Shown: positions 1 through 64,000 of the stretch, piece by piece
Layout: each line of letters begins with the position of its first letter
How positions within the stretch are numbered: position 1 is the first letter of the stretch
Origin: Thermoleophilia bacterium
GTDB taxonomy: Bacteria; Actinomycetota; Thermoleophilia; Miltoncostaeales; Miltoncostaeaceae
Reading direction: 5' to 3'
NCBI GenBank assembly: GCA_020438485.1
Contig: JAGQUM010000002.1
Span: 1-64,000, forward strand
Length of the DNA stretch: 64,000 nucleotides
Translations under genes and position numbers: made by a program
Notes under the pieces: model-generated
Databases searched by the model: none
Seen by the model: the letters and a program-made list of their open reading frames with translations, nothing else
Told to the model about the DNA's origin: nothing

Positions 1-2065
1 CCGGGGTGGGTGCGGGTGCCGGGGCGGGGGCCGCGGGGGCCTGCGGGGTCGCGCCGCCGCCGCCGGGGCTGGTCTCGGTGGGCGTCTGCGGGGCGGGCGC
101 GGTGGTCGTGGGCTCCGGGTTGTAGTCGGGCGCCTTGGTCAGCGTGCTGGAGTACGCGCTGAGGCTGGCCGGGTCCTGCGGCTCGGGGAAGTCGGCGTAC
201 CGGCACTTGTACGCCGGGTTGTCGAACACCTTCTTCATGAAGTTGGCCCAGATGGCCGCGGGGATGCTGCCGCCCGTGACGCCCGGCATGGTGCGGCGCG
301 TGCCGTCCGCGTTGGGATACCCCACCCACACCACGGTCGTGTAGCACGGCGTATACGCCGCGAACCACGCGTCGGTGTAGTCCTCGGTCGTGCCCGTCTT
401 GCCGGCGATGGCGGGGGCGATGTTGGCGCTCGTGCCGGTGCCGCCCGTGACGTTGTTGTGCAGGATCTTCGTGACGACCGACGTCACGCCGTCGCTCAGC
501 ACCTTCTCGCGGCGCGGCTTGATGATGATGGGCTTGCCGCGCGGGCGTTCCACCTTCAGCACGCTCAGCGGCGTCACCCGCCATCCCCCGTTGGACAGCG
601 TGCTGTAGGCCGTGGCCATGTCGAGCACCGACACCTCGCTGGAGCCCAGGCCCAGCGACGGGTACTCGCGCAGCGCGCGCGACTTCGGCACACCCATCTC
701 GTACGCGGTCTCGGCCACCTTGGCCGGGGTCAAGTCGATGGTCATCTGCACGAACACGCTGTTGTCGGACGACAGCAGCGCCTGCGCGACCGGGATGCGG
801 CCCTTGTACGAGTGCGAGTACGTCTGCACGTCGAGGGCATAGCCACCGAACGTCCCCTTCAGGGGTCGCGAGACGTACGCGGTGGAGTACGGGTCGTGGC
901 CGTCCTCCACGAAGCGGGTGAGCACGAAGGTCTTGAACGTGGAGCCCGGCTGGCGGGTGGCGGTGGCCAGGTTGAACTGGCTGTTGGCGCCGTACGTCGC
1001 GCTGGACTGCATGGCGCGGATGCGGCCGGTGCGCGAGTCCATCATCACGATCGCCGCCGACGGCGAGTCGGAGCTGTAGAGCTGGCTCTTGATGGCCTCG
1101 GTGGCGTCGGTCTGCAGCTCCGGGTCGATGGTCGTGTAGACGCGCAGGCCGCCCTGGCGCACGGCCCGGGCGCCGAACCGGTTGATCAGGCCCTGGCGGA
1201 CGTAGTCGAAGAAGAAGCCCTGCTTCTTGGCTCCGGTGTACGCCTTGCCCGGCCTCAGCCCCAGGCCGGCCTTCATGGCGCGCTTCGCCTTCGCCATGGG
1301 GATGTAGCCCTGCTCGCCCATGGCCTGGAGCACCAGGTTACGCCGCGCCTTCGCGGCCTTGGGATGGGAGAGCGGGTCGTAGTCGGACGGCGCCTGCGGC
1401 AGACCCGCCAGGACGGCGGCCTGGATGAGCGACAGCTTGGACACGCGCTTGCCGAAGTAGGTCTCTGACGCCGCCTGCACCCCGATGGAGTTGTGGCCGT
1501 AGAACGTGCCGTTGAGGTACTGGGTGAGGATCTGGTCCTTCGAGTACTTCTTCTCGTACTGGTAGGCGAGGTACGCCTCCTGGATCTTGCGGCTATAGCT
1601 GCGGACCCTGCCGCCCTTGTGCAGGTTCTTCACCAGCTGCATCGTGATGGTGCTGCCGCCCTGCCGCTTGCCGCCCGCCTCGAGGTCCTTCACGGCCGCG
1701 CCGAACATCCGGTAGTAGTCGACGCCGTCGTGCTTGTAGAAGCGCTTGTCCTCGATGGCGACGGTGGCGTCCTTCAGCACCTGCGGGATCTGCCCGCTGC
1801 GCACCTCGGTGCGGTTGGTGTTGGCCGCGATGTAGCCGAGGGCCGTGCCGTTCTTGTCATAGATGCGGGTGTTCTGCCCGAGCTTGATCTCCTGGAGCTT
1901 CGTGCCCTCGAGGCTCTGGCCCATGGAGTGGATGGCCAGCCCGCCGGCGGCCGCCCCTCCTCCGAGCACCGCGACGCCGATGCCCACGCCCATCAGGCCC
2001 CGCCAGCGACGGCCGCGGCGCTGCTCGCGACGCCGGGCCTGGCGCGCCTGCCGGGAGCGGCTCAC
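1..2065 (-). CDS. class A penicillin-binding protein (PBP1), C-terminus off window
   Basis: Bifunctional peptidoglycan glycosyltransferase and DD-transpeptidase that polymerises and cross-links the cell wall outside the membrane. Reading the minus strand from a GTG at 2065 gives a basic N-terminus, one membrane anchor (about residues 24-46), then a GT51 domain with the catalytic-glutamate motif EDKRFYKHDG and GGSTITMQLVKN. The transpeptidase follows, with SxxK in QPGSTFK, SDN in LLSSDNS, and KTGTTEDYTDAWF. After it comes a Pro/Ala/Thr-rich tail that is still open at the window edge, so the stop lies outside. The GTG overlaps the TGA of the upstream gene by four bases (GTGA), which supports this start and implies coupled translation. 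Family assignment is secure; which PBP1 paralogue it is cannot be said. Confidence 0.95.
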   Translation of the reverse strand, partial: MSRSRQARQARRREQRRGRRWRGLMGVGIGVAVLGGGAAAGGLAIHSMGQSLEGTKLQEIKLGQNTRIYDKNGTALGYIAANTNRTEVRSGQIPQVLKDATVAIEDKRFYKHDGVDYYRMFGAAVKDLEAGGKRQGGSTITMQLVKNLHKGGRVRSYSRKIQEAYLAYQYEKKYSKDQILTQYLNGTFYGHNSIGVQAASETYFGKRVSKLSLIQAAVLAGLPQAPSDYDPLSHPKAAKARRNLVLQAMGEQGYIPMAKAKRAMKAGLGLRPGKAYTGAKKQGFFFDYVRQGLINRFGARAVRQGGLRVYTTIDPELQTDATEAIKSQLYSSDSPSAAIVMMDSRTGRIRAMQSSATYGANSQFNLATATRQPGSTFKTFVLTRFVEDGHDPYSTAYVSRPLKGTFGGYALDVQTYSHSYKGRIPVAQALLSSDNSVFVQMTIDLTPAKVAETAYEMGVPKSRALREYPSLGLGSSEVSVLDMATAYSTLSNGGWRVTPLSVLKVERPRGKPIIIKPRREKVLSDGVTSVVTKILHNNVTGGTGTSANIAPAIAGKTGTTEDYTDAWFAAYTPCYTTVVWVGYPNADGTRRTMPGVTGGSIPAAIWANFMKKVFDNPAYKCRYADFPEPQDPASLSAYSSTLTKAPDYNPEPTTTAPAPQTPTETSPGGGGATPQAPAAPAPAPAPTP

Positions 2066-2625
2066 GGGGCGCCCACCCCGTCGCGGATGTCCCACTCGGC
2101 CACGCCGGTGTCGTAGTCGAGCATGCCGATCATCTGGCGCGGCCCGCGCGCCAGGTGGCCGTACACGACCCACGAGAACGGCCCGCGCGGGCGGGCCACG
2201 TCGTTGCCGGGGGTCGGCGCCGGGTGCCCCGCGGGCGCCGGCACGCGGAACGGCCCGTCGGTCCACACCAGCTCCACGCCGGTGGCGCGGGCCGTCACCC
2301 CCAGCCCGGCGTCGCCGCGCCGGCCCCGTGGGCGCGCCCCGGCCCACACGTCGCGGGCGCGCTCCGTCGCGCTCTGCGACGAGCCCAGCTGCGCACCACG
2401 CGAGTGACCGACCGCCTCCACCAAGAACCGCCATCCCTTGTCGGGCCGCCACGCGACCCCCTCGACCCCGCCCGGTCCCCGGGCGTAGTGCGCCGCCACG
2501 AACGACGGGACGAACACCAGGCACAGCGCGATCACCGTGCCTACGACGACGATCGCTCGCCGACTTCGACGCCGAGCCAGCGTCTCCCTCCCGGTCGATC
2601 CGTTGCGCGGCGAGTATAGACCCAC
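2062..2625 (-). CDS. single-pass membrane protein of unknown function
   Basis: I do not recognise the family. The product has an arginine-rich N-terminus, one hydrophobic segment (AIVVVGTVIALCLVFVPSF) and an extracytoplasmic-looking domain of about 140 residues ending next to the PBP1 gene, with which it shares a GTGA overlap. A role in cell-wall assembly alongside the PBP is only a guess from position. The start is uncertain. GTG 2625 gives 187 residues, but a TATACT -10-like hexamer lies at 2612-2617 on this strand, downstream of that GTG. A strong Shine-Dalgarno (GGGAGGGAG) precedes a CTG at 2580, giving 172 residues and a tidier N-terminus. Confidence 0.6.
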   Translation of the reverse strand: MGLYSPRNGSTGRETLARRRSRRAIVVVGTVIALCLVFVPSFVAAHYARGPGGVEGVAWRPDKGWRFLVEAVGHSRGAQLGSSQSATERARDVWAGARPRGRRGDAGLGVTARATGVELVWTDGPFRVPAPAGHPAPTPGNDVARPRGPFSWVVYGHLARGPRQMIGMLDYDTGVAEWDIRDGVGAP

Positions 2626-2663
2626 CCCGCGCTCCGGCCTCCGTCCGCCGGTACGGTTGGGGC

Positions 2664-3323
2664 ATGGCCATCCGAGCGGTGTTGCTGGACGCGGCGGGCA
2701 CGCTGCTGCACTTCGACGACCCCGCCGCCCGCCTGCACGCCTTGCTCGCGCGCGAGGGCCTGGACAACCCGCCCGAGGCGGTGGGGCGGGCGCTGGCGGC
2801 CGAGGTGGCGCACTACCGCGCCCACATGGGGGCGGCGCGCGACATGCCCGCGCTGGAGCGCCTGCGCGACGAGTGCGCGCGGATCTTCGCGGGGGCCTTG
2901 CCCGACCCGCCGTCGCCGCCGCGGGCGCGGGAGGCGGTGCTGGGCGTGCTGCGGGCCGTGCCGTTCCCCGACGTGCCGGGGGTGCTCGACGCCCTGGCGG
3001 GCGCGGGGGTCCGCCTCGGGGTCGTCAGCAACTGGGACATCACGCTGGACGACCGGCTGCGGGAGCTGGGCCTGCGCGACCGGTTCGGCGTCGTCGTGGC
3101 CAGCGCCGCGGCGGGGGTCGCGAAGCCCGACCCGGCGATCTACCGGGCGGCCCTCGACGCACTCGGGGTGACGGCCGTCGAGGCGCTGTTCTGCGGCGAC
3201 GACGCCGCGAACGACGTGGAGGCGCCGGCCGCGCTGGGCATGCGCGCGGTGCTGGTGGACCGGGCGGGGCGGGCCCCGGGATCCATCCCCGACCTCACGC
3301 CTCTGCCCGCCATGGTGGCCTGA
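2664..3323 (+). CDS. HAD-superfamily hydrolase (subfamily IA, REG-2/HDHD3-like)
   Basis: Predicted cytoplasmic phosphatase of 219 residues; substrate unknown. Motif I is LLDAAGTLL, with the nucleophile Asp followed by AAGTL rather than the usual DxDGT, a form seen in REG-2-like HAD proteins. Motif II is VVSNWD, motif III is the Lys in VAKPDPAIY, and motif IV is FCGDDAANDV. The ATG at 2664 begins the conserved motif I strand almost at once, so longer upstream starts in the same frame are not needed. The gene is divergent from the membrane protein upstream and convergent with the CstR-like repressor, whose stop is 18 bases away. Confidence 0.85.
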   Translation: MAIRAVLLDAAGTLLHFDDPAARLHALLAREGLDNPPEAVGRALAAEVAHYRAHMGAARDMPALERLRDECARIFAGALPDPPSPPRAREAVLGVLRAVPFPDVPGVLDALAGAGVRLGVVSNWDITLDDRLRELGLRDRFGVVVASAAAGVAKPDPAIYRAALDALGVTAVEALFCGDDAANDVEAPAALGMRAVLVDRAGRAPGSIPDLTPLPAMVA

Positions 3324-3341
3324 CGCGGGCGCCCATCGCCG

Positions 3342-3623
3342 CTACCGGGCCAGGGACGCGTACCGCATCAGCGTCGCCATGGCGTCGTCGAACTGCTGCT
3401 CGCAGTCCGCGCCTCCCTCCACCACGCACACGCGCAGGCGCTCGGAGATGAGGTGCAGTCCCACCTGGTCGACCGCCGCCTTGATGGCCGCGAGCTGGGT
3501 GAGGACGTCCCGGCACTCGGCGTCCTCACCCAGCATCCGCTGCACGCCCCGGAGCTGGCCCTCGGCGCGCTTCAGGCGCACCACCAGTTCCTCGCGCGTG
3601 CACGCGGTCCTCGGCGTGGTCAC
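3342..3623 (-). CDS. CsoR-family repressor, CstR-like (persulfide-sensor type)
   Basis: All-alpha DUF156 transcriptional repressor of 93 residues. The first conserved Cys sits in ECRDVLTQLAA and the second in ISERLRVCVVEG. In copper-sensing CsoR a His stands four residues before the second Cys; here that position is Arg. Two conserved Cys without the His is the pattern of CstR, which senses persulfides. An extra Cys occurs in GGADCEQQ. The GTG start overlaps the fmdB stop (GTGA), making this the last gene of the trxB-trxA-fmdB operon. The palindrome at 5188-5207 has the TACCC/GGGTA halves typical of CsoR-family operators, so autoregulation is likely. Persulfide sensing is inferred from residues; metal sensing by another ligand set is the alternative. 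Confidence 0.85.
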   Translation of the reverse strand: MTTPRTACTREELVVRLKRAEGQLRGVQRMLGEDAECRDVLTQLAAIKAAVDQVGLHLISERLRVCVVEGGADCEQQFDDAMATLMRYASLAR

Positions 3624-3856
3624 GAGTGCCCCCCGCACGCCCCGCCGCAGCAGCCGCCGCCGGGGGGCGCGAAGCTGCGCACCGTCGGGGCGGCCGCGGG
3701 CCGCGACGGGCGGGCGGTGACGAACCCGGTCATGAGCTGCCGCACCTCGGTGCCGCCGCAGTCCGGGCATACGCGGTCCTCATCCCGCAGGAAACCCTGA
3801 CGGAACTTCTCGAACCGCGTGTCGCACGCGTCGCAGGACAGGTCGTACGTCGGCAT
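3620..3856 (-). CDS. FmdB-family zinc-ribbon protein
   Basis: Small protein of 78 residues. The N-terminal MPTYDLSCDACDTRFEKF and the later CPDCGG give the two CxxC pairs of an FmdB/CxxC regulatory zinc ribbon. The C-terminus adds a Gly/Cys-rich tail, GGGCCGGACGGHS, containing three more cysteines and a terminal His. FmdB proteins are found in many contexts and their biochemical role is unclear. The ATG at 3856 has an AGGAG Shine-Dalgarno and lies 11 bases after the trxA stop. Its stop overlaps the start of the CstR-like repressor gene. Given the thioredoxin context, the Cys-rich tail may be a thiol target, which is inference. Confidence 0.85.
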   Translation of the reverse strand: MPTYDLSCDACDTRFEKFRQGFLRDEDRVCPDCGGTEVRQLMTGFVTARPSRPAAAPTVRSFAPPGGGCCGGACGGHS

Positions 3857-3867
3857 CGGCCCGGCTC

Positions 3868-4191
3868 CTAGCTGAGCCCGAGCTGCTGCTCGAGCTGGGC
3901 CTTCGGCATGGCGCCGACGGCCTGCCGGGAGACCTTGCCGCCCTCGAACACGGCGAGGAACGGGATGCCCTGCACCCCGTACTGCTGGGCGATGGCGCCG
4001 TACTGGTCGACATCGAGCTTGCCGACCTTGAGGCTGCCCTGCCGCTCCTTCGCGATCTGCTCCACGACGGGCGCGATGGTGCGGCACGGGCCGCACCACG
4101 TCGCCCAGAAGTCCACCAGCACGGGCACGTCGCTCGACAGCACCTCCTGCTGGAAGTTGTCGGCGGTGAACTCCATCACACCCTCGGCCAT
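3868..4191 (-). CDS. trxA: thioredoxin
   Basis: Cytoplasmic thiol-disulfide oxidoreductase of 107 residues. The active site is WCGPC (Cys33 and Cys36), preceded by the VLVDFWA strand and followed by the cis-proline region GIPFLAVFEGG. Length and motif order are those of a standard thioredoxin. The ATG at 4191 is preceded by AAAGGA. The gene follows trxB by 54 bases, so reductase and thioredoxin are likely cotranscribed from the promoter covered by the CsoR-type palindrome upstream of trxB. Confidence 0.97.
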   Translation of the reverse strand: MAEGVMEFTADNFQQEVLSSDVPVLVDFWATWCGPCRTIAPVVEQIAKERQGSLKVGKLDVDQYGAIAQQYGVQGIPFLAVFEGGKVSRQAVGAMPKAQLEQQLGLS

Positions 4192-4245
4192 GTCGGCTCG
4201 TCCTTTTCTCGTGGGGGGCCGGGGCGGGCGCCTCGGCCGTCGTTG

Positions 4246-5166
4246 CTAGTGCTGGGTCTCCAGCCACCGCTCGGCGTCGATCGCGGCCATGCAGCCGCTG
4301 CCGGACGCGGTGATCGCCTGCCGATAGACCGTGTCCTGGACGTCGCCGCACGCGAAGACGCCCTCGATGTTGGTGCGGGTGCCGTCCGTGGTGATGTACC
4401 CCTGGTCGTCCATGTCCAGCGCCCCCTCGAACAGCGACGTGTTGGGCGTGTGGCCGATGGCCACGAACATCGCGGCCGCGGGGATGTCGGAGGTCTCGCC
4501 CGTGTTCACGTCGCGCACGCGCACGCCCTCCACGGCCTTGTCGCCGAGGACATCCTCCACCACGGCGTTCCACACGACGCGGATCTTGGGGTGCTCCAGA
4601 ACGCGGCGGGCCATGATGTCGGACGCGCGGAACTCGTGGCGACGGTGTACCACCGTGACCGACGAGCCGATGCGGGCGAGGAACAACGCCTCCTCCATCG
4701 CCGTGTCGCCGCCCCCCACCACGACCATGTCCTTGTCCTTGAAGAAGAACCCGTCGCACGTGGCGCAGCTGGACACGCCGTAGCCGCGCAGGCGGCTCTC
4801 GCCCTCGATGCCCAGCCACTTGGCGGACGCGCCCGTCGAGATGATGAGGGCGTTGGCCCGGTGTTCCTGCCCGTCGGCCCACACCCCGAACGGGCGGCTG
4901 GACAGGTCGACGCGCTCGACGTCCACGGTGTGGATCTGCGCGCCGAACCGCGCCGCCTGGGCGCGGAACTTCTCCATGAGGTCGGGCCCCATGACGCCGT
5001 CGGGGAAGCCGGGGTAGTTCTCCACGTCGGTCGTGGTCATCAGCTGGCCGCCGGCACCGTAGCCCTCGAACATCACGGGCGTCAGGTTGGCCCGGCCCGC
5101 GTAGATGGCGGCCGTGAGGCCCGCGGGCCCACCGCCCACGATCACGACGTCATGCACCTCGGGCAC
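4246..5166 (-). CDS. trxB: thioredoxin-disulfide reductase
   Basis: NADPH:thioredoxin reductase of 306 residues, a flavoprotein that reduces the TrxA encoded just downstream. It has the FAD-binding VVIVGGGPAGLTAA at the N-terminus, the redox pair CATC (Cys134, Cys137) in SSCATCDGFF, the NADPH-binding VVVGGGDTAMEEA, and a C-terminal FACGDVQD. The GTG at 5166 is chosen because a strong GGAGGAG lies just upstream and the protein then begins at the usual distance from the FAD motif. It is the first gene of the operon, and its start lies only 22 bases from the palindrome at 5188-5207. Confidence 0.97.
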   Translation of the reverse strand: MPEVHDVVIVGGGPAGLTAAIYAGRANLTPVMFEGYGAGGQLMTTTDVENYPGFPDGVMGPDLMEKFRAQAARFGAQIHTVDVERVDLSSRPFGVWADGQEHRANALIISTGASAKWLGIEGESRLRGYGVSSCATCDGFFFKDKDMVVVGGGDTAMEEALFLARIGSSVTVVHRRHEFRASDIMARRVLEHPKIRVVWNAVVEDVLGDKAVEGVRVRDVNTGETSDIPAAAMFVAIGHTPNTSLFEGALDMDDQGYITTDGTRTNIEGVFACGDVQDTVYRQAITASGSGCMAAIDAERWLETQH

Positions 5167-5187
5167 GCGCTCCTCCAGGTCGTTCGT

Positions 5188-5207
5188 GGATACCCTAGGG
5201 GGTATCC
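5188..5207. promoter_or_regulatory. CsoR/CstR-type palindromic operator upstream of trxB
   Basis: Perfect inverted repeat GGATACCC-TAGG-GGGTATCC with eight-base arms and a four-base centre. The TACCC/GGGTA halves match the known CsoR-family operator type. It stands directly upstream of the trxB Shine-Dalgarno, at the head of the operon that ends with a CsoR-family repressor gene. Autorepression is therefore the simplest reading. The site is seen directly; the protein-DNA pairing is inferred. Confidence 0.8.
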
Positions 5208-5230
5208 TAGCACGGCCCCGTGGGAGTGGC

Positions 5231-5791
5231 TCAGCCGGCGGTCGGTCGCCACACCAGGACGGTGCCGACGCTCACCGGGCGCCGGCACGCGGCGAAGTAC
5301 GTGCGGCCCTCCTCGGCCTCGATGCGCCGCAGCCCGCGCAGGTCCTCGAGCGTCACGAGGCCCCATGCCAGCAGCACCCCCCCGACGACGCCCTCGGCCA
5401 TGCCGCCCGAGCCGAGGATGCCCACGAGGAAGGTCATCATCATCACGCACGCGACGAACAGGCACGCGGCGAGGATGCCCCCCCACACCCGCCAGTCGCC
5501 GGGGCCCGCCTCGGTCAGACGGGGCTTGCCGTTGTCACGCCGCGCGTCGCTCAGGCGACCGGTGGGCACGGCCGTGGGTCGCATCCACATGCGCAGCAGG
5601 AAGAAGAAGATCACGAGGCTCGACACGAAAGCGGCCAGGGCGATGGGGATCCACGATCCCTCGAGCCCGTCCTTGGGGTCGCCCATCTCGAGGAGGGCGC
5701 CCACCACCAGGACGGCCGGCGCGCACGCCACCAGCGTCCATGCCCACACGGCGCACAGGCGACCGTAGTTCCACAGCTTCTCGCGCGTCAC
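5231..5791 (-). CDS. four-helix membrane protein of unknown function
   Basis: About four transmembrane segments, in two pairs separated by a polar linker. They include WAWTLVACAPAVLVVGALL, IPIALAAFVSSLVIFFFLL and ILAACLFVACVMMMTFLVG. Not recognised as any named family. The GTG at 5791 is preferred because the longer GTG start at 5857 would leave only 17 bases to the divergent rlmN start and adds an Arg-rich leader. Neither start has a convincing Shine-Dalgarno. The gene ends just before the trxB operator region. Confidence 0.65.
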   Translation of the reverse strand: MTREKLWNYGRLCAVWAWTLVACAPAVLVVGALLEMGDPKDGLEGSWIPIALAAFVSSLVIFFFLLRMWMRPTAVPTGRLSDARRDNGKPRLTEAGPGDWRVWGGILAACLFVACVMMMTFLVGILGSGGMAEGVVGGVLLAWGLVTLEDLRGLRRIEAEEGRTYFAACRRPVSVGTVLVWRPTAG

Positions 5792-5874
5792 GTCCGCGAG
5801 GATACGCCCGGCGGGGTCGCGCCGCCGCGCCCGCGGGCTACCCTTGGCATTCGGCACGCGGACGGTGGGTGGGG

Positions 5875-6921
5875 ATGGACGAGGGCACGATCGGGCGGAC
5901 GCTCGCCGAGTGGGGCGAGAAGCCGTTTCGCGCGCGGCAGATCGCAGAGGCCAAGCGGGCCGGGGCGCGGACCTGGGACGACGTCACGACGCTGTCCAAG
6001 CCCCTGCGCCAGCGCCTTGCCGCCGTCGGCCCACTGTGGAGCGTCACGCCCGACGAGCGCCTGACCTCGCGGGACGGCACCGTCAAGTGGCGGCTGATGC
6101 TGGGGGACGGCCGCCTGGTGGAGGCGGTGCTGATCGCCCACGCCCAGGGACGGCGCACGCTGTGCGTGTCGAGCCAGGTGGGGTGCGCGCTGGCGTGCCG
6201 GTTCTGCGCCACGGGGTCGATGGGCTTCGGGCGCGACCTGGACGCCAACGAGATCGTCGAACAGGGCCTCATCGCGCGTCACGCCGCCGAACAGGACGGG
6301 GCGCGGCTGTCGAACGTGGTGTTCATGGGCATGGGCGAGCCCATGCAGAACCTGCCGGCCGTGCTGGAGGCGTGCGCGGCGTTCCACGCCGAGGAGGGCC
6401 TGGGCATCTCGGCTCGCAGCATCGCCATCTCCACCGCGGGCTGGGTGCCCGGCATCGAGGCGCTCTCCCGCCACCCGTTGCCCGTGCGGCTGGCGCTGTC
6501 GCTGCACGCCGCCGACGATCAGACCCGTGGGCGCCTGATGCCGATCAACGCCCGGTACCCCATCGCCAACGTCCTGGCCGCGTGCCGGCGCTACTGCGAC
6601 CGCACGGGGCGGCGGGTGTTCATCGAGTACCTGCTGCTGGACGGCGTCAACGACTCGGCCGCCGACGCCCGCAACCTCGCCGCGCTACTGCGCGACGGGC
6701 GGTTTCACGTGAACCTGATCGAGTACAACCCGACGGACGGGGGCTATGTCGCGAGCCCCGTGGGGCGGCGCGAGACGTTCGTCAACGCGCTGGCCAACGC
6801 GGGCATCGACGCGTCGGTGCGGCGCTCTCGCGGTGCGGACGTCGACGCGGCATGCGGGCAGCTGGCGGCCCGGGGGCCGTCGCCCGGACCGTCCGGCCCC
6901 GTCGGTCCCCGGAGGACGTGA
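5875..6921 (+). CDS. rlmN: 23S rRNA (A2503-C2)/tRNA (A37-C2)-methyltransferase RlmN
   Basis: Radical-SAM methyltransferase of 348 residues that methylates C2 of A2503 in 23S rRNA and A37 in some tRNAs. The iron-sulfur ligands are CALACRFC (Cys104, Cys108, Cys111), in the RlmN spacing CxxxCxxC. The family motif VVFMGMGEPMQNL follows, then ALSLHA and FIEYLLLDGVND. Near the C-terminus GADVDAACG supplies the second catalytic Cys. The N-terminal KPFRARQI helix is also typical. ATG 5875 is chosen because this N-terminus matches the family start. A degenerate copy of the last part of this gene appears about 500 bases downstream. Confidence 0.96.
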   Translation: MDEGTIGRTLAEWGEKPFRARQIAEAKRAGARTWDDVTTLSKPLRQRLAAVGPLWSVTPDERLTSRDGTVKWRLMLGDGRLVEAVLIAHAQGRRTLCVSSQVGCALACRFCATGSMGFGRDLDANEIVEQGLIARHAAEQDGARLSNVVFMGMGEPMQNLPAVLEACAAFHAEEGLGISARSIAISTAGWVPGIEALSRHPLPVRLALSLHAADDQTRGRLMPINARYPIANVLAACRRYCDRTGRRVFIEYLLLDGVNDSAADARNLAALLRDGRFHVNLIEYNPTDGGYVASPVGRRETFVNALANAGIDASVRRSRGADVDAACGQLAARGPSPGPSGPVGPRRT

Positions 6922-7259
6922 GGTCCGGCCACGAGCCGTCTAGATCGCGCAACCCGGGCGCCGTGATCCGCCGGCAGTCCCGCTGTCGACGAGCCCCGAC
7001 CGTGGTGCCGTCGGGGAGCGTCGCCCTCAGCCCCTTCTCGCCGTGGGGGCGTTGGCGGTGTCGACCTCCTCGCCGTCGGCGAACAGCCGCGCCTGGTTGA
7101 GGACGATGCGGCTCTTGCCGGAGTCGAGGCCGGCCCGTGGCCGGGGGCGTCCCGGGGTGGCGCCCGGTGCCGCCGTCGCACGCGTCGCGTGGGCTGCTCT
7201 CGGGCGGTGCGCGACCAAGGACACGCTCTCCCCGAGCGTCCCGTGCCGGTCGACCCGGT
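6922..7259. other. gene-poor stretch between rlmN and its apparent relic
   Basis: No ORF here has a recognisable domain. Short open frames exist on both strands, including a 95-codon frame at 7027-7314 on the minus strand, but they lack a Shine-Dalgarno and any family signature. Because the adjoining 7260-7395 resembles the rlmN 3' end, this segment may be decayed coding DNA from the same duplication. Confidence 0.4.
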
Positions 7260-7395
7260 GGGGCCGGCGCCGGGGCACGACGCCGGTCGGGGGCCGCGAG
7301 ACATCCCTCACCACGCCGTCGGACGCCGGTATCGAGGCGTCGGTAACCGGTCACGCGGCATGCAGGTGGACGCCGCGCGCGGTCGGGTGCCGCCG
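7260..7395 (+). pseudogene. degenerate relic of the rlmN 3' end
   Basis: Translated in the plus frame, this stretch reads TTPVGGRET...DAGIEASV...HAAC. The end of the intact rlmN reads ASPVGRRET...NAGIDASV...DAAC. An ungapped alignment over about 69 bases of the core, counted by eye, gives about 70 % identity, above what shared GC content would produce. After that block the relic loses about 18 bases before the shared GCGGCATGC. Upstream the frame seems to have slipped. It looks like an old duplication or a remnant of a second RlmN-like gene. No start or full domain survives. Confidence 0.5.
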
Positions 7396-7409
7396 CGGCC
7401 GGGTCGGGG

Positions 7410-8629
7410 CTACACCGCCGCCTTCTCAGGATCCCACGAGGGGAAGGGATCGGCGAGGCCGGCCCACGCCTCGAGCCCGGCGTGCATCTCGGCGTCGTCC
7501 ACGAGCGCGGCGTCGAGGCGTCGTCGGAGGGCGTCCTGGTCGATGCCGATGCCGATGAACACGATCTCCTGGCGGCGGTCGCCGTGCGGCTCGGCCCAGT
7601 ACCGGCCGATGTGTGCGTCGTAGAAGTCGCCGCCGGGCAGTTCGTCCTCGGTGCCGCGGCCCACCATAGGCCCGCCGGCCCGAGGGTCAGGACCCCACCC
7701 GCCTGTGACCACTCCCCCGCGACGTCGGGGCGAGTGGCGATCCAGAAGCAGCCCTTGCTGCGTAGCAGGCCCTCGACGGGGTCCTCCAGCGTCCGTGCCA
7801 GGCGCTCCGGGTGAAACGGGCGACGGGCGCGGTACACCATGCTGCTCATGCCGTACTCGTCCACCTCGCTCGTTTCCTCGCCGCGCATCACCTGCAGCCA
7901 GCCGGCGGCCTGGGCGGCCCTCTCGAAGTCGAACAGCCCGGTGTTGAGCACCCGGGACACCGGCACGTCGCCGTGGGTGGCCTCGATGATCTGGGCACTC
8001 GGGTTGAGCGCGGCCACCGCGGCGCGGGTGCGGGCGATCAGGTCGCGGTGGCACAGGTCCACCTTGTTCAGCACGATCACGTCGGCGAACTCGATCTGAT
8101 CGGCCAGCAGGGTGCAGACGCCTTGCTCGTCCTCGACGTCGCCGTCGCTGGCACGACCCTCGCGCTCGGCGACGGTTGCGAAGTGAGTCCAGTCGTCGAG
8201 AAACGCCCGTGTATCGACCACGGTCACCATGGTGTCGAGGCGCGCGACGTCATCCAGGCTGCGGCCGTCGTCGTCTGCAAAGGTGAAGGTCTCGGCCACG
8301 GGCAGGGGTTCGCTGATCCCGGTCGCCTCGATCAGCAGGTGGTCGAACCGCCCCGAGCGGGCTAGCGCGGCGACCTCCACCAGCAGGTCCTCTCGTAGGG
8401 TGCAGCAGATGCAGCCGTTGCTCAGCTCGACCAGCCTCTCGCCCACCCGCAGAATGGACGGGTCGCCCGCGATGCGGTCGGCGTCGACGTTGATCTCCGA
8501 CATGTCGTTCACGATCACTGCGATCCGCAGGCCCTCGCGGTTACGCAGCACGTGCTCAAGCAGGGAGGTCTTGCCCGCTCCCAGGAAACCCGAGAGCACC
8601 GTGACGGGGAGGCGAGAGACGGGGGTCAC
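7410..8629 (-). pseudogene. COG0523 (CobW/ZigA-type) GTPase, interrupted by one-base frameshift
   Basis: Zinc-responsive P-loop GTPase, a putative metallochaperone. The N-terminal frame has Walker A GFLGAGKTSLLEH, the metal-binding CxCC motif GCICCTLREDL, ATGISEP and NKVDL. It stays in frame to GPAGLWWAAAP. The family then normally continues to the C-terminal domain. Here that sequence (GDFYDAHIGRYWAEP, RRQEIVFIGIG) is in another frame ending at 7410. One base is missing near 7640-7665; adding one restores a normal protein of about 406 residues. Unrepaired, the first frame runs on out of frame to 6782. The GTG start at 8629 has an AAAGGA Shine-Dalgarno. A Zur-like box 58 bases upstream places it in a zinc-starvation response. 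It may be a real lesion or a sequencing error. Confidence 0.8.
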
Positions 8630-8686
8630 AGCGACATCCTTTGTTGACGCGGCGATAGGGGGGCCAGGCGACCCGCCGCCCAGATT

Positions 8687-9892
8687 ATGAGAATGATTCT
8701 CAAAAGACAACGCCTGGGGTGGGTGGCCACCTCCACCACGGCCCGGGCGTGCGCCGCGGCCGTGGGTGTGCTGGCCGTCCTCACCCTCGCCATGGTGGTG
8801 GCCTTGTGGCCCTCGGGCGATTCGTCGTCTCGTCCCACCGCGCCCGGCTCGCTGCGCGACGCCACCGTCACAAAGGTGGTCCCCGCCGGATGCCGTTACG
8901 CCGGCGGTGACCCGGCGTGCACCCGCATCACCTTCCGAGTGGAGGACGGCCCGAAGGCCGGATCCACCGCGGCGCTCGATATGCCCCGCGCGGTGGACGT
9001 GAGCACGGGCGACGGCATCCGGGTGGTCGAGAACCCCATACCGCCCGGCGTGCAGCCGCCCGCGGGGCAGCGTCCCGACGCGTACGCGTTCTCGGACTTC
9101 CGCCGCGGAACCGGCCTGCTGCTCCTGGCCGCGCTCTTCGTCGTGGTGGTGGTGGCCGTCACGCGCTGGCAGGGCGTGCGCAGCCTGGTGGCCCTGGCCC
9201 TCAACCTGGGGATCATCGTGGCGTTCGCCGTGCCCGCCATCGCCGCCGGACGTGCCCCGACGTTGGTGGCGCTTGCGGCCGGATTGGTCATCGTGCTGGT
9301 GGGTCTTCCCATCTCGCACGGCGTGGGGCCGAAGGCCGCCGCGGCCCTCGTGGGAACCTCGTTGGCCCTGGGAATCACGGTGCTGCTGGGTGAGGTGGGC
9401 GTGCGCGTTGCGCACATCACGGGCTTCGCCAGCGAGGAAGCCTCGTATCTGTCGTCCGTGTTTCCCGACCTCTCGGTGCGGGGTCTGCTGCTCGCGGGCC
9501 TCATCATCGGGGCCCTGGGGGTGCTCGACGACCTCGCGGTGACCCAGTCGTCCACCGTGATGGCCCTGAGGAAAGCCAACCCGGCGCTCTCCACCCTCGG
9601 CCTCTTCCGGGAGGCCCTGGTGGTGGGCAAGGACCACATCGGGGCGGTGGTGAACACGCTGATCCTGGCCTACGCCGGCGCGTCGCTGCCCGTCCTGATG
9701 ATCTTCGCGGCCCAGGGGACGTCGTTCACCGACGCGGTGACATCCGAGAGCGTGGCGGCCGAACTGGTGCCCATGCTGGTGGGCTCCATCGGCCTCATCG
9801 CGGCGGTGCCCCTCACCACCATCATCGCCGCCCTCTTGGCGGTGGGGATGCCGGTCGTCCACCTGCCGGACGAGCACACCCACCCGCACTAG
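8687..9892 (+). CDS. YibE/F-family membrane protein
   Basis: Integral membrane protein of up to 401 residues. One N-terminal helix is followed by a small extracytoplasmic domain and then about seven more helices, in the YibE/F arrangement (RGTGLLLLAALFVVVV, SHGVGPKAAAALVG, GVLDDLAVTQSSTV). The C-terminus is His-rich (HLPDEHTHPH). The family's substrate is not established. The Zur-like box at its start suggests a role in zinc supply or metal handling, which is inference. ATG 8687 sits inside that operator, so either the mRNA is nearly leaderless or translation begins lower, for example at GTG 8723, which still keeps the first helix. Confidence 0.8.
   Translation: MRMILKRQRLGWVATSTTARACAAAVGVLAVLTLAMVVALWPSGDSSSRPTAPGSLRDATVTKVVPAGCRYAGGDPACTRITFRVEDGPKAGSTAALDMPRAVDVSTGDGIRVVENPIPPGVQPPAGQRPDAYAFSDFRRGTGLLLLAALFVVVVVAVTRWQGVRSLVALALNLGIIVAFAVPAIAAGRAPTLVALAAGLVIVLVGLPISHGVGPKAAAALVGTSLALGITVLLGEVGVRVAHITGFASEEASYLSSVFPDLSVRGLLLAGLIIGALGVLDDLAVTQSSTVMALRKANPALSTLGLFREALVVGKDHIGAVVNTLILAYAGASLPVLMIFAAQGTSFTDAVTSESVAAELVPMLVGSIGLIAAVPLTTIIAALLAVGMPVVHLPDEHTHPH
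8688..8702. promoter_or_regulatory. Zur-like operator between cobW-type gene and yibE/F
   Basis: Perfect 15-base palindrome TGAGAAT-G-ATTCTCA, matching the Fur-superfamily Zur box pattern of actinobacteria (TGAnAATGATTnTCA). It lies in the 57-base gap between the divergent COG0523 GTPase and YibE/F genes and overlaps the first codons of the annotated yibE/F frame. A similar box is found at znuA. Assignment to Zur rather than Fur rests on the zinc-type genes it controls. Confidence 0.8.
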
Positions 9893-9894
9893 CC

Positions 9895-9934
9895 GCGGCG
9901 GGCGGAGCCCCGTCCGAGGGCCTCCACCCGCCGC
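9895..9934. terminator. bidirectional hairpin between yibE/F and ahpE
   Basis: Thirteen-base stem (GCGGCGGGCGGAG pairing with CTCCACCCGCCGC, one G-U pair) and a 14-base loop. It sits exactly between the stops of two convergent genes at 9892 and 9944. There is no U-tract, as is common in GC-rich actinobacteria. Confidence 0.7.
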
Positions 9935-9943
9935 ATCAACGTC

Positions 9944-10408
9944 CTACAGCGCGCAGGCGGCGGCCCTCGCGGCCTCCACGTCGGGCATGTCGGGCGGCGC
10001 GTCCATGGCCTCGGCGTGCGTGATCTTCCCGCCTTGGTCGATCACGAACATCGCGCGGGTCGTGATGCCGGGACCGTCCAGGAACACCCCGTACTTCTTG
10101 GCCACCTCGCCGCGCGGCTGGAAGTCCGACAGGAACGTGATGCCCTCGGCGCCGACCGACTTGGCGAACGCGTCGAGGCTGTACGCGTGGTCGACGCTGA
10201 CGCCGAACACGCGGGCCCCGTTCTCGCTCCACGCGTCGACGTCCCTGCCCATGTCGGTGAACTGCTTCGTGCAGACGCCGCTGAACGCCAGCGGGAAGAA
10301 CGCCAGCACGACCGGGCCCTTCGTCAGCTCCTGCGACAGCGTGACCTCCTCCTGCGCGTTGCTCTTCAGGGTGAAGTCGGGGGCCTTGTCTCCCACTGTG
10401 AGCGCCAC
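9944..10408 (-). CDS. peroxiredoxin, AhpE-type
   Basis: Thiol peroxidase of 154 residues reducing hydrogen peroxide, alkyl hydroperoxides or peroxynitrite in the cytoplasm. The peroxidatic Cys is Cys46 in FFPLAFSGVCTKQ, at the position expected for AhpE (Cys45 in the mycobacterial enzyme). No second Cys follows in the CxxxxC pattern of BCP, consistent with a one-Cys AhpE reduced by an external thiol. GTG 10408 is chosen for its GAGGAG Shine-Dalgarno; the frame is open further upstream but without family sequence. The product may depend on the TrxA/TrxB pair at 3.9-5.2 kb or on another thiol. Confidence 0.9.
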   Translation of the reverse strand: MALTVGDKAPDFTLKSNAQEEVTLSQELTKGPVVLAFFPLAFSGVCTKQFTDMGRDVDAWSENGARVFGVSVDHAYSLDAFAKSVGAEGITFLSDFQPRGEVAKKYGVFLDGPGITTRAMFVIDQGGKITHAEAMDAPPDMPDVEAARAAACAL

Positions 10409-10501
10409 GGGGTCTCCTCGTTTCGGCGTCGACGGACGGTCGCGGCGAACGTACACCAGGCCGGGCGTCGCCGTGTCCGGGTGTTGCACTACCCTGCCCG
10501 T

Positions 10502-10702
10502 GTGAGTGACGAACCCGAACCCAAGCGGTTGCCCGCCCAGGGCTGGAGTCTCGGGGCCGATGGCTTCCCGAAGGCGCTCTGGGTGTTCATGGCCGTGCTG
10601 CTGTGGGGCATCGGCCTGGGCCTGCTGATGTCGGGCTACGTCGGCTACGGGGGGATGCTTGTGGTGCTGGGCGTCGCCGCCGCGGTGAACGTGCTGCCGT
10701 GA
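10502..10702 (+). CDS. small two-helix membrane protein
   Basis: Product of 66 residues with a polar N-terminus (SDEPEPKRLPAQGW) and two hydrophobic segments, LWVFMAVLLWGIGLGLLMSG and GGMLVVLGVAAAVNV. No family recognised. GTG 10502 begins the sensible polar leader. Its stop overlaps the start of the next small gene (GTGA), so the two are probably translated together. It diverges from ahpE. Confidence 0.6.
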   Translation: MSDEPEPKRLPAQGWSLGADGFPKALWVFMAVLLWGIGLGLLMSGYVGYGGMLVVLGVAAAVNVLP

Positions 10703-10869
10703 ACCCGGACGTGGTCGCGGACCTGCTGCAGGAGGCGCACCCGGAGGCCGAGCCGTACGAGACGCCGTGGCCGGTGCTGGCGGGCTGGCTGGCCGACGCG
10801 GGCGTCGACCCCGCCGACGACGCGCTCGTCACCGCGGTGCTGAACGCCTGGGATCTGCGCTGCGTGTGA
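10699..10869 (+). CDS. small acidic protein of unknown function
   Basis: Soluble-looking 56-residue acidic product (NPDVVADLLQEAHPEAEP at the start, AVLNAWDLRCV at the end). The GTG overlaps the preceding stop (GTGA), which is the main support for it being real. Codon use matches the neighbours, with GC in third positions. A GC hairpin (CCGCCCC/GGGGCGG, 10871-10888) follows the stop and may end transcription before the convergent lipB. Function unknown. Confidence 0.5.
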   Translation: MNPDVVADLLQEAHPEAEPYETPWPVLAGWLADAGVDPADDALVTAVLNAWDLRCV

Positions 10870-10877
10870 GCCGCCCC

Positions 10878-11528
10878 TCAGGGGGCGGGTAGCCCGCCGG
10901 GGGTGAGCTCCAGGCCCAGGCGGCGCGCCAGCGCTTCGGACAGGAGCCCCTCCACCCGCCCGCGGTCCGGGTCGCCGCCTTCCGCGGCGATCGACGTGGC
11001 CTTGACGCCCGGCGCGCCGCACGCGGTCATCACGTCGTACCACGCCAGGTCTGGGTCGCGGTTGAGCGCCAGGCCGTGGTAGCTGACCCGGTTCTTGACC
11101 CTGATCCCGACGCTGCCCAGCTTGCGCCCCCGCACGTAGACGCCCATGGACTCGGCGTCGACCTCGGCCCCGGCGATGCCCGACGCGTCGGCCATGGACC
11201 TAAGCAGCGCCAGCACGAACGCCCGCACGCCCATGCCCTCGGGCAGTCGCTGGATCACGTAGCCGGTGGTCTGGCCGGGGCCGTGCCAGGTCATCTGCCC
11301 GCCACGGTCGACGGCGTGGAACGCGGCACCCATCCCGGCCAGCGCGTCGTCGGACACGAACAGGTCGGCGCGGGTGCCGTGGCGGCCGACGGTGTAAACC
11401 GGGTCGTGCTCGAGTAGCCACACCACGTCGGGACCGGCGTCGCGGGCACGAGCGTCGGCCAGCGCACGCTGGCGGTCCCAGGCCGGGGCGTAGCCGATCC
11501 GCGCGGTGCGCACGAGCAGGGCGCTCAT
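10878..11528 (-). CDS. lipB: octanoyl-[ACP]:protein N-octanoyltransferase LipB
   Basis: First enzyme of de novo lipoate attachment: it moves octanoyl from acyl-ACP to lipoyl domains of oxo-acid dehydrogenases and GcvH. It has 216 residues. Family motifs are LLEHDPVYTVGRHG, DRGGQMTWHGPGQTTGY, the catalytic Lys136 in RKLGSVGIRV and the acyl-accepting Cys170 in MTACGAPG. The ATG at 11528 overlaps the stop of the upstream acetyltransferase gene (ATGA). No lipA lies in the window; it may be elsewhere. Confidence 0.96.
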   Translation of the reverse strand: MSALLVRTARIGYAPAWDRQRALADARARDAGPDVVWLLEHDPVYTVGRHGTRADLFVSDDALAGMGAAFHAVDRGGQMTWHGPGQTTGYVIQRLPEGMGVRAFVLALLRSMADASGIAGAEVDAESMGVYVRGRKLGSVGIRVKNRVSYHGLALNRDPDLAWYDVMTACGAPGVKATSIAAEGGDPDRGRVEGLLSEALARRLGLELTPGGLPAP

Positions 11529-12037
11529 CGCGGCGGGGCCTCCACGTGGCGTTCCACCACCGTCACGTCGCGCCAGCGGCCCGCGATGCGGCCGTGGTCG
11601 TGGTACGTGCCGACCACGCGGAATCCCGCGCCGGCGGCCAGTGCCAGACCGGGTGCGTTCTCGGGCAGGATCATCCCCACAAGCTTCCAGTACCCGTGGC
11701 CGGGCGCGGCGCCGATCAGGTGGGCGAGCATGGCGCGCCCCAGTCCGGTGCCGCGCGCATCGCGCGCGATGTAGACCGTGTACTCGGCCACCCCGTCGAA
11801 CCAGGGACGTCGCGAGAAGGGCGCCAGCGCCGACCATCCCAGCACCCGGTCGCCGCCCTGGGCGCAGAACACGGGCGCGCGGTCGCCCCGGGTCGCCAGC
11901 CACGTCTCCCGCTCGTGGGGCGGGTGGGGGCCCGTGGCAAACGTCGAGTCCCCCTCGCCGATGCCCTCGTCGTAGATCTCGCCGATGCGCCGGGCGTCAG
12001 CGGCGACGGCGGGGCGGATGCGCGTTCCGGGGTTCAC
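11525..12037 (-). CDS. GNAT N-acetyltransferase, PAT-like
   Basis: Acetyl-CoA-dependent acetyltransferase of about 170 residues, resembling phosphinothricin/methionine-sulfone acetyltransferases. It begins with IRPAVAADARRIGEIYDEGI. The FATGPHPPHERETWL region and the acetyl-CoA loop ARGTGLGRAMLAHL fit that subfamily, as does the C-terminal GRWRDVTVVER. GTG 12037 starts two residues before the conserved first strand; a TTG at 12076 in the same frame would add an unconserved leader. It is divergent from znuA. The natural substrate is unknown. Confidence 0.82.
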   Translation of the reverse strand: MNPGTRIRPAVAADARRIGEIYDEGIGEGDSTFATGPHPPHERETWLATRGDRAPVFCAQGGDRVLGWSALAPFSRRPWFDGVAEYTVYIARDARGTGLGRAMLAHLIGAAPGHGYWKLVGMILPENAPGLALAAGAGFRVVGTYHDHGRIAGRWRDVTVVERHVEAPPR

Positions 12038-12090
12038 CCGACGCACTCTAGGCGGATCCGGGGTGGGCGTTGCCAACCAAGCCGGTCAGA

Positions 12091-12105
12091 TGATAATGAT
12101 TCTCG
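12091..12105. promoter_or_regulatory. Zur-like operator at znuA
   Basis: Near-palindrome TGATAAT-G-ATTCTCG, two mismatches between arms, sharing GAxAATGATTCTC with the perfect box at 8688-8702. It ends two bases before the znuA ATG at 12108. The genes behind it encode a complete zinc-type ABC importer, so Zur is the likely regulator. No zur gene is present in the window. Confidence 0.75.
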
Positions 12106-12107
12106 TT

Positions 12108-13070
12108 ATGAGATATCCCGCCTTCCGCACTCCCGCCCGTCTCGTCGCCGTCGCGGTCGCCGCCGCGCTGCTCACCGTGCTCGCCGCCTGCGGCGGTGAC
12201 GACGGCGGGGCGGCCACGGGCCGGCCGACGGTCGTCGTGACCACATCCCCGCTGGGCGCGCTGGTCAGGGACCTCGTGGGCGACACCGCCGACGTCGAGG
12301 TGCTCATCCCCAACGACCTCGACCCCCACGACTTCCAGCCGTCGGTGAAGGACGCCGAGCGGCTCGCGCGTGCGGACCTCATCGTCTCCAACGGCGCGGA
12401 GCTCGAGACCGGGCTGGAGGGCGCCATCGCGCAGGCCCGGCGCGACGGGGTGCCGACGTTCGTCATGGCCGCCCACGTTCCGCTGCGGTCGGGGCCGGAG
12501 AGCGGGCACGACGGCGAGGAGGGCCACGACGGCGAGGAGGGCCACGAACACGGGGCGTCGGACCCGCACATCTGGCTCGACCCGGTGCTCATGGCACGCG
12601 GCATGGCGGCCCTGGCGCCGGTGATCGAGGCGAAGCTGTCGGTGGACCTCCGAGACCGGCCCGCCCAGCAGCGGGCGCGTCTGGCCGAGCTCAACGCCCG
12701 GCTTCAGAAGGCGGCGGCGCAGATCCCCGCGGCGCGGCGGAAGCTGGTCACCGGCCACGACTCCCTGGGGTACTTCGCGCGCCGCTACGGCTTCGAGGTG
12801 GTGGGCGCCGTGATCCCGTCGCTCAGCTCTCAGGCCGAGCCGTCGGCCGCGCAGGTCGGCGGGGTGGTCGCGACCATCAGGCGCGAGAAGGTGCCCGCGA
12901 TCTTCAGCGAGACCGGCACGCCGCGCGCGGTGGCCGAGGCCATCTCCAGCGACTCCGGGGCGAAGGTCGTGGATCTCACGACACACTCGGTGGCCGATGA
13001 CGGCAGCTACTACACGACCATGGAGAACCTCATGACGACCATCGCAGACAACCTCCGGGACGGCGGTTGA
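12108..13070 (+). CDS. znuA: zinc ABC transporter substrate-binding lipoprotein ZnuA
   Basis: Solute-binding protein of 320 residues anchored outside the membrane. The N-terminus is a lipoprotein signal with lipobox LAAC. The cluster A-I family motifs include HDFQPSVKDAERL, VSNGAELE, DPHIWLDPVL and TGHDSLGYFARRYGFEV. A His/Asp/Glu-rich loop (two copies of HDGEEG, then HEHG) typical of zinc-specific members lies before DPHIW. ATG 12108 is chosen because it begins the signal peptide; upstream in-frame codons lie in the Zur-like box. The stop overlaps the znuB TTG start (TTGA). Confidence 0.94.
   Translation: MRYPAFRTPARLVAVAVAAALLTVLAACGGDDGGAATGRPTVVVTTSPLGALVRDLVGDTADVEVLIPNDLDPHDFQPSVKDAERLARADLIVSNGAELETGLEGAIAQARRDGVPTFVMAAHVPLRSGPESGHDGEEGHDGEEGHEHGASDPHIWLDPVLMARGMAALAPVIEAKLSVDLRDRPAQQRARLAELNARLQKAAAQIPAARRKLVTGHDSLGYFARRYGFEVVGAVIPSLSSQAEPSAAQVGGVVATIRREKVPAIFSETGTPRAVAEAISSDSGAKVVDLTTHSVADDGSYYTTMENLMTTIADNLRDGG
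12507..12542 (+). repeat. 18-bp tandem duplication in the znuA His-rich loop
   Basis: Two identical adjacent copies of an 18-base unit beginning CACGACGGCGAGGAG (12507-12524 and 12525-12542). Each encodes HDGEEG. Repeat slippage probably changes the length of the metal-capture loop without breaking the frame. Confidence 0.85.
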
Positions 13071-13900
13071 CCGACCTCGTCGTCCCGTTCCTGGACAGCC
13101 CGTTCATGCAGCGGGCGCTCGTGGCCGGGTGCCTGGTGGCCATCGTCGCCGCGGCGATCGGCACGTTCGTCGTGCTGCGGGGGCTCTCGTTCATCGGCGA
13201 CGCCCTCGCCCACGGGGTGCTGCCCGGCGTGGCATCGGCAATGATCCTGGGTCTGCCCAGCCTGCTGGGGGCGGCGGCCGGTGCAGCGGTCATGGTGGCC
13301 GGGGTCTCGCTCGTGACGCGTCGCTCACGGCTGTCGGGGGACACGGCGATCGGGCTGCTGTTCGCGGGGATGCTCGCGCTGGGTGTGGTGGTCATCAGCC
13401 GCTCCGGGAGCTTCTCCGGCGACCTCACCCGCATCCTGTTCGGGGACGTGCTGGGCGTGTCGTGGGGCGACATCCGCCTGCAGGGGGCCGTCGCCACCGT
13501 CGTGGTGGGCCTCACGGCGGTCTGCGTCCGGCCCTTCATGCTGCTGTCTGTCGATCCCGACGGCGCCGAGGCCATGGGCTTCTCCGCGAGCCGCTACCAC
13601 GCACTGATGCTGGCGCTGATCGCCGTCACGGTCGTGCTGTCGTTCCAGTCGGTCGGCACGATGCTGGTGTTCGGAATGATCGTGGCGCCCGCCGCGTCCG
13701 CCGCGCTCGTGGTCCACCGGATCGGCAGCATGATCGCGCTGGCCGGCGTCCTGGGATGCCTGTCGGTGTGGTGGGGCCTCGCGGCCTCGTATCGCTACGA
13801 CCTGGCGGCGGGGGCCAGTATCGTGCTGGTGCAGGTGCTCGTCTTCTTTGTGATCTTGGTGGCCACGATGCTTCCCCGTCGCCGCGTCGCGCCCCGGTGA
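13067..13900 (+). CDS. znuB: zinc ABC transporter permease ZnuB
   Basis: Membrane permease of the ABC-3 family, 277 residues, with about eight hydrophobic helices. It carries the family segments FVVLRGLSFIGDALAHGVLPG and SFQSVGTMLVFGMIVAPAAS. It forms the channel for zinc delivered by ZnuA and powered by ZnuC. The start is TTG 13067, whose bases overlap the znuA stop. The three genes are joined by TTGA and GTGA overlaps, so they form one translational unit. Confidence 0.93.
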   Translation: MTDLVVPFLDSPFMQRALVAGCLVAIVAAAIGTFVVLRGLSFIGDALAHGVLPGVASAMILGLPSLLGAAAGAAVMVAGVSLVTRRSRLSGDTAIGLLFAGMLALGVVVISRSGSFSGDLTRILFGDVLGVSWGDIRLQGAVATVVVGLTAVCVRPFMLLSVDPDGAEAMGFSASRYHALMLALIAVTVVLSFQSVGTMLVFGMIVAPAASAALVVHRIGSMIALAGVLGCLSVWWGLAASYRYDLAAGASIVLVQVLVFFVILVATMLPRRRVAPR

Positions 13901-14676
13901 ACGCCGTCGAGACCCGCGGCCTGGCCGTCGGATGGGGACGGCACCGGGTGCTGGACGGTCTCGACGTGGCGCTGCCGCGCGGCGCGTCGTTGGCGTTGGT
14001 GGGCACCAACGGGTCGGGGAAGTCAACGCTGCTGCGCACCATCGCGGGCCTGCTGCCCCCTATGGCGGGCACCGTGAGCGTGCTGGGCGGGGCGCCAGGG
14101 GCTCAGCCGGCCCGGGTGGCCTATCTGGGGCAGTTCCACCCCCAGGGGTTCGTGCTTCCGCTGCGGACGCGCGACGTGGTGGCCATGGGCAGGTATCCGG
14201 CGCGCCGGCTGTGGGGACGCCTCGGCCGGGACGACCGGCGTCTGGTGGGCGAGGCGATGGACAGGATGCGGATCACGAGCCTGGCTCGGCGTCCCCTGCG
14301 GGACCTCTCGGGTGGACAGCAGCAGCGGGTGTACCTGGCCCAGGCGCTGGCGTGGCGCGCGGATCTCGTGCTGCTGGACGAGCCCGCGGCGGGTCTTGAC
14401 GTGGCGGCAGTCGAGCTGCTGGCGCGGGCCGTTGACGAGGAGGTCGCACGCGGCGCCGCCGTCGTGGTGGCCACTCACGACATGCGGGATGCGCTCGCCG
14501 CGGACTTCGCGATGCTGCTGGCCGGGCGGGTCGTCGCCTACGGCCCCTCCGCCGACGCGGTCACGGACGCGAATATCCGGCTGACGTTCGGGCTGGCCGG
14601 CTCCGACGCCGTGCCGGACGTCGCGCTGGAGATCGACCCGCACCACGGACACCACGATCATCCCCATTCCCACTAG
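13897..14676 (+). CDS. znuC: zinc ABC transporter ATP-binding protein ZnuC
   Basis: ATPase of 259 residues for zinc import. Walker A is GTNGSGKSTLL, the Q-loop is near YLGQFHPQGF, the signature is DLSGGQQQRVYLAQ, Walker B is DLVLLDEPAAGLD, and the switch His is in VVATHDMRD. The C-terminus is strongly His-rich (HHGHHDHPHSH), an unusual extension that may bind zinc and sense cytoplasmic metal; that role is inference. GTG 13897 overlaps the znuB stop. Confidence 0.94.
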   Translation: MNAVETRGLAVGWGRHRVLDGLDVALPRGASLALVGTNGSGKSTLLRTIAGLLPPMAGTVSVLGGAPGAQPARVAYLGQFHPQGFVLPLRTRDVVAMGRYPARRLWGRLGRDDRRLVGEAMDRMRITSLARRPLRDLSGGQQQRVYLAQALAWRADLVLLDEPAAGLDVAAVELLARAVDEEVARGAAVVVATHDMRDALAADFAMLLAGRVVAYGPSADAVTDANIRLTFGLAGSDAVPDVALEIDPHHGHHDHPHSH

Positions 14677-14718
14677 CATCAGGGGCCATTCGACGTCCGC
14701 GACGTGAGAGGAATGCCC

Positions 14719-15615
14719 ATGGGCGTCTCGTTCGATCCCGACCCCAAGCTGGCCCAGTACGCGCACCCGGAGCGGCTGGTGACCACCGCCTGGTTGGCCG
14801 AACGCCTCGACGACCCGGACATCGTGGTGGCCGAGTCGGACGAGGACGTGCTGCTCTACGACACCGGGCACATCCCGGGTGCGGTCAAGATCGACTGGCA
14901 CACCGACCTCAACGACCCCGTCGCCCGCGACTACGTCGACCCCGAGGCCTTCGCCGCTCTGATGTCGCGCAAGGGCATCACGCCCGACACGACGATCGTT
15001 TTCTACGGCGACAACTTCAACTGGTGGGCGGCGTACGCCCTGTGGGTGTGCAGCCTGTTCGGCCACGCCGATGTGCGGCTGCTCGACGGCGGCCGCGCCA
15101 AGTGGGTCGAGGAGGGACGGCCGATCACCACCGACGTGCCCCGGCCCGCGCCCGCCGGCTACCCGGTGGTGGCGCGCGACGACGACACCATCCGTGCGTT
15201 CAAGGACGACGTACTGGCGCACCTGGGGACCGGCCCCCTGGTGGACGTGCGTTCGCCCGGTGAGTACTCGGGGCAGCTCACCCACATGCCCGAGTATCCG
15301 CAGGAGGGCACCCTGCGCGCTGGCCACATCCCCACGGCGCGCAGCGTGCCGTGGAAGCGGGCCGCGAACGACGACGGCACGTTCCGGTCGCTGGACGAGC
15401 TCAACGCCATCTACCGAGGCGAGATCGGCCTCCAGGACGACGACGACATCGTGGCGTACTGCCGCATCGGGGAGCGCTCAAGCCACACGTGGTTCGTGCT
15501 GACCCACCTGCTGGGGTTCGACCGTGTGCGCAACTACGACGGCTCGTGGTGCGAGTGGGGTAACGCGGTGCGGGTGCCCATCGAGAAGTCCGCCGAGCCG
15601 GGCTCGGCGCCGTGA
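14719..15615 (+). CDS. thiosulfate/3-mercaptopyruvate sulfurtransferase, two-domain rhodanese
   Basis: Transfers sulfane sulfur from thiosulfate or mercaptopyruvate to a thiol acceptor. The 298 residues form an inactive N-terminal rhodanese domain ([13 protein letters not shown]) and an active C-terminal one ([24 protein letters not shown], catalytic loop [10 protein letters not shown] with Cys248). The arrangement matches actinobacterial CysA/SseA. ATG 14719 is preceded by AGAGGA at good spacing; ATG 14713 would be too close. The stop overlaps sufE (GTGA), so the rhodanese probably hands sulfur toward SufE. Whether thiosulfate or mercaptopyruvate is preferred cannot be read with confidence. 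Confidence 0.93.
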
Positions 15616-16028
15616 TCCCGCCGCGCCTCCAGGAGGTGGTCGACGAATTCGCCACCATGCCGCGCGAGATGAAGCTGCCGCTGCTGCTGGACTACGCCAA
15701 CGGCCTGCCGCCACTGCCCGAGGGCTTCGACTCGTCCGAGCTGCAGCGTGTGGAGGAGTGCCAGACCCCGTTCTTCGTCGCCGCGGAGGTGTCGCAGGGG
15801 CAGGTGCGGCTGTTCTTCGACGCCCCACCCGAGGCGCCCACCACCCGCGGCTACGCGGGCGTGCTCCACACGGGCCTCGACGGATCGAGCGTCGACGAGG
15901 TGCTCGGCACCCCCGCCGACTTCTTCGTCGGCATGGGGCTGGCCGAGCTGATCTCGCCGCTTCGCCTGCGCGGCATGGGGGCGATCCTGGCGGGCATCAA
16001 GCGCCAGGTGGCGGCCGCCACGGCCTGA
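15612..16028 (+). CDS. sufE: SufE-family sulfur acceptor
   Basis: Cysteine desulfurase partner of 138 residues that accepts persulfide and passes it on. The active Cys is Cys50 in [10 protein letters not shown], at the position of E. coli SufE Cys51. The C-terminal [16 protein letters not shown] is characteristic. GTG 15612 overlaps the rhodanese stop. No SufBCD or SufS gene lies in this window, so here SufE pairs with the rhodanese instead, an arrangement known in other actinobacteria. Confidence 0.92.
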
Positions 16029-16032
16029 CGCG

Positions 16033-17271
16033 TCACGGGTTGCAGGGCCCCTGACGGTTCTGCAGCGTCACGGGCACCGTCGTGGTCTGGCCGCCGCGCA
16101 GCACCGTCACCCTCAGTACCGCGCCGGGCCGGTTGCTGTTCACGGCCAGGCTGACGTCGGGCATGTCCTCCACGGGCCGGCCGTCGATCGCCGTGATCAC
16201 GTCGCCCCCCTTGGGCGTCTCGTTCTCGCCGGTGCCCGACGTCGCGCCCCTGAGGCCCGCCTTCGCCGCCGCGCCGCCGCCCTGCGACTCCACGATCATC
16301 ACGCCCTTGCGGTCCTTCAGCCCGTTCGCGGATGCGATCTCGGGCGTGATGCCGCGGCCCAGGATGCCCAGCCGGGCGTGCTGCGCCGTGCCCGTCTGGA
16401 TGATGCTCTGGGCCACGGGCTTCACGATGTCGATGGGCACGGCCAGGCCGATGCCGACGTTGCCGCCGTTCTCGGTGGCGATCTGGGAGTTGATGCCGAT
16501 GACGCGGCCGTGGCCGTCGAACAGCGGGCCGCCCGAGTTGCCCTGGTTGATGGCGGCGTCGGTCTGGACGACGTTCTGGACGGGGCACTGGTTGGGCGAC
16601 TCGATGGGGCGCTTGAGGGCCGACACGATCCCGGACGTCACCGTGAGGTCGAAGCCCAGCGGGTTGCCGATGGCCACCAGCGGGTCGCCCACCCGCAGGG
16701 TCCGTACGCTGCCCAGCGGCACCGGCACGGACGAGGCGGGGAGGTCGGGGGCCCGCAGCACGGCCAGGTCGATGTCCTCGTCGCGTCCCAGCACCGTGGC
16801 CTTGTGCTCGCTGCCGTCCGACAGGCGGATGGTGGCCGTCTTGGATCCGGCGATGATCACGTGGGCGTTCGTGAGGATGTGCCCCGCCCCGTCGATCACG
16901 AAGCCCGTGCCCAGGCGCCCGCTGGTGGTGGCGCTGCCCGACTCCACCCGCACGATCGATAGCTGGTACTTGCGATAGATCTCCCCGGCGGTCAGCGCGG
17001 GCCCGGCGGGCGCGGCGCCCGGCGCGAGCGGACCGGTGGCCTCGCCGTCGGACGCCGCCGAGGCGTCGTCCGCCGGCGTCGTGGACGCCGGCGGGAGGGG
17101 GTCGGCGACTCGCTCGGTGACCGTCACCGTGCGGTCGTCCCGCGTGGCGTTCATCAGCCCGGTCACCCCCAGCGAGACGGCGGCCGCAACGACGGCCGCG
17201 GCCCCGTACGTCGTGACCCGGCGGGGGGTGCCGCGCCTCGGCGGCGCGGGCGGCTCGGGCGGGGTGTCCAA
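16033..17271 (-). CDS. HtrA/DegP-like serine protease with PDZ domain
   Basis: Membrane-anchored trypsin-like protease for extracytoplasmic protein quality control. From TTG 17271 it has 412 residues: a proline-rich cytoplasmic leader, one transmembrane helix (about 20-40), a Pro/Ala linker, and a protease domain with His137 in LTNAHV, Asp168 in DIDLAVL and Ser246 in GNSGGPLF. A PDZ domain follows (RLGILGRGITPEIA to the end) and the tail is QGPCNP. The TTG is chosen for its GAAAGG Shine-Dalgarno; the same frame is open to 17337. It converges with sufE with only a few bases between. Confidence 0.92.
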   Translation of the reverse strand: MDTPPEPPAPPRRGTPRRVTTYGAAAVVAAAVSLGVTGLMNATRDDRTVTVTERVADPLPPASTTPADDASAASDGEATGPLAPGAAPAGPALTAGEIYRKYQLSIVRVESGSATTSGRLGTGFVIDGAGHILTNAHVIIAGSKTATIRLSDGSEHKATVLGRDEDIDLAVLRAPDLPASSVPVPLGSVRTLRVGDPLVAIGNPLGFDLTVTSGIVSALKRPIESPNQCPVQNVVQTDAAINQGNSGGPLFDGHGRVIGINSQIATENGGNVGIGLAVPIDIVKPVAQSIIQTGTAQHARLGILGRGITPEIASANGLKDRKGVMIVESQGGGAAAKAGLRGATSGTGENETPKGGDVITAIDGRPVEDMPDVSLAVNSNRPGAVLRVTVLRGGQTTTVPVTLQNRQGPCNP

Positions 17272-17356
17272 CGGGAGGCCTTTCGGTGAGCACGGGGGGC
17301 GGAACCACACGGTAGAGAGCCCGCGGCCCGGGGCCAAGCGGGGAGGTGCGGGAGGC

Positions 17357-18016
17357 TCAGTCCTCCGCGCCGCGATCCGAGGGGTCGCGCGACCGGTCCT
17401 GCGCCCGCCGGCGCCTGACCTCGCCGTAGGCGACGGCCGCGGCGAGGAGCACGGGCCACACGTAGCCGGCCTTGTCCAGCACCTCGCGCAGCCATTGGGG
17501 CGGGCGGGGTCGGGGCAGCGGGATGCTCACGTCCGGCAGGGGCAGCGACGGCAGGTCCACGCTCGGCAGTGGGATGCCGGGCCACGGGACGTACCGGGCG
17601 AGCGCCACGAGCAGCAGCGGGGCGACGACGCCCGCCGCGGCGACTCCCGCCGCCCGCCACGCGTACAGGCGCGGGTGCTCGCGGATCCAGCGCTCGCGGT
17701 CGGCCGCCCGCGAGCCGGCCTCCGGCCGCAGGTCGACGCCGCCCATGCCCGTGCGCGCGGCCGTCATGGCCCCGCCCGGGTCGGACGCGCCGTGAAGCGT
17801 CACTCGGCGAGCGGGCCCCACGAACACGGGCAGCCGGACCTCCATCGCGCCGGCGCCGCCCCCGTCGAGAACCACCCGCCCGTCCGACCTGGCAGCGCGG
17901 GCCACCTCCTCGCCGTCGCGCCGCCACACCACGACCCGCCGCAGGCCGCGATCGGTGATCTCGACCTCGTGTAGGCGGCCGTCGCGCTCGAGCCGCCAGC
18001 GCTCAGGCGGGGCCAT
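17357..18016 (-). CDS. two-helix membrane protein of unknown function
   Basis: Product of 219 residues. The N-terminal half is a soluble beta-rich stretch (RWRLERDGRLHEVEITDRG). One transmembrane helix (VAAAGVVAPLLLVALARYV) leads into a proline-rich linker with repeated LP steps (PLPSVDLPSLPLPDVSIPLP), and a short second helix (YVWPVLLAAAVAYG) ends in a basic tail. Not recognised. ATG 18016 opens the reading frame cleanly. The gene follows the DUF5069-like gene on the same strand by 24 bases and may be in its operon. Confidence 0.65.
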   Translation of the reverse strand: MAPPERWRLERDGRLHEVEITDRGLRRVVVWRRDGEEVARAARSDGRVVLDGGGAGAMEVRLPVFVGPARRVTLHGASDPGGAMTAARTGMGGVDLRPEAGSRAADRERWIREHPRLYAWRAAGVAAAGVVAPLLLVALARYVPWPGIPLPSVDLPSLPLPDVSIPLPRPRPPQWLREVLDKAGYVWPVLLAAAVAYGEVRRRRAQDRSRDPSDRGAED

Positions 18017-18040
18017 GGGGGCCCGGGCGGTGAGGGCGTC

Positions 18041-18400
18041 TCATGGCGACACCCTGCCAGCGCGCGGACCCTCCTCGGCGCCGGCCGGGTCCGCGACCCC
18101 GGCCCGGCCTCCCCGAAGACCCCTCTCGATCTCCTCGGCGTCGAACCAGGCCTCCTGCGCCGACGCGATGCCCCGCGCCCGCAGTGCGGCCAGCACGGAC
18201 GCGTCGTCGGGGTTCGCGGCCACCACGTCGCCAAACTCCTCGACATCGAGCCCCAGGCGCTCCAGGCAGAGCCCGTCGATCGGGCAGGGGTGGACCAGGT
18301 CGTTCAGCGTGCCCGCCCGCGCCGCGCGCGACTTGTCGATCATGCGCGGCAGCCAGGAGTAGCCCTCCAGCTCGGCGTCCATGGGGCGGAACCCGCTCAC
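18041..18400 (-). CDS. DUF5069-like protein
   Basis: Soluble protein of 119 residues resembling the DUF5069 family, with LEGYSWLPRMIDKSRAARAG, HPCPIDGLCLERLGLD and ANPDDASVLAALRARG. No biochemical function is known for the family. The GTG at 18400 overlaps the stop of the SnoaL-like gene upstream (GTGA), so the two are likely one transcript, divergent from the LysR regulator. Assignment is from memory of the motif set rather than a search. Confidence 0.75.
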   Translation of the reverse strand: MSGFRPMDAELEGYSWLPRMIDKSRAARAGTLNDLVHPCPIDGLCLERLGLDVEEFGDVVAANPDDASVLAALRARGIASAQEAWFDAEEIERGLRGGRAGVADPAGAEEGPRAGRVSP

Positions 18401-18771
18401 CGCGCACCCCCGTCCGGCGTGACGAACTCGGGCTGGTCGATGAGGCGCAGCCACGAGCCGTCGGGCTGGCGGCGCACCACCTGGGCGCGGGCGCCCGCGC
18501 CGTCGCGGGGCGGCGTGGACGTCAGGGCGATGTCGCCGCACACCAGCGTCGGCAGCGGCTCCTCGAGCGTGAACACCGGGCCGTGGGACAGGACCTCGGC
18601 CCACATCCGCTCGATGGCGTCCCGGCCCGACGTGACCCGCCCCGGCGGGTAGGCCACGACGGCGTCCTCCTCGTAGAGGGCCGCGACGCCCGCGGCGTCG
18701 CCGGCGTTCGAGCGCTCCACGAACAGGCGCGTGATGTCCTCGGGGGTCTGGGGATATTCGTGAGTGGTCAT
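18397..18771 (-). CDS. SnoaL-like/NTF2-fold protein
   Basis: Cone-shaped NTF2-like protein of 124 residues. TPEDITRLFVERSNAGDAAGVAALYEEDAVV is the typical first helices and strand, GRDAIERMWAEVL follows, and VVRRQPDGSWLRLIDQP is the last strands. Members act as small isomerases, hydrolases or binding modules; the substrate here is unknown. The ATG at 18771 faces the LysR gene across a 70-base intergenic region holding a dyad, so it is the probable LysR target. Confidence 0.82.
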   Translation of the reverse strand: MTTHEYPQTPEDITRLFVERSNAGDAAGVAALYEEDAVVAYPPGRVTSGRDAIERMWAEVLSHGPVFTLEEPLPTLVCGDIALTSTPPRDGAGARAQVVRRQPDGSWLRLIDQPEFVTPDGGAR

Positions 18772-18813
18772 GCGCACATCCCACCACCCCTCCGGACATA
18801 TGGCAAAGACATG

Positions 18814-18830
18814 ATGCGCATAAGAAGCAT
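18814..18830. promoter_or_regulatory. candidate LysR-type dyad in divergent intergenic region
   Basis: ATGC-N9-GCAT (ATGCGCATAAGAAGCAT) lies 12 bases before the LysR start. LysR-type regulators usually bind a partly symmetrical site in the gap between their own gene and a divergent target, as here. The arms are short, so this is tentative. Confidence 0.45.
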
Positions 18831-18841
18831 AGGTTACTGCT

Positions 18842-19726
18842 ATGGACGTTCGGAGGCTCAGGTACTTCGTGGAGGTGGTCGACAGCGGCGGCTTCACCGC
18901 GGCGGCCGGCCGGCTGCACGTGTCGCAGCCGTCGATCAGCGCGCAGATCGGCGTGCTCGAGCGGGAGGTGGGGCACCGCCTGCTCGACCGGCGCGCCCGC
19001 CCAGTGCGTCCCACGTCCACGGGTGCGGCGCTGCTCGCGCACGCGCGCCGCGCCGTGGACGCGATGGACGCGTTCGCCGCCGCGTCGGACTCGGTGCGGG
19101 GCCTGGTGACGGGCGACGTGACGGTGGCCACCGTGGCGGGCGGCCCCCACGACTGGTTCTACGACGCCATCGCCGCGTTCCACGCCGCGCACCCCGGCGT
19201 CCGCATCCGCCTGTCGGAGGGGCTGTCGCACGACATCGCCCGCGGCGTGGCGGACGCCCGCGTGGACCTGGCCGTCGTGGGATCATCCGGTCCCACGGCG
19301 GGCAACGCGGTGACCGTGGCCGACGATGTGCTGGTGGCGGTCACCGCCGCCGACGGCGCTCCCGCGCGCCCAGGGCCCTTCACCGCCGCGGCCCTGGGCG
19401 GTGAGCGCATCGTCGCGATGCTGCCCGGTACCGGCATCCGCGAGGCCACCGACGCGTTCCTGGCGGGGGCACGCGGAGCGCCGCCGCCCGTGGTCGCGTT
19501 GGAGGTGGCGTCCCCCGCGGCGGTCCTGCGGCTGGTGCGCGCGGGGATGGGCGTGGGGCTGGTCGCCTCCCTGGCCGCGGCGGGCGCGCCCGGCGTGCGC
19601 GTCCACCGCCTGGCACCCGGCGAGTTCCGCTCGCGTCTCGACCTGGTGTGGTCGTCCAACGAGTCCCCCGCGGCGGTCGCGCTGCGCGACCACGTGCGCC
19701 GTGCCGTACCGGGGGCGTCGCCCTAG
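18842..19726 (+). CDS. LysR-family transcriptional regulator
   Basis: Regulator of 294 residues. The N-terminal winged helix reads MDVRRLRYFVEVVDSGGFTAAAGRLHVSQPSISAQI, the standard LysR DNA-binding region. The periplasmic-binding-protein-like effector domain follows (VTVATVAGGPHDWFYDAIAAFHAAHPGV onward). The inducer is unknown. It is divergent from the SnoaL-DUF5069 pair, which is the likely target, and it also precedes the two-component system by only 27 bases. Confidence 0.93.
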   Translation: MDVRRLRYFVEVVDSGGFTAAAGRLHVSQPSISAQIGVLEREVGHRLLDRRARPVRPTSTGAALLAHARRAVDAMDAFAAASDSVRGLVTGDVTVATVAGGPHDWFYDAIAAFHAAHPGVRIRLSEGLSHDIARGVADARVDLAVVGSSGPTAGNAVTVADDVLVAVTAADGAPARPGPFTAAALGGERIVAMLPGTGIREATDAFLAGARGAPPPVVALEVASPAAVLRLVRAGMGVGLVASLAAAGAPGVRVHRLAPGEFRSRLDLVWSSNESPAAVALRDHVRRAVPGASP

Positions 19727-19753
19727 CGGCGGCGGTGTATTACCGTTTCGCCC

Positions 19754-20449
19754 ATGGCTGAGCGAATCCTGGTGGTCGAGGACGAGGCGGCGATCCGCAC
19801 CGTCGTGGAGTACGCCCTGAAGGACGCGGGGTTCGAGGTGCTGAGCGCGGCGCGCGGCGACGACGCCCTCGCGGTGCTGGACGACAACGAGGTGGACCTC
19901 GTGGTGCTGGACCTCATGCTGCCGGGCGTCGACGGCCTGGAGGTGTGCCGCCGGGTGCGCACCACGAGCCAGGTCCCCATCATCATCCTGTCGGCGCGCA
20001 GCGAGGAGCTGGACAAGGTCCTGGGCCTCGAGCTGGGCGCCGACGACTACGTGACGAAGCCGTTCTCGCCGCGGGAGCTGGTGTCACGCGTGCGGGCGAA
20101 CCTGCGCCGCGCGCGCTCCACGCCCGAGCATGGCCAGATGCTGAGGGCCGGCGACCTGGAGATCGATCCGGTCGCGCGCAGCGTCACGAAGAACGGGGAG
20201 GAGGTTTACCTCACGTTCAGCGAGTTCGAGCTGCTGCACAAGCTGGCGTCCGCCCCGCGGCGCGTGTTCACGCGCGAGGAGCTGATGAACCACCTGTGGC
20301 AGGGGTCGTTCTTCGGCGATCTGCGCAGCGTCGACGTGCACGTGCGCCACCTGCGCCAGAAGATCGAGGACGACGCGTCGGCGCCGGAGCTGATCCGCAC
20401 CGTGCGCGGCGTGGGGTACGCGTTCGGCCGGGAGGTCTCCAAGGCATGA
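19754..20449 (+). CDS. OmpR/PhoB-family response regulator
   Basis: DNA-binding response regulator of 231 residues. The receiver domain has acidic residues in VVEDEAA, phospho-acceptor Asp53 in LVVLDLMLPG, and Lys in DYVTKPFSP. The C-terminal winged helix has the OmpR pattern (LTFSEFELLHKLA, FTREELMNHLW, SVDVHVRHLRQKIE, IRTVRGVGYAF). It overlaps the histidine kinase gene by four bases (ATGA). The pairing with a PAS-containing PhoR-like kinase suggests phosphate or envelope sensing; the stimulus is unknown. Confidence 0.95.
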   Translation: MAERILVVEDEAAIRTVVEYALKDAGFEVLSAARGDDALAVLDDNEVDLVVLDLMLPGVDGLEVCRRVRTTSQVPIIILSARSEELDKVLGLELGADDYVTKPFSPRELVSRVRANLRRARSTPEHGQMLRAGDLEIDPVARSVTKNGEEVYLTFSEFELLHKLASAPRRVFTREELMNHLWQGSFFGDLRSVDVHVRHLRQKIEDDASAPELIRTVRGVGYAFGREVSKA

Positions 20450-22224
20450 GCCGGGCGCGGTGGCTGGGCCTCCAGGGGTGGCTCGCCGCCGCGATGGTCA
20501 GCGTGGGGTTCGCCGCCAGCCTGGCCGTGCTCGTCACCGTTCTCCCGACGCTCGAGCAGACCATCCGCCGCGACCGCGCCGGGGAGATCGCGGGCCATGT
20601 CACGCAGGTCGTGCGCAGCCACCAGCCGGACAACCTCACGCCGGTCATCGCCGACTGGGATGAGATCGCCGACGGCATCGGCGACGAGCTGGGCGGCGGG
20701 CAGGTGCGCATCAGCGCGGACGGTGTGGTGCGCGGCCGGTCGCGCACGTGCTGCAACCTGCTGGACTCGTTCCCGCCGCTGGGGCCCCGCGACGGCGGGC
20801 AGTCGCAGCTGCTGGCCAACGGCAGCGCGCTGCGCGTGCGCGTGCCGCTGCAGGTGTCCACCACGTTCGCCGAAACCGTCACCGTGGACGTCGCGGTGCC
20901 CGTGCAGGGCGGATCCGCCGAGCTCACGTACGTGCGCCGCCGCGTGATGATCGCCGTCGCGGCCGTGTTCGGCCTGGCCGCGCTGGCCGCCGTCGCGCTG
21001 GCCCGCGTGTTCGGCGGGCGCATCCGGCGCCTCGCGCTGACCGCAGCGCGCCTCGCGGCCGGCGACATGTCGGCCCGCGCGCCCCTGACGGGTCCCCAGG
21101 AGCTGGCGACGCTGGGCGACGGGCTCAACGTGATGGCCACGCGCATCGAGCGCCAGATCGACCAGCTCACGGTGGAGCGCGACCGCGCCCGCGTGCTGAT
21201 CTCGTCCCTGGCGGAGGGGGTGTTCGCCGTGCGCGACGACTCCACGCTGACGCAGATGAACCCCTCCGCGCTGCGCCTGCTGGGCGTGTCCGCGGAGCAC
21301 CCGCCTACCACCGCGGCCGAGCTGCCCCCGCCGGTGCTGCGCGCCGTGGTGGACGGTGCCAGGAGCGCGTCGGATGTCACCGAGAGCGAGGCGGTGCTGC
21401 GGGACGGCACGGAGCTGAGCGTCGTGACGGCCCGCCAGGTGGGCCAGGACGGGGGCGTGGTCGTGACGCTGCGGGACGTCACGCAGGAGCGGCGCCTTGA
21501 GCGCGCGCGCCGCGACCTGGTGGCCAACGTCTCGCACGAGCTCAAGACGCCTCTGTCGGCCATCAAGGGGCTCCTGGAGCTGCTGGAGAGCGCCGACGTG
21601 AAGCCGGACGACCGGCGCGAGTTCGTGGCCATCATGACCACGGAAGCCGACCGCCTGGAACGCCTCGTGGAGGAGCAGCTGCAGCTCGCCCGCCTGGACG
21701 CCGGCGCCCTGCCCCTGGAGCGCGAGCGGGTCGACCTCGACGCGCTGGCCGAGGGGGTCGCCGCGTCGCGCCGGCCTCTGGCCGAGGCCGCCGGGATCGA
21801 GCTGGGCGTGTCGGTTCCCCCGGAACCGGTGACCGTGAACGCGGACGGCGCCCGCATCGAGCAGATCCTGCTGATTCTGATGGACAACGCGCTGCGGCAC
21901 ACGGTGGCGGGAGGCCGCATCGACATCTCGGTGGAGGTGGCGGGCAACGCGGCGGTGATGCGGGTGGCCGACACCGGCGAGGGCATCGCCGAGGCCGACC
22001 TGCCGTTCGTCTTCGACCGCTTCTACCGCGGCGACCGGAGTCGCGAGGGCCGCAGCGCGGGCCTGGGACTGGCCATCGCCCGCGGCCTGGCCACCGCCCA
22101 CGGCGGCTCCATGGATGTCGCGTCCGCGCTGGGCGAGGGCTCGGCGTTTACCCTTCGCCTGCCCATCGCCGCCGTCCCCACCCAGGAGCACCCCGTCATG
22201 CCCGCCACCGTCGTGCCCGAGTGA
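20446..22224 (+). CDS. PhoR/WalK-like sensor histidine kinase
   Basis: Membrane sensor kinase of 592 residues. TM1 is near residues 11-33, followed by an extracytoplasmic domain of about 130 residues, TM2 near 166-188, and a HAMP domain. A PAS domain follows (LISSLAEGVFAVRDD), then HisKA with the phospho-accepting His364 in NVSHELKTPLSAIKG, and HATPase with MDNALRHT, DTGEGI and GLGLAIARGLATAHGG. ATG 20446 overlaps the regulator stop. Domain order matches PhoR-type kinases. An unusual CC pair (SRTCCNLL) lies in the extracytoplasmic domain. It also overlaps the following SDR gene (GTGA). Confidence 0.94.
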   Translation: MSRARWLGLQGWLAAAMVSVGFAASLAVLVTVLPTLEQTIRRDRAGEIAGHVTQVVRSHQPDNLTPVIADWDEIADGIGDELGGGQVRISADGVVRGRSRTCCNLLDSFPPLGPRDGGQSQLLANGSALRVRVPLQVSTTFAETVTVDVAVPVQGGSAELTYVRRRVMIAVAAVFGLAALAAVALARVFGGRIRRLALTAARLAAGDMSARAPLTGPQELATLGDGLNVMATRIERQIDQLTVERDRARVLISSLAEGVFAVRDDSTLTQMNPSALRLLGVSAEHPPTTAAELPPPVLRAVVDGARSASDVTESEAVLRDGTELSVVTARQVGQDGGVVVTLRDVTQERRLERARRDLVANVSHELKTPLSAIKGLLELLESADVKPDDRREFVAIMTTEADRLERLVEEQLQLARLDAGALPLERERVDLDALAEGVAASRRPLAEAAGIELGVSVPPEPVTVNADGARIEQILLILMDNALRHTVAGGRIDISVEVAGNAAVMRVADTGEGIAEADLPFVFDRFYRGDRSREGRSAGLGLAIARGLATAHGGSMDVASALGEGSAFTLRLPIAAVPTQEHPVMPATVVPE

Positions 22225-23072
22225 GCCGCCCCACCGCCATCGTCACGGGCGGGGCCCGCGGCATCGGCCGCGCCACCGTGGAGCTGATGCTGCGCGAGGG
22301 CTGGCGCGTGGCGGCCACCGCCCGCGACGCCGCCGCCGCCCGCGACGCGCTGGGGGACGCGGGTGACCTGGCCGTCATCCCCCTCGACCTCACCGACACG
22401 GCGCGCATCCCCGGCGCCATGGACGAGGCGATGGAGTACCTCGGGCACGTCGACTGCCTGGTCGACAACGCCGGCCACGCGCTGATGGGCGCCGCCGACG
22501 ACACCGACTTCGACGCCGTGCGCGCCATGTTCCAGGCCAACTTCTTCGGCGCCGCGGAGGCCACCGCCCACGTGTTGCCGGCCATGCGGGCCCGCGGGCG
22601 GGGCACCGTCGTGGCCGTGTCGTCGGTGGGCGCACGGTTCAGCAACGCCCTGCTGGGCTACTACCACGCGTCCAAGTACGCCATGACGGCGTGGGCCGAG
22701 AGCATGCGCGTCGAGAACTCGCGCCACGGCATCCGCGTGCACCTCATCGAGCCGGGCATGGTCAACACGGAGTTCCCGCTCGCCACCAGGGTCACGGGGG
22801 CGCTGGCGCGGGGGGAGGGCGACCACGTGGCGACGCTCGCCCAGTTGCGACAGGGCTTCGCGGCGTGGCGCGCCCGGCCCGACGTGACGACCGCCGAGGA
22901 CGTCGCCGCGACCATCCTCGCCGCCGCGACCGACCCGTCCACCCCGTTCCGCGTCGTGGTCGGCGGGGACGCACGGGAGATGGCCGACGCCCGAGCGGCC
23001 CTGGACGACGACGCGTTCCACCGCTGGCTGTGCGGTTTCCTCGGCATCGACCCGGGTCCGACGCTCGGGTGA
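22221..23072 (+). CDS. short-chain dehydrogenase/reductase
   Basis: NAD(P)-dependent classical SDR of 283 residues. The nucleotide motif is TGGARGIGRATVELM, the structural motif DNAGHAL, the catalytic Ser is in VAVSSVGARFS, and the Tyr/Lys pair is in YYHASKYAMTAWAE. The substrate is not evident. GTG 22221 overlaps the histidine kinase stop, and its own stop overlaps the glycerate kinase start, giving a four-gene chain. There is no clear metabolic reason for the kinase linkage. Confidence 0.92.
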   Translation: MSRPTAIVTGGARGIGRATVELMLREGWRVAATARDAAAARDALGDAGDLAVIPLDLTDTARIPGAMDEAMEYLGHVDCLVDNAGHALMGAADDTDFDAVRAMFQANFFGAAEATAHVLPAMRARGRGTVVAVSSVGARFSNALLGYYHASKYAMTAWAESMRVENSRHGIRVHLIEPGMVNTEFPLATRVTGALARGEGDHVATLAQLRQGFAAWRARPDVTTAEDVAATILAAATDPSTPFRVVVGGDAREMADARAALDDDAFHRWLCGFLGIDPGPTLG

Positions 23073-24211
23073 GCCGCCCGCCGGTGGTCGTCGCGCTGGC
23101 GGCGTTCAAGGGGGCGCTGTCGGCGGGCGACGCCTGCCGGGCGGTCGCGGCGGGCGTCCGGTTGGCGCTGCCCGCGGTGGAGACGCGCGTGGTGCCCGTC
23201 GCCGACGGCGGCGAGGGAACGCTGGACGCGCTCGTCGCGGCCCGCGGCGGCCGTTGCCGCGGGGGCCTGGTTCACGACCCGCTGGGGAGGCTCATCGAGG
23301 CCCACATCGGCGAGCTTCCCGGCCACACCGCGGTGGTCGAGCTGGCCCACGCGTCTGGCTACGAGCGCCTCGAGGACGGGGAGCGTGACCCGGAGGTCAC
23401 GTCCACCCGCGGCACGGGCGAGCAGATTCGCGCGGCACTCGACCTGGGCGCCACGACCGTCATCGTCGGCCTGGGCGGCAGCGCCACCACGGACGGCGGC
23501 ATGGGCATCGCCGAGGCCCTCGGCGCGCGGTTCCTGGACGCCCGCGGGGTGGAGTTGCCGGGTGTCGGGGCGTCGCTGGGACGGGTGGCACGCATCGACA
23601 CGTCGGGCCTCGACGCGCGCGTCGCGTCCGCCCGGATCCTCGTGGCGTGCGACGTGAACAACCCGCTGTTCGGGCCCCGCGGGGCCGCCCACGTGTTCGC
23701 TCCCCAGAAGGGGGCGGACGCGTCCGGGGTGGCGCGCCTGGACGCAGGCCTGCGACGTTTCGCCGGCGTCGTGGCCCGCGACACGGGGGTGGACGTGGCG
23801 GCCCTGCCCGGCGGGGGCGCGGCGGGCGGCGCGGCCGCCGGCCTCGTGGCGTTCCTCGGCGCCACGCTGACGCCCGGCGCGCCGATGGTGCTGGAGGCCG
23901 CGGGCCTCCCGGCCGCGCTCGACGGTGCGGGCCTGTGCGTGACCGGGGAGGGCCGCCTCGACGCCCAGACCGCGCACGGCAAGGCGCCCGCCGCCGTCGC
24001 GCGCGCGGCGGGGGACCGCGGTGTGCCCGCCGTGGGCGTGTGCGGGCAGCTGGACCTGACCCCCCGGGGCGTCCGCGACGTGGGGCTGGTCGCGGCGTTC
24101 CCGGTGAACCGTGTGCTCGCGCCCCTCCCGGACGCCCTGGAGCTGACCGAGACGAACCTGGCCTGCATGGGCGCGGCCGTCGCCGGCCTGTGGGGAGCCG
24201 GGCGGGCGTAG
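23069..24211 (+). CDS. glycerate kinase, GlxK/GckA type
   Basis: ATP-dependent D-glycerate kinase of 380 residues, producing phosphoglycerate. Family motifs: VVALAAFKGALSAGDACRAV at the N-terminus, VPVADGGEGTLDAL, TVIVGLGGSATTDGGMGIAE, LVACDVNNPLFGPRGAAHVF, and VTGEGRLDAQTAHGKAP. These are diagnostic of the type I family. GTG 23069 overlaps the SDR stop. The 3-PGA-using GpgS gene lies 1.5 kb further on, but on the other strand, so a common role is only suggestive. Confidence 0.93.
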   Translation: MSRPPVVVALAAFKGALSAGDACRAVAAGVRLALPAVETRVVPVADGGEGTLDALVAARGGRCRGGLVHDPLGRLIEAHIGELPGHTAVVELAHASGYERLEDGERDPEVTSTRGTGEQIRAALDLGATTVIVGLGGSATTDGGMGIAEALGARFLDARGVELPGVGASLGRVARIDTSGLDARVASARILVACDVNNPLFGPRGAAHVFAPQKGADASGVARLDAGLRRFAGVVARDTGVDVAALPGGGAAGGAAAGLVAFLGATLTPGAPMVLEAAGLPAALDGAGLCVTGEGRLDAQTAHGKAPAAVARAAGDRGVPAVGVCGQLDLTPRGVRDVGLVAAFPVNRVLAPLPDALELTETNLACMGAAVAGLWGAGRA

Positions 24212-24499
24212 GCCGGGCGCCCGCCACCCGTCCGCGGCCGCGGCAGCAGGGGTGGGCGAGCGCGGCGCGGACAGACCGCATCGCGTCGTCGTCGAGCATG
24301 CCCACCCCGCGCCCGGGGTGCGCCGCGCCGCCGCGGGGCGCCGCGGGGTGCCGCGGACGACACGGTGATGCGGGGCGCGGGCCTGCCCCCGGCGCGTCGT
24401 CGCGCGTCGAGGTGGTGCGTCGGCCACGATGAGACGGCGGCACCGGGTGGTGGTCCAGGCGGCGTGCGCGGCCGTGACGGCGGGCCCGCGGGCCGGGCG
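24212..24499. other. intergenic low-complexity GC stretch
   Basis: I see no gene here. The sequence has CCGCGG-type simple tracts around 24320-24360 and no conserved ORF. Its right end leads into the inverted repeat at 24500-24519. Confidence 0.5.
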
Positions 24500-24519
24500 A
24501 CCTATACCTCCGTATAGGT
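24500..24519. promoter_or_regulatory. 8-4-8 inverted repeat, candidate operator
   Basis: ACCTATAC-CTCC-GTATAGGT is a perfect inverted repeat with eight-base arms and a four-base centre. It has the same geometry as the trxB palindrome but different arms. It lies about 85 bases before the small secreted-protein gene, in AT-richer sequence than its surroundings, so it is more likely an operator than a terminator. Confidence 0.55.
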
Positions 24520-24604
24520 GGACCCATCCTTAATCGTGGGAGCCGATTCCGCGGCTCGAGGCACCCTTCATGTGCAGCACGGACGCTCCCCAAGGATGAA
24601 CCCC

Positions 24605-24907
24605 ATGCGCCGCACCATCGCCCTCATCGCCGCCGCCGCCGCCCTCGCCGCCTCCGCCGCCCCCGCGATGGCCGCCCGCCCGGCCACCGCCACCGGCACC
24701 GCCGCGCTGACCGAGGCCCGCACGCTGGCCGTCCACTGGGGGCGCTGCCCCACCAGCATTCCGGCCCACAGGGCCCTGAGGGCCGCCGAGCTCGCCCCCG
24801 CCCCCAAGCGCGCTGCCCGCGCCGCAGTCGCGCGCCGTGCCTGGAAGGCCGTCGTGGCGCAGTGCTCGGTCCCCACGCCGACGGTCACCGTCGTCGTCGC
24901 CGGCTGA
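24605..24907 (+). CDS. small secreted protein with signal peptide
   Basis: Product of 100 residues. A short basic start (MRRT) leads to a hydrophobic Ala-rich core and a likely signal peptidase site after APAMA. The mature part is about 75 residues, basic, with two Cys (WGRCPTS and AQCSVP) that could form one disulfide. Function unknown. ATG 24605 is preferred because AAGGA sits at proper spacing; an ATG at 24596 overlaps that Shine-Dalgarno. The inverted repeat at 24500 may control it. Confidence 0.65.
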   Translation: MRRTIALIAAAAALAASAAPAMAARPATATGTAALTEARTLAVHWGRCPTSIPAHRALRAAELAPAPKRAARAAVARRAWKAVVAQCSVPTPTVTVVVAG

Positions 24908-24910
24908 CCC

Positions 24911-25669
24911 TCAGCCAGTCCGCTCCAGCCATGCGGTGACGGCCTCCAGGCAGCCGTCGCCGTAGCGCGCCCTCGTCACCCACGGCGCGCGACCCGCGAG
25001 CTCCGGGTGGGCCTCCGCGCCGTTGCGGGTCAGCGCGAAGTGCCCCACCACGTCGGCCATTCCCAGGTCCTCGCCGCTGTCGCCCACCGCCAGGCACTGC
25101 GCCGCGTCGGCCCCGCGCCGCCCCACGTCGGTGCGCACGGCCGCGGCCTTGCTGGCGTCACGCGGCAGCAGGTGGAACACGTGTGTGCCCGCCTCGTCCA
25201 CGCCGCCGTTGTCGGCCAGGCGCAGCGCGCCCCCGCTCTCGCGCGCCACCCAGGACGGCGCGTCGGCCGCCACGCGGCCCAGGAACAGGTGGCTGCCGTC
25301 GCGTCCGTACCCCGCCGCCGGGTGGACGTACAGCCGCGGCTCGCGGGCCAGCAGCCGCCCGGGGATCCCCGTCGCGTCGATGGCCTGGAACACGGTCTGC
25401 CCGTCGGCCGTGGGGTACCCGCAGTCGATGGCGCCCATCTCGGCCAGCGCGCCGTCGGCCCCCAGCAGCCGGGCGGTGGTCGCCAGCCGCTGCAGGCTGC
25501 GGCCGCTGACCAGCACGTACGGCACGCCGGCGGCCTGCAGCGCCTCAAGCGCCCGCAGGGACGCGTACGTGAACCCGCCGCCGTCGCCCCGCCACAGCGC
25601 GCCCCCCGGCCCGGTGAGCGTGCCGTCCACGTCCAGGTACGCCACGCGCCGCCCGTCGGGCGCGTTCAC
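24911..25669 (-). CDS. MpgP-like HAD-IIB phosphatase, probable glucosyl-3-phosphoglycerate phosphatase
   Basis: HAD subfamily IIB phosphatase of 252 residues. Motif I is AYLDVDGTLTGP, motif II VLVSGRSLQRL, motif III uses the Lys in RDASKAAAVRTD, and motif IV is AVGDSGEDLGM. It resembles mannosyl-3-phosphoglycerate phosphatases. Its GTG start overlaps the gpgS stop (GTGA), so it very likely dephosphorylates glucosyl-3-phosphoglycerate made by that gene's product, yielding glucosylglycerate. Mycobacteria use an unrelated histidine-phosphatase-type GpgP, so this pairing is of the other type. Other sugar phosphates remain possible. Confidence 0.82.
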   Translation of the reverse strand: MNAPDGRRVAYLDVDGTLTGPGGALWRGDGGGFTYASLRALEALQAAGVPYVLVSGRSLQRLATTARLLGADGALAEMGAIDCGYPTADGQTVFQAIDATGIPGRLLAREPRLYVHPAAGYGRDGSHLFLGRVAADAPSWVARESGGALRLADNGGVDEAGTHVFHLLPRDASKAAAVRTDVGRRGADAAQCLAVGDSGEDLGMADVVGHFALTRNGAEAHPELAGRAPWVTRARYGDGCLEAVTAWLERTG

Positions 25670-26607
25670 GCCGGGTGCTCCGCGCGATACCCGGGCACCG
25701 AGGCGATGGGCGGCCGCTCGGCGACGCGCACGTCGCGCGAGGTCAGCGCCCAGCGCCCGTCCGGGCCCCGCTCCGGGCGGCGGTAGGCCGTCGGGGCGTC
25801 CAGCGGCGTCCCCTCGGCCCGGTGGCGCACGGCCCGGGTGATGGCGAACGCCATGGCCCCCAGCGCCGCCGTGGACTGGTTGGCGTGCGCCCGGCGGCCC
25901 AGGTCCACCTGGGCGATGGCACCCAGGCCCGCGGCGCCGAGGACGTCGATCAGCAGGCCCAGCTCCACCGCGTAGCCGCTGAAGAACGGGAGACGCTCCA
26001 GCAGCGACCGGCGGCCGGCCGCCTCACCAGACAGCGGCTGCGCCAGCACCGCCAGCTCCGGGTAGTGCAGGTTGATGAGGGGACGGGCGCACACCTCGGT
26101 GACGCGGCCGCCGTCGTCGCCGGCGCCCAGGCGGCGCCGGTACACGGCCTTCACGTAGTCGATCCCGGAGTCCGCGAACAGCGGCGCCAGCATGCCCGGC
26201 ACGAACGCGGGGTCGAAGTCCACCACGTCGGAGTCCAGCCACAGCACGACGTCGCCGCGGGTCGCGTGCAGGCTCTTCCACAGCGCCTCGCCCTTGCCGG
26301 ACCCCGGCCCCACCTCGGGCAGTACGTCCGCGTCCTGCACCACGCGGGCCCCCGCCTCGCGGGCGCGGGCCGCGGTGGCGTCGGTGCTGCGGCTGTCGAC
26401 GACCACCACCTCGTCCACGATGCCCGCCGCCCCCGTCCAGTGGGTCCGCACGGCGTCGACGATGGGCCCCACCGTGTCCTCGACCTCCAGGGCGGGCAGG
26501 CACACCGAGACGGTCACCGCGGAGGCCCGCTTGGCGGCGGACAGGGCCTCGGAATCCACGTGCGCGCCGGAGAACGTCCGCCGGGCAAGCCACTCGTCTC
26601 CGGTCAC
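25666..26607 (-). CDS. gpgS: glucosyl-3-phosphoglycerate synthase (GT81)
   Basis: Transfers glucose from an NDP-glucose to 3-phosphoglycerate, the first step to glucosylglycerate, a compatible solute and precursor of methylglucose polysaccharides. The 313 residues start with GTG 26607, giving TGDEWLARRTF. Motifs: VCLPALEVEDTVG, VVDSRSTDATAARA, GSGKGEALWKS, the metal-binding LWLDSDVVDFDP, and LPFFSGYAVELGLLID, all typical of GpgS. It is translationally coupled to the MpgP-like phosphatase and divergent from rmlA. Confidence 0.93.
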   Translation of the reverse strand: MTGDEWLARRTFSGAHVDSEALSAAKRASAVTVSVCLPALEVEDTVGPIVDAVRTHWTGAAGIVDEVVVVDSRSTDATAARAREAGARVVQDADVLPEVGPGSGKGEALWKSLHATRGDVVLWLDSDVVDFDPAFVPGMLAPLFADSGIDYVKAVYRRRLGAGDDGGRVTEVCARPLINLHYPELAVLAQPLSGEAAGRRSLLERLPFFSGYAVELGLLIDVLGAAGLGAIAQVDLGRRAHANQSTAALGAMAFAITRAVRHRAEGTPLDAPTAYRRPERGPDGRWALTSRDVRVAERPPIASVPGYRAEHPA

Positions 26608-26673
26608 CCGGCAACCGTACCGAGACCGCGCGCGGCGGGGGGATTCCCGGGTGCCGGTGGTAGGGTCCGCCGC

Positions 26674-27777
26674 ATGTCCGAACCGTCCGCCGGGGAGCCC
26701 ACCAAGCCCCCGCTCAAGGGCCTCGTGCTGTCCGGCGGGGCGGGCACGCGCCTGCGCCCCATCACGCACACCAGCGCCAAGCAACTGGTGCCCGTCGCCA
26801 ACACGCCCGTCCTGTTCTACGGCCTGCGGGCGATGGTCGAGGCGGGCGTCACCGATATCGGCATCATCGTGGGCGACACCCGCGACGAGGTCATGGCCGC
26901 CGTGGGCGACGGGTCGCAGCTGGGCGCCCGCGTCACGTTCATCCACCAGGAGCAGCCCCTCGGCCTGGCGCATGCCGTCCTGACGGCCGCCGACTTCCTG
27001 GGCGACGCGCCGTTCGTGATGTACCTGGGCGACAACCTGCTGCAGGGCGGCATCACCGAGCTGGTGCACGAGTTCCGCCACGGCGACGCCGACGCCAGCA
27101 TCCTGCTGCAGCGCGTGGCCGACCCGTCGTCGTACGGCATCGCCGAGCTCGAGGACGGCCGCGTCGTGCGGCTGGTCGAGAAGCCGAAGGAGCCAAAGAG
27201 CGACCTGGCGCTGGTGGGCGTGTACCTGTTCACGCACTCCATCATCGACGCCTCGCGGTCCATCTCCCCGTCGGGCCGCGGCGAGCTGGAGATCACCGAC
27301 GCCATCCAGCATCTCATCGACCGGGGCCGGCGGGTCGACCCGCACGTGGTCACCGGCTGGTGGAAGGACACGGGCCGCATCGGGGACATGCTGGAGGCCA
27401 ACCGCCTGATCCTCGACGTCATGCCCCACCGCATCGACGGCGACGTCGGAGAGGGGTGCGTCATCGAGGGCCGCGTGGCCATCGAGAAGGGAGCCAGGTT
27501 GGTGCGCTCGTCCGTGCGCGGCCCCGCCATCATCGGCGCGGGCGCCCTGATCGAGGACGCGTACGTGGGTCCCTACACGGCCGTCTCCGACGGCGTGGTG
27601 GTGCGACGCGCCGAGGTCGAGCACTCCATCATCCTGTCCGGGTCGCGCATCGAGGACCTGCCGGCGCGCGTCGAGTCCAGCCTCATCGGCCGCGACGTGG
27701 TGGTCGAGCGCACCGACGCCCAGCCGCGGGCGCTGCGGTTCATGGTCGGCGACTCGTCCATCATCGGGCTGCTGTAG
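26674..27777 (+). CDS. rmlA: glucose-1-phosphate thymidylyltransferase, long form
   Basis: Makes dTDP-glucose from dTTP and glucose 1-phosphate, the first step to dTDP-L-rhamnose. The 367 residues have the nucleotidyltransferase motif LVLSGGAGTRLRPITHTSAK and MYLGDNLLQGG, VEKPKEP and a C-terminal left-handed helix of hexapeptide repeats. That extension marks the long (RmlA-long/StrD-like) form. Linked rmlD and rmlB favour rhamnose. ATG 26674 is the only sensible start. Four bases separate the stop from rmlD. Confidence 0.93.
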   Translation: MSEPSAGEPTKPPLKGLVLSGGAGTRLRPITHTSAKQLVPVANTPVLFYGLRAMVEAGVTDIGIIVGDTRDEVMAAVGDGSQLGARVTFIHQEQPLGLAHAVLTAADFLGDAPFVMYLGDNLLQGGITELVHEFRHGDADASILLQRVADPSSYGIAELEDGRVVRLVEKPKEPKSDLALVGVYLFTHSIIDASRSISPSGRGELEITDAIQHLIDRGRRVDPHVVTGWWKDTGRIGDMLEANRLILDVMPHRIDGDVGEGCVIEGRVAIEKGARLVRSSVRGPAIIGAGALIEDAYVGPYTAVSDGVVVRRAEVEHSIILSGSRIEDLPARVESSLIGRDVVVERTDAQPRALRFMVGDSSIIGLL

Positions 27778-27780
27778 CCC

Positions 27781-28635
27781 ATGCACATCCTCGTGACGGG
27801 CGCCCAGGGGATGCTGGGGCGCGACCTCGTGCCGTACCTGGAGTCCCGGGGGCACCGGGTGACGGGCATCGACATGGAGGTCGACATCACCGACCCGTCG
27901 GCCATCGCCCACGCGGTCCGGGCGCACGCTCCCGACGCGGTCATCAACGGCGCGGCCTACACGAACGTCGACGCGGCGGAGGAGGACGAGGCCACGGCCA
28001 CGCGCGTCAACGGCGACGGCGCGGGCAACGTCGCGGCGGCGTGCGCCGCCCTGGGCATCCCCATGGTGCAGGTGTCCACCGACTACGTCTTCGACGGCAC
28101 CGCCGGCCGCGACTACGCCGAGGACGACCCGGTCGCCCCCATGGGCGCATACGGACGGTCGAAGCTGGCGGGCGAGCGGGCCGCCGTCGCCGCCCACCCC
28201 GGCGGGGTGCGCATCGCCCGCACCGCGTGGCTGTATGGCGCCCACGGCCGGAACTTCATCGACACCATGCGGGGCCTCGGTTGCGAGCGCGACGAGGTGA
28301 CGGTCGTGGCCGACCAGGTGGGCTGCCCCACGTGGACGCGCGACCTCGCGCCCGCCCTCGAGGCGCTCATCTCGGCGCCGCCCGGCGTCTACCACACGGC
28401 CGGGGGCGGCAGCACCAGCTGGGCCGGCCTGGCCCGCGAGGTGTTCCGCGCCGCGGGGATCGACTGCGCGGTGCGCGACATCACCACCGCCGAGCTCGGC
28501 CGCCCCGCCCCCCGGCCCGCGCGGTCCGTGATGGCGGTGACGAAGCCCGGCGCGCCCGCGCTGCGTGACTGGCGCGTCGCCCTGGGCGATTATCTACGCG
28601 ACAACCCGATGGACGAAGGAGAACGCACGCCATGA
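27781..28635 (+). CDS. rmlD: dTDP-4-dehydrorhamnose reductase
   Basis: Last step of dTDP-L-rhamnose synthesis, 284 residues, NAD(P)H-dependent. Rossmann motif VTGAQGMLGRDLV, then PDAVINGAAYTNVDAAE, STDYVFDGTAG, and the catalytic Tyr/Lys in PMGAYGRSKLAGE, with RTAWLYG and VADQVGCPTW. It overlaps rmlB by four bases (ATGA). No rmlC (3,5-epimerase) is seen in the window, so the epimerase step must be encoded elsewhere. Confidence 0.94.
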   Translation: MHILVTGAQGMLGRDLVPYLESRGHRVTGIDMEVDITDPSAIAHAVRAHAPDAVINGAAYTNVDAAEEDEATATRVNGDGAGNVAAACAALGIPMVQVSTDYVFDGTAGRDYAEDDPVAPMGAYGRSKLAGERAAVAAHPGGVRIARTAWLYGAHGRNFIDTMRGLGCERDEVTVVADQVGCPTWTRDLAPALEALISAPPGVYHTAGGGSTSWAGLAREVFRAAGIDCAVRDITTAELGRPAPRPARSVMAVTKPGAPALRDWRVALGDYLRDNPMDEGERTP

Positions 28636-29624
28636 GGATCCTGGTCACCGGCGGATGCGGGTTCATCGGGTCCCAGTTCGTGCGCGACGCGCTCGAGCGC
28701 GGCCACGAGGTGGTCAACGTCGACAAGCTCACGTACGCGGGCAACCCGGCGAACGTGGCCGACGTCGCCGACGACCCCCGCTACACGTTCGTGCACGCCG
28801 ACATCGCCGACCACGGTGCGGTGCGCCCCGCCATGGAGGGCGTCGACGCCGTGGTGAACATGGCCGCCGAGAGCCACGTCGACCGCAGCATCCTGGACCC
28901 CGCCGCGTTCCCCATGACCGACGTCGTGGGCACGGCCGTCATGCTGGGCGCCGCTCGCGACGCCGGGGTCGCGAGGTTCCTGCAGGTGTCCACCGACGAG
29001 GTCTACGGCTCCATCCCCAGGGGGGCGTTCAAGGAGACCGACCCGCTGACGCCGTCGAGCCCGTACTCGGCCTCGAAGGCCGGCGGCGACCTGCAGGTGC
29101 TGGCGTACGGCCACACGTACGGCATGGACGTGGTCATCACGCGCGGCTCCAACACGTTCGGCCCGCGGCAGTACCCCGAGAAGCTCATCCCGCTGTTCGT
29201 CACGAACGCGCTGGAGGACCAGAAGCTGCCGGTGTACGGCGACGGCATGCAGATCCGCGACTGGATCCACGTCACCGACCACTGCTCGGGAATCTTCGCG
29301 GCGCTGGAGAACGGCGAGACCGGCGAGGTCTACAACGTCGGCGGCGGCCACGAGGCCACGAACCTGCACATCACCGAGCAGATTCTTGCCCTCACCGGCA
29401 AGGACGACCGCCTGGTCACGCATGTCGCCGACAGGCCCGGCCACGACCGGCGCTACGCGCTCGACACCACGAAGCTGCGCGGCCTCGGGTGGGCGCCGAA
29501 GCGCACCATGGACGAGGCGCTGGCGGACACCGTGGCCTGGTACACCGACAACCGGGAGTGGTGGGAGCCCATCAAGAGCGGCGAGTACCGTGCCTACTAC
29601 GACACCCAGTACGGCAATCGCTAG
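28632..29624 (+). CDS. rmlB: dTDP-glucose 4,6-dehydratase
   Basis: NAD-dependent dehydratase of 330 residues making dTDP-4-keto-6-deoxyglucose. Motifs: VTGGCGFIGSQFV, NMAAESHVDRSI, STDEVYGSI, TPSSPYSASKAGGD (catalytic Tyr/Lys), RGSNTFGPRQYPEK and the C-terminal GWAPKRTMDEAL. ATG 28632 overlaps rmlD. The 3' end overlaps the start of the S55 protein gene by 35 bases, an unusually long overlap for this locus. Confidence 0.95.
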   Translation: MRILVTGGCGFIGSQFVRDALERGHEVVNVDKLTYAGNPANVADVADDPRYTFVHADIADHGAVRPAMEGVDAVVNMAAESHVDRSILDPAAFPMTDVVGTAVMLGAARDAGVARFLQVSTDEVYGSIPRGAFKETDPLTPSSPYSASKAGGDLQVLAYGHTYGMDVVITRGSNTFGPRQYPEKLIPLFVTNALEDQKLPVYGDGMQIRDWIHVTDHCSGIFAALENGETGEVYNVGGGHEATNLHITEQILALTGKDDRLVTHVADRPGHDRRYALDTTKLRGLGWAPKRTMDEALADTVAWYTDNREWWEPIKSGEYRAYYDTQYGNR

Positions 29625-31407
29625 CGCCCGGCGGGTCGCCCTCGCGGCCGCGGGCCTGGCGGCGCTGGCGACGTCGCCGGCGCTGGCCGCCGACCCCGTC
29701 ATGCCGCTCGCCGACGTGCGCCCCGGCATGACCGCCACGGCCTACACCGTTGTGCAGGGCACGCAGATCGTCTCGTTCCCGCTGACGATCCTCGACGTCA
29801 CCCGCGCGGGCGACGGCCCCGGCAGCAGCCTCATCGTGGTGCGCGCCGAGGGCCCGCTGATGCAGCAGACGGGCGGAATCGCCCAGGGCATGAGCGGCAG
29901 CCCCGTCTACATCACGGGCGCCGACGGGGTGCGCAGGGTCATCGGGGCGCTGGCGTACGGGCAGGGCGACGAGGCCAACGTGGTGGGGGGCGTGACGCCC
30001 ATCGAGCAGATGATCGCCAACACGGTCGGCACGCGCCAGCTCGAGCGCACCCGCGCGGTGGGCCGTCCCGTGCGCATCGCCCGCTCGGCCGACGACGCGG
30101 CCCGCCTGCGCCGCGCCCACCCGGGCGACCGCGTGTTCGCGCCGCTCATGCGCTGGTCCGCGGCGGGCCTCGACCCGCGTCTGGTGCGGGTGCTGCGGCG
30201 CCGGCTCGGGGCGGGCGTGCAGGTGGACGCCTCCGGGCCCGGCGCGCTGCGGCCCCCGGTGACGCTCGAGCCGGGCGCGTCGCTGTCGGCACAGGTCATC
30301 CAGGGGCCGGTTGCGCTGGGCGCTATCGGCACGGTGACGTACGTCGACGGCGACACCGTCCTGGGCTTCGGCCACCCGTTCCTGGGGGCGGGCCCCGAGA
30401 AGCTCATCATGGCCGACGCCCACATCACCACCGTGGTCGCGGCCCCCATCAAGGGCCAGAGCTACAAGCTGGGGGTGGGCGGCCGCGCACACGGGATGAT
30501 CGTGGGCGACCGGCGCGACGGCGTGGTGGGTCGCTCCGGCCCGGTCGAGGGGGTGACGGTGATCGCGGACGCGTACGACACGGCGCGCGGCACCCGGTCG
30601 CACATGGAGTCGCTGGTCGCCCCCCAGCCCGAGCTGGTTCCCGTGTCCACCGACCTGCTGCAGATCGAGCCGGTGCTGCGCGTGCGCGACGGGTCGGGCC
30701 GGGGCACGCTGACGGTGCGGTACACCATCGAGACGCCGGGCATGCCCACCGTCCACTACCGCAACGTGTACGCGGCGGAGGGCGACGTCACCGGGGTGGC
30801 GGGCGGGCGCCTCGGCTCCATCGTGGGGATCCTCACCGACAACCCGGCGCGCGTGATGGTGCCGCGCAAGGTGACGATCGACGAGGTCCTCCGGCCGGGC
30901 GTCCTGGCGGCGACGATCGTCTCGGCGCGGACCACCACCCGCACCGTGCGCCCCGGCAAGAGGGCCGTGCTGGCCTTGACGGTGCGGATGTGGCGCGGCC
31001 CGGGCAGGCGCATCCTCATCCCGTTCCGCGTGCCGGCCGGTGTGGGCCGCGGCGTGACCCGCGCTCGCATCACCCCGTACGACCCCACGGGGTTCGACTC
31101 GTCGGCCGCCGACCTGGTGGCGGCCCTGGAGGGTGACGGTACGTCCGCGCCGCTGCGGATCTCGCCCGCGGGGCCGCCCACCGATCGCGCCGGGGCGCCG
31201 GAGCGCCGCGTCGTGCGCATCATTCGCCGCAGCATGGACGATCGGCACGACGCCGTCCGCCTGCTGCTGCCGGGTGAGGACGCCGAGGCCGGTGACGGGC
31301 GTCAGCTCGGCACCGACGGCGTGGTGATCTTCGGCGGCCGGGCCACGCTGACCCTGCGGGTCGGGGGGACGGGCACGCAGAAGGCGCGGAGAGCCAGGCG
31401 GCCGTAG
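29590..31407 (+). CDS. SpoIVB-like (S55) peptidase-domain protein, secreted
   Basis: Large extracytoplasmic protein of 605 residues. A basic N-terminus and Ala-rich core give a signal peptide ending near PALAADP. The S55 core follows: MPLADVRPGMTATAYTVVQG, the Ser motif GIAQGMSGSPVYI (about residues 97-107), and the His motif VLGFGHPFLGAGPEKL (about 258-272). In B. subtilis SpoIVB the His comes before the Ser; here the order is reversed, as in other large non-sporulation S55 proteins. About 330 C-terminal residues of unassigned beta-rich sequence follow. GTG 29590 is the only start that keeps the signal peptide. Substrate unknown. Confidence 0.82.
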   Translation: MPTTTPSTAIASARRVALAAAGLAALATSPALAADPVMPLADVRPGMTATAYTVVQGTQIVSFPLTILDVTRAGDGPGSSLIVVRAEGPLMQQTGGIAQGMSGSPVYITGADGVRRVIGALAYGQGDEANVVGGVTPIEQMIANTVGTRQLERTRAVGRPVRIARSADDAARLRRAHPGDRVFAPLMRWSAAGLDPRLVRVLRRRLGAGVQVDASGPGALRPPVTLEPGASLSAQVIQGPVALGAIGTVTYVDGDTVLGFGHPFLGAGPEKLIMADAHITTVVAAPIKGQSYKLGVGGRAHGMIVGDRRDGVVGRSGPVEGVTVIADAYDTARGTRSHMESLVAPQPELVPVSTDLLQIEPVLRVRDGSGRGTLTVRYTIETPGMPTVHYRNVYAAEGDVTGVAGGRLGSIVGILTDNPARVMVPRKVTIDEVLRPGVLAATIVSARTTTRTVRPGKRAVLALTVRMWRGPGRRILIPFRVPAGVGRGVTRARITPYDPTGFDSSAADLVAALEGDGTSAPLRISPAGPPTDRAGAPERRVVRIIRRSMDDRHDAVRLLLPGEDAEAGDGRQLGTDGVVIFGGRATLTLRVGGTGTQKARRARRP

Positions 31408-31412
31408 TGCCG

Positions 31413-31445
31413 GGATGGCGCGAGGGGACCGCGCTCGCGCCATCC
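31413..31445 (+). terminator. strong hairpin after the S55 gene
   Basis: Perfect 12-base stem (GGATGGCGCGAG pairing with CTCGCGCCATCC) and a nine-base loop, beginning six bases after the stop. No U-tract. It would end the rmlA-rmlD-rmlB-S55 transcript. Confidence 0.8.
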
Positions 31446-31773
31446 ACATCGCTGACCGCATCGTGGCGGGGGGAGGGGCGTCAGGCCGTGGGGCGCCCGC
31501 CGGGCTGGTGAAACCCTACGTCCGGCGGTCGCGCGGTACGCCGCCCTGGACGCGCACGAGGGGTTCGCCCGTCCCCGGGGCGTGACGCCGCGGGGGACGG
31601 CCATCGGGCGGCGGCTGCACGGGTCGCCCGCGCCGGCGATGCCGAGGCCGCCCGGTCGGGCGGAACGCCCCCGATTCGCCCGACCGGCGCGGACGCGACC
31701 CCCGCGATGCGCAACGCGCTTCGCCGGACGCGTGTCCGGCAAGGCGATCGACGGCGACCCCGGACGTTGCGCC
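31446..31773. other. intergenic stretch without a supportable gene
   Basis: Open frames cross this stretch on both strands but none has a recognisable domain or Shine-Dalgarno. It lies between the hairpin after the S55 gene and the stop of the WbpD-like gene, so both flanking transcripts end here. Confidence 0.5.
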
Positions 31774-32466
31774 CTACTGCTCGTCCACCAGCTCCTCGTC
31801 GGGGACGTCGCGCCACACCTTCGCGGGCAGGCCGGCGACCAGCTTGCGGGCCGGCACGTCGCGGGTGACCAACGCGCCGGCGGCGACGAACGCCTCCTCG
31901 CCGATCTCGATACCCGGGAGGATCACCACGCCGCCGCCCACGCGGGCGCCGCGGCGGATGACGGCCCCCTTGATGTGCTGGTGGCGCTCCTCCGTGCGGC
32001 CCATGAAGTTGTCGTTCGTGGTCGCCACGCACGGCGCGATGAACACGTGGTCCTCGAGCTCGGAGTAGGCCGTGATGTACGAGTTGGACTGCACCTTGCA
32101 GTACGCGCCGATCCGCGTGTCGTTCTCGACGCACACGCCGCGGCCGATCACGGCGCCCTCGCCCACGACGCAGCGCTCCCGCACCGACGACTGGTCGCCG
32201 ATGATGGCCTTCGGGCCCACGATGGTGCCCGCGTAGACGATGGCGCCCGAGCAGATGGCCGCCCCCTCGCCGATCTCCAGCGGGGCCAGCGGCGCCTTCT
32301 TCGCGGTGGACCGCGACGACAGGCGCGGCACCTTGCCCAGGATGACGTTGTCCTGGATCACCACGCCGGCGCCGATGGTCGTGCCCTCGTGGATGATGAC
32401 GTTCGCGCCGATCTCGACGTCGTCGGGCACGACGACGCCCTCGCCGAGAATCAGATTCTCCCTCAC
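31774..32466 (-). CDS. WbpD/WlbB-like sugar N-acetyltransferase
   Basis: Left-handed beta-helix acyltransferase of 230 residues. Hexapeptide repeats run through almost the whole chain (VVVPDDVEIGANVIIHEGTT, GAIVYAGTIVGPKAIIGDQS), and the catalytic-region HVFIAPCVATTNDNF and C-terminal AGLPAKVWR match WbpD/WlbB. The predicted reaction acetylates the 3-amino group of UDP-GlcNAc(3NH2)A. GTG 32466 overlaps the WbpB-like stop (GTGA), so it belongs to the WbpA-WbpB-WbpD unit. Confidence 0.85.
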   Translation of the reverse strand: MRENLILGEGVVVPDDVEIGANVIIHEGTTIGAGVVIQDNVILGKVPRLSSRSTAKKAPLAPLEIGEGAAICSGAIVYAGTIVGPKAIIGDQSSVRERCVVGEGAVIGRGVCVENDTRIGAYCKVQSNSYITAYSELEDHVFIAPCVATTNDNFMGRTEERHQHIKGAVIRRGARVGGGVVILPGIEIGEEAFVAAGALVTRDVPARKLVAGLPAKVWRDVPDEELVDEQ

Positions 32467-33500
32467 GCCGCTCCCTTTCCGGTGATGGCCACGGGTGCGC
32501 CCTGGTTCTTGAGGCTGGTGGTCATGGCCTCCAGCACCTCGACCACGGTCGCGCCGGCCCGCCCGTCGGCCCGCGTGGGGGCCCCGGTGGCCACGGCGCG
32601 GGCGAACTCCTCACACACGAGCCTCAGGGGCTCGGTGACGGGGATCTTCGGGATGTGGATGTCGCCGGAACGCACCTGGATGTACTCACCATACGACTCG
32701 GTGCGGGGGACGGGGCCCTTGTCGAACAGCGTCACCTTGCGCTCGGACTCCATGTCGTCGAACACGGCCATCTTGTCCGAGCCGATCACGGTCATCTTGC
32801 GCATCTTGTGCGGGTCGAGCCACGACAGGTGCAGATGGCCGATGACGCCCGACGCGAAGCGCACGCGGCCGAACACCACGTCCTCCACGCCCGGCTGCAG
32901 ATAGCTCTCTCCCGTCGCCGACACCTCCACGGGTTCCTCGCCCACCAGCCACAGCATCACGGAGATGTCGTGGGGGCCGAGGCTCCAGAGGGCGTTCTCG
33001 TCGGGCCTGACGATGCCCAGGTTCTGCCGGTTGCCGTACAGGTAGTACACCCGCCCCAGCGACCCGTCGTCGATGAGGGACTTCAGCTTCTCGACGCCGG
33101 GATGGTAGACGAGCAGGTGGTCCACCATCAGCGTGAGACCCTTCTCGGCGGCCAGCGCGGCCACCCGCCGCCCGTCCTCGGCCTTCACCGCGAGGGGCTT
33201 CTCGACGAACGTGTGCTTGCCCGCCTCCAGCGCCCGCGTGGCCAGCGCGGCGTGGGTGGGCACGGACGTGGCCACCACGACCGCGTCCAGCGCGTCGTCG
33301 GCCAGCAGGTCGTCCAGGTTCGTCGTGAACGTGGTGTTGGGGTAGTGGTCGCGGTGGCGGTCCAGCACCGCCTCGTCGAGGTCGCAGCACCAGGCCAGGT
33401 CGGTCTGGGGCAGGCGGTCGAAGTTGCGGGCCAGGTTGGGGCCCCAGTAGTTCATCCCGACGACGCCCACGCGGACGACGTCGTGCGGCAGGTTGGTCAA
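32463..33500 (-). CDS. WbpB/WlbA-like UDP-GlcNAcA 3-dehydrogenase (Gfo/Idh/MocA)
   Basis: NAD-dependent oxidoreductase of 345 residues. The N-terminal Rossmann motif is VGVVGMNYWGPNLARNF, the family Lys is in HTFVEKPLAVKAEDG, and the substrate helix carries SLGPHDISVMLWL. Lying between a UDP-HexNAc dehydrogenase and a WbpD-like acetyltransferase, it most likely oxidises C3 of UDP-GlcNAcA as WbpB does. The start is TTG 33500, which overlaps the upstream stop (TTGA). The 3-keto product would need an aminotransferase (WbpE), which is not in the window. Confidence 0.85.
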   Translation of the reverse strand: MTNLPHDVVRVGVVGMNYWGPNLARNFDRLPQTDLAWCCDLDEAVLDRHRDHYPNTTFTTNLDDLLADDALDAVVVATSVPTHAALATRALEAGKHTFVEKPLAVKAEDGRRVAALAAEKGLTLMVDHLLVYHPGVEKLKSLIDDGSLGRVYYLYGNRQNLGIVRPDENALWSLGPHDISVMLWLVGEEPVEVSATGESYLQPGVEDVVFGRVRFASGVIGHLHLSWLDPHKMRKMTVIGSDKMAVFDDMESERKVTLFDKGPVPRTESYGEYIQVRSGDIHIPKIPVTEPLRLVCEEFARAVATGAPTRADGRAGATVVEVLEAMTTSLKNQGAPVAITGKGAA

Positions 33501-34762
33501 AGCTTCCACACCTTCGGTCCGGCGGGCAGGGCGTTGCGCAGGTCCACCACGAGCGGCGCGTGCTCGGCGACGAACGCGTGGTCCACCGCATCGTGGTCGG
33601 TCACGATGACCGCCACGTCCTGGGAGGCCAGGAACTCGGGCGTGAGCTCGACGCTCTCCATGCCCTTTCGCACCAGCCGGGGGATGTGCGGGTCGTGGTA
33701 GCTCACCTGCGCGCCGTCGGCCCGCAGCATGTCGATGATCTCCAGCGACGGGCTCTCGCGCATGTCGTTGACGTTCTTCTTGTACGCGATGCCCAGCACC
33801 AGCACGTTGCTGCCGTTCATGGCCTTGCGGCGCGAGTTCAGCGCGCGCATCACCTTCTGCACGCAGAAGCGCGGCATGTCGGAGTTGACCTTGCCGGCCA
33901 GCTCGATGAACTCCGTGTGGAAGTCGAACTCGCGGGCCTTCCACGTGAGGTAGAACGGGTCGATCGGGATGCAGTGGCCGCCCAGGCCCGGGCCGGGGCG
34001 GAACGGCATGAAGCCGAACGGCTTCGTGGAGGCCGCGTCGATGACCTCCCACACATCGATGTCCATGCGGTCGCACAGCACGGCCAGCTCGTTGACGAGC
34101 GCGATGTTGACGCTGCGGAAGATGTTCTCCAGCAGCTTCGTCATCTCGGCCACCTCGGGGCTGTGCACCTCGACGACCGTGTCGCACGCCGTGCCGTACA
34201 GCTCGGCCGCCCGGCGAGTGCACTCGGGCGTCAGGCCGCCGACCACCTTCGGGGTGGTGCGCGTGGTGAAGTCCTCGCGTCCCGGGTCGACGCGCTCGGG
34301 CGAGAACGCCACATGGAAGTCCTTGCCCGCCTTGAGGCCCGAGCGCTCCAGGCGCGGTGCGAGCTCGTCGCGCGTCGTGCCCGGGTACGTGGTGCTCTCG
34401 AGCACCACCAGGTGGCCCCGGCGCAGACGCTGGGCCAGGCTCTCGGCGGCGCCGAGCACGGCCGACAGGTCGGGCTCGCGGTGCTCGTTGAGCGGCGTGG
34501 GCAGGCAGATGATGATGGCGTCGGTGGCGCGCAGCGCGTCCCACGACGTGGTGGCGCGCACGAGCCCGTCCTTGACGAGCGGGCCCAGGACGTCGGACGG
34601 GACGTCTTCGATGTACGACCGGCCGGCATTGACGTCGTCGACCTTGGCCTGCACCGCCTCCAGGCCCAGCACCGCGACGCCCGCCTGGGCGAACGTGACG
34701 GCGAGGGGGAGGCCCACATAACCGAGGCCGACGATCCCGACGCGAGGTGCCGCGGTACTCAA
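33497..34762 (-). CDS. UDP-N-acetyl-hexosamine 6-dehydrogenase, WbpA-like
   Basis: NAD-dependent UDP-sugar 6-dehydrogenase of 421 residues, oxidising C6 to a uronic acid. Motifs: VGIVGLGYVGLPLAVTFA, ESTTYPGTTRDEL, AFSPERVDPG, and the catalytic Cys in GPGLGGHCIPIDPFYL. The form is that of UDP-GlcNAc/ManNAc dehydrogenases rather than UDP-glucose dehydrogenases. TTG 34762 is chosen because GGAGG lies seven bases upstream. With the WbpB-like and WbpD-like genes it forms a tight operon. Confidence 0.9.
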   Translation of the reverse strand: MSTAAPRVGIVGLGYVGLPLAVTFAQAGVAVLGLEAVQAKVDDVNAGRSYIEDVPSDVLGPLVKDGLVRATTSWDALRATDAIIICLPTPLNEHREPDLSAVLGAAESLAQRLRRGHLVVLESTTYPGTTRDELAPRLERSGLKAGKDFHVAFSPERVDPGREDFTTRTTPKVVGGLTPECTRRAAELYGTACDTVVEVHSPEVAEMTKLLENIFRSVNIALVNELAVLCDRMDIDVWEVIDAASTKPFGFMPFRPGPGLGGHCIPIDPFYLTWKAREFDFHTEFIELAGKVNSDMPRFCVQKVMRALNSRRKAMNGSNVLVLGIAYKKNVNDMRESPSLEIIDMLRADGAQVSYHDPHIPRLVRKGMESVELTPEFLASQDVAVIVTDHDAVDHAFVAEHAPLVVDLRNALPAGPKVWKL

Positions 34763-34855
34763 ACCCGGGCCTCCGTGATGGCTGAAACGACAAGGATCGA
34801 GAGCAACAGCGCGTTATCGTAGTGATCGGGAATCGCGATCGAAAGGACGCCACCC

Positions 34856-35446
34856 CTGACCGATGACGTCCAGACCTCCCGGCCCCGGCTCGCCAGGGCC
34901 CGCGACGAGTTCCGCGGCCTGGGCTTCATCGGCCTCGGCATCGCGCTGTGCACCGTGGGGTGGTGGGCCGTGGGGTTCGCCGTCGTGGGGGACGTGCGCC
35001 TTGTCCCCACGGGCCTCGCGGCCCTCGCGGGCCTCGTGCTCGCGCTGGTGGCGGTCGGCCCGCTCACCCGCCGCCGCGTGCGCGCCGCCGTCCGGGTGGA
35101 CCTGCCGCCGCCCGGGTCGGTGTACGAGACCCACGCCGCCGCCAACCTGCGGCGCGCCCGCCTGGCGCTGGGCGTCGTCGTGGGTCCCCTGCTGCTGCTG
35201 ATGCTCGACCGCGTGGTGCGGGGCCGGGGGGAGATGGCCGGGTTCCTGGTGGGGCTGTTCGCCGGGTACGCCGTGCTCGCGCTGGGCGAGGCGGGCGTCT
35301 GGGCCCGCCGGGAACGGCGCGAGGGGCACATGCTGTACGTGCTGGTGCGGCCGAACGCGATGATGACGCCTCTGGCCGCCGCGGAGGTCTACGAGCGGGC
35401 CATCCCGGAGCCGGACGAGGCGTCGCCGTTCGATCTGCCGGTGTAG
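34856..35446 (+). CDS. four-helix membrane protein of unknown function, probable CTG start
   Basis: Product of 196 residues with a polar leader (TDDVQTSRPRLARARDEFRG) and about four helices in two pairs, then a soluble tail ending ASPFDLPV. Not recognised. The frame has no ATG, GTG or TTG before the first helix; the first GTG (34955) lies inside that helix. A CTG at 34856 stands eight bases after an AGGA (GAAAGGACG), so CTG is the likely start. It is divergent from the WbpA-like gene. Confidence 0.65.
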   Translation: MTDDVQTSRPRLARARDEFRGLGFIGLGIALCTVGWWAVGFAVVGDVRLVPTGLAALAGLVLALVAVGPLTRRRVRAAVRVDLPPPGSVYETHAAANLRRARLALGVVVGPLLLLMLDRVVRGRGEMAGFLVGLFAGYAVLALGEAGVWARRERREGHMLYVLVRPNAMMTPLAAAEVYERAIPEPDEASPFDLPV

Positions 35447-35465
35447 GCGGACGCCGCCGCAGGCG

Positions 35466-35849
35466 TCACTGAAACCAGTAGCGCGTGGGGCGGGCGCGGA
35501 GCACCACGCGCGTCTCGGGACGCTCCAGCGTGACGCTCAGGCCGTACCGGTCGGCCAGGCGGTGGAAGAACGCGGCCGCGGGGTCGGGCTCGCACGCGAC
35601 AAGGCGCAGGCCCACGCCGGCGTATCGGTAGGGGTTGCCGGGGTCCACAATGCTCATGGCGAACGCGTCGCCGGGCGCCAGCCAGCGCGCCTGGGGCCGG
35701 TCGCGGCTGGTCGTGAAACCGAACGCGTCACCGTCGCGGACGAACCACATGGGAAACGTGCGCGGCGCGCCGTCCGGCGCGACGACGCCGACGTGGGCGA
35801 TCAGCGGCCGGTCCAGCAGGTCGGCGCGATCGGACGGGAGAGCGATCAT
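35466..35849 (-). CDS. PPOX-class (F420-type) split-barrel flavoprotein
   Basis: Predicted pyridoxamine-phosphate-oxidase-fold protein of 127 residues. IAHVGVVAPDGAPRTFPMWF, RWLAPGDAFAMSIVDPGNPYRYAGV and the C-terminal VLRARPTRYWFQ fit the short F420-dependent PPOX-like group. The NPYRY motif is typical of that group. Whether it uses F420, FMN or heme is not certain. It lies 12 bases after the MarR-like gene on the same strand, suggesting they form an operon. ATG 35849. Confidence 0.8.
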   Translation of the reverse strand: MIALPSDRADLLDRPLIAHVGVVAPDGAPRTFPMWFVRDGDAFGFTTSRDRPQARWLAPGDAFAMSIVDPGNPYRYAGVGLRLVACEPDPAAAFFHRLADRYGLSVTLERPETRVVLRARPTRYWFQ

Positions 35850-35861
35850 GGCCGGATGGTA

Positions 35862-36335
35862 TCAGGTCATTGAAACCGGCGTGCCGGGGAGGTCGCCGTC
35901 GCCGGCCCCGGCGCGCTCCAGCAGCGCGCGCAGCGCGGCTCTCTCGGCCCCGGTGAGGGCCCGCGCCGCGTCGCGCTCCACGGCCACCGCGGCCCGGTCC
36001 GCCCGCTGCAGCAGCGCCCGTCCCGCGGCCGTCAGCGCCGTGCCCCGAGCGCGGCCCCGCGCGGGGCCGCGCTCGCGCTCCACCAGCCCCCGCCGTTCCA
36101 GGATCCCTACGGTGACCGCCATGGACTGCGGCGTGACCAGGCATGCGCGGGCCACGTCGGAGGCCGACGCGCGGGGCGCGCCGCCGATGGTGAGGAGGGC
36201 CGCGTACTGGGCCACGGTGAGATCGAGGGGGCGCAGCGCCGCCGCCTTGCGGGCCGTCAGGGCGGCGTGAGCCGTGGCGAGCCACATCCCCACCCGCTCG
36301 TCGCCCGGCAGGGGGCTGGTGAACGCTCCCGTCAC
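35862..36335 (-). CDS. MarR-family transcriptional regulator
   Basis: Winged-helix regulator of 157 residues. The recognition region is ASASDVARACLVTPQSMAVTVGILERRGLVERE, and the wing carries GRARGTALTAAGRALLQRAD. The ligand is unknown. It starts with GTG 36335, three bases after the epimerase stop, and is followed by the PPOX gene. The MarR-PPOX pair separates the epimerase from the WbpABD genes. Autoregulation is likely for the family, but I saw no clear operator. Confidence 0.88.
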   Translation of the reverse strand: MTGAFTSPLPGDERVGMWLATAHAALTARKAAALRPLDLTVAQYAALLTIGGAPRASASDVARACLVTPQSMAVTVGILERRGLVERERGPARGRARGTALTAAGRALLQRADRAAVAVERDAARALTGAERAALRALLERAGAGDGDLPGTPVSMT

Positions 36336-36338
36336 CGC

Positions 36339-37406
36339 CTAGCCGCGGGTCAGCACCCGGGCGATCTTCCCCGCCGCGTCGCCGTCACCGTAGAACTCGG
36401 GGCGGGGGCCGTCCGGCACGCGGGCGTCGCGCAACGCGGCCGCCACGCGACCCGCGTCAAGCCCGGTGAGCGTGTTGTAGCCCGCGTCGACGGTCTCCGT
36501 CCACTCGGTCGTGTCGCGCACCGTCACGCACGGCACGCCGTGGAAGAACGCCTCCTTCTGCACCCCGCCCGAGTCGGTCACCACGGCCGCGGCGCTCATC
36601 AGCAGCGCGGTGAAGTCCAGATAGCCCACGGGCCCCGCCAGCCGCACGTGGGGGGCGGCCAGCGCCTCGTCCCACAGGCCGGCCTCGGTCAGCTTGGTCC
36701 GCGTGCGCGGATGCACCGGGAACACTCCGGGCCGATCGATGGCGTACAAGACGTCCACCAGCGCCCGCAGCGCCGCGCGCGTGTCGGTGGCGGCCGCGCG
36801 GTGCACGGTCACCAACACGTACTCGCGTGGCGTGAGGCCGAGCGCCCCCGGGCCGGGCCGCGTCCGTGCCGCGTCGGCGAACATCAGCGCCGCGTCGAAC
36901 ATCACGTCGCCGACCTGGTGCACGTTCCGGGTGATGCCCTCGCGGGCCAGGTTGGCCACGGCGACGTCGGTGGGGCAGAACAGGACGTCCGACAGGTGGT
37001 CGGTGACCACCCGGTTCTGCTCCTCGGGCATGGACCTGTCGAACGAGCGCAGGCCCGACTCGACGTGCGCCAGCGCCACGCCGGTCTTGGACGCCGCCAG
37101 GGCCGCCGCCAGCGTGGTGGTGGTGTCGCCGTACGCCAGCACCACGTCGGGGCGGTCGGCGGCGATGATCTCCTCCAGCCGCGTGATCATGGCCGCGGTC
37201 TGCTGCAGCGGCGTTCCCCTGCCGACGCCGAGCGCGTGGTCCGGCTGGGGGATTCCCAGTTCATCGAAGAACAGGTCGGCCAGGTCCGGGTCGTAGTGCT
37301 GGCCGGAGTGCACGAGCGTCTCGCGCGCCACGTCGCGCAGCGCCCGCGAGAGCGGGGCGGCCTTGACGAACTGGGGCCGGTTTCCGACCACCGACATCAC
37401 ATGCAC
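36339..37406 (-). CDS. non-hydrolysing UDP-N-acetylglucosamine 2-epimerase
   Basis: Epimerase of 355 residues. SVVGNRPQFVKAAPLSRAL, VHSGQHYD, DVVLAYGDTTTTLAAALAA, LAHVESGLRSFDRSMPEEQN and VTDSGGVQKEAFFHGVPCVT are the standard motifs. It could act as WecB/MnaA (UDP-GlcNAc to UDP-ManNAc) or as WbpI (UDP-GlcNAc(3NAc)A to UDP-ManNAc(3NAc)A). Linkage to WbpA/B/D-like genes favours the second. The start is GTG 37406; an ATG three codons in is an alternative. Confidence 0.9.
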   Translation of the reverse strand: MHVMSVVGNRPQFVKAAPLSRALRDVARETLVHSGQHYDPDLADLFFDELGIPQPDHALGVGRGTPLQQTAAMITRLEEIIAADRPDVVLAYGDTTTTLAAALAASKTGVALAHVESGLRSFDRSMPEEQNRVVTDHLSDVLFCPTDVAVANLAREGITRNVHQVGDVMFDAALMFADAARTRPGPGALGLTPREYVLVTVHRAAATDTRAALRALVDVLYAIDRPGVFPVHPRTRTKLTEAGLWDEALAAPHVRLAGPVGYLDFTALLMSAAAVVTDSGGVQKEAFFHGVPCVTVRDTTEWTETVDAGYNTLTGLDAGRVAAALRDARVPDGPRPEFYGDGDAAGKIARVLTRG

Positions 37407-37441
37407 GGGCGGGTTCTCCTGGTGGTATTGCGAACGGGCGG

Positions 37442-38230
37442 CTACGTCTCCGCGGTCACTGCCTCGTCGATGCGCGAGATGGACACCGCCCGGCCGTCCG
37501 GGCCGGCCTCCACGACGACCCCCTGGACGCGCACGTTGCCGGTGGCCACCTCGAAGCGGTCGTGCGTGCCGAGGCGGAACCGCCGCACGATGACGTCGGT
37601 GCGCACCCCGATGACCGAGTCGTGCGGGCCGCTCATCCCGAGGTCCGTGATGTACGCGGTGCCCTGCGGCAGCACCCGCTCGTCGGCGGTTTGGACGTGG
37701 GTGTGGGTGCCGACCACGGCGGTCACCCGGCCGTCCAGGTACCAGCCGAGCGCCTTCTTCTCGCTGGTCACCTCGGCGTGGTGGTCGACCAGGATGTGGG
37801 TGGCTCCGCCGTCCCGCGCCTCGGTCACGAGCCCGTCGATGATCTCGAACGGGTTGGCCGTGGCGTCAAGGAACACGTTGCCCATGACGTTGACCACGCC
37901 CAGCGACCCGGCGGGGGTGGGCACCACGGTCACGGCGCGGCCCGGAGCGTCGGCCGCCAGGTTGGCGGGCCGCAGCACGCGCGCGTCGTCGCGGAGCACC
38001 TCGGCGAACTCCCGGCGCCTCAGCGAGTGGTTGCCGCCCGTCAGTACGTCCACCCCCGCGTCCAGCAGTTCCCGCGCCTGGCGGGGGGACGTGCCGGTGC
38101 CGTCCGCGGCGTTCTCGGCGTTGACGACGACCGCGTCGGCACGGTGGCTCTCGCGCAGAGCCGGCAGCGTGGCCAGCACGGCGGCAAGGCCGTTGCCGCC
38201 AACGACGTCGCCGATGATGAGGATGCGCAT
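37442..38230 (-). CDS. YmdB-like metallophosphoesterase (TIGR00282 family)
   Basis: Dimetal phosphoesterase of 262 residues. ILIIGDVVGGNGLAAVL, VVNAENAADGTGTSP, TGGNHSLRRREF, DHHAEVTSEKKALGWYLDGR and VVGTHTHVQTADERVLPQG cover the metal-binding and family motifs. YmdB relatives hydrolyse 2',3'-cyclic nucleotides. The usual Asn-His core is kept (GGNHS). ATG 38230. It lies upstream of the epimerase on the same strand, but the functional link is unclear. Confidence 0.88.
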   Translation of the reverse strand: MRILIIGDVVGGNGLAAVLATLPALRESHRADAVVVNAENAADGTGTSPRQARELLDAGVDVLTGGNHSLRRREFAEVLRDDARVLRPANLAADAPGRAVTVVPTPAGSLGVVNVMGNVFLDATANPFEIIDGLVTEARDGGATHILVDHHAEVTSEKKALGWYLDGRVTAVVGTHTHVQTADERVLPQGTAYITDLGMSGPHDSVIGVRTDVIVRRFRLGTHDRFEVATGNVRVQGVVVEAGPDGRAVSISRIDEAVTAET

Positions 38231-38258
38231 CGGCGCGGATGGTAGCGGCGCGGGGACC

Positions 38259-38978
38259 CTACCCGTCGGCCAGGCGTACCACCGTGATCGCCACGTGGTT
38301 GCCCTCGTCGGCGCTGAAGCGCGAGATGGGTTGGCGCACGATGGACGACGCGTCGGGGATCTGCCCCAGGACCGTCGCTCCGGCGCGCACGCTGTCGCCC
38401 ACCGCGCGCTTCGTCTGCCCGACGGCGGGTTCGACGTGGCTCACCAGCACCACCACGCCGAGGTTGTTCGAGGGCTTGACGGCGTACTGGCTGCCCAGCG
38501 GGCGCCCCCGCAGCACGAACGGGACGATGGCGATGATGCGGCCGTCCACCGGCGCGTAGACGAGCGTTCCCGCGCGGGCGCCCACGTCGACGCCGGAGCG
38601 GCGGGCGCCCGCGCCGCCCAGATCCTCCCACGGGAGTGGCCCCGACGGTGTGAGGCTGAGCGCGCCCGGGTCGTCGGCGGGCCTGAACGCGACGGCGGTC
38701 ACGCGGGCGGGGTCCACGGGCAGCCGCAACTGCACCTGGCCCGCCGCCGCGATCGTGATGTCCGGCGGGCGCGTCCCGGGCCCGAGCGCGGGCACGTCCG
38801 GGCCGCCGGCGTCGCCGGACGATGACGGGCGGCCGATGCCCAGCCACAGCACGAGCAGGGCGAGGCCCGTGATGAGCGCGGGGATCGCCACCGACACCGC
38901 CGTGCGGCGGTTGCGCCGGCGCCGGGCGTCCTGCGCCCGGCGGCGTGCCTCGAACGGTGGTGTGGTGGGTTGCGGCAC
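38259..38978 (-). CDS. membrane-anchored M23-like protein, probably non-catalytic
   Basis: Product of 239 residues. A basic leader and one helix (VAIPALITGLALLVLWLGIG) precede an extracytoplasmic domain. That domain has YAPVDGRIIAIVPFV, VVVLVSHVEPAV and VGDSVRAGATVLGQIPDAS, which resemble the beta-hairpin core of M23/LytM peptidases. The HxxxD and HxH zinc ligands are not evident, so it is probably a degenerate or binding domain. GTG 38978 opens the leader. Assignment is by motif similarity only. Confidence 0.55.
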   Translation of the reverse strand: MPQPTTPPFEARRRAQDARRRRNRRTAVSVAIPALITGLALLVLWLGIGRPSSSGDAGGPDVPALGPGTRPPDITIAAAGQVQLRLPVDPARVTAVAFRPADDPGALSLTPSGPLPWEDLGGAGARRSGVDVGARAGTLVYAPVDGRIIAIVPFVLRGRPLGSQYAVKPSNNLGVVVLVSHVEPAVGQTKRAVGDSVRAGATVLGQIPDASSIVRQPISRFSADEGNHVAITVVRLADG

Positions 38979-39068
38979 GGCCCGCAACCCTAGCCCAGCG
39001 GGGCGTTCTTCCCGAGCGCGACGGCCGCGTGCCCGCGCGGCGGGCCGCGCCAATAGACTGCCGCCGCA

Positions 39069-40247
39069 ATGGATCGCACCGCCCCAACGCCGCCGTGGAT
39101 CGCGTACCTGCTGGTGGTCGCCACGCTGGTGGCGGCGTGGATCCTGGCGCAGACCATCGGCCATGTGCTGATCGTCTTCACGGTGTCGGTCGTGATTTCG
39201 CTGCTGCTCAACCCGCTGGTGCGGCGGGTGAAGCGGTGGTTCCACATCCCGCGGGGCCTCGCCGTGCTCACCGTGTTCCTGGGGCTCATCGGGGTGGTCG
39301 TGCTGGGCGCGACCCTCGTGGTGGGCCCCGTGCGGGGGCAGGTCGAGGAGATCCAACAGAACCTCCCCGCCTACACGGACCAGGCCAACCGCCAGGTCGA
39401 CACGCTGCAGCAGATGCTGGACGACCGCGGCGTCAACGTGGATCTGCGCAAGCGGCTGGGCGACTTCCTCACCACCGCCGAGGAGCGCGTGTCGTCGGCC
39501 GCCGGGGACTTCCTGTCGTACAGCCTCGACATCCTCGGCGCGCTGATCACGTTCATCGTGATCCTGGTGTGCGTCATCTACATGGTGCTCGACGCTCCCC
39601 GGATCCTGCGGTTCTCGCGCAGCATGGGCGGGCCCCCCGCCGCCGCGTTCCTGCGCCGTGTGGAGGACAGCCTCACGAACTACGTGAAGGCCCAGGTGCT
39701 GGTGTCGCTCATCATCGCCACCACCGCGGGGTGCGCCGTGTGGCTGCTGGGGGTGGTGGGGATCTTCCCGATGGGCGCCACGTTCGCCGTCGCGTTCACC
39801 GCATGGGTGTTCTTCATGGAGTTCGTGCCGTACGTGGGGCCCATCCTGGGCGCCGTGCCCCCCGTGGCGCTCGCGCTCATCACGTCGCCCGCGGCCGCCA
39901 TCTGGGTGATCGGCGCGTTCATCGTGATCCACCAGTTGGAGGGCCACATCGTGGTGCCCAAGATCATGGGGGACGCCGTGGGCGTGCACCCGCTGGTGGT
40001 CATCTTCGGCCTGCTCATCGGCGAGCAGATCGCCGGCTTCGTGGGCATGCTCATCGCCATCCCCGGCGTGGTCGTGGTGAAGGAGGCCGCGACGTTCGCG
40101 GCCGATCACCTGCTGGCCCGCAACCCTGTCGTGGACACGCAGGAGGAGGAGCGCCTCATGGAGGACCTGCCGGACCCCACTCCACGCGAGGCCGGTATGA
40201 CCCCTGCCGCCCCGCCGCCCCAGGCGCCGTCGCCCACCGTTGACTGA
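39069..40247 (+). CDS. AI-2E family transporter (PerM/TqsA-like)
   Basis: Integral membrane protein of 392 residues with about seven or eight helices. WIAYLLVVATLVAAWILAQT, VVISLLLNPLVRRVKR, FFMEFVPYVGPILGAVPP and HQLEGHIVVPKIMGDAVGVH are the family segments. An extracytoplasmic helical region lies around VEEIQQNLPAYTDQANRQVD. Substrates differ within the family and include autoinducer-2 or cations in other species; none can be assigned here. The gene overlaps the ABC ATPase start by eight bases. Confidence 0.88.
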   Translation: MDRTAPTPPWIAYLLVVATLVAAWILAQTIGHVLIVFTVSVVISLLLNPLVRRVKRWFHIPRGLAVLTVFLGLIGVVVLGATLVVGPVRGQVEEIQQNLPAYTDQANRQVDTLQQMLDDRGVNVDLRKRLGDFLTTAEERVSSAAGDFLSYSLDILGALITFIVILVCVIYMVLDAPRILRFSRSMGGPPAAAFLRRVEDSLTNYVKAQVLVSLIIATTAGCAVWLLGVVGIFPMGATFAVAFTAWVFFMEFVPYVGPILGAVPPVALALITSPAAAIWVIGAFIVIHQLEGHIVVPKIMGDAVGVHPLVVIFGLLIGEQIAGFVGMLIAIPGVVVVKEAATFAADHLLARNPVVDTQEEERLMEDLPDPTPREAGMTPAAPPPQAPSPTVD

Positions 40248-40953
40248 CCAGGCGCCCCTCCTGCGGGCGCGGGGCGTGCGCCGCGCGTTCCGCCGCGCGG
40301 TGGCGCTGGACGGCGTCGACGTGGCCGTCGGCCCGGGCGAGTCGGTCGCGGTGCTGGGGCCGAACGGGGCCGGCAAGACCACGCTGCTGCGGATCCTGGC
40401 CGGAGTCGACCACCCGACGTCCGGCGAGGTCGAGCGGCCGGCGCGTGGCATCGCGTGGGTGCCGCAGCGCCCGGCGGTCTACCCACAGCTCACCACGCGC
40501 GAGAACGCGGAGTTCTTCGCGACGCTGGCCGCCGCGTCGGCCGACGACGTGCTGGAGGGAGCGGACCTCGCGCGTTTCGCCGACCGCCGCGCCGACCGCC
40601 TCTCCACTGGCACGCTGCAGCGGCTCAACATCGCGTGCGCGCTCGTGGCGGGCCCCCGGGTGCTGTTGCTGGACGAGCCCACGTCGACGCTGTCGCCCGA
40701 CCAGCGGGTGCGCCTGTGGGAGTGGCTGGCGGGTCTGCGCAGCCGGGACGGCCTCACCGTGGTGTTCAGCACCCAGTCCGTGGACGAGGCGGCCCGGCAT
40801 GCCGGGCGGTGCCTGGTGATCGCCCACGGCCGCGTCGTGTTCGACGGCCCGCCGGCCGACCTTGCGGCGCGTGTGCCCGCGGGCGACCCGCATGAGGCCC
40901 TCCAGGCGGCGTTCATGGGCCTGGTGGCCGAGCCCGACGAGGCGGCGCCGTGA
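40240..40953 (+). CDS. ABC transporter ATP-binding protein
   Basis: ATPase of 237 residues. Walker A is GPNGAGKTTLLR, the Q-loop WVPQRPAVYPQL, the signature is LSTGTLQRLNIA (Thr in place of the first Gly of LSGGQ), Walker B VLLLDEPTSTLSPDQ, and VVFSTQSVDEA at the switch, where the usual His is Gln. The departures suggest a low-turnover ATPase. TTG 40240 is the start. It is coupled to the permease gene (GTGA). Confidence 0.88.
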   Translation: MTDQAPLLRARGVRRAFRRAVALDGVDVAVGPGESVAVLGPNGAGKTTLLRILAGVDHPTSGEVERPARGIAWVPQRPAVYPQLTTRENAEFFATLAAASADDVLEGADLARFADRRADRLSTGTLQRLNIACALVAGPRVLLLDEPTSTLSPDQRVRLWEWLAGLRSRDGLTVVFSTQSVDEAARHAGRCLVIAHGRVVFDGPPADLAARVPAGDPHEALQAAFMGLVAEPDEAAP

Positions 40954-42287
40954 GCCGGCTGGCCGCCCTGCTGCGCAAGGACGTGCGCGCCCTCTGGCGT
41001 TCGCCCACCCAGCTCGTAATGCTGGCCGTGTATCCACTGTTGGTGGCGGCCCTCGCCGCGCTCGCCGTGAAGGGCAGCCAGGACACGGCGCGCATCGCCG
41101 TCGTCAACCTCGACGCGCCGGGCGCCACGGTGCGCGTGGGCGACCAGCGGTTCGGCGTCAACGACTACATCGCCCGCCTGCGCGACGACGCCGCCGTGGA
41201 GATGATGAGCGCGCCCGCGGCGGCCGAGGCGCTCGACGCGGGCGACGTCCAGGCGGTGCTCACGATCCCGTCCGGGTTCATCGCCGCCCTGTCGTCCGGC
41301 GTGCAGCAGCCCCACCTGCGGCTCGATACCAACCCTCGCACGCCGCTGGAGGGGGACGCGATCACGCGCCGCATGCAGTCGGCTGTGTACCGCTTCAACC
41401 AGGGGCTCGCCGCGCGCTACGTCGATCAGGTGGTCGGCCTCGCCGACCTCATCACGAACGGCGGTTCGCTGGGCGTGTTCGGCCGGGACGTCGACGTGAT
41501 CGGCCTCACCCGCAGCGACGCGCTCATCCGTCGGGTCCAGGCCCAGGCCGCGGCGGCCGGTCGTCGCGACCTCTCGGCCCAGCTCGACCCGCTCCTGGTG
41601 TTCATCCGCCAGACCCAGGCGAACCTCTCGCTGGTGCGGCCCGCCGCCACGTCGATCGCCAACCCGATGGTGTTGGACACGCCGTCGGGCGCCGGCGGGC
41701 GGGTCGCCCTGACCGCGTTCGGGGTGGCGGCGGCCGTGCTGATCAGCGTCGCGTTGGCGGGCGTGCTGCTGGGCGCGTCGGGCATCGCGCAGGAGCGGGG
41801 CGACGGCACGCTGCAACGGGTGCGCCTGGCCGGTGTGCCGGCCTGGGCCGTGGTGGCGGTGAAGGCCGGCCTGGCCGCCCTGGCCTCGCTCGTCATCGGT
41901 CTCGTCCTGCTGGGAGCCGTGTCGCTCATCGCCGACGTCACGGTGGGCCGGTGGGCGGCGTGGGTCCCCGCGCTGCTGCTGGCCGGCGCCGCGTGCGGGG
42001 CGCTCGGGGCGCTGATCGGCGCCGTCGTGCCGGACGCGCGCTCGGCGGTGCTGGCGGCGCTGCTCGTGGCCCTGCCCCTGATCTTCGTGGGCCTGGTGCC
42101 GAGCGGCCTGGCGCGCGGCATCGCGTCGGCGCTGCCGTTCGGACGCGCCTTCGACCTGTTCCGCGACCTGCTCGCGGCGCCGTCGGTGGCCGGTCGCCTG
42201 GCGCTGCACCTGGGTTTGCTGGCGGCGATGACGGCGGTGTGCGTGACGGTGGCGGCGGCTGCGCTCGCTCGCCGGGGCGACGCCTAG
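40950..42287 (+). CDS. ABC-2 type permease
   Basis: Permease of 445 residues. N-terminal RKDVRALWRSPTQLVMLAVYPLLVAALA is one helix; a large extracytoplasmic domain of about 200 residues follows, and the C-terminal half holds five or six helices. ABC-2 exporters of this YhgE/DrrB-like form move lipids, drugs or polysaccharide. Together with the ATPase it makes a complete exporter. Its stop overlaps the stop of the convergent aat by four bases. Confidence 0.88.
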   Translation: MSRLAALLRKDVRALWRSPTQLVMLAVYPLLVAALAALAVKGSQDTARIAVVNLDAPGATVRVGDQRFGVNDYIARLRDDAAVEMMSAPAAAEALDAGDVQAVLTIPSGFIAALSSGVQQPHLRLDTNPRTPLEGDAITRRMQSAVYRFNQGLAARYVDQVVGLADLITNGGSLGVFGRDVDVIGLTRSDALIRRVQAQAAAAGRRDLSAQLDPLLVFIRQTQANLSLVRPAATSIANPMVLDTPSGAGGRVALTAFGVAAAVLISVALAGVLLGASGIAQERGDGTLQRVRLAGVPAWAVVAVKAGLAALASLVIGLVLLGAVSLIADVTVGRWAAWVPALLLAGAACGALGALIGAVVPDARSAVLAALLVALPLIFVGLVPSGLARGIASALPFGRAFDLFRDLLAAPSVAGRLALHLGLLAAMTAVCVTVAAAALARRGDA

Positions 42288-42868
42288 GCGTCGCCCGCGA
42301 ACGTCACGTCCATCGCCAGCGCGCCTTCCAGCAGGCGGGTGTACTCGTGGGCGGGCACCTCCACGGCCCCGAACCGGCGGGTGTGGTCGGTGGCCATCTG
42401 GATGTCCCACAGCGCGTACCCGCGCGCGGCGATGTGGGCGTGGGCGAAGACCAGCGCGGCGTTGCCGGCGTTGGGCGCCGTGTGGAACATGCTCTCGGAC
42501 GTGAACACCCCGCCCAGCGCAACGCCGAACAGGCCGCCGCAGAGGTGTCCGTCGCGCCAGACCTCGACGCTGTGGGCCACCGCCGCCGCGTGCAGTTCCT
42601 CGTACAGCCGCGCGAGGCGCGGGGTGAGCCACTCGCCACCCGTGCGCATCCCCCCGCAGGCCTCCACCACCTGCGAGAACGCCGTGTCCAGGCGGGCCGT
42701 GAAACCGGCGCCGCGCACCGTCCGCGCCACCGTCCGGGGGACGCGGAACCCGTCGATGGGCAGCACCGCCCGGGGGTCGGCGATGTAGAACGAGATGTCG
42801 GCGTCTCCGCGGGCGTCCATGGGGAACGCGCCGCGACGGTAGGCGGTGAGGCACGTCACGGGATCCAT
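42284..42868 (-). CDS. aat: leucyl/phenylalanyl-tRNA-protein transferase
   Basis: Adds Leu or Phe to N-terminal Arg/Lys residues so that ClpAPS degrades the target (N-degron pathway). It has 194 residues. Family motifs: AYRRGAFPMDARG near the start, GGEWLTPRLARLYEELHAAA, AHSVEVWRDGHLCGGLFGVA, and ESMFHTAPNAGNAALVFAHA. The N-terminus is short compared with E. coli Aat. ATG 42868. No ClpS/ClpA gene lies in the window. Confidence 0.92.
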   Translation of the reverse strand: MDPVTCLTAYRRGAFPMDARGDADISFYIADPRAVLPIDGFRVPRTVARTVRGAGFTARLDTAFSQVVEACGGMRTGGEWLTPRLARLYEELHAAAVAHSVEVWRDGHLCGGLFGVALGGVFTSESMFHTAPNAGNAALVFAHAHIAARGYALWDIQMATDHTRRFGAVEVPAHEYTRLLEGALAMDVTFAGDA

Positions 42869-42981
42869 CGACGGGATTGTGCCGTGCGGGCCCGGCCGGG
42901 TGTGGGGCCCGCCCGTCGGTGGGTAACGACCTGGTGACTCCGCCGCATGGCCGGCGAGGCGGCAACCGGAAAGGAGCCCAC

Positions 42982-43146
42982 ATGGGTGGCGACGACAAGG
43001 ATCTGCTCGGTACCAGCGACGAGGCCGAGGACGCCATGAAGGAGGCGGCGGAGAAGGCGACCGGAACGGGCCGCGAGCCCGAGGACGACCGCGTGGACGA
43101 GCGGGCGCGCCGCGACGCCGAACGCGGCCTCGAGGGCAACCGCTAG
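42982..43146 (+). CDS. small acidic hydrophilic protein
   Basis: A 54-residue charged product (MGGDDKDLLGTSDEAEDAMK at the start, RRDAERGLEGNR at the end) with no hydrophobic segment, probably disordered or helical. ATG 42982 has a strong AAGGAG. It lies six bases before the GlgC-like gene. No family recognised; such small acidic proteins often accompany stress responses, but there is no direct evidence here. Confidence 0.6.
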   Translation: MGGDDKDLLGTSDEAEDAMKEAAEKATGTGREPEDDRVDERARRDAERGLEGNR

Positions 43147-43152
43147 AGGGGG

Positions 43153-44415
43153 GTGGCGAGAAAGAGCGGGACCGGGCGCGGGCCCGTGGCCCCGCGCACG
43201 CGCCGCGGCGACGTGGTGGCTCTCGTCCAGGCGGGCGGGGAGGGATCCCGGATGGGCGTGCTCACCGCGCGCAGGGCGAAGCCCGCGCTGCCGTTCGCCG
43301 GCGTTCACCGTCTCATCGACTTCACGCTGTCGAGCTTCATGCACTCCGAGTTCGACGACGTCTGGGTGGCGGTGCAGTACCAGGCGCGATCCCTCGACGC
43401 GTACCTCGCCGGGGGACGGCCGTGGAGCCTCGACCGCAACCGCGGCGGGTTCCGGCTGATCGCGCCCCAGACCGAGACGGGGCCCGGCGACACGCAGGGG
43501 TTCGCCACCGGCAACGCCGACCTGCTGCTGCGGCTTGCCGACGACATCGCGGGCAGCGGCGCGGGCCTGCTGGTGGTGTCGAGCGCCGACCACGTCTGCT
43601 CGGCCGATCTCGCGCGGGTGGTCGACGAGCACGACGAGAGCGGGGCGGCGCTGACGATGCTCACGTCGACGGTCACCAAGACGGAGGCCCGGCGCAAGGC
43701 GGTCGTGTCCGTGGCGGATGGCGGTGCGGTGACCGGCGTCGCGTACAAGCCCGCGCGCCCCGAGAGCGGCCTCGTGGCGGCCGAGATCTTCGTCTACAGC
43801 GTCCGCCCGCTGCTGGACGCGCTGCGCGAGATCCGGCACGAGGAGGGTGGTGAGGAGGGCCTCGGCGACTTCGGCCACCACCTCCTTCCCCGCCTGATCG
43901 ACGGCGGCCGGGTGCGGGCCGTGGAACTCGGCGGGTACTGGCGCGACGTGGGCCTGCCCGAGGCGTACCTCGAGGCCCACCGCGACGTGCTCGCCGGGCG
44001 CGCGGACGACGTCTTCTGTGCCGGCAGGCCGGTGGTCTCCCACTGGCCCGACCTGCCGGCGTCCCGCCTCCGGGGCGGCTGCCTGGTGGAGGACAGCATC
44101 GTGTCGCCGGGCTGCGACGTGGCCGGCGAGGTGGTGCGGAGCGTCCTCGGGCCGGGCACGGTGGTGGCCGCGGGGGCGCGCGTCGAGGACAGCGTTCTGC
44201 TCGACGGCGTGGTGGTCGAGGCCCGCGCCCGCGTGGAGTCCTCCATCGTCGACGAGGGGTGCGTGGTCGGCGAGCGTGGCCGCGTCGGTGCGCTGGCCGG
44301 CGGGAGGAGGGTCCGCGAGGGCGACCTGGCCGTCCTGGGTATGGGGGTCCGGGTCGGTCCGGGCGCGGAAGTGGCACCCGGGACCCGCTGCCCGCCGGAC
44401 GCCCGCGTCCGCTGA
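43153..44415 (+). CDS. glucose-1-phosphate adenylyltransferase-like nucleotidyltransferase
   Basis: GlgC-like enzyme of 420 residues. VVALVQAGGEGSRMGVLTARRAKPALPFAG is close to the GlgC signature, as are HRLIDFTLSSFMHSEFDDVWV, QTETGPGDTQGFATGNADLL, VVSSADHVCSADL and RDVGLPEAYLEAHRDVL. A C-terminal left-handed helix domain follows. The usual role is ADP-glucose synthesis for glycogen. Given the sugar genes nearby it may serve another NDP-glucose need, such as the GpgS donor; that is inference. GTG 43153 follows AGAGGGG. Confidence 0.88.
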   Translation: MARKSGTGRGPVAPRTRRGDVVALVQAGGEGSRMGVLTARRAKPALPFAGVHRLIDFTLSSFMHSEFDDVWVAVQYQARSLDAYLAGGRPWSLDRNRGGFRLIAPQTETGPGDTQGFATGNADLLLRLADDIAGSGAGLLVVSSADHVCSADLARVVDEHDESGAALTMLTSTVTKTEARRKAVVSVADGGAVTGVAYKPARPESGLVAAEIFVYSVRPLLDALREIRHEEGGEEGLGDFGHHLLPRLIDGGRVRAVELGGYWRDVGLPEAYLEAHRDVLAGRADDVFCAGRPVVSHWPDLPASRLRGGCLVEDSIVSPGCDVAGEVVRSVLGPGTVVAAGARVEDSVLLDGVVVEARARVESSIVDEGCVVGERGRVGALAGGRRVREGDLAVLGMGVRVGPGAEVAPGTRCPPDARVR

Positions 44416-44424
44416 CCCCTGTAT

Positions 44425-44440
44425 TCAACCACGCGGTTGA
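44425..44440. promoter_or_regulatory. distal operator of arsR-type promoter
   Basis: TCAACC-ACGC-GGTTGA, perfect six-base arms. It covers the -35 hexamer TTGACA (44437-44442). A second copy lies 43 bases downstream, about four helical turns. Confidence 0.8.
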
Positions 44441-44466
44441 CAGACGCGGGCGCGTAGGGGTAAGTT
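44437..44466 (+). promoter_or_regulatory. sigma70-like promoter for the arsR-SRPBCC-VOC operon
   Basis: TTGACA, an 18-base gap and TAAGTT. The -35 hexamer is consensus. The two operator copies flank the promoter elements, so repressor bound at both would block polymerase. Confidence 0.75.
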
Positions 44467-44467
44467 A

Positions 44468-44483
44468 TCAACCACTTGGTTGA
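44468..44483. promoter_or_regulatory. proximal operator of arsR-type promoter
   Basis: TCAACC-ACTT-GGTTGA, same arms as the copy at 44425-44440 with a different centre. It covers the transcription start region and ends 14 bases before the regulator's GTG. Confidence 0.8.
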
Positions 44484-44497
44484 GAAAGGGGTCCCGG

Positions 44498-44842
44498 GTG
44501 GCGCACGATCAGCTGTCTCGCGTGTTCTCGGCGCTGGCCGACCCGACGCGGCGCGACATGGTCGCGCGCCTGGCCGCCGGCGACCACACGGTCACCGAGC
44601 TGGCCGAGCCGTACGACGTGAGCCTCCAGGCGGTGTCGAAGCACCTGCGCGTGCTGCGCGACGCCGGCCTGGTGACCACGACGCGCGACGCCCAGCGCCG
44701 GCCCGTGCACCTCGAAGCGGAGGTCTTCGACCTCATGACCAAGTGGATAGAGCGCTACCGGCGCGAGGCCGAAAGCAGGTTCCGGCGCCTCGACGCGGTG
44801 CTCGACGCGATGGACGACAACGACGAGGAGGACGCCCCATGA
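44498..44842 (+). CDS. ArsR-family transcriptional repressor
   Basis: Winged-helix regulator of 114 residues. LSRVFSALADPTRRDMVARL begins the fold and HTVTELAEPYDVSLQAVSKH is the recognition region. No Cys-rich metal site is present, and regulators of this type paired with SRPBCC proteins are usually metal-independent. GTG 44498 is chosen for its AAAGG; the frame is open from TTG 44480. Its stop overlaps the SRPBCC gene (ATGA). The two TCAACC/GGTTGA palindromes upstream are the probable autoregulatory operators. Confidence 0.92.
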   Translation: MAHDQLSRVFSALADPTRRDMVARLAAGDHTVTELAEPYDVSLQAVSKHLRVLRDAGLVTTTRDAQRRPVHLEAEVFDLMTKWIERYRREAESRFRRLDAVLDAMDDNDEEDAP

Positions 44843-45321
44843 GCGCCACCACCCGCGAGACGGTCATCACGGCCGACCCCGCTCTGCCCACCATCGAGAT
44901 CTTGCGCGAGTTCGACGCTCCCGTCGACAGGGTCTACCGGGCCTGGACCGAGCGCGAGCTGGCCGAGAAGTGGATCGGCCCGCACAGCATCGACACGAGC
45001 ATCGAGCACTGGGATCTGCGCCGCGGGGGCAGCTGGCGCTACACGTGCGGCCGCGGCGACGATCAGCACCGCTTCTTCGGCTCGTTCCACGACGTGGTGC
45101 CCAACGAGCGCATCACGCAGACGTTCACGTACGAGCCCTTTCCCGAGGGTGTGAGCCTCGAGATCGCGTCGTTCGAGGGGCTCGACGGCGGCCGCACCCG
45201 GGTCCGCGCGCTGTCGGTGCTGCCCAGCCTGGAGGCCCGCGACGCCATGGTCTCGAGCGGTATGGACACGGGGGTCAGGGAGGGGTACGAAAAGATGGAC
45301 GCCCTGCTGGCGTCCCTGTGA
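44839..45321 (+). CDS. SRPBCC/AHSA1-family protein
   Basis: Bet v1-like hydrophobic-cavity protein of 160 residues. REFDAPVDRVYRAWTERELAE and WIGPHSIDTSIEHWDLRRGG are typical of the AHSA1/YndB group that is cotranscribed with ArsR repressors. SFHDVVPNERITQTFTYE is the central sheet. Ligand unknown. The ATG overlaps the ArsR stop, so the two are a unit and the VOC gene follows by 37 bases. Confidence 0.9.
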   Translation: MSATTRETVITADPALPTIEILREFDAPVDRVYRAWTERELAEKWIGPHSIDTSIEHWDLRRGGSWRYTCGRGDDQHRFFGSFHDVVPNERITQTFTYEPFPEGVSLEIASFEGLDGGRTRVRALSVLPSLEARDAMVSSGMDTGVREGYEKMDALLASL

Positions 45322-45358
45322 TCGCGACGCCGCGCGGCGGCGGAAGGGAGAAGGTGCG

Positions 45359-45748
45359 ATGGCGACCGACGGCCTGAGTGTCACGGGCGTGGACTTCGTC
45401 CTGCGGACGGTGGAGGACCTGGCGCGGGCCCGGCAGTTCTACGGCGACGTGCTGGGACTCGTGCCCGGCAAGACGTGGGGCGAGGGCGACGCCATGATGG
45501 GCGCCGAATACGAGACGGGCACGGTCACCATTGCGCTGCTCGACGGGGCGAGGGTGGGCATGCCGCACCGGCCGGGAGGCGCCGTCGCCCTGCGGGTGGA
45601 CGACGTGCCCGCCGCCCGCGACGCGCTGAAGGCGCGGGGAGTGGAGTTCCTGGAGGAACTCATCGACTCGGGGTCGTGCCACCAGGCCATCTTCAACGAC
45701 CCGGAGGGAAACGCCCTGATCCTCCACCACATCTACCAGGGCCGGTGA
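45359..45748 (+). CDS. VOC-family (glyoxalase/bleomycin-resistance-like) protein
   Basis: Protein of 129 residues with the paired beta-alpha-beta-beta-beta VOC fold. VTGVDFVLRTVEDLARARQFYGDVLGL and FNDPEGNALILHHIY are the two family ends. It could be a glyoxalase-like isomerase, dioxygenase relative or binding protein. ATG 45359 has GGGAGAAGG upstream. It probably belongs to the ArsR-controlled operon. Confidence 0.87.
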   Translation: MATDGLSVTGVDFVLRTVEDLARARQFYGDVLGLVPGKTWGEGDAMMGAEYETGTVTIALLDGARVGMPHRPGGAVALRVDDVPAARDALKARGVEFLEELIDSGSCHQAIFNDPEGNALILHHIYQGR

Positions 45749-45805
45749 CGGCGCGGGCGCGGGTCGGGTGGTCGCGGCGGCGGGCGCGGCTCTAGACTGG
45801 CGTGC

Positions 45806-46231
45806 ATGGAGCCGCCGCTCGTCCACCGCCACCAGTTCCGCATCGTCATGGGAGAGGTGGACGTGGCGCAGATCCACTTCACGACCCTGTTCCAGTGGAT
45901 GGACCGTGGGCTGAGCGAGTGGCTGGCGCTCGTGGGCCGGCCGTTCACGCGCCTGCTGGAGGAGGGGCCGGGCATCCCCATCGTCGACGTCCACGTGGCC
46001 ATCCGCGAACGGATCCACCTGGACGACATGCTGACGCTCACGACATGGATCGGGCAGGTGGGCACCACGTCGTTCCGGTCGCGTCACCGCTTCGACCGGC
46101 ACGGCGTGGTCGTGGCGTCAGGGACGCTCGTGCACGTGTGCCTCGACCGGGCCACCCGGATCCCCGAGCCGGTGCCCGAGTGGGTGCGGGCCGTGGCCGC
46201 CCCCGAGGGGTGGGAACCGTCCCCCGCCTAG
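45806..46231 (+). CDS. hotdog-fold thioesterase (4HBT/YbgC-like)
   Basis: Acyl-CoA thioesterase-like protein of 141 residues. HQFRIVMGEVDVAQIHFTTL holds the position of the catalytic Asp (EVDVAQIHF), and FQWMDRGLSEWLALVG is the hotdog helix. VHVAIRERIHLDDMLTLTTW and SGTLVHVCLDRAT follow. The acyl substrate is unknown. ATG 45806. It has its own 57-base leader after the VOC gene. Confidence 0.85.
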   Translation: MEPPLVHRHQFRIVMGEVDVAQIHFTTLFQWMDRGLSEWLALVGRPFTRLLEEGPGIPIVDVHVAIRERIHLDDMLTLTTWIGQVGTTSFRSRHRFDRHGVVVASGTLVHVCLDRATRIPEPVPEWVRAVAAPEGWEPSPA

Positions 46232-46276
46232 GCCGCGGGGCGCAGGGACCCGGGTGGGCGCGGTAAAGTCGGTGCC

Positions 46277-47764
46277 GTGAGCACCCATCCCCGCGCCTCA
46301 CGGGGTCGCCCGGCGGGGCTCGTCCGCCGCGACGTGCGATTCCGCCCCCTGCTGTCCGGCCCCGCCGGCACGCAACGCCTGCGGCGCGCGGCGTCGGTGC
46401 TGATCCTTGCCCTCATCGACGTGACGGGCGTGTTCCTGGGCATCTACGCGGCGTTCGCGCTGAAGCTCCTGGTCGTCACCGGCTCCGTCGACTCCGCCGC
46501 CGTCTGGCGCATCGAGCAGACGATCCTGCCGCTCGTCACCGTGGTGCTGCTTCTGATCTTCGCGAAGAACAACCTGTACTCGGCCCGCGAGTACCGGCCG
46601 CGCTCCGCCGCCATCCTGTCCAGCACGACCCTGGGCGTGGTGGTGCTCGTCGTGCTGACCATCGCGTCCGGCTGGGACTTCACCACGTACTACATCGTGT
46701 ACGGCGGCTGGTTCTTCGTGAGCCTGTTCATCATCGTGCTGCGCGCCAGCTACGAGAGCATCACCACCCTGGCGCTGGACGCCACCCACTACGAGCGCCG
46801 GGCGCTGCTGGTGGGAGGCGACGAGGCCGTCGGGAGGGTGTCGCACGCCCTCGAGCACACGTCCAACCGTCGCGGCGTGCCATACCGCATCCGCGGTTCC
46901 GTGGCGCTGGACGAGCTGCCCGCGCAGTGGGATTCGCCGGACGGCGACCGGCTGCTCGACACCGGCCTCATCGACGAGGTGATCCTCACCGACGTCGCCG
47001 AGTTGGCCGACGAGGCCGTGCTCGCGCTGCTGGAGGCCTGCCGACGCCGGGGCATCGCCGTCCGGCTGGCTCCCACCACGGTGGAGCTGCTGTCGCACAC
47101 GATCCAGGCGGTGCCGGCGCCCGGCTTCCCGCTGTTCTCCGTGCACCCGCCGGTGCTCAGCGTGGTGCAGTTCTGGGTCAAGCGCGTGTTCGACGTGGTG
47201 GTCGGACTGGTCATCACCGTCCTGGTCGCCCCGTTCCTCGCGGTGTTCATGCTGCTCATCAAGCTGGAGGACCGCGGCCCGGTATTCCACCGCAGCCGTC
47301 GCGTCGGCGTGGACGAGACCGCGTTCGACTGCATGAAGCTGCGCACCATGAAGGTCGGGGCCGAGCAGATGCAGGCCGACATCGAGCACCTCAACGAGGC
47401 CGACGGCGCGCTGTTCAAGATCCGCGAGGATCCCCGGGTCACCCGCATCGGCGGGTTTCTGCGCCGGTACTCGCTCGACGAGCTGCCCCAGCTCATCAAC
47501 GTGTTGCGGGGCGAGATGTCGCTCGTGGGCCCCCGGCCGCTGCCCGTCCGCGACTACGAGCTGCTGGACGCGGTGCAGCGCAAGCGCTACCTGGTGCTGC
47601 CGGGCATGACGGGCCTGTGGCAGATCAGTGGCCGGTCGGACCTCTCGTTCGACGAGCTCATCCGGCTCGACTTCTACTACATCGAGACGTGGTCGATCTG
47701 GCTCGACTTCGTCATCCTTGCCCGGACCATCCCCGTGGTCCTGGCGCGTCGGGGCGCGTTCTGA
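46277..47764 (+). CDS. polyprenyl glycosylphosphotransferase (WbaP/CpsE-like)
   Basis: Starts a lipid-linked surface glycan by moving sugar-1-phosphate from a UDP-sugar to undecaprenyl phosphate. It has 495 residues: four N-terminal helices, a CoA-binding-like domain (RRALLVGGDEAVGRVSHALE), then one helix and the catalytic domain with KRVFDVVVGLVI, DRGPVFHRSRRVGVDE, KLRTMKVGAE, RRYSLDELPQLINVLRG, LVGPRPLPV and GLWQISGRSDLSFDE. GTG 46277. A coiled-coil gene is coupled to its 3' end (CTGA). Confidence 0.94.
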   Translation: MSTHPRASRGRPAGLVRRDVRFRPLLSGPAGTQRLRRAASVLILALIDVTGVFLGIYAAFALKLLVVTGSVDSAAVWRIEQTILPLVTVVLLLIFAKNNLYSAREYRPRSAAILSSTTLGVVVLVVLTIASGWDFTTYYIVYGGWFFVSLFIIVLRASYESITTLALDATHYERRALLVGGDEAVGRVSHALEHTSNRRGVPYRIRGSVALDELPAQWDSPDGDRLLDTGLIDEVILTDVAELADEAVLALLEACRRRGIAVRLAPTTVELLSHTIQAVPAPGFPLFSVHPPVLSVVQFWVKRVFDVVVGLVITVLVAPFLAVFMLLIKLEDRGPVFHRSRRVGVDETAFDCMKLRTMKVGAEQMQADIEHLNEADGALFKIREDPRVTRIGGFLRRYSLDELPQLINVLRGEMSLVGPRPLPVRDYELLDAVQRKRYLVLPGMTGLWQISGRSDLSFDELIRLDFYYIETWSIWLDFVILARTIPVVLARRGAF

Positions 47765-48036
47765 GCGACGCCGACGACGCCCTGCGCGCGCTGCGCGACG
47801 CCGCCGGCCGGGCTCCCCTGCCCCCCCTGCGGGTCGACGCCGGGGGCGCCTCCACGCGGCCCGGGCCCGCCGGCGCCGCCGTCGACCGTGCCCGCGCCGC
47901 GGTGCTGCGGCTGCTGGCCCCGTCGCTGGCGGGCCTGGTGGCCCAGCTCGAACGGGACCGCCACCGCCTGCGGGGCGAGATCGCCGACCTGCGTCGCCGC
48001 GTCGACGAGCTCGAGCGGCGCGCCGACCGGCCGTAG
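47761..48036 (+). CDS. small coiled-coil protein, probable CTG start
   Basis: Product of 91 residues. The C-terminal half is a clear heptad coiled coil (LVAQLERDRHRLRGEIADLR, then RRVDELERRADR). Function unknown. The only start that keeps the upstream half is CTG 47761, which overlaps the glycosylphosphotransferase stop as CTGA. That geometry matches the GTGA and ATGA overlaps elsewhere here, so I accept it. A GTG further in would leave only the coiled coil. Confidence 0.6.
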   Translation: MSDADDALRALRDAAGRAPLPPLRVDAGGASTRPGPAGAAVDRARAAVLRLLAPSLAGLVAQLERDRHRLRGEIADLRRRVDELERRADRP

Positions 48037-48041
48037 CCCCG

Positions 48042-49223
48042 TTGCGCCTTGCGTTCTGTGTGCAGCGGTACGGTCCCGACGTGGCGGGCGGGGCCGAGGC
48101 GCTGTGCCGCCGCACCGCACACGCGCTGGCCGACGCGGGCGACGACGTGGTGGTCTACACCACCACCGCGCGCGACTACCTGACGTGGGAGCCGCACTAT
48201 CCCGCGGGCGTCTCGCGGGACGGACCCGTGGAGGTCCGCCGCTACCCCGTCGATCCCCCCGACCCCGCCCGCGCCGCCGCCCTCGTGCGCGCGCTGTCGC
48301 TGGCGCCCGGCGACCCGGCGGCCGAGGAGGCATGGATCCGGGCCCAGGGCCCCGTCAGCCCAGGCCTGCTGGCCGACGTGCGCGCCGCGCCGTCCCGGCA
48401 CGAGGTGCTGGCGTTCTGGACCTACCTGTACGCCACGGCCCAGCTGGGCCTGCCGCTGGTCGCCGATCGCTCCGTCCTCGTGCCGCTGGCACACGACGAA
48501 CCCATGCTGCGGTTCACCGTCAGCCGCGGCCTGGTGCGCGCCGCCGCGGGCCTCGCGTTCCTCACCCCCGAGGAGGCCGTCCTGGTGGACGACCTGCACG
48601 GCATCGGCGACCGGCCCTGGGCCGTCGTCGGCACCGGCGTCGATCCGGCCCCGCCGGCGCCGCCCCCGCCGGACGCGGGGTCGTACGTGTTGTTCCTCGG
48701 CCGCGTGGACCCGGCCAAGGGCGTGCTCGAACTGGTGGACGCGCACGCCCGCTACCGCCGCCGCGGCGGGCGGCTGGGCCTGGTGCTGGCGGGACGCCCG
48801 ACCGTCCCGCTGCGCCTGCCCGGGTGGGTGCGGACCACCGGTTTCGTGGACGACGCCCGGCGGGCGTCGCTGCTGGCGGGCGCCGCCGCTGTCGCGCTGC
48901 CCTCTCGCTACGAGAGCCTGTCCCTGACCGCCCTTGAGGCGTGGCAGGCCGGGCGGCCCACCATCGCCACGTCCGCGTGCGACGTGGTGGCCGGGCAGAC
49001 GAGGCGCTCCGGCGGGGGAACGGTGTACGACGACCCGGACGGCTATGGGGCCGCCCTGGCCGCCCTCGAGCGCGACCCGGACGGCGCGGCCCGCGCGGCG
49101 CGCGGCGCCCGGGCGTGGGTCGCCGCGCAGACGTGGCCCGCCGCCGTGCGCCGGTGGCGGGTGCTTCTGCGCGCCGTGGCGCGCCCGGTCGCCCCCGCCA
49201 CCCGTGCGAGGGAGGCCGCGTGA
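48042..49223 (+). CDS. GT4-like glycosyltransferase
   Basis: GT-B glycosyltransferase of 393 residues. Start region RLAFCVQRYGPDVAGGAE is typical of GT4. FLGRVDPAKGVLELVDA opens the C-terminal domain, and ALPSRYESLSLTALEAWQAG carries the Ex7E donor-binding motif. Donor and acceptor are unknown. TTG 48042 begins the first beta-strand. It follows the glycosylphosphotransferase and coiled-coil genes, so it probably extends the same glycan. Confidence 0.92.
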   Translation: MRLAFCVQRYGPDVAGGAEALCRRTAHALADAGDDVVVYTTTARDYLTWEPHYPAGVSRDGPVEVRRYPVDPPDPARAAALVRALSLAPGDPAAEEAWIRAQGPVSPGLLADVRAAPSRHEVLAFWTYLYATAQLGLPLVADRSVLVPLAHDEPMLRFTVSRGLVRAAAGLAFLTPEEAVLVDDLHGIGDRPWAVVGTGVDPAPPAPPPPDAGSYVLFLGRVDPAKGVLELVDAHARYRRRGGRLGLVLAGRPTVPLRLPGWVRTTGFVDDARRASLLAGAAAVALPSRYESLSLTALEAWQAGRPTIATSACDVVAGQTRRSGGGTVYDDPDGYGAALAALERDPDGAARAARGARAWVAAQTWPAAVRRWRVLLRAVARPVAPATRAREAA

Positions 49224-49867
49224 TCGGCCCGGACGAGCTGCTGACCACCACCCGCGCCGTGCGCCGCCGCCTGGATCTCGACCGCGATGTGCCGCAGGCT
49301 CTGGTGGACGAGTGCCTGCGCATCGCCCAGCAGGCCCCGACGGGCGGCAACCGGCGGATCGCCCGGTTCGTGGTGGTGCGCGACGCCGGGCTGCGCCGCG
49401 AGCTCGGCCGTCTTTACCGGGAGGGGTGGCGGCGCTACCTGGCGGAGGGCGTCGGCTCCGGCCCGCCCCGCCGGGTGCCGGGCCGCGACCGGGAGGCGCT
49501 CGCGATGCAGCGTCGCGTCGCCGCGTCCGCGCGCCACCTGGCCGACGCCATCGACCGCGTGCCCGTCCACGTCATCCCGTGTGTCACGCCCCGCACCGAC
49601 GGCGCCGACGCCGTCACGCAGGCGTCCGTGCTGGGGTCCGTCATGCCGGCCGTGTGGAGCTACATGCTGGCCGCGCGCGCCCGCGGCCTCGGCACGGCGT
49701 GGACCACCATCCACCTGTTCGAGGAGCGCGCGGTGGCCGAGCTGCTGGGCATCCCCGACGACCACATGCAGGTGGCCCTCATCCCCACCGCGTTCCACAC
49801 GGGCGCGCGGTTCTCGCCCGCCCCGCGTCCCCCGCTCGACGAGTTCCGCTCCGTCGACGGCTGGTAG
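49220..49867 (+). CDS. nitroreductase-family flavoprotein
   Basis: FMN-dependent oxidoreductase of 215 residues. TRAVRRRLDLDRDVPQALVD and IAQQAPTGGNRRIARFVVVR are the FMN-binding N-terminus; SVMPAVWSYMLAARARGLGTAW and LLGIPDDHMQVALIPTAFH are the family core. The physiological substrate is unknown. GTG 49220 overlaps the GT4 stop (GTGA), linking it in translation to the glycan genes. Confidence 0.9.
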   Translation: MIGPDELLTTTRAVRRRLDLDRDVPQALVDECLRIAQQAPTGGNRRIARFVVVRDAGLRRELGRLYREGWRRYLAEGVGSGPPRRVPGRDREALAMQRRVAASARHLADAIDRVPVHVIPCVTPRTDGADAVTQASVLGSVMPAVWSYMLAARARGLGTAWTTIHLFEERAVAELLGIPDDHMQVALIPTAFHTGARFSPAPRPPLDEFRSVDGW

Positions 49868-49984
49868 CCGGGTCGTCGCGGCGCTCGCGCGCCCCGGCGG
49901 ATGCTCGCAGCCCTGCGGCTTCCGAAAGCCGTGGCGTGCACCCCGGACCTCAAGAAACGCGCTACGTGCGCCGAAGGGGTGGAC

Positions 49985-52198
49985 ATGGGTCCCATGGCAC
50001 GTGCCCGCGTGACGGCCGCGCTCATCGGCGTGGCGGCTTTGCCGATCCCGGCCGCCCTCGTCGTGTACCTCGCCACCGATGAGCCCCTCACGTCGTTCGC
50101 GATCGTCGTCGCGCTCAGCACGGGGCTCGCCGCCCTGGTCGCCGCCGGTCAGCTGTGGCACGCCGGGCGGGCCACCGTCGGGCGCGGTCGCCAGCTGCAC
50201 AACCGCCTGGCCCTGGGGTGCGTCCTGTGGGGCGTCGGCGCCTTGCCCTACGTGGCGTTCGTCGTGTCCGGCGGAAGCGCCACCACGCCCGCCCCGTGGA
50301 CCCAGATGGGCTTCCTGCTGGCGTACCTGCCGTGGTGCGCGGCTCTCTGGAAGGTCCGGCAGCCCGTCGTCGTCGAGAACCGTCGCGCCATCGCGTCCGT
50401 CGTCGCGGTCGAGACGCTCGCGCTGGTCTCGGTCTGCGTGGCGCTGGCGTCGGCGCTGTGGGACGACCAGCTGCCCGCGTCGACGAACGCCGCGCTCCTT
50501 CTGCCCGTCGGCGTCGATCTGCTGATGCTCACGGCCGCATACTCCACCGTGCGGCGCGCATCGCTGCGTCCCGACTCGCTGTACGGCTGGCTGGTGGGCG
50601 CCTTCGCCGCGCTGACCGCGTCCGACGCTGTCGTGTCCGTGGGCATGGCCGGCACCCCGAAGACCCACATGCTCGTGGCCGGAAACCTGGGGTACGTCCT
50701 GTCGTTCGCGTTCATGGCCGTCGCCGCCGGTCGGCAGCTGCACCTGCGCGAGTCTACGCTGGCGGGCGAGCGCCTCACCGTCGCCGCCGCGGCCATCGGC
50801 CTGGCGATGGTGGGACCCGCCGCGACGCTGGCCCCGGCGCCCCTCAACATCGTCATGTGGTTCGTCGGCGCGGCCCTCGCGTGGGCGCTGCTGTGCTTCG
50901 TGCGCGGCCTGCGCGTGTCCGACCAGGACCGGCTCACCGGCCTGTGGGACAGCAAGGCGTTCGCCCGGCATGCGGGGCCCCTGGCGGCCATGGCCTCCGA
51001 GGCGCACCCCGTGGGCCTCGTCGCCGTCGACCTGAACGGGTTCCGCCGCTGGAACGCCGAGCGCGGGTTCGTCGCGGGCGACCGTCTGCTGGTGACGTTC
51101 ACGGAGGCGCTTGCCGAGGCCGTGGCCCGCCCCGGCGCGTGGGGGCGCCTCGGGCCCGACCGCTTCGCGTGGGTCGGTAGCGTGCGCGACGCCGCCGACG
51201 CGCAGTTGCTGGCCCGCCGGGCCCTGGAGGCCACCGCCCCCGACCGTGAGGGGCTCGACGCCCGCGCCGGCGTCGTGGTGTGCCCCGTCGACGCGGCCAC
51301 CATCGAGAACGCCCTGGCCGCCGCCGAGGAGGCGCTTGAGGCGGCCCGGTCCGCCCCGTCGCGCGTCGTCTGCTTCGACCGCGGGCTCCTGGAGGGCGCC
51401 AACGCGTCCGCGCTGTCGTCGGCCTCGTACCGCTCGCGCCACGAGCGCATCGTCGCCCTGCTCGCCGACCCCGAGAGCATCCGGTCCGCGTACCAGCCCA
51501 TCGTGGGCCTCGGCTCACTCGACGTGATGGGCTTCGAGGCGCTGGCCCGGTTCCAGATTGAGCCTCTCCGCGGGCCGGACTGGTGGATCGCCGAGGGCCA
51601 CCACGTCGGCCTGGGCGTCGAGATCGAGGCGGCATGCGCGCGGCGTGCGCTGACGGAGGCGCAGCGGCTCACCGGCTGGCGCTACCTGGCCGTCAACGCC
51701 AGCCCCCAACTGATCCTGTCGGACGGGTTCGAGCACCTCTTCCCCGCGGGCAACCTCGACTGGCTCGTGATCGAGGTCACCGAGCACCACAAGGTGCGCG
51801 ACTACGCGGCCCTCGCCGACGCGCTCCACGGGCTGCGTGCCCGCGGCGCCCGCGTCGCCGTCGACGACCTGGGTGCCGGTCACTCCACGTTCGCCCACAT
51901 CACGCGGCTGCGGCCCGACATCGCGAAGCTCGACCGGTCGATCGTCGAGGGCGTCGACGTCGACGGCGTCAAGCAGGCCATGGTCCGGTCCATGGTGGCG
52001 TTCAGCCGCGAGACCCGCTGCACGCTGGTGGCCGAGGGCGTCGAGACCCGCGGCGAGTGGGAGACCCTCCGCGCGCTCGGCGTGGGCTATGGCCAGGGCT
52101 ACCTGTTCCAGCCCCCCGACGAGGATCTGGTCGAGACCGTGCGCCTGCGCCGGGAGGTCGAGGATCTGGAGACCCGGACGCCCCTCGGCGCCCAGTGA
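49985..52198 (+). CDS. membrane protein with degenerate GGDEF and EAL domains (c-di-GMP phosphodiesterase)
   Basis: 737 residues. About eight to nine N-terminal helices are followed by a GGDEF-like domain whose signature is LGPDRFAW, so the cyclase is probably inactive. The EAL domain has YQPIVGLGSLDVMGFEALAR, the VNAS metal-site Asn, IEVTEH, VDDLGAGHS, IAKLDRSIVEG, LVAEGVET and GYGQGYLF, so PDE activity is likely. It would hydrolyse c-di-GMP. ATG 49985 is used; the same frame is open from ATG 49901 but there is no better Shine-Dalgarno. Confidence 0.92.
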   Translation: MGPMARARVTAALIGVAALPIPAALVVYLATDEPLTSFAIVVALSTGLAALVAAGQLWHAGRATVGRGRQLHNRLALGCVLWGVGALPYVAFVVSGGSATTPAPWTQMGFLLAYLPWCAALWKVRQPVVVENRRAIASVVAVETLALVSVCVALASALWDDQLPASTNAALLLPVGVDLLMLTAAYSTVRRASLRPDSLYGWLVGAFAALTASDAVVSVGMAGTPKTHMLVAGNLGYVLSFAFMAVAAGRQLHLRESTLAGERLTVAAAAIGLAMVGPAATLAPAPLNIVMWFVGAALAWALLCFVRGLRVSDQDRLTGLWDSKAFARHAGPLAAMASEAHPVGLVAVDLNGFRRWNAERGFVAGDRLLVTFTEALAEAVARPGAWGRLGPDRFAWVGSVRDAADAQLLARRALEATAPDREGLDARAGVVVCPVDAATIENALAAAEEALEAARSAPSRVVCFDRGLLEGANASALSSASYRSRHERIVALLADPESIRSAYQPIVGLGSLDVMGFEALARFQIEPLRGPDWWIAEGHHVGLGVEIEAACARRALTEAQRLTGWRYLAVNASPQLILSDGFEHLFPAGNLDWLVIEVTEHHKVRDYAALADALHGLRARGARVAVDDLGAGHSTFAHITRLRPDIAKLDRSIVEGVDVDGVKQAMVRSMVAFSRETRCTLVAEGVETRGEWETLRALGVGYGQGYLFQPPDEDLVETVRLRREVEDLETRTPLGAQ

Positions 52199-52750
52199 CC
52201 CGGTAGGCCGCCGGGTGGGGCGCCGATGGCGATGTGGTGGCGGTGGGTATCGCGGGTGCGCCCTGTCCGGTGCGGCGGATGAGGAAGCTCGTCCGGCCGG
52301 GAACGGGGCGGTGGGCGTGCGGCCAGAACCCGACGCGGGGTGCCGTCGCGTTCATCCGAGTGGGTGTCGCCGTGGGCCGGTCGGGAGGTGAACCTCGAGT
52401 ACGAAGGGGGATGAGGTCCCCGGCGGGCAGGCGCGGGCGGGCGGTTCTCGTGAGCGCGGAGGCGCCACCGGCCGCCGCGACATCCGCCTCACCCTCGGCG
52501 TGCCCGCTCCGCCGGCGCGTGTCGGCGGCCTGACGAAAGGCCCCCATGCCGGTGGCGACGTGGGCCACCGCGCCACCCGCTCGGGGTCCCGTCAGCCCCC
52601 AGAGCCGGCCAGCCGGCGCACGCCCAGCGTCGACGCGTGTCGGTGAGCCCCCGGCTCACGCGTGGCGTACGGGCCACTCCACGCCCTCCACGTGGCCCCG
52701 CCCCACCCGGACCGTCGTCAGCGGCGCGCGCAATCGCCACACCGAGGACG
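52199..52750. other. intergenic stretch between EAL and FeeM-like genes
   Basis: No gene I can support. A 99-codon plus-strand frame (52234-52533) has Arg- and Ala-rich composition and no domain. It contains a hairpin at 52643-52659. Confidence 0.5.
52643..52659. terminator. small hairpin downstream of FeeM-like gene
   Basis: GTGAGCC-CCC-GGCTCAC, seven perfect pairs with a three-base loop. It lies 92 bases downstream of the minus-strand FeeM-like stop. It may end that transcript. No U-tract. Confidence 0.5.
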
Positions 52751-53461
52751 TCACCCCGCAAGCTCGAGGCTGGGCGTACCCCGACGCACCCCGGGCGTCG
52801 GCGGATGCACGGCCCCGGCGTGCGACGTCAGCCACGTCGGGTGGGGGTCGTGGAACAGGGCGCCCGCGCTGCGGCGCATGATCCCGCCGGGCCCGCTGAT
52901 GTACTCGCGCATCTCGTGCAGCGGCAGCGCCATGAGCACCGCGGGCGCGCCGTACAGCGCGCGCTCCTCGCCCAGGGGGCGCATGCCGAAGCAGGATGCG
53001 TAGAAGCGCGCCTGCTCGGGCGCGACGGTGCAGATGGCGACGTCGGGTCCGCCCTCGTACGTCAGCCGGCGCAGGTGGGCGACGATCATCATGAGTACCG
53101 CGTGGCGGCTGACGCCGCGGTGCTCGCGGGCCACCACCAGGGACCCCAGCTCGAACGGCGCGCCGCCCAGCGCCCGGGCAGCCGCCACCTCGAGGGGCAT
53201 CTCGGCCTCGGACGGCAGACCGTACGGGCCGTCGGGGACGACGCAGCAGGCCGCAACGGCCCGGTCGCCCAGGTACGCGAGCGCGAAGACCGTGCCCGGG
53301 GTCAGGTAGTGCGGCAGCACGCGCCGACCCGACGGGGTCGGTGACATGAACCCGGACTCGACGAACCCGTCGTGCACCAGCACGAGGGCGGGGTCGAGGT
53401 CGCGGATGCGGTCGGTGAGCACGACGCCGAGCTGCTCCGTCGCGCGGTGATGCGAAGCCAA
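52751..53461 (-). CDS. FeeM-like N-acyl amino acid synthase
   Basis: GNAT-related protein of 236 residues matching the FeeM catalytic core. HDGFVESGFMSPTPSGRRVL, PHYLTPGTVFALAYLGDRAV and FELGSLVVAREHRGVSRHAV are diagnostic; the later EQARFYASCFGMRPLGEE matches the C-terminal lobe. FeeM joins a long-chain acyl group from acyl-ACP to an amino acid and has a LuxI-like fold. TTG 53461 has a ten-base perfect Shine-Dalgarno, GAGGTGATCC, which contains the stop of the upstream PaaK-like gene. The two genes are therefore tightly coupled. The exact product is unknown. Confidence 0.8.
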   Translation of the reverse strand: MASHHRATEQLGVVLTDRIRDLDPALVLVHDGFVESGFMSPTPSGRRVLPHYLTPGTVFALAYLGDRAVAACCVVPDGPYGLPSEAEMPLEVAAARALGGAPFELGSLVVAREHRGVSRHAVLMMIVAHLRRLTYEGGPDVAICTVAPEQARFYASCFGMRPLGEERALYGAPAVLMALPLHEMREYISGPGGIMRRSAGALFHDPHPTWLTSHAGAVHPPTPGVRRGTPSLELAG

Positions 53462-53468
53462 GGGGGGA

Positions 53469-54791
53469 TCACCTCGTGTAGCGGGGCTTGTGGGTCCAGT
53501 CGTCCGGGGCGTGAAACGGGTACTCGGCGGCGGCGTGCCAACGCACGTCCACGGGCTCGCCTGCGACGCCTGCGACGACGGCGCGGAGGGTGTCGGCGTG
53601 GCGGGCCGCGGGCGGCGCGTCGTGGCGGCACTGCACGTGCAGGGTCAGCGGGGCGCCGTCCGCCGCGGGCTCCAGGCGGAATCGCCCCGTGACCTGGTCG
53701 GCAAGGCCCGCATCGCTGAAGAGCGCCTCCTTGACCGCCTCGGGACGCGGCACCCCACCGGGGGTGCCGCCGCGGCCGAACAGGGCGACGACCGGCCCGT
53801 CTAGCGCCACGCCGGTGAGCTCCGCGAGGTCGTCCACATCGGCGTCGGTCAGGTGGTGGGCCAGGTCGCCCGTCTCGTAGCGCACCAGCGGGATGAGCGC
53901 GGCGTGCAGCGGCGTGAGGGTCAGCCGCCCGGCACCGGCCCTCCGCGGGGTCTCGACCAGGAGGCGCTCCGGGTCGTACCCGAGCAGCGCCGGGACCACG
54001 CCGGGTCCCGCGGCGCGCGCCCAGCCCGGGCCGGGCCCGGCGGCCAGCGCCGCGCGGGCGGCCCCCAGCGAGGGCGTCTCGAACAGCAGGTGAAGGCCGA
54101 TCTCCGCGCATCCCATCGACACGGCCACCCGATACGGCTCGATGCCGAGCAGGCCGCACGCGTACGCCTTCCACGACGCGGCCACGGGTTCGCCACCCGT
54201 GAACACCCACATGTCGGGGTGGGCGGGCCCCCGCGCGCGCCACCCGCGCGCCAGCTCCGCCAGGAACAGCGGCTCGCCCAACAGCACCAGGCGGTCGAAG
54301 CGGGGGGCGATCTCGCCCAGCACGTGCCGCGCCATCTCGAGGTGAACCGACGGCGTCGCCACCGTGGCCAGCGTGCATGGTGCCGCCACACCCATCGGGA
54401 GAACGTTCACCAGCAGGGTCGAGGATCCGGGCCCCGCCCCCAGCGCGGCCAGCAGGCCGTCCGTGCGGGCGGCCAGCGCGTCGCGCTCGCCGGGCGACAC
54501 GAGGCCCACCGAGAACGGCGGGCCGGACTGGCCACTGGAGCACACGATCTCGGCCGCGGCCCCGGGGTCGGCGGCGGCCCACTCCCACGGGGAGCCGAAC
54601 ACCGCGGCCTTCGACGTGGGGGGGATGGCCTCCCAGTCGCCCACAGAGGATGCGTCGACGCCGCGCCCCGCGAGGTGCCGACGGTAGCCGTCGCTGCGGG
54701 CGGCGGCGTCGCGGAACACGGTCCACGCCGCAGCCGGTATGGGGCACTTACCTAACAAATTCATCCTTTGGACGCATTCCGCGTTGCCCAT
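53469..54791 (-). CDS. PaaK/LuxE-like adenylate-forming enzyme
   Basis: Up to 440 residues. IVCSSGQSGPPFSVG replaces the TSGTTG phosphate loop and LVRYETGDLAHHL supplies the Tyr/Thr-Gly-Asp motif; WVFTGGEPV and MGCAEIGLHLLFE lie between. The form is that of PaaK/LuxE-type ligases, which make acyl-AMP and pass it to a thiol. Here the most likely job is activating a fatty acid or an amino acid for the FeeM-like partner. ATG 54791 gives the longest product. TTG 54758 is better placed after an AAAGGA Shine-Dalgarno and may be the real start. Confidence 0.78.
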   Translation of the reverse strand: MGNAECVQRMNLLGKCPIPAAAWTVFRDAAARSDGYRRHLAGRGVDASSVGDWEAIPPTSKAAVFGSPWEWAAADPGAAAEIVCSSGQSGPPFSVGLVSPGERDALAARTDGLLAALGAGPGSSTLLVNVLPMGVAAPCTLATVATPSVHLEMARHVLGEIAPRFDRLVLLGEPLFLAELARGWRARGPAHPDMWVFTGGEPVAASWKAYACGLLGIEPYRVAVSMGCAEIGLHLLFETPSLGAARAALAAGPGPGWARAAGPGVVPALLGYDPERLLVETPRRAGAGRLTLTPLHAALIPLVRYETGDLAHHLTDADVDDLAELTGVALDGPVVALFGRGGTPGGVPRPEAVKEALFSDAGLADQVTGRFRLEPAADGAPLTLHVQCRHDAPPAARHADTLRAVVAGVAGEPVDVRWHAAAEYPFHAPDDWTHKPRYTR

Positions 54792-54809
54792 TTACGGTGA
54801 GTGCGTCAA

Positions 54810-54838
54810 TTAATAACTGGCCTCATACAATTCGTGAA
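54810..54838 (-). promoter_or_regulatory. promoter of the PaaK-like/FeeM-like operon
   Basis: On the minus strand TTCACG (54838-54833), a 17-base gap and TATTAA (54815-54810). The region 54730-54840 is markedly AT-richer than the surroundings. The transcript would start near 54803, just ahead of ATG 54791. Confidence 0.55.
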
Positions 54839-55176
54839 GCGGACCCCCGTTCAGGCGTGTCCCGGCCATCCGTAGTGCCGCGGCTGGCCGGGACCCCTCC
54901 GGCGGGGCGGTGCCGGCCGTCCGACCCGGGGGGACGCGCCCCGCGATCCGCGCGTGTCGTCGGGTTGCGGCGTGCCCGCATCCCGCCGCACCGGTCGCCC
55001 CGCCCCACCTCGGCGGCGTCCCCGGGGCCGCCGCCGCGGCGCCGGCGGGTCGCATGTGGAGATCCGCGGCGTGCGCATCACGTGCGGCGTGCGCCCGCCG
55101 TCAACGGCGGCGGGCGCCGCCCGATCGGTCCCCGGCCGGCATCGGCGCCGACGAGGCGACGCGGCGGTGGCCCGGC
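54839..55176. other. intergenic stretch between PaaK-like promoter and glnA stop
   Basis: No supportable gene. It holds two GC hairpins: TCCCGGCCA/TGGCCGGGA (54860-54893) and the stronger one annotated at 55091-55117. Confidence 0.5.
55091..55117 (-). terminator. hairpin after glnA
   Basis: GCGCCCGCCG pairing with CGGCGGGCGC, ten perfect pairs and a seven-base loop, 60 bases after the glnA stop on the minus strand. No U-tract. Confidence 0.65.
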
Positions 55177-56499
55177 CTACAGCAGGGGCAGGTAGTGGTC
55201 GCGCTCCCAGCCCGTGACGTGCGCGCTGAACGCGGTCCACTCCGCCCGCTTCATCTCGACGAGCCGCGCGTGGATGTGCTCCCCGAACGCCCGCAGCAGC
55301 AGCTCGCTCGCCGCCGCGGCCTCCACCGCCTCTCCCAGCGTGCCCGGCAGCGCCTCCACGCCCGCCCGCAGCCGGTCCTCGTGGGTGAGGTGGTACAGGT
55401 TCGTCTCCATCTCGGGAGGCAACTCGGCGCCGTGCTCCACTCCGTCGAGCCCGGCGTGCAACAGTGCCGCCAGCGCGAGGTACGGGTTGCACGCCGGGTC
55501 GGGGTTGCGCAGCTCGGGCACCGTGGCGGCCTCGCCCTCGTGCCGGTGGCCGGGCACGCGCACGATGGACGACCGGTTGCGGGCGCTCCACCCCACGTAC
55601 ACGGGCGCCTCGAATCCCGGAATGAGGCGCTTGTACGAGTTGACCCACTGGCTGTAGACGACCGACGTCTCGCGGGCCGCGGCCAGCACGCCCGCGACGA
55701 ACGCCTTGCCGACCGGCGACAGCAGGTGCTCGTCCTCGGCGTCGTGGAACGCGTTCTGGCCGTCGCGCCGCAGGTGGAAGTGCATGTGCATCCCCGAGCC
55801 GTTCTGGTCGCCCAGCGGCTTGGGCATGAACGTCGCGTACCACCCGTGGGCGTGGGCCACCTCCTTGACGACGGTCCGGTACGTCATCACGGCGTCCGCC
55901 AGGTTGAGGGCACCCGCGCCGACGATGTCGATCTCGTGCTGGCTGGGCCCGCTCTCGTGGTGCGAGAACGCCACGTCGATGCCCAGGTGCTCGAGCGCCA
56001 GAACGGTGGACCGGCGCACGTCGCTGGCCGCGTCGAGCGTCGTGAGATCGAAGTAGCCGCCGCGGTCCAGGGGCTCCGCGCCCCGGTCGTCGCGGAAGTA
56101 GAAGAACTCCATCTCGGGCGCGACGTGCAGCTCGTCGAAGCCCATCGCGCGGGCGCGCTCCTCGGCGCGGCGCAGCACGTAGCGGGGGTCGCCCTCGTAC
56201 GGGCGGCCGTCCGTCGTGTTGACGTCGCAGAACACCCGGGCAACGCCCATCTCCTGGGGGCGCCATGGCAGGACCGCGAACGTCGACGCGTCCGGCACGG
56301 CCACCATGTCGGTCTCCTCCACCGGGTTCGATCCGGTGATGGACGACCCGTCGAACCGCACACCGTGCTCCAGCGCGGCGGGGAGCTGCTCCGCGGGTAT
56401 CGCGACGCTCTTGAGGCTGCCGAGGATGTCCGTGAACCACAGCCGGACGAACTTCACGTCGTGCTCGCGAACGGCGTTCAGCACATGCTCGCGGGTCAT
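55177..56499 (-). CDS. glnA: glutamine synthetase type I, alpha-like
   Basis: ATP-dependent ammonium assimilation into glutamine, 440 residues, dodecameric family. RLWFTDILGSLKSVAIPAEQ, GVRFDGSSITGSNPVEETDM, PEMEFFYF, GDQNGSGMHMHFHL, YKRLIPGFEAPVYVGWSARN and NPDPACNPYLALAALLHAGL are the catalytic and family motifs. The C-terminal region (METNLYHLTHEDRL, ALPGTLGEAVEA) matches GSI-alpha, and I see no adenylylation Tyr motif (NLYDLP), so regulation by GlnE is unlikely. ATG 56499 has AAGGAAGG upstream. It follows the GSIII gene by 88 bases and may be cotranscribed. Confidence 0.93.
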   Translation of the reverse strand: MTREHVLNAVREHDVKFVRLWFTDILGSLKSVAIPAEQLPAALEHGVRFDGSSITGSNPVEETDMVAVPDASTFAVLPWRPQEMGVARVFCDVNTTDGRPYEGDPRYVLRRAEERARAMGFDELHVAPEMEFFYFRDDRGAEPLDRGGYFDLTTLDAASDVRRSTVLALEHLGIDVAFSHHESGPSQHEIDIVGAGALNLADAVMTYRTVVKEVAHAHGWYATFMPKPLGDQNGSGMHMHFHLRRDGQNAFHDAEDEHLLSPVGKAFVAGVLAAARETSVVYSQWVNSYKRLIPGFEAPVYVGWSARNRSSIVRVPGHRHEGEAATVPELRNPDPACNPYLALAALLHAGLDGVEHGAELPPEMETNLYHLTHEDRLRAGVEALPGTLGEAVEAAAASELLLRAFGEHIHARLVEMKRAEWTAFSAHVTGWERDHYLPLL

Positions 56500-56587
56500 T
56501 TCGGGGGCCTTCCTTGAAGTACGGGTCGAAACGGCGCCGGGCCGCACGAGGCGGCCCGACGGTACAGCACGGCCTCGCCCTGGGGGC

Positions 56588-58747
56588 TCAGCGGATGAAC
56601 AGCATCTCCGAGTACTTCGGCAGGGGCCACAGGTCGTCGGCGACGATGCGCTCCAGCCGGTCGGCCAGGGTCCGTACCTCGGCGACGGCGGGAAGCACCG
56701 TGTCTCGCATGTACGGCACCTCCTCCTTGACCGTCTCGGGGTGGACCTCATTGACGTCGGCCAGCTTCACGATGGCCTTCACGAAGTCCTCCACGATGGG
56801 CTTGACCTGGTCGGTCAGCGCGTCGATGCCCGACTCGTCGATCAGGTCGAGGTAGCGCAGGGCGGCGGGAAGCAGCATCGTGCGCGCGATATCGGCGGCG
56901 GTTTCGGCCTCGATGTTGAGGAACGCGATGTACTGCTCCTGGGCGATCTCGAAGCGGGCCTCCAGCTCGCGCGCGCTCAGCACGCCGTAGTTGCCGAACG
57001 TGGCCACCGTGGTCTTGGACACCATCTCCGGCAGCGCGTCGGGCGTGGTGCGCAGGTTCTTCAGGCCGCGCTTCTTGGCCTCCTTGTGCCACTTATCGCT
57101 GTAGCCGTCGCCGCCGAACACGATGCGGGAGTGCTTCTTGTACGTCGCGGCCACCGCGGCCGACACCGCCTCGTCGATCTTGGCCTTGCTGCGCGCGCCG
57201 CCCTTCTTGGCCAGCGCGGCCTCGACGTCCTCCCGCAGGGCGTCGATGGACTCGGCCACGATCGTGTTCAGCACCGTGTTCGGGAAGCTCGGCGACATGC
57301 TGGCGCCCAGCGCGCGGAACTCGAACTTGTTGCCCGTGAAGGCGAACGGGCTGGTGCGGTTGCGGTCGCCCGAGTCCTTGGGCAGGTCCGGCAGAACCGG
57401 GCTGCCCAGGCCCATGAACTCGCCCTTCGGGCTCACGTAGATGTTTCCGTCGGCGAAGCCCTGGAACACGCGTTCGAGCTCCGTGCCGAGGAAGATCGAG
57501 ATGATCGCCGGCGGTGCCTCGTTCGCCCCCAGGCGGTGGTCCTGGCCGGCCGACGCCACGGTGGCGCGCAGCAGGCCCTGGTGGATGTCGACCGCCCGGA
57601 TCACGGCCGCGGCGAAGAACAGGAACCGCATGTTCTCGTGCGGCGTGTCGCCGGGCTCCAGCAGGTTGTCGCCGTCGTCGGTGCCCATCGACCAGTTGTT
57701 GTGCTTGCCCGACCCGTTGACGCCGGCGAACGGCTTCTCGTGCAGCAGGCAGACCAGGCCGTACTTGGGTGCCTCGCGCTTCAGGATCGTCATGACCAGC
57801 TGCTGGTGGTCGCAGCCGAGGTTCGTGGTCTCGAACATCGGGGCGATCTCGTACTGGCCCGGGGCCACCTCGTTGTGGCGCGTCTTGATCGGCACGCCCA
57901 GCCGCTTGAGCTGGTCCTCGGTGTCCATCATGTAGGCCAGCACGCGCTCGGGGATCGTGCCGAAGTAGTGGTCGTCCAGCTCGTGGCCCTTCGGGGGCTT
58001 CGCTCCGAACAGCGTGCGGCCCGTGTTGACCAGGTCGGGGCGCTGGTAGAAGTACGTCTCGTCGATGAGGAAGTACTCCTGCTCGGGGCCCATCGTCGTC
58101 GACACGCGCGCCACGCCCTTCGTACCCAGCACGTCCAGAGCCGCCAGCGCCGACTTGTTGATGGCCTCCATCGAGCGCAGCAGCGGGATCTTGTGGTCGA
58201 GTGCCTCGCCCGTCCATGAGGTGAAGCCGGTCGGGATGCACAGCGTGACGCCCATGGGGTTGCGCATCAGGAACGCCGGGCTGGTGGGGTCCCATGCCGT
58301 GTAGCCGCGGGCCTCGAACGTCGCGCGGATGCCGCCGGTGGGGAAGCTGGACGCGTCGGGCTCGCCCTGCACCAGCTGCTTGCCGCTGAACTGCGCCAGC
58401 GACGTGCCGTCCCCGACCGGGTCGAAGAAGGAATCGTGCTTCTCGGCGGTGGAGTTCGTGAGCGGCTGGAACCAATGCGTGTAGTGGGTCGCACCGTTCT
58501 CCAGAGCCCAGTCCTTCATGGCGATGGCCACGGCGTCCGCGATCGCCGGGTTGAGCGTCTGGCCCTTGTCGACCGTCTTCTGCAGTTCGCGGTAGACGTC
58601 CTTGGTCAGTCGCTTGCGCTGCTCCGTGGGGCCGAAGACGTCGATTCCGTACGTCGAGCCGGACGCGCCGAGCTCGCTGTCGAAGTGCCGGTCGGGGTCG
58701 GGCGTCCACTGTGCGGCGCTGACATTGGCGAGGCGGATCCTGGGCAT
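56588..58747 (-). CDS. glutamine synthetase type III
   Basis: Large GSIII (GlnN) enzyme of 719 residues. [94 protein letters not shown] and [20 protein letters not shown] are the family motifs. ATG 58747 begins [15 protein letters not shown] is a less common form with its own C-terminal extension. Presence with a GSI-alpha suggests different ammonia conditions for each. It diverges from the PucR regulator across a 236-base gap. Confidence 0.95.
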
Positions 58748-58983
58748 TCTTCGTGCGTCCCTTCGGTCGGCTGAGCGCGGTCGGTGCGGGCGGCGCGAAT
58801 CGCCGGCGTGCTCGGCCTCGTACGCACGCACCGGAAAACGATCACAGACTAGTGGTCCCCCCACAAAGGCCGCGTTCGACCGGCGAACAATCTTCCGGGT
58901 ACGCGTTTGGCCGCGTGTCCAACCGGGTCCGCGTCCGCCCGGCGCCGGCGGCGTGTGGGCCCCGGAACGCCTATCCTTGGCCC

Positions 58984-60594
58984 GTGGCAGCGGCCCGCAA
59001 CACCGCGCCCGCGGGGCCCGCGGAGCGCGCTCATCCCCCGACGCTCGGCGACCTGCGGGGCGGCCAGGTGCTGGGGCCGCCGGCGGCGGCGCTGGACGAC
59101 GAGCAGCTGGCCGCGACCGTCGGCGGGGTCCGCCTGGCCGGGCAGGACGCGGGCGGCCCGAACGACGTGCTGCTGGCGGAGAGCTGCCCCGCGTCCATTC
59201 CCGCCGGGGTCGTCGCGGTGGTGGCCCGGCGAGCGCCGCGGGGGTCGCGGTCCGTGCCCGTGCTCGTCGCGCCGGAGGGCGCCACCTGGGCGCAGATCAT
59301 CGACGACGTGGCCGACGTGCTCGGAGCCGATCCGGCGCGCCGGGCCGCGGGCCGCGCCCGCTCCGCCCTGCGCGCGCCGCTGGTGGAAGGCGGTGGGTGG
59401 GACCGCATCGCCGAGATCGCCGCAGCGCTGCTGGGCGCCCCCGTCGCGTTCCTCGACGACCACCTGGACGTGCTGGCGGCGCACCCGGACGGCGCACCCG
59501 GGCTGGTGGCCGCCGTCGGCGAGGGCGACGTCGGCCTGTCCGGCGTCCTCGAGGCTGCGGACGACGGTGCCCTGCGCGCGGCGATCTCCGGCCCGGGAGG
59601 CCGCCCCGTCGGCGTGCTGCTGGCCGGGCTGGACGGGCCCCCCGCCGCGTCCGAGGAGGCCGTCCTGCGCGAGGTCTCCGCCGCCGCGTCCCTGGAGTGG
59701 AGCCGGCAGGAGCTGCGCACGGCCACCGAGTCCCAGCTGCGGGGCGATCTCATCCGGGAGCTGATGGCGGGCGAGTCGATCTCGCGCGAGTCGCTGATCC
59801 GCCGCGGCCGCCACCTCGGCGCCGACCTGTCCGGCGGCGCGGTCGCGGTGCTGGGCGCCATCGGCGACCCGGCGTCCCCCGATCCGCCGGACGAGCGCGT
59901 GGTGCGGCGCCTGCTGCGCCAGGCCCGCGGCATCATCGACATGCACTGGCCCCGTGCCCTGCTCGACTGGGACGCGGGCCGCCTGCTGGTGCTGCTGCCC
60001 GGCCCCCGCGACGAGGCCACCGCCGACCGAGCCGCGATCGAGTCCCGCGCTCACGGGCTGGCCACCCGCCTCATCGCGTCGTCGGCCGACGCCGTCCCGG
60101 GCCTCACCCTGGCGATCTCGCGCTTCACCTCGGACCCCGAGCGGCTGGGGTCCGCGCTGGAGGAGGCCGGCCTCGCGCTGTCGATCGGCTCCCGCCTGGG
60201 GCGCGCCGGCGACGTGATCACGTTCGAGGAAACCGGGACGTACAAGCTGCTGTTCCAGATCTTCGCCGAGCGCCCCGAGGAGCTGTCGGGCTTCTACGAG
60301 CAGACCATCGAGCCCCTCGTTCGCTACGACGAGCAGTACCAGACCGAGCTGGTGGGGACCATGTCGACGTACCTCGAGCTCGACTGCAACCTCGCGGCCA
60401 CCGCGTCCACGCTGTACACGCATCGCCACACGGTGCGCTACCGGCTGGACCGCATCGCCGAGTTGTCGGGCCTGGACATCGGCCGCACCGATGACCGCGA
60501 GAAGCTCACGCTGGGCCTCAAGGCCATGCGCCTGCTGGGCAAGCGCGTCCCGGTGCCGATGGCGAAGGAGGCCGCCACCCGGCAGGCGCGATAG
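58984..60594 (+). CDS. PucR-family transcriptional regulator
   Basis: Regulator of 536 residues. An N-terminal sensing region is followed by a central GGDEF-like CdaR domain (around [20 protein letters not shown]), and the C-terminal HTH has [20 protein letters not shown] and [20 protein letters not shown]. PucR regulators usually control purine, amino acid or nitrogen use. GTG 58984 starts the first clear domain; the frame is open upstream. Divergent position next to GSIII makes glutamine synthetase a plausible target. Confidence 0.9.
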
Positions 60595-60745
60595 GCGGGC
60601 CCGGGCCGGTGGTGCGCCGCTCCCGGCGGCGATTCCGCGATCCGGCCGTCTACCGATACACTGGCGACTTGCGGTCCCCGGGGTCGAATTGGTTCGCTCC
60701 GGCGGCGCCGCCTGAGGGTGAACGAATCGACCGCGGGGGGATCGC

Positions 60746-61969
60746 GTGGAGTGGCCTCGGGACGTCTCCCGGGAGGTGAAGCAGATGCTGGCCGACGTGC
60801 GCGGGCCGCTGCGCCTGTCGGTCGCCATGCTCACCAGCTTCACCTCGGACCGCCAGGCCGTGGAGATCATGGACAGCGCGGGCCCGCCGCCCGTGCCGCC
60901 GGACTTCAGCCACCCACTGGCCGACTCGTTCTGCCGGGCGATCCTGGCGGGTGAGATGACGCCCGTCATCAACGACGTCCAGAATCACCCGGTTGCCAGC
61001 AAGCTCCCTCCCGCGCGCATTCCGGGGATCCACAGCTTCGTGTCGGTGCCCGTGACGTTCAGCGACGGGCACGTGTTCGGCACGCTCTGCGCCGTCGGCA
61101 TCGACGAAGACGACGAGATCGCCGCCCGCGACCAGCATCTGTTGGAGCTCGTGGCGGGCCTCACGGGGCGCATGATCGAGCCCCTGGTGCGCGCCCGGCG
61201 GCAGGCTGACGAGCTCGAGGTGCGCCACCGAGAGCTGCGGGAGGAGGGAGGCCCCCGCATCGTGCTGCAGCCGATCGTCGACCTCGCGACAAGGGCCCGC
61301 ACCGGGGCCGAGGCACTCAGCCGGTTCCCGGTCGAATGGGGTATGACGCCGGACGCGGTGTTCGCGCAGGCGCACGCCGCGGGCCTCGGCGTGGACCTGG
61401 AGATCGCCGCCGTCGAACGCGTCATGGACGTCGTCGGCGACGTCGAGGGGTACGTGGGCATCAACGCCAGCCTCGCCGCGCTGCACTCGGCCGCGTTCGA
61501 GGACGCGCTGTCGGGCGCGCCAGCCGAGCGCATACTGCTGGAGATCTCCGAGCACGACAGGGTGGACGACTACCCGCGCCTCCTGTCGCGCCTGGACAAG
61601 CTGCGCGAGAGCGGCTTCCGCCTCGCGATCGACGACGTGGGCGCCGGCTACTCGTCGCTTCAGCACCTGGTGCAGATCGCGCCGGACGTGATCAAGCTGG
61701 ACCGTTCCATCGTCACGGGCCTGGCCGCGGACCCGATGCGTCACACGCTGGTGGGGTCCCTGGTGGACTTCGCGCGTGGCTGCGGGGCCCGCCTCATCGC
61801 CGAGGGGGTCGAGACCCGAGACGATGCCGATGCGCTCGCGGGTCTGGGCGTGCAGTTCGGCCAGGGGTGGTTCCTGGGTATGCCGGGCGATCCCTCCGAG
61901 CTGGGGGCGGCCGAGGGTGCGGCGGCGGACGGCGACGACGCGCCCGTGGCGGCCGAGCCCCGCCACTGA
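60746..61969 (+). CDS. GAF-like sensor plus EAL phosphodiesterase
   Basis: Soluble c-di-GMP phosphodiesterase of 407 residues. The N-terminal GAF-like domain spans about residues 25-150 (SFVSVPVTFSDGHVFGTLCA). The EAL domain has VLQPIVDLATRARTGAEALS, GINASLAAL, LLEISEHD, IDDVGAGYSSLQHL, VIKLDRSI, IAEGVET and FGQGWFLG, so it is probably active. Ligand of the GAF unknown. GTG 60746 follows a GGGGGGAT Shine-Dalgarno-like stretch. No GGDEF. Confidence 0.92.
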   Translation: MEWPRDVSREVKQMLADVRGPLRLSVAMLTSFTSDRQAVEIMDSAGPPPVPPDFSHPLADSFCRAILAGEMTPVINDVQNHPVASKLPPARIPGIHSFVSVPVTFSDGHVFGTLCAVGIDEDDEIAARDQHLLELVAGLTGRMIEPLVRARRQADELEVRHRELREEGGPRIVLQPIVDLATRARTGAEALSRFPVEWGMTPDAVFAQAHAAGLGVDLEIAAVERVMDVVGDVEGYVGINASLAALHSAAFEDALSGAPAERILLEISEHDRVDDYPRLLSRLDKLRESGFRLAIDDVGAGYSSLQHLVQIAPDVIKLDRSIVTGLAADPMRHTLVGSLVDFARGCGARLIAEGVETRDDADALAGLGVQFGQGWFLGMPGDPSELGAAEGAAADGDDAPVAAEPRH

Positions 61970-61976
61970 GGGCCCG

Positions 61977-62014
61977 CCGTTCCCCGCGGCGCCCGCCCGG
62001 GTGCCGCGGGGAAC
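61977..62014. terminator. bidirectional hairpin between convergent genes
   Basis: CGTTCCCCGCGGC pairing with GCCGCGGGGAACG, thirteen perfect pairs and a 12-base loop, placed between stops at 61969 and 62027. Confidence 0.85.
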
Positions 62015-62026
62015 GCGAAACCGGTG

Positions 62027-63085
62027 CTAGTGGTGGCCGTTCGCGCCCGGGTCGCTCGCGCCGCCCGGTCCCGGCTTGCCGTCGCCGGCGAGGATCATGC
62101 CGATGGCGCCCTTGGCCGCGTGGTCGAACTGGTGCGTGACGAACGGGAACTGGCCCTCGCCCACAAACTTCGCCTCGAGCACCGTGCTGCCCGATGCCGG
62201 CAGGTTCAGCGTCTGGCGCCCCACCGTGAGGTTGAACGGGTTACCGTCGTCATACGCCTTGTCGAAGATCGTGCCCACGATGTGGAAGCTGCTCTGCTCG
62301 CTGGGTCCCGCGTTCAGCACGAAGAAGCGCGCGTCGCTGTTGGCCTTCACCTTGATCGGCCTGGTGAGGTACTGGGCCGGGATCCCGTTGAACGCCATCG
62401 CGTCCTCGTTGTTGGTGTTGATGTCCTCCAGCGAGCCGTAGATCTCGGACTGCGTGATGGCGTACTCGGGCATCGGCCGCCCGAATCCCTTCTTGGGCTG
62501 GACGATGATCATCCCGTACATGCCCATGCCGATGTGGTGGAGCACCGGTGCGGTGGCGCAGTGGTACATGAACACACCCGGGTAGTCGAGCTTGAACTTG
62601 AACTCGCCGGCCTTGCCGGGGGCCACCTGCACGTGCCCTCCGCCCAGCGTGAGGCGCGAGGCGTGGTAGTCCACGCTGTGGAAGAACTGGCTCGACTTGT
62701 CGTTCTTGATCTTGATCGTGACGGTGTCGCCCTGCACGGCGCGCAGCACGGGCCCCGGGACGCTGTTGTTGAACGTCCACATCCGGTAGACCTTGTCGCC
62801 GACCTTGACGTTCTTCTCGGTGGTGGTGAGTTCGAACGTCTTGGGCCCGGGCTGGACGGGCTTGGTCCTGGGGTCGTACGCCGGCATCGTGAAGTCCACG
62901 GGTCCGTCGGGCGCTGTGGACGTCTCGGCGGCCGACGTGCCCTGGGCGGCGCCGTCGGACGAGTTGTCGCCCTGGCACGAGGCGAGACCCGTCACGCCGG
63001 CCGCCACCAGCGCAGCGGTCGAGATGAGTGCCAGGCTGCCCCGCCGCCGGATCCGCCGGGGCCGGGTGGGGGATTGGCTGTCCAT
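62027..63085 (-). CDS. two-domain cupredoxin lipoprotein, CuNIR-like
   Basis: Copper-containing nitrite-reductase-like protein of 352 residues. A basic leader, helix and lipobox (GLASC) anchor it outside the membrane. The first cupredoxin has FFHSVDYHASRLTLGGG, where the two His and the Asp match the type 1, type 2 and catalytic positions, and MYHCATAPVLHHIGMGMYG, the type 1 Cys/His/Met set. The second has SSFHIVGTIFDKAY and FPFVTHQFDHAAKGAIG. At the position of the second catalytic His (LIGGHGD in NirK) Ile seems to stand, so nitrite reduction is uncertain. ATG 63085. Confidence 0.85.
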   Translation of the reverse strand: MDSQSPTRPRRIRRRGSLALISTAALVAAGVTGLASCQGDNSSDGAAQGTSAAETSTAPDGPVDFTMPAYDPRTKPVQPGPKTFELTTTEKNVKVGDKVYRMWTFNNSVPGPVLRAVQGDTVTIKIKNDKSSQFFHSVDYHASRLTLGGGHVQVAPGKAGEFKFKLDYPGVFMYHCATAPVLHHIGMGMYGMIIVQPKKGFGRPMPEYAITQSEIYGSLEDINTNNEDAMAFNGIPAQYLTRPIKVKANSDARFFVLNAGPSEQSSFHIVGTIFDKAYDDGNPFNLTVGRQTLNLPASGSTVLEAKFVGEGQFPFVTHQFDHAAKGAIGMILAGDGKPGPGGASDPGANGHH

Positions 63086-63238
63086 TTCGGTTCATCCTTC
63101 GTGTCGGTGGGGCAGCGCGCGAGGGGGCTTCGCCTCCGAACGCACGATTGCACCGACTCGCCGGTGCCGCCATCTTCCGACAGCGGCGGGGGCCGTCCGC
63201 ACCCGACACGAGGGACATTGGTCGAGGCAAACCTCTCT

Positions 63239-64000
63239 TTATTCGGCGGGGCGGCGCGCCGGCGCGCCACGCGCCCCGGACCGGGCGGCGTCGTGCAGCG
63301 CCAGTGCGGCGCGGCGCGCCACGGGGCCCGGGCCCGGACCGCCGTCGGCGACGGGTGCGTCGTCGATGGCCGTGATGGCGGTGACCCCCGCGAACGCGCT
63401 CACCGTGAAAACCTCCGTGGCCGCGCGCCACTCGTCTCGGGTCGCGGCGCGTTCCACCACCTCGGGCATGCGCTCGCGCAGCACGTCGCGGCCGACGCCC
63501 GGGAGGATTCCCCGCACCGGCGCGGTCATGACCTCGCCGTCCACCACGGCGAACGCGGCGGCGTGGATGCCCTCGCCCAGCCGCCCGGCGGCGTCCAGCA
63601 GCAACGCCGTGCCCACCCCGGACGCGCGCATCGTCCGCTGGGCGTGCGCGAGGTGTGCGCGGCTGGCGGTCTTGTGCTCGGCGAACCAGAACGACGGCAT
63701 CCAGCCCCCCGGAACGGTGAGGGCCGTGGACAGGGCGGGGGCGGGAGAGGCGGGGAGCGCGTCGGCCACCTCGACCCACCGCAGGCCGGCGGCGCTCACG
63801 CACACGCGCACCCGCAGGGGGCCGGGGCCCGCGCCGGCCAGCGCCGCGTCCACGTCGGCGTCGACGGCCCCCGCGTCGAACCCCGCGTAGCCCAGGGCGG
63901 CGGCAGAGCGCCGCAGGCGGGCCATGTGCCGTTCGCGCTGCCACACGCGGCCACCGCAGGCGCGCATCGTCTCGATCAGGGCGTCGCCCGCCCGCGCAAG
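63239..64000 (-). CDS. class IV aminotransferase-like protein (BCAT/ADC-lyase type), N-terminus off window
   Basis: PLP-dependent fold-type IV enzyme. The frame enters from the right edge reading GDALIETMRACGGRVWQRER, where the family start (GDGLFET) is expected shortly outside. PSFWFAEHKTASRAHLAHAQ holds the PLP Lys in HKT, and GTALLLDAAGRLGEGIHAAA and PVRGILPGVGRDVLRERMPE follow. It could be aminodeoxychorismate lyase (folate), a branched-chain or D-amino-acid aminotransferase. No pabA/B neighbour is visible to decide. Confidence 0.85.
   Translation of the reverse strand, partial: LARAGDALIETMRACGGRVWQRERHMARLRRSAAALGYAGFDAGAVDADVDAALAGAGPGPLRVRVCVSAAGLRWVEVADALPASPAPALSTALTVPGGWMPSFWFAEHKTASRAHLAHAQRTMRASGVGTALLLDAAGRLGEGIHAAAFAVVDGEVMTAPVRGILPGVGRDVLRERMPEVVERAATRDEWRAATEVFTVSAFAGVTAITAIDDAPVADGGPGPGPVARRAALALHDAARSGARGAPARRPAE

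Follow-up and report, generated by a model that had tools for sequence, protein, structure and literature searches.

The window, meaning the whole stretch of 64,000 nucleotides that was analysed, contains a two-gene operon that encodes a PaaK-like adenylate-forming ligase and a FeeM-type N-acyltransferase, together with the gene for a membrane GGDEF-EAL protein that stays beside this pair in related genomes (Table 1). We propose that the three proteins form a module for the synthesis and reception of a signal, a reading whose chances we consider evenly balanced. The genome (G000) belongs to the Miltoncostaeaceae (Thermoleophilia, Miltoncostaeales; labelled family f1) and its assembly has 2.58 Mb in 91 contigs; the GC content of the window is 73.3%. 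Both open reading frames of the pair lie where the original prediction had placed them and are also called by a gene finder based on codon usage, and the operon is real.

Table 1. Coordinates of the features of the locus, numbered from the first nucleotide of the window
Feature	Position	Strand	Basis
PaaK-like adenylate-forming ligase, 440 aa	53469..54791	-	Profile, AlphaFold model, motifs
FeeM-type N-acyltransferase, 236 aa, TTG start	52751..53461	-	PF21926, AlphaFold model, E104
Shine-Dalgarno match GAGGTGATCC, ten bases, includes PaaK stop codon	53466..53475	-	
AT-rich leader, presumed operon promoter	54731..54850		
Membrane protein, degenerate GGDEF + EAL, candidate receptor	49901..52198	+	Pfam, invariant EAL residues, linkage
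Sensor domain, 7-9 TM, of the GGDEF-EAL protein	50021..50920	+	Hydropathy peaks, profile A4

The identities of both enzymes are well supported. The FeeM-like protein scores 79.4 bits against PF21926 (FeeM), for which the curated cut-off is 27 bits, and nearly the whole profile is covered. A profile made from 12 FeeM relatives has FeeM itself (2g0b, E 4.6e-6) as its sole match among solved structures. The AlphaFold model (pLDDT 88) has the same structure as its best match in the PDB (E 1.9e-11), followed by the CoA-dependent acyl-homoserine lactone synthases BjaI (2.8e-9) and RpaI (4e-8). The predicted family membership and LuxI-like fold are both borne out by these matches. Residue E104 aligns with Glu95, the proposed catalytic glutamate of FeeM, and is kept in every sequence; the counterpart in Nas354 is Glu103, whose role there was shown by mutation (PMC4897644). 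The protein has no match to PF00765 (Autoind_synth) at E 0.1, while the FeeM proteins of family f29 do match it weakly. Neither a PilZ domain nor any other added domain was found using Pfam. A ThiF-FeeM fusion (PRK14852) was considered and rejected, the match being confined to the FeeM part.

Judged by profile and model, the 440-residue protein is a divergent PaaK-fold ligase. It has no significant Pfam match. With a ten-member profile (A1), PaaK structures are recovered (2y4o, E 4e-12), and the AlphaFold model (pLDDT 78) matches PaaK1, BT_0428, ClxA, NatL2 and AjiA1 with E values of about 1e-16 to 1e-15. The motifs SSGxxG, SMGxAE and RYxxxD and a C-terminal lysine are invariant in alignment A1, and the fold and ATP/adenylate motifs of the PaaK-fold adenylating superfamily are present in the window ligase. 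The PaaK-like proteins of the Miltoncostaeaceae score under all curated family cut-offs; for TIGR02155 (phenylacetate-CoA ligase PaaK) the best in the family reaches E 6e-5, short of the curated cut-off, and the window protein is not among the matches. These low scores would fit a reading in which the FeeM-like protein is a generic GNAT acyltransferase for an amine other than an amino acid, and the PaaK-like protein is inactive or regulatory. We consider this very improbable, given that the catalytic glutamate and the three motifs are invariant and that the PaaK-like fold is complete.

The structural neighbours of the model indicate that the substrate of the ligase is probably a small or aromatic acid. 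AjiA1, NatL2 and ClxA are PaaK-like ligases that serve natural-product pathways. The original description of this partner as PaaK/LuxE-like holds for PaaK, on the profile and the model. It does not hold for the acyl-protein synthetase LuxE, because both a Pfam LuxE domain and an invariant cysteine in A1 are missing. Rhodococcus and Williamsia (L053-L058) have a PaaK-like ligase that shares 25% identity with that of the window. Its gene follows one for an NTPase of ~600-1300 aa, and close by are a small LuxR-HTH gene and another that encodes a protein starting with SISAVVDEAGLSHQTFHNTYPG. FeeM was not found near these loci, whose regulatory setting is a different one and is apparently conserved.

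The stop codon of the ligase gene (TGA, 53471-53469) does lie within the ten-base Shine-Dalgarno sequence GAGGTGATCC, as had been proposed; the ten-mer has one further occurrence in the window. In relatives, the ligase stop and the feeM start overlap or closely abut. The region upstream of the operon is indeed the most AT-rich of the window, with a peak over 100 bp of 53% at 54741 and a runner-up of 49% at 18751. The good promoter that was expected there was not recovered, a scan of positions 52100-55250 giving no sigma-70 promoter. A riboswitch or other RNA upstream of the operon was also sought, and no Rfam match was obtained. The start of the window ligase is ambiguous, with an alternative ATG at 54764. 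Tandem glutamine synthetase genes lie upstream of the operon (55177-56751, type I-like, and 56588-58864, type III), and these are not kept beside the pair in relatives.

The PaaK-like protein is present in 12 of 149 genomes of relatives, all of them Miltoncostaeaceae, and no additional strong match emerged when 399 members of the class were searched with a profile. FeeM directly follows the ligase gene in 11 of the 12, so that the predicted adjacency is retained; the remaining one, G007, has a contig that stops within the ligase gene. The complete genomes in the set are G012 and G025. The latter is Miltoncostaea oceani, also of family f1, and its contig 2 is 100% identical to plasmid NZ_CP064357.1 over the 6 kb tested.

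It had been stated that there is no signal receptor gene nearby. This is doubtful, because a conserved membrane GGDEF-EAL gene lies downstream, convergent with feeM and ending 552 bp from its end. The protein matches PF00563 (EAL) with 151 bits and PF00990 (GGDEF) with 57.8 bits, and its GGDEF motif is degraded to GPDRF. The inspected catalytic positions of the EAL domain (E, N, E, DD, K, E, Q) are all invariant across relatives (alignment A3), and the intact EAL domain qualifies the protein, as far as sequence goes, as a c-di-GMP phosphodiesterase. Hydropathy indicates 7-9 hydrophobic segments at the N-terminus, and this transmembrane (TM) sensor domain has no Pfam match. Orthologues with the same TM-GGDEF-EAL architecture adjoin the pair in 11 of 11 genomes, wherever the position is visible; that of G015 is split by a single frameshift, and G008 retains the gene at a contig edge. 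The gene is convergent with feeM in genera g1 (the window and G001), g6 (G006, G015) and g10 (G010), and codirectional in g8, g11 and g12. The phosphodiesterase thus stays beside the pair despite changes of orientation, down to ~40% protein identity, and is the best candidate for a receptor of the pair's product. The sensor profile A4 gives 255-450 bits with the pair-adjacent genes and 178-209 bits with paralogues elsewhere in G000 and G001. These paralogues have the same sensor domain and are distant from any FeeM (L137 in G000:C66, L138 in G001:C26, L139 in G001:C45); they may be receptors, either of the same ligand or of a different one.

FeeM genes are found beside c-di-GMP phosphodiesterase genes in other settings. 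Within the Miltoncostaeaceae, G005 has a lone FeeM gene, with no ligase, divergent from a GGDEF-HD-GYP gene; the N-terminus of the HD-GYP protein was rejected as a homologue of the sensor domain (E 0.8). In family f29, FeeM is followed in G505 by a methyltransferase and then a TM-GGDEF-HD-GYP protein, and in G475 by that TM domain again, in a gene that runs off the contig. In family f75, a PAS-GGDEF-EAL gene adjoins the FeeM-like gene or lies within ~1.2 kb of it at nearly all loci not ended by the contig (G691, G666, G741, G740, G718, G714, G715, G720, G722, G725 and G724, with G743 as an exception), where many of the FeeM-like genes are below the Pfam cut-off and are assigned by a broader profile built in this analysis. 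In genus g328 of this family (L171, L175, L179) there are GGDEF-EAL genes on both sides of the FeeM-like gene. The FeeM gene of G547 has no phosphodiesterase neighbour. In G666 (L134, 8060-8542), a gene that by eye resembles a pyruvoyl-dependent arginine decarboxylase directly precedes the FeeM gene, and could supply agmatine as amine acceptor.

Comparison of the TM domains using hhalign gave E 2.7e-5 for f1 against f29 and 5e-6 for f29 against f75, compared to 0.04 or worse for unrelated membrane proteins, and in each of these two comparisons the domains look distantly related. Homology between the f1 and f75 domains was not accepted, the direct comparison being not significant.

The window genome has 46 GGDEF matches in its 2.58 Mb (7-53 in the other genomes), which is an unusually dense c-di-GMP network, and therefore adjacency in this genome alone says little. 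The chance of one FeeM-phosphodiesterase adjacency is ~1-6% per genome, a rough figure that ignores shared descent within families. The pairing is convincing because it recurs in three families and through changes of orientation, and we regard it as strongly supported. The density of GGDEF genes also fits a simpler explanation, in which the product of the operon is an ordinary specialised metabolite, be it an N-acyl amino acid, a lipid or an aryl amide, and only shared regulation or chance connects the phosphodiesterase with it. The structural relationship of the ligase to AjiA1, NatL2 and ClxA points in this direction, as do the lipids and biosurfactants made by FeeM relatives (PMC10404671, PMC4897644). 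Such a metabolite locus would hardly be expected to retain an orthologous phosphodiesterase so far into divergence, or to show phosphodiesterase neighbours again in other families. Moreover, apart from the phosphodiesterase, the pair has no neighbour with a biosynthetic, transport or tailoring role that is conserved across genera. On this evidence we think the explanation rather unlikely.

Some relatives have a further component. A LuxR-type ATPase regulator (LAL) of 870-900 aa, with a GerE HTH and AAA/TPR regions, is encoded immediately upstream of the ligase gene in G011, G012, G017, G019 and G025, and in G010 its gene lies beyond the phosphodiesterase gene. Orthologues (>480 bits) occur only in genera g8, g10, g11 and g12, and where contigs are long enough to show it they are adjacent to the pair. 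The palindrome TGGTCA-N4-TGACCA, a candidate operator to which the regulator may bind, is located 87-110 nt ahead of PaaK, in the interval that separates the ligase gene from the LAL gene. Exact copies number one each in G012, G025, G019 and G017 and three in G011, the ligase promoter always being among them, and a control pattern gave zero matches. In G010 the palindrome has one mismatch. Some genomes that lack LAL have single copies at other places. G006, which also lacks the LAL orthologue, has two exact palindromes on one contig (C52; L184, L194), at 1132 and 4235, 3.1 kb apart. No LAL orthologue was found in the window genus or in g6, the window genome giving HTH-level matches only, and the palindrome is not found in the window genome, including the operon leader. 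The operon of the window is therefore controlled in some other way.

In the proposed signalling module, the PaaK-like enzyme would adenylate a carboxylic acid, which may be an aromatic or a short-branched one, and would probably load it onto CoA. The FeeM-like enzyme would then use the activated acid to acylate an amine, which is probably an amino acid, and so give an N-acyl amide that may be diffusible. The TM domain of the membrane protein would detect this product, upon which its EAL domain would hydrolyse c-di-GMP. In Miltoncostaea and its relatives, the LuxR-type ATPase regulator with its palindromic operator would add control of the operon. The points against a signalling module are the distant relationship of the f1, f29 and f75 sensors, the dense GGDEF genes, the paralogues without FeeM, the G547 locus, and the ill-defined ligase start and promoter in the window. 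More tentatively, and with somewhat less than an even chance, the locus may belong to a new type of quorum sensing in Actinomycetota, in which N-acyl-amide signals made by FeeM-family enzymes are read by membrane EAL or HD-GYP phosphodiesterases. FeeM and the phosphodiesterase would be its core, the PaaK-like ligase would be the means by which the Miltoncostaeaceae supply an unusual acyl group, and the LuxR-type ATPase and 18-bp palindrome would be additions in Miltoncostaea.

The flow of information could instead run the other way. The product of the enzymes would then be an N-acyl amide that is surface-active or lies in the membrane and serves life on surfaces, and c-di-GMP, set locally by the phosphodiesterase, would time its production. 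There is a precedent in Nas343 and Nas354, which make the biosurfactant N-acyltyrosine and were modelled as a FeeM-type domain with a c-di-GMP-binding PilZ-like domain (PMC4897644); among the references of the same paper is one on NasP being directly activated by cAMP. Such a reversal accounts for both EAL and HD-GYP partners. However, the window FeeM has neither PilZ nor any other extra domain, and the frequent multi-TM sensor partner, the dedicated LuxR-type regulator and the unique palindrome are left unexplained. We consider it unlikely, while regarding it as the main rival to the signalling module, and the sequence evidence does not choose between the two.

Several known systems resemble parts of the locus. 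The window FeeM shares family, fold and position of the catalytic glutamate with the FeeM-type synthases, including NasY and Nas354. It differs in being coupled to a PaaK-like ligase, in having no adjacent acyl-carrier protein gene, and in its linkage to a c-di-GMP phosphodiesterase. Given its structural similarity to BjaI and RpaI, it would make sense for a ligase to provide it with acyl-CoA, but unlike them it has no PF00765 match, and nothing points to a homoserine lactone. In the tyz cluster of Mycobacterium tuberculosis, TyzA is likewise an actinobacterial FeeM/BjaI-like acyltransferase, which uses acyl-CoA and tyrosine; this cluster is linked to nitroreductase and ThiF-type enzymes, and the accessible part of the paper describes no PaaK-like or phosphodiesterase gene there (PMC10404671). 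The ligase has the fold and adenylation motifs of PaaK1, ClxA, NatL2 and AjiA1, but is only 15-20% identical to PaaK-type ligases and below the curated cut-offs.

A functional parallel is with RpfF and RpfR, whose genes are convergent and where RpfR is a phosphodiesterase activated by BDSF (PMC6361424). Here too, a synthase gene is convergent with the gene for a GGDEF-EAL phosphodiesterase proposed to bind the product. The synthase is of another family, the candidate receptor has a TM sensor and no FI or PAS domains, and the organism is one of the Actinomycetota. The proposed system would thus be analogous to RpfF/RpfR in the way it works, without membership in that family. The Miltoncostaea relatives resemble LuxI/LuxR and the lux box in having a LuxI-fold synthase, an adjacent GerE-HTH regulator and one promoter palindrome. 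In contrast to LuxR, the regulator is a large ATPase-TPR protein with no detected autoinducer-binding domain, and the window genome lacks it. The pairing of FeeM with a c-di-GMP phosphodiesterase was not found described in the literature outside subscription papers, and its novelty is provisional.

A 2022 review found direct evidence for only two receptors of quorum signals in c-di-GMP networks, namely RpfR and an AI-2-sensing cyclase (PMC8846402), and a 2016 review gave no reports of quorum sensing for Thermoleophilia (PMC4748050). The physiological role of N-acyl amino acids has been called unclear (PMC4897644). The locus described here ties these three subjects together, and the full arrangement is present in Miltoncostaea oceani SCSIO 61214, which has been cultured and sequenced. 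The arrangement is kept in related actinobacteria, and may therefore be an undescribed system of cell signalling.
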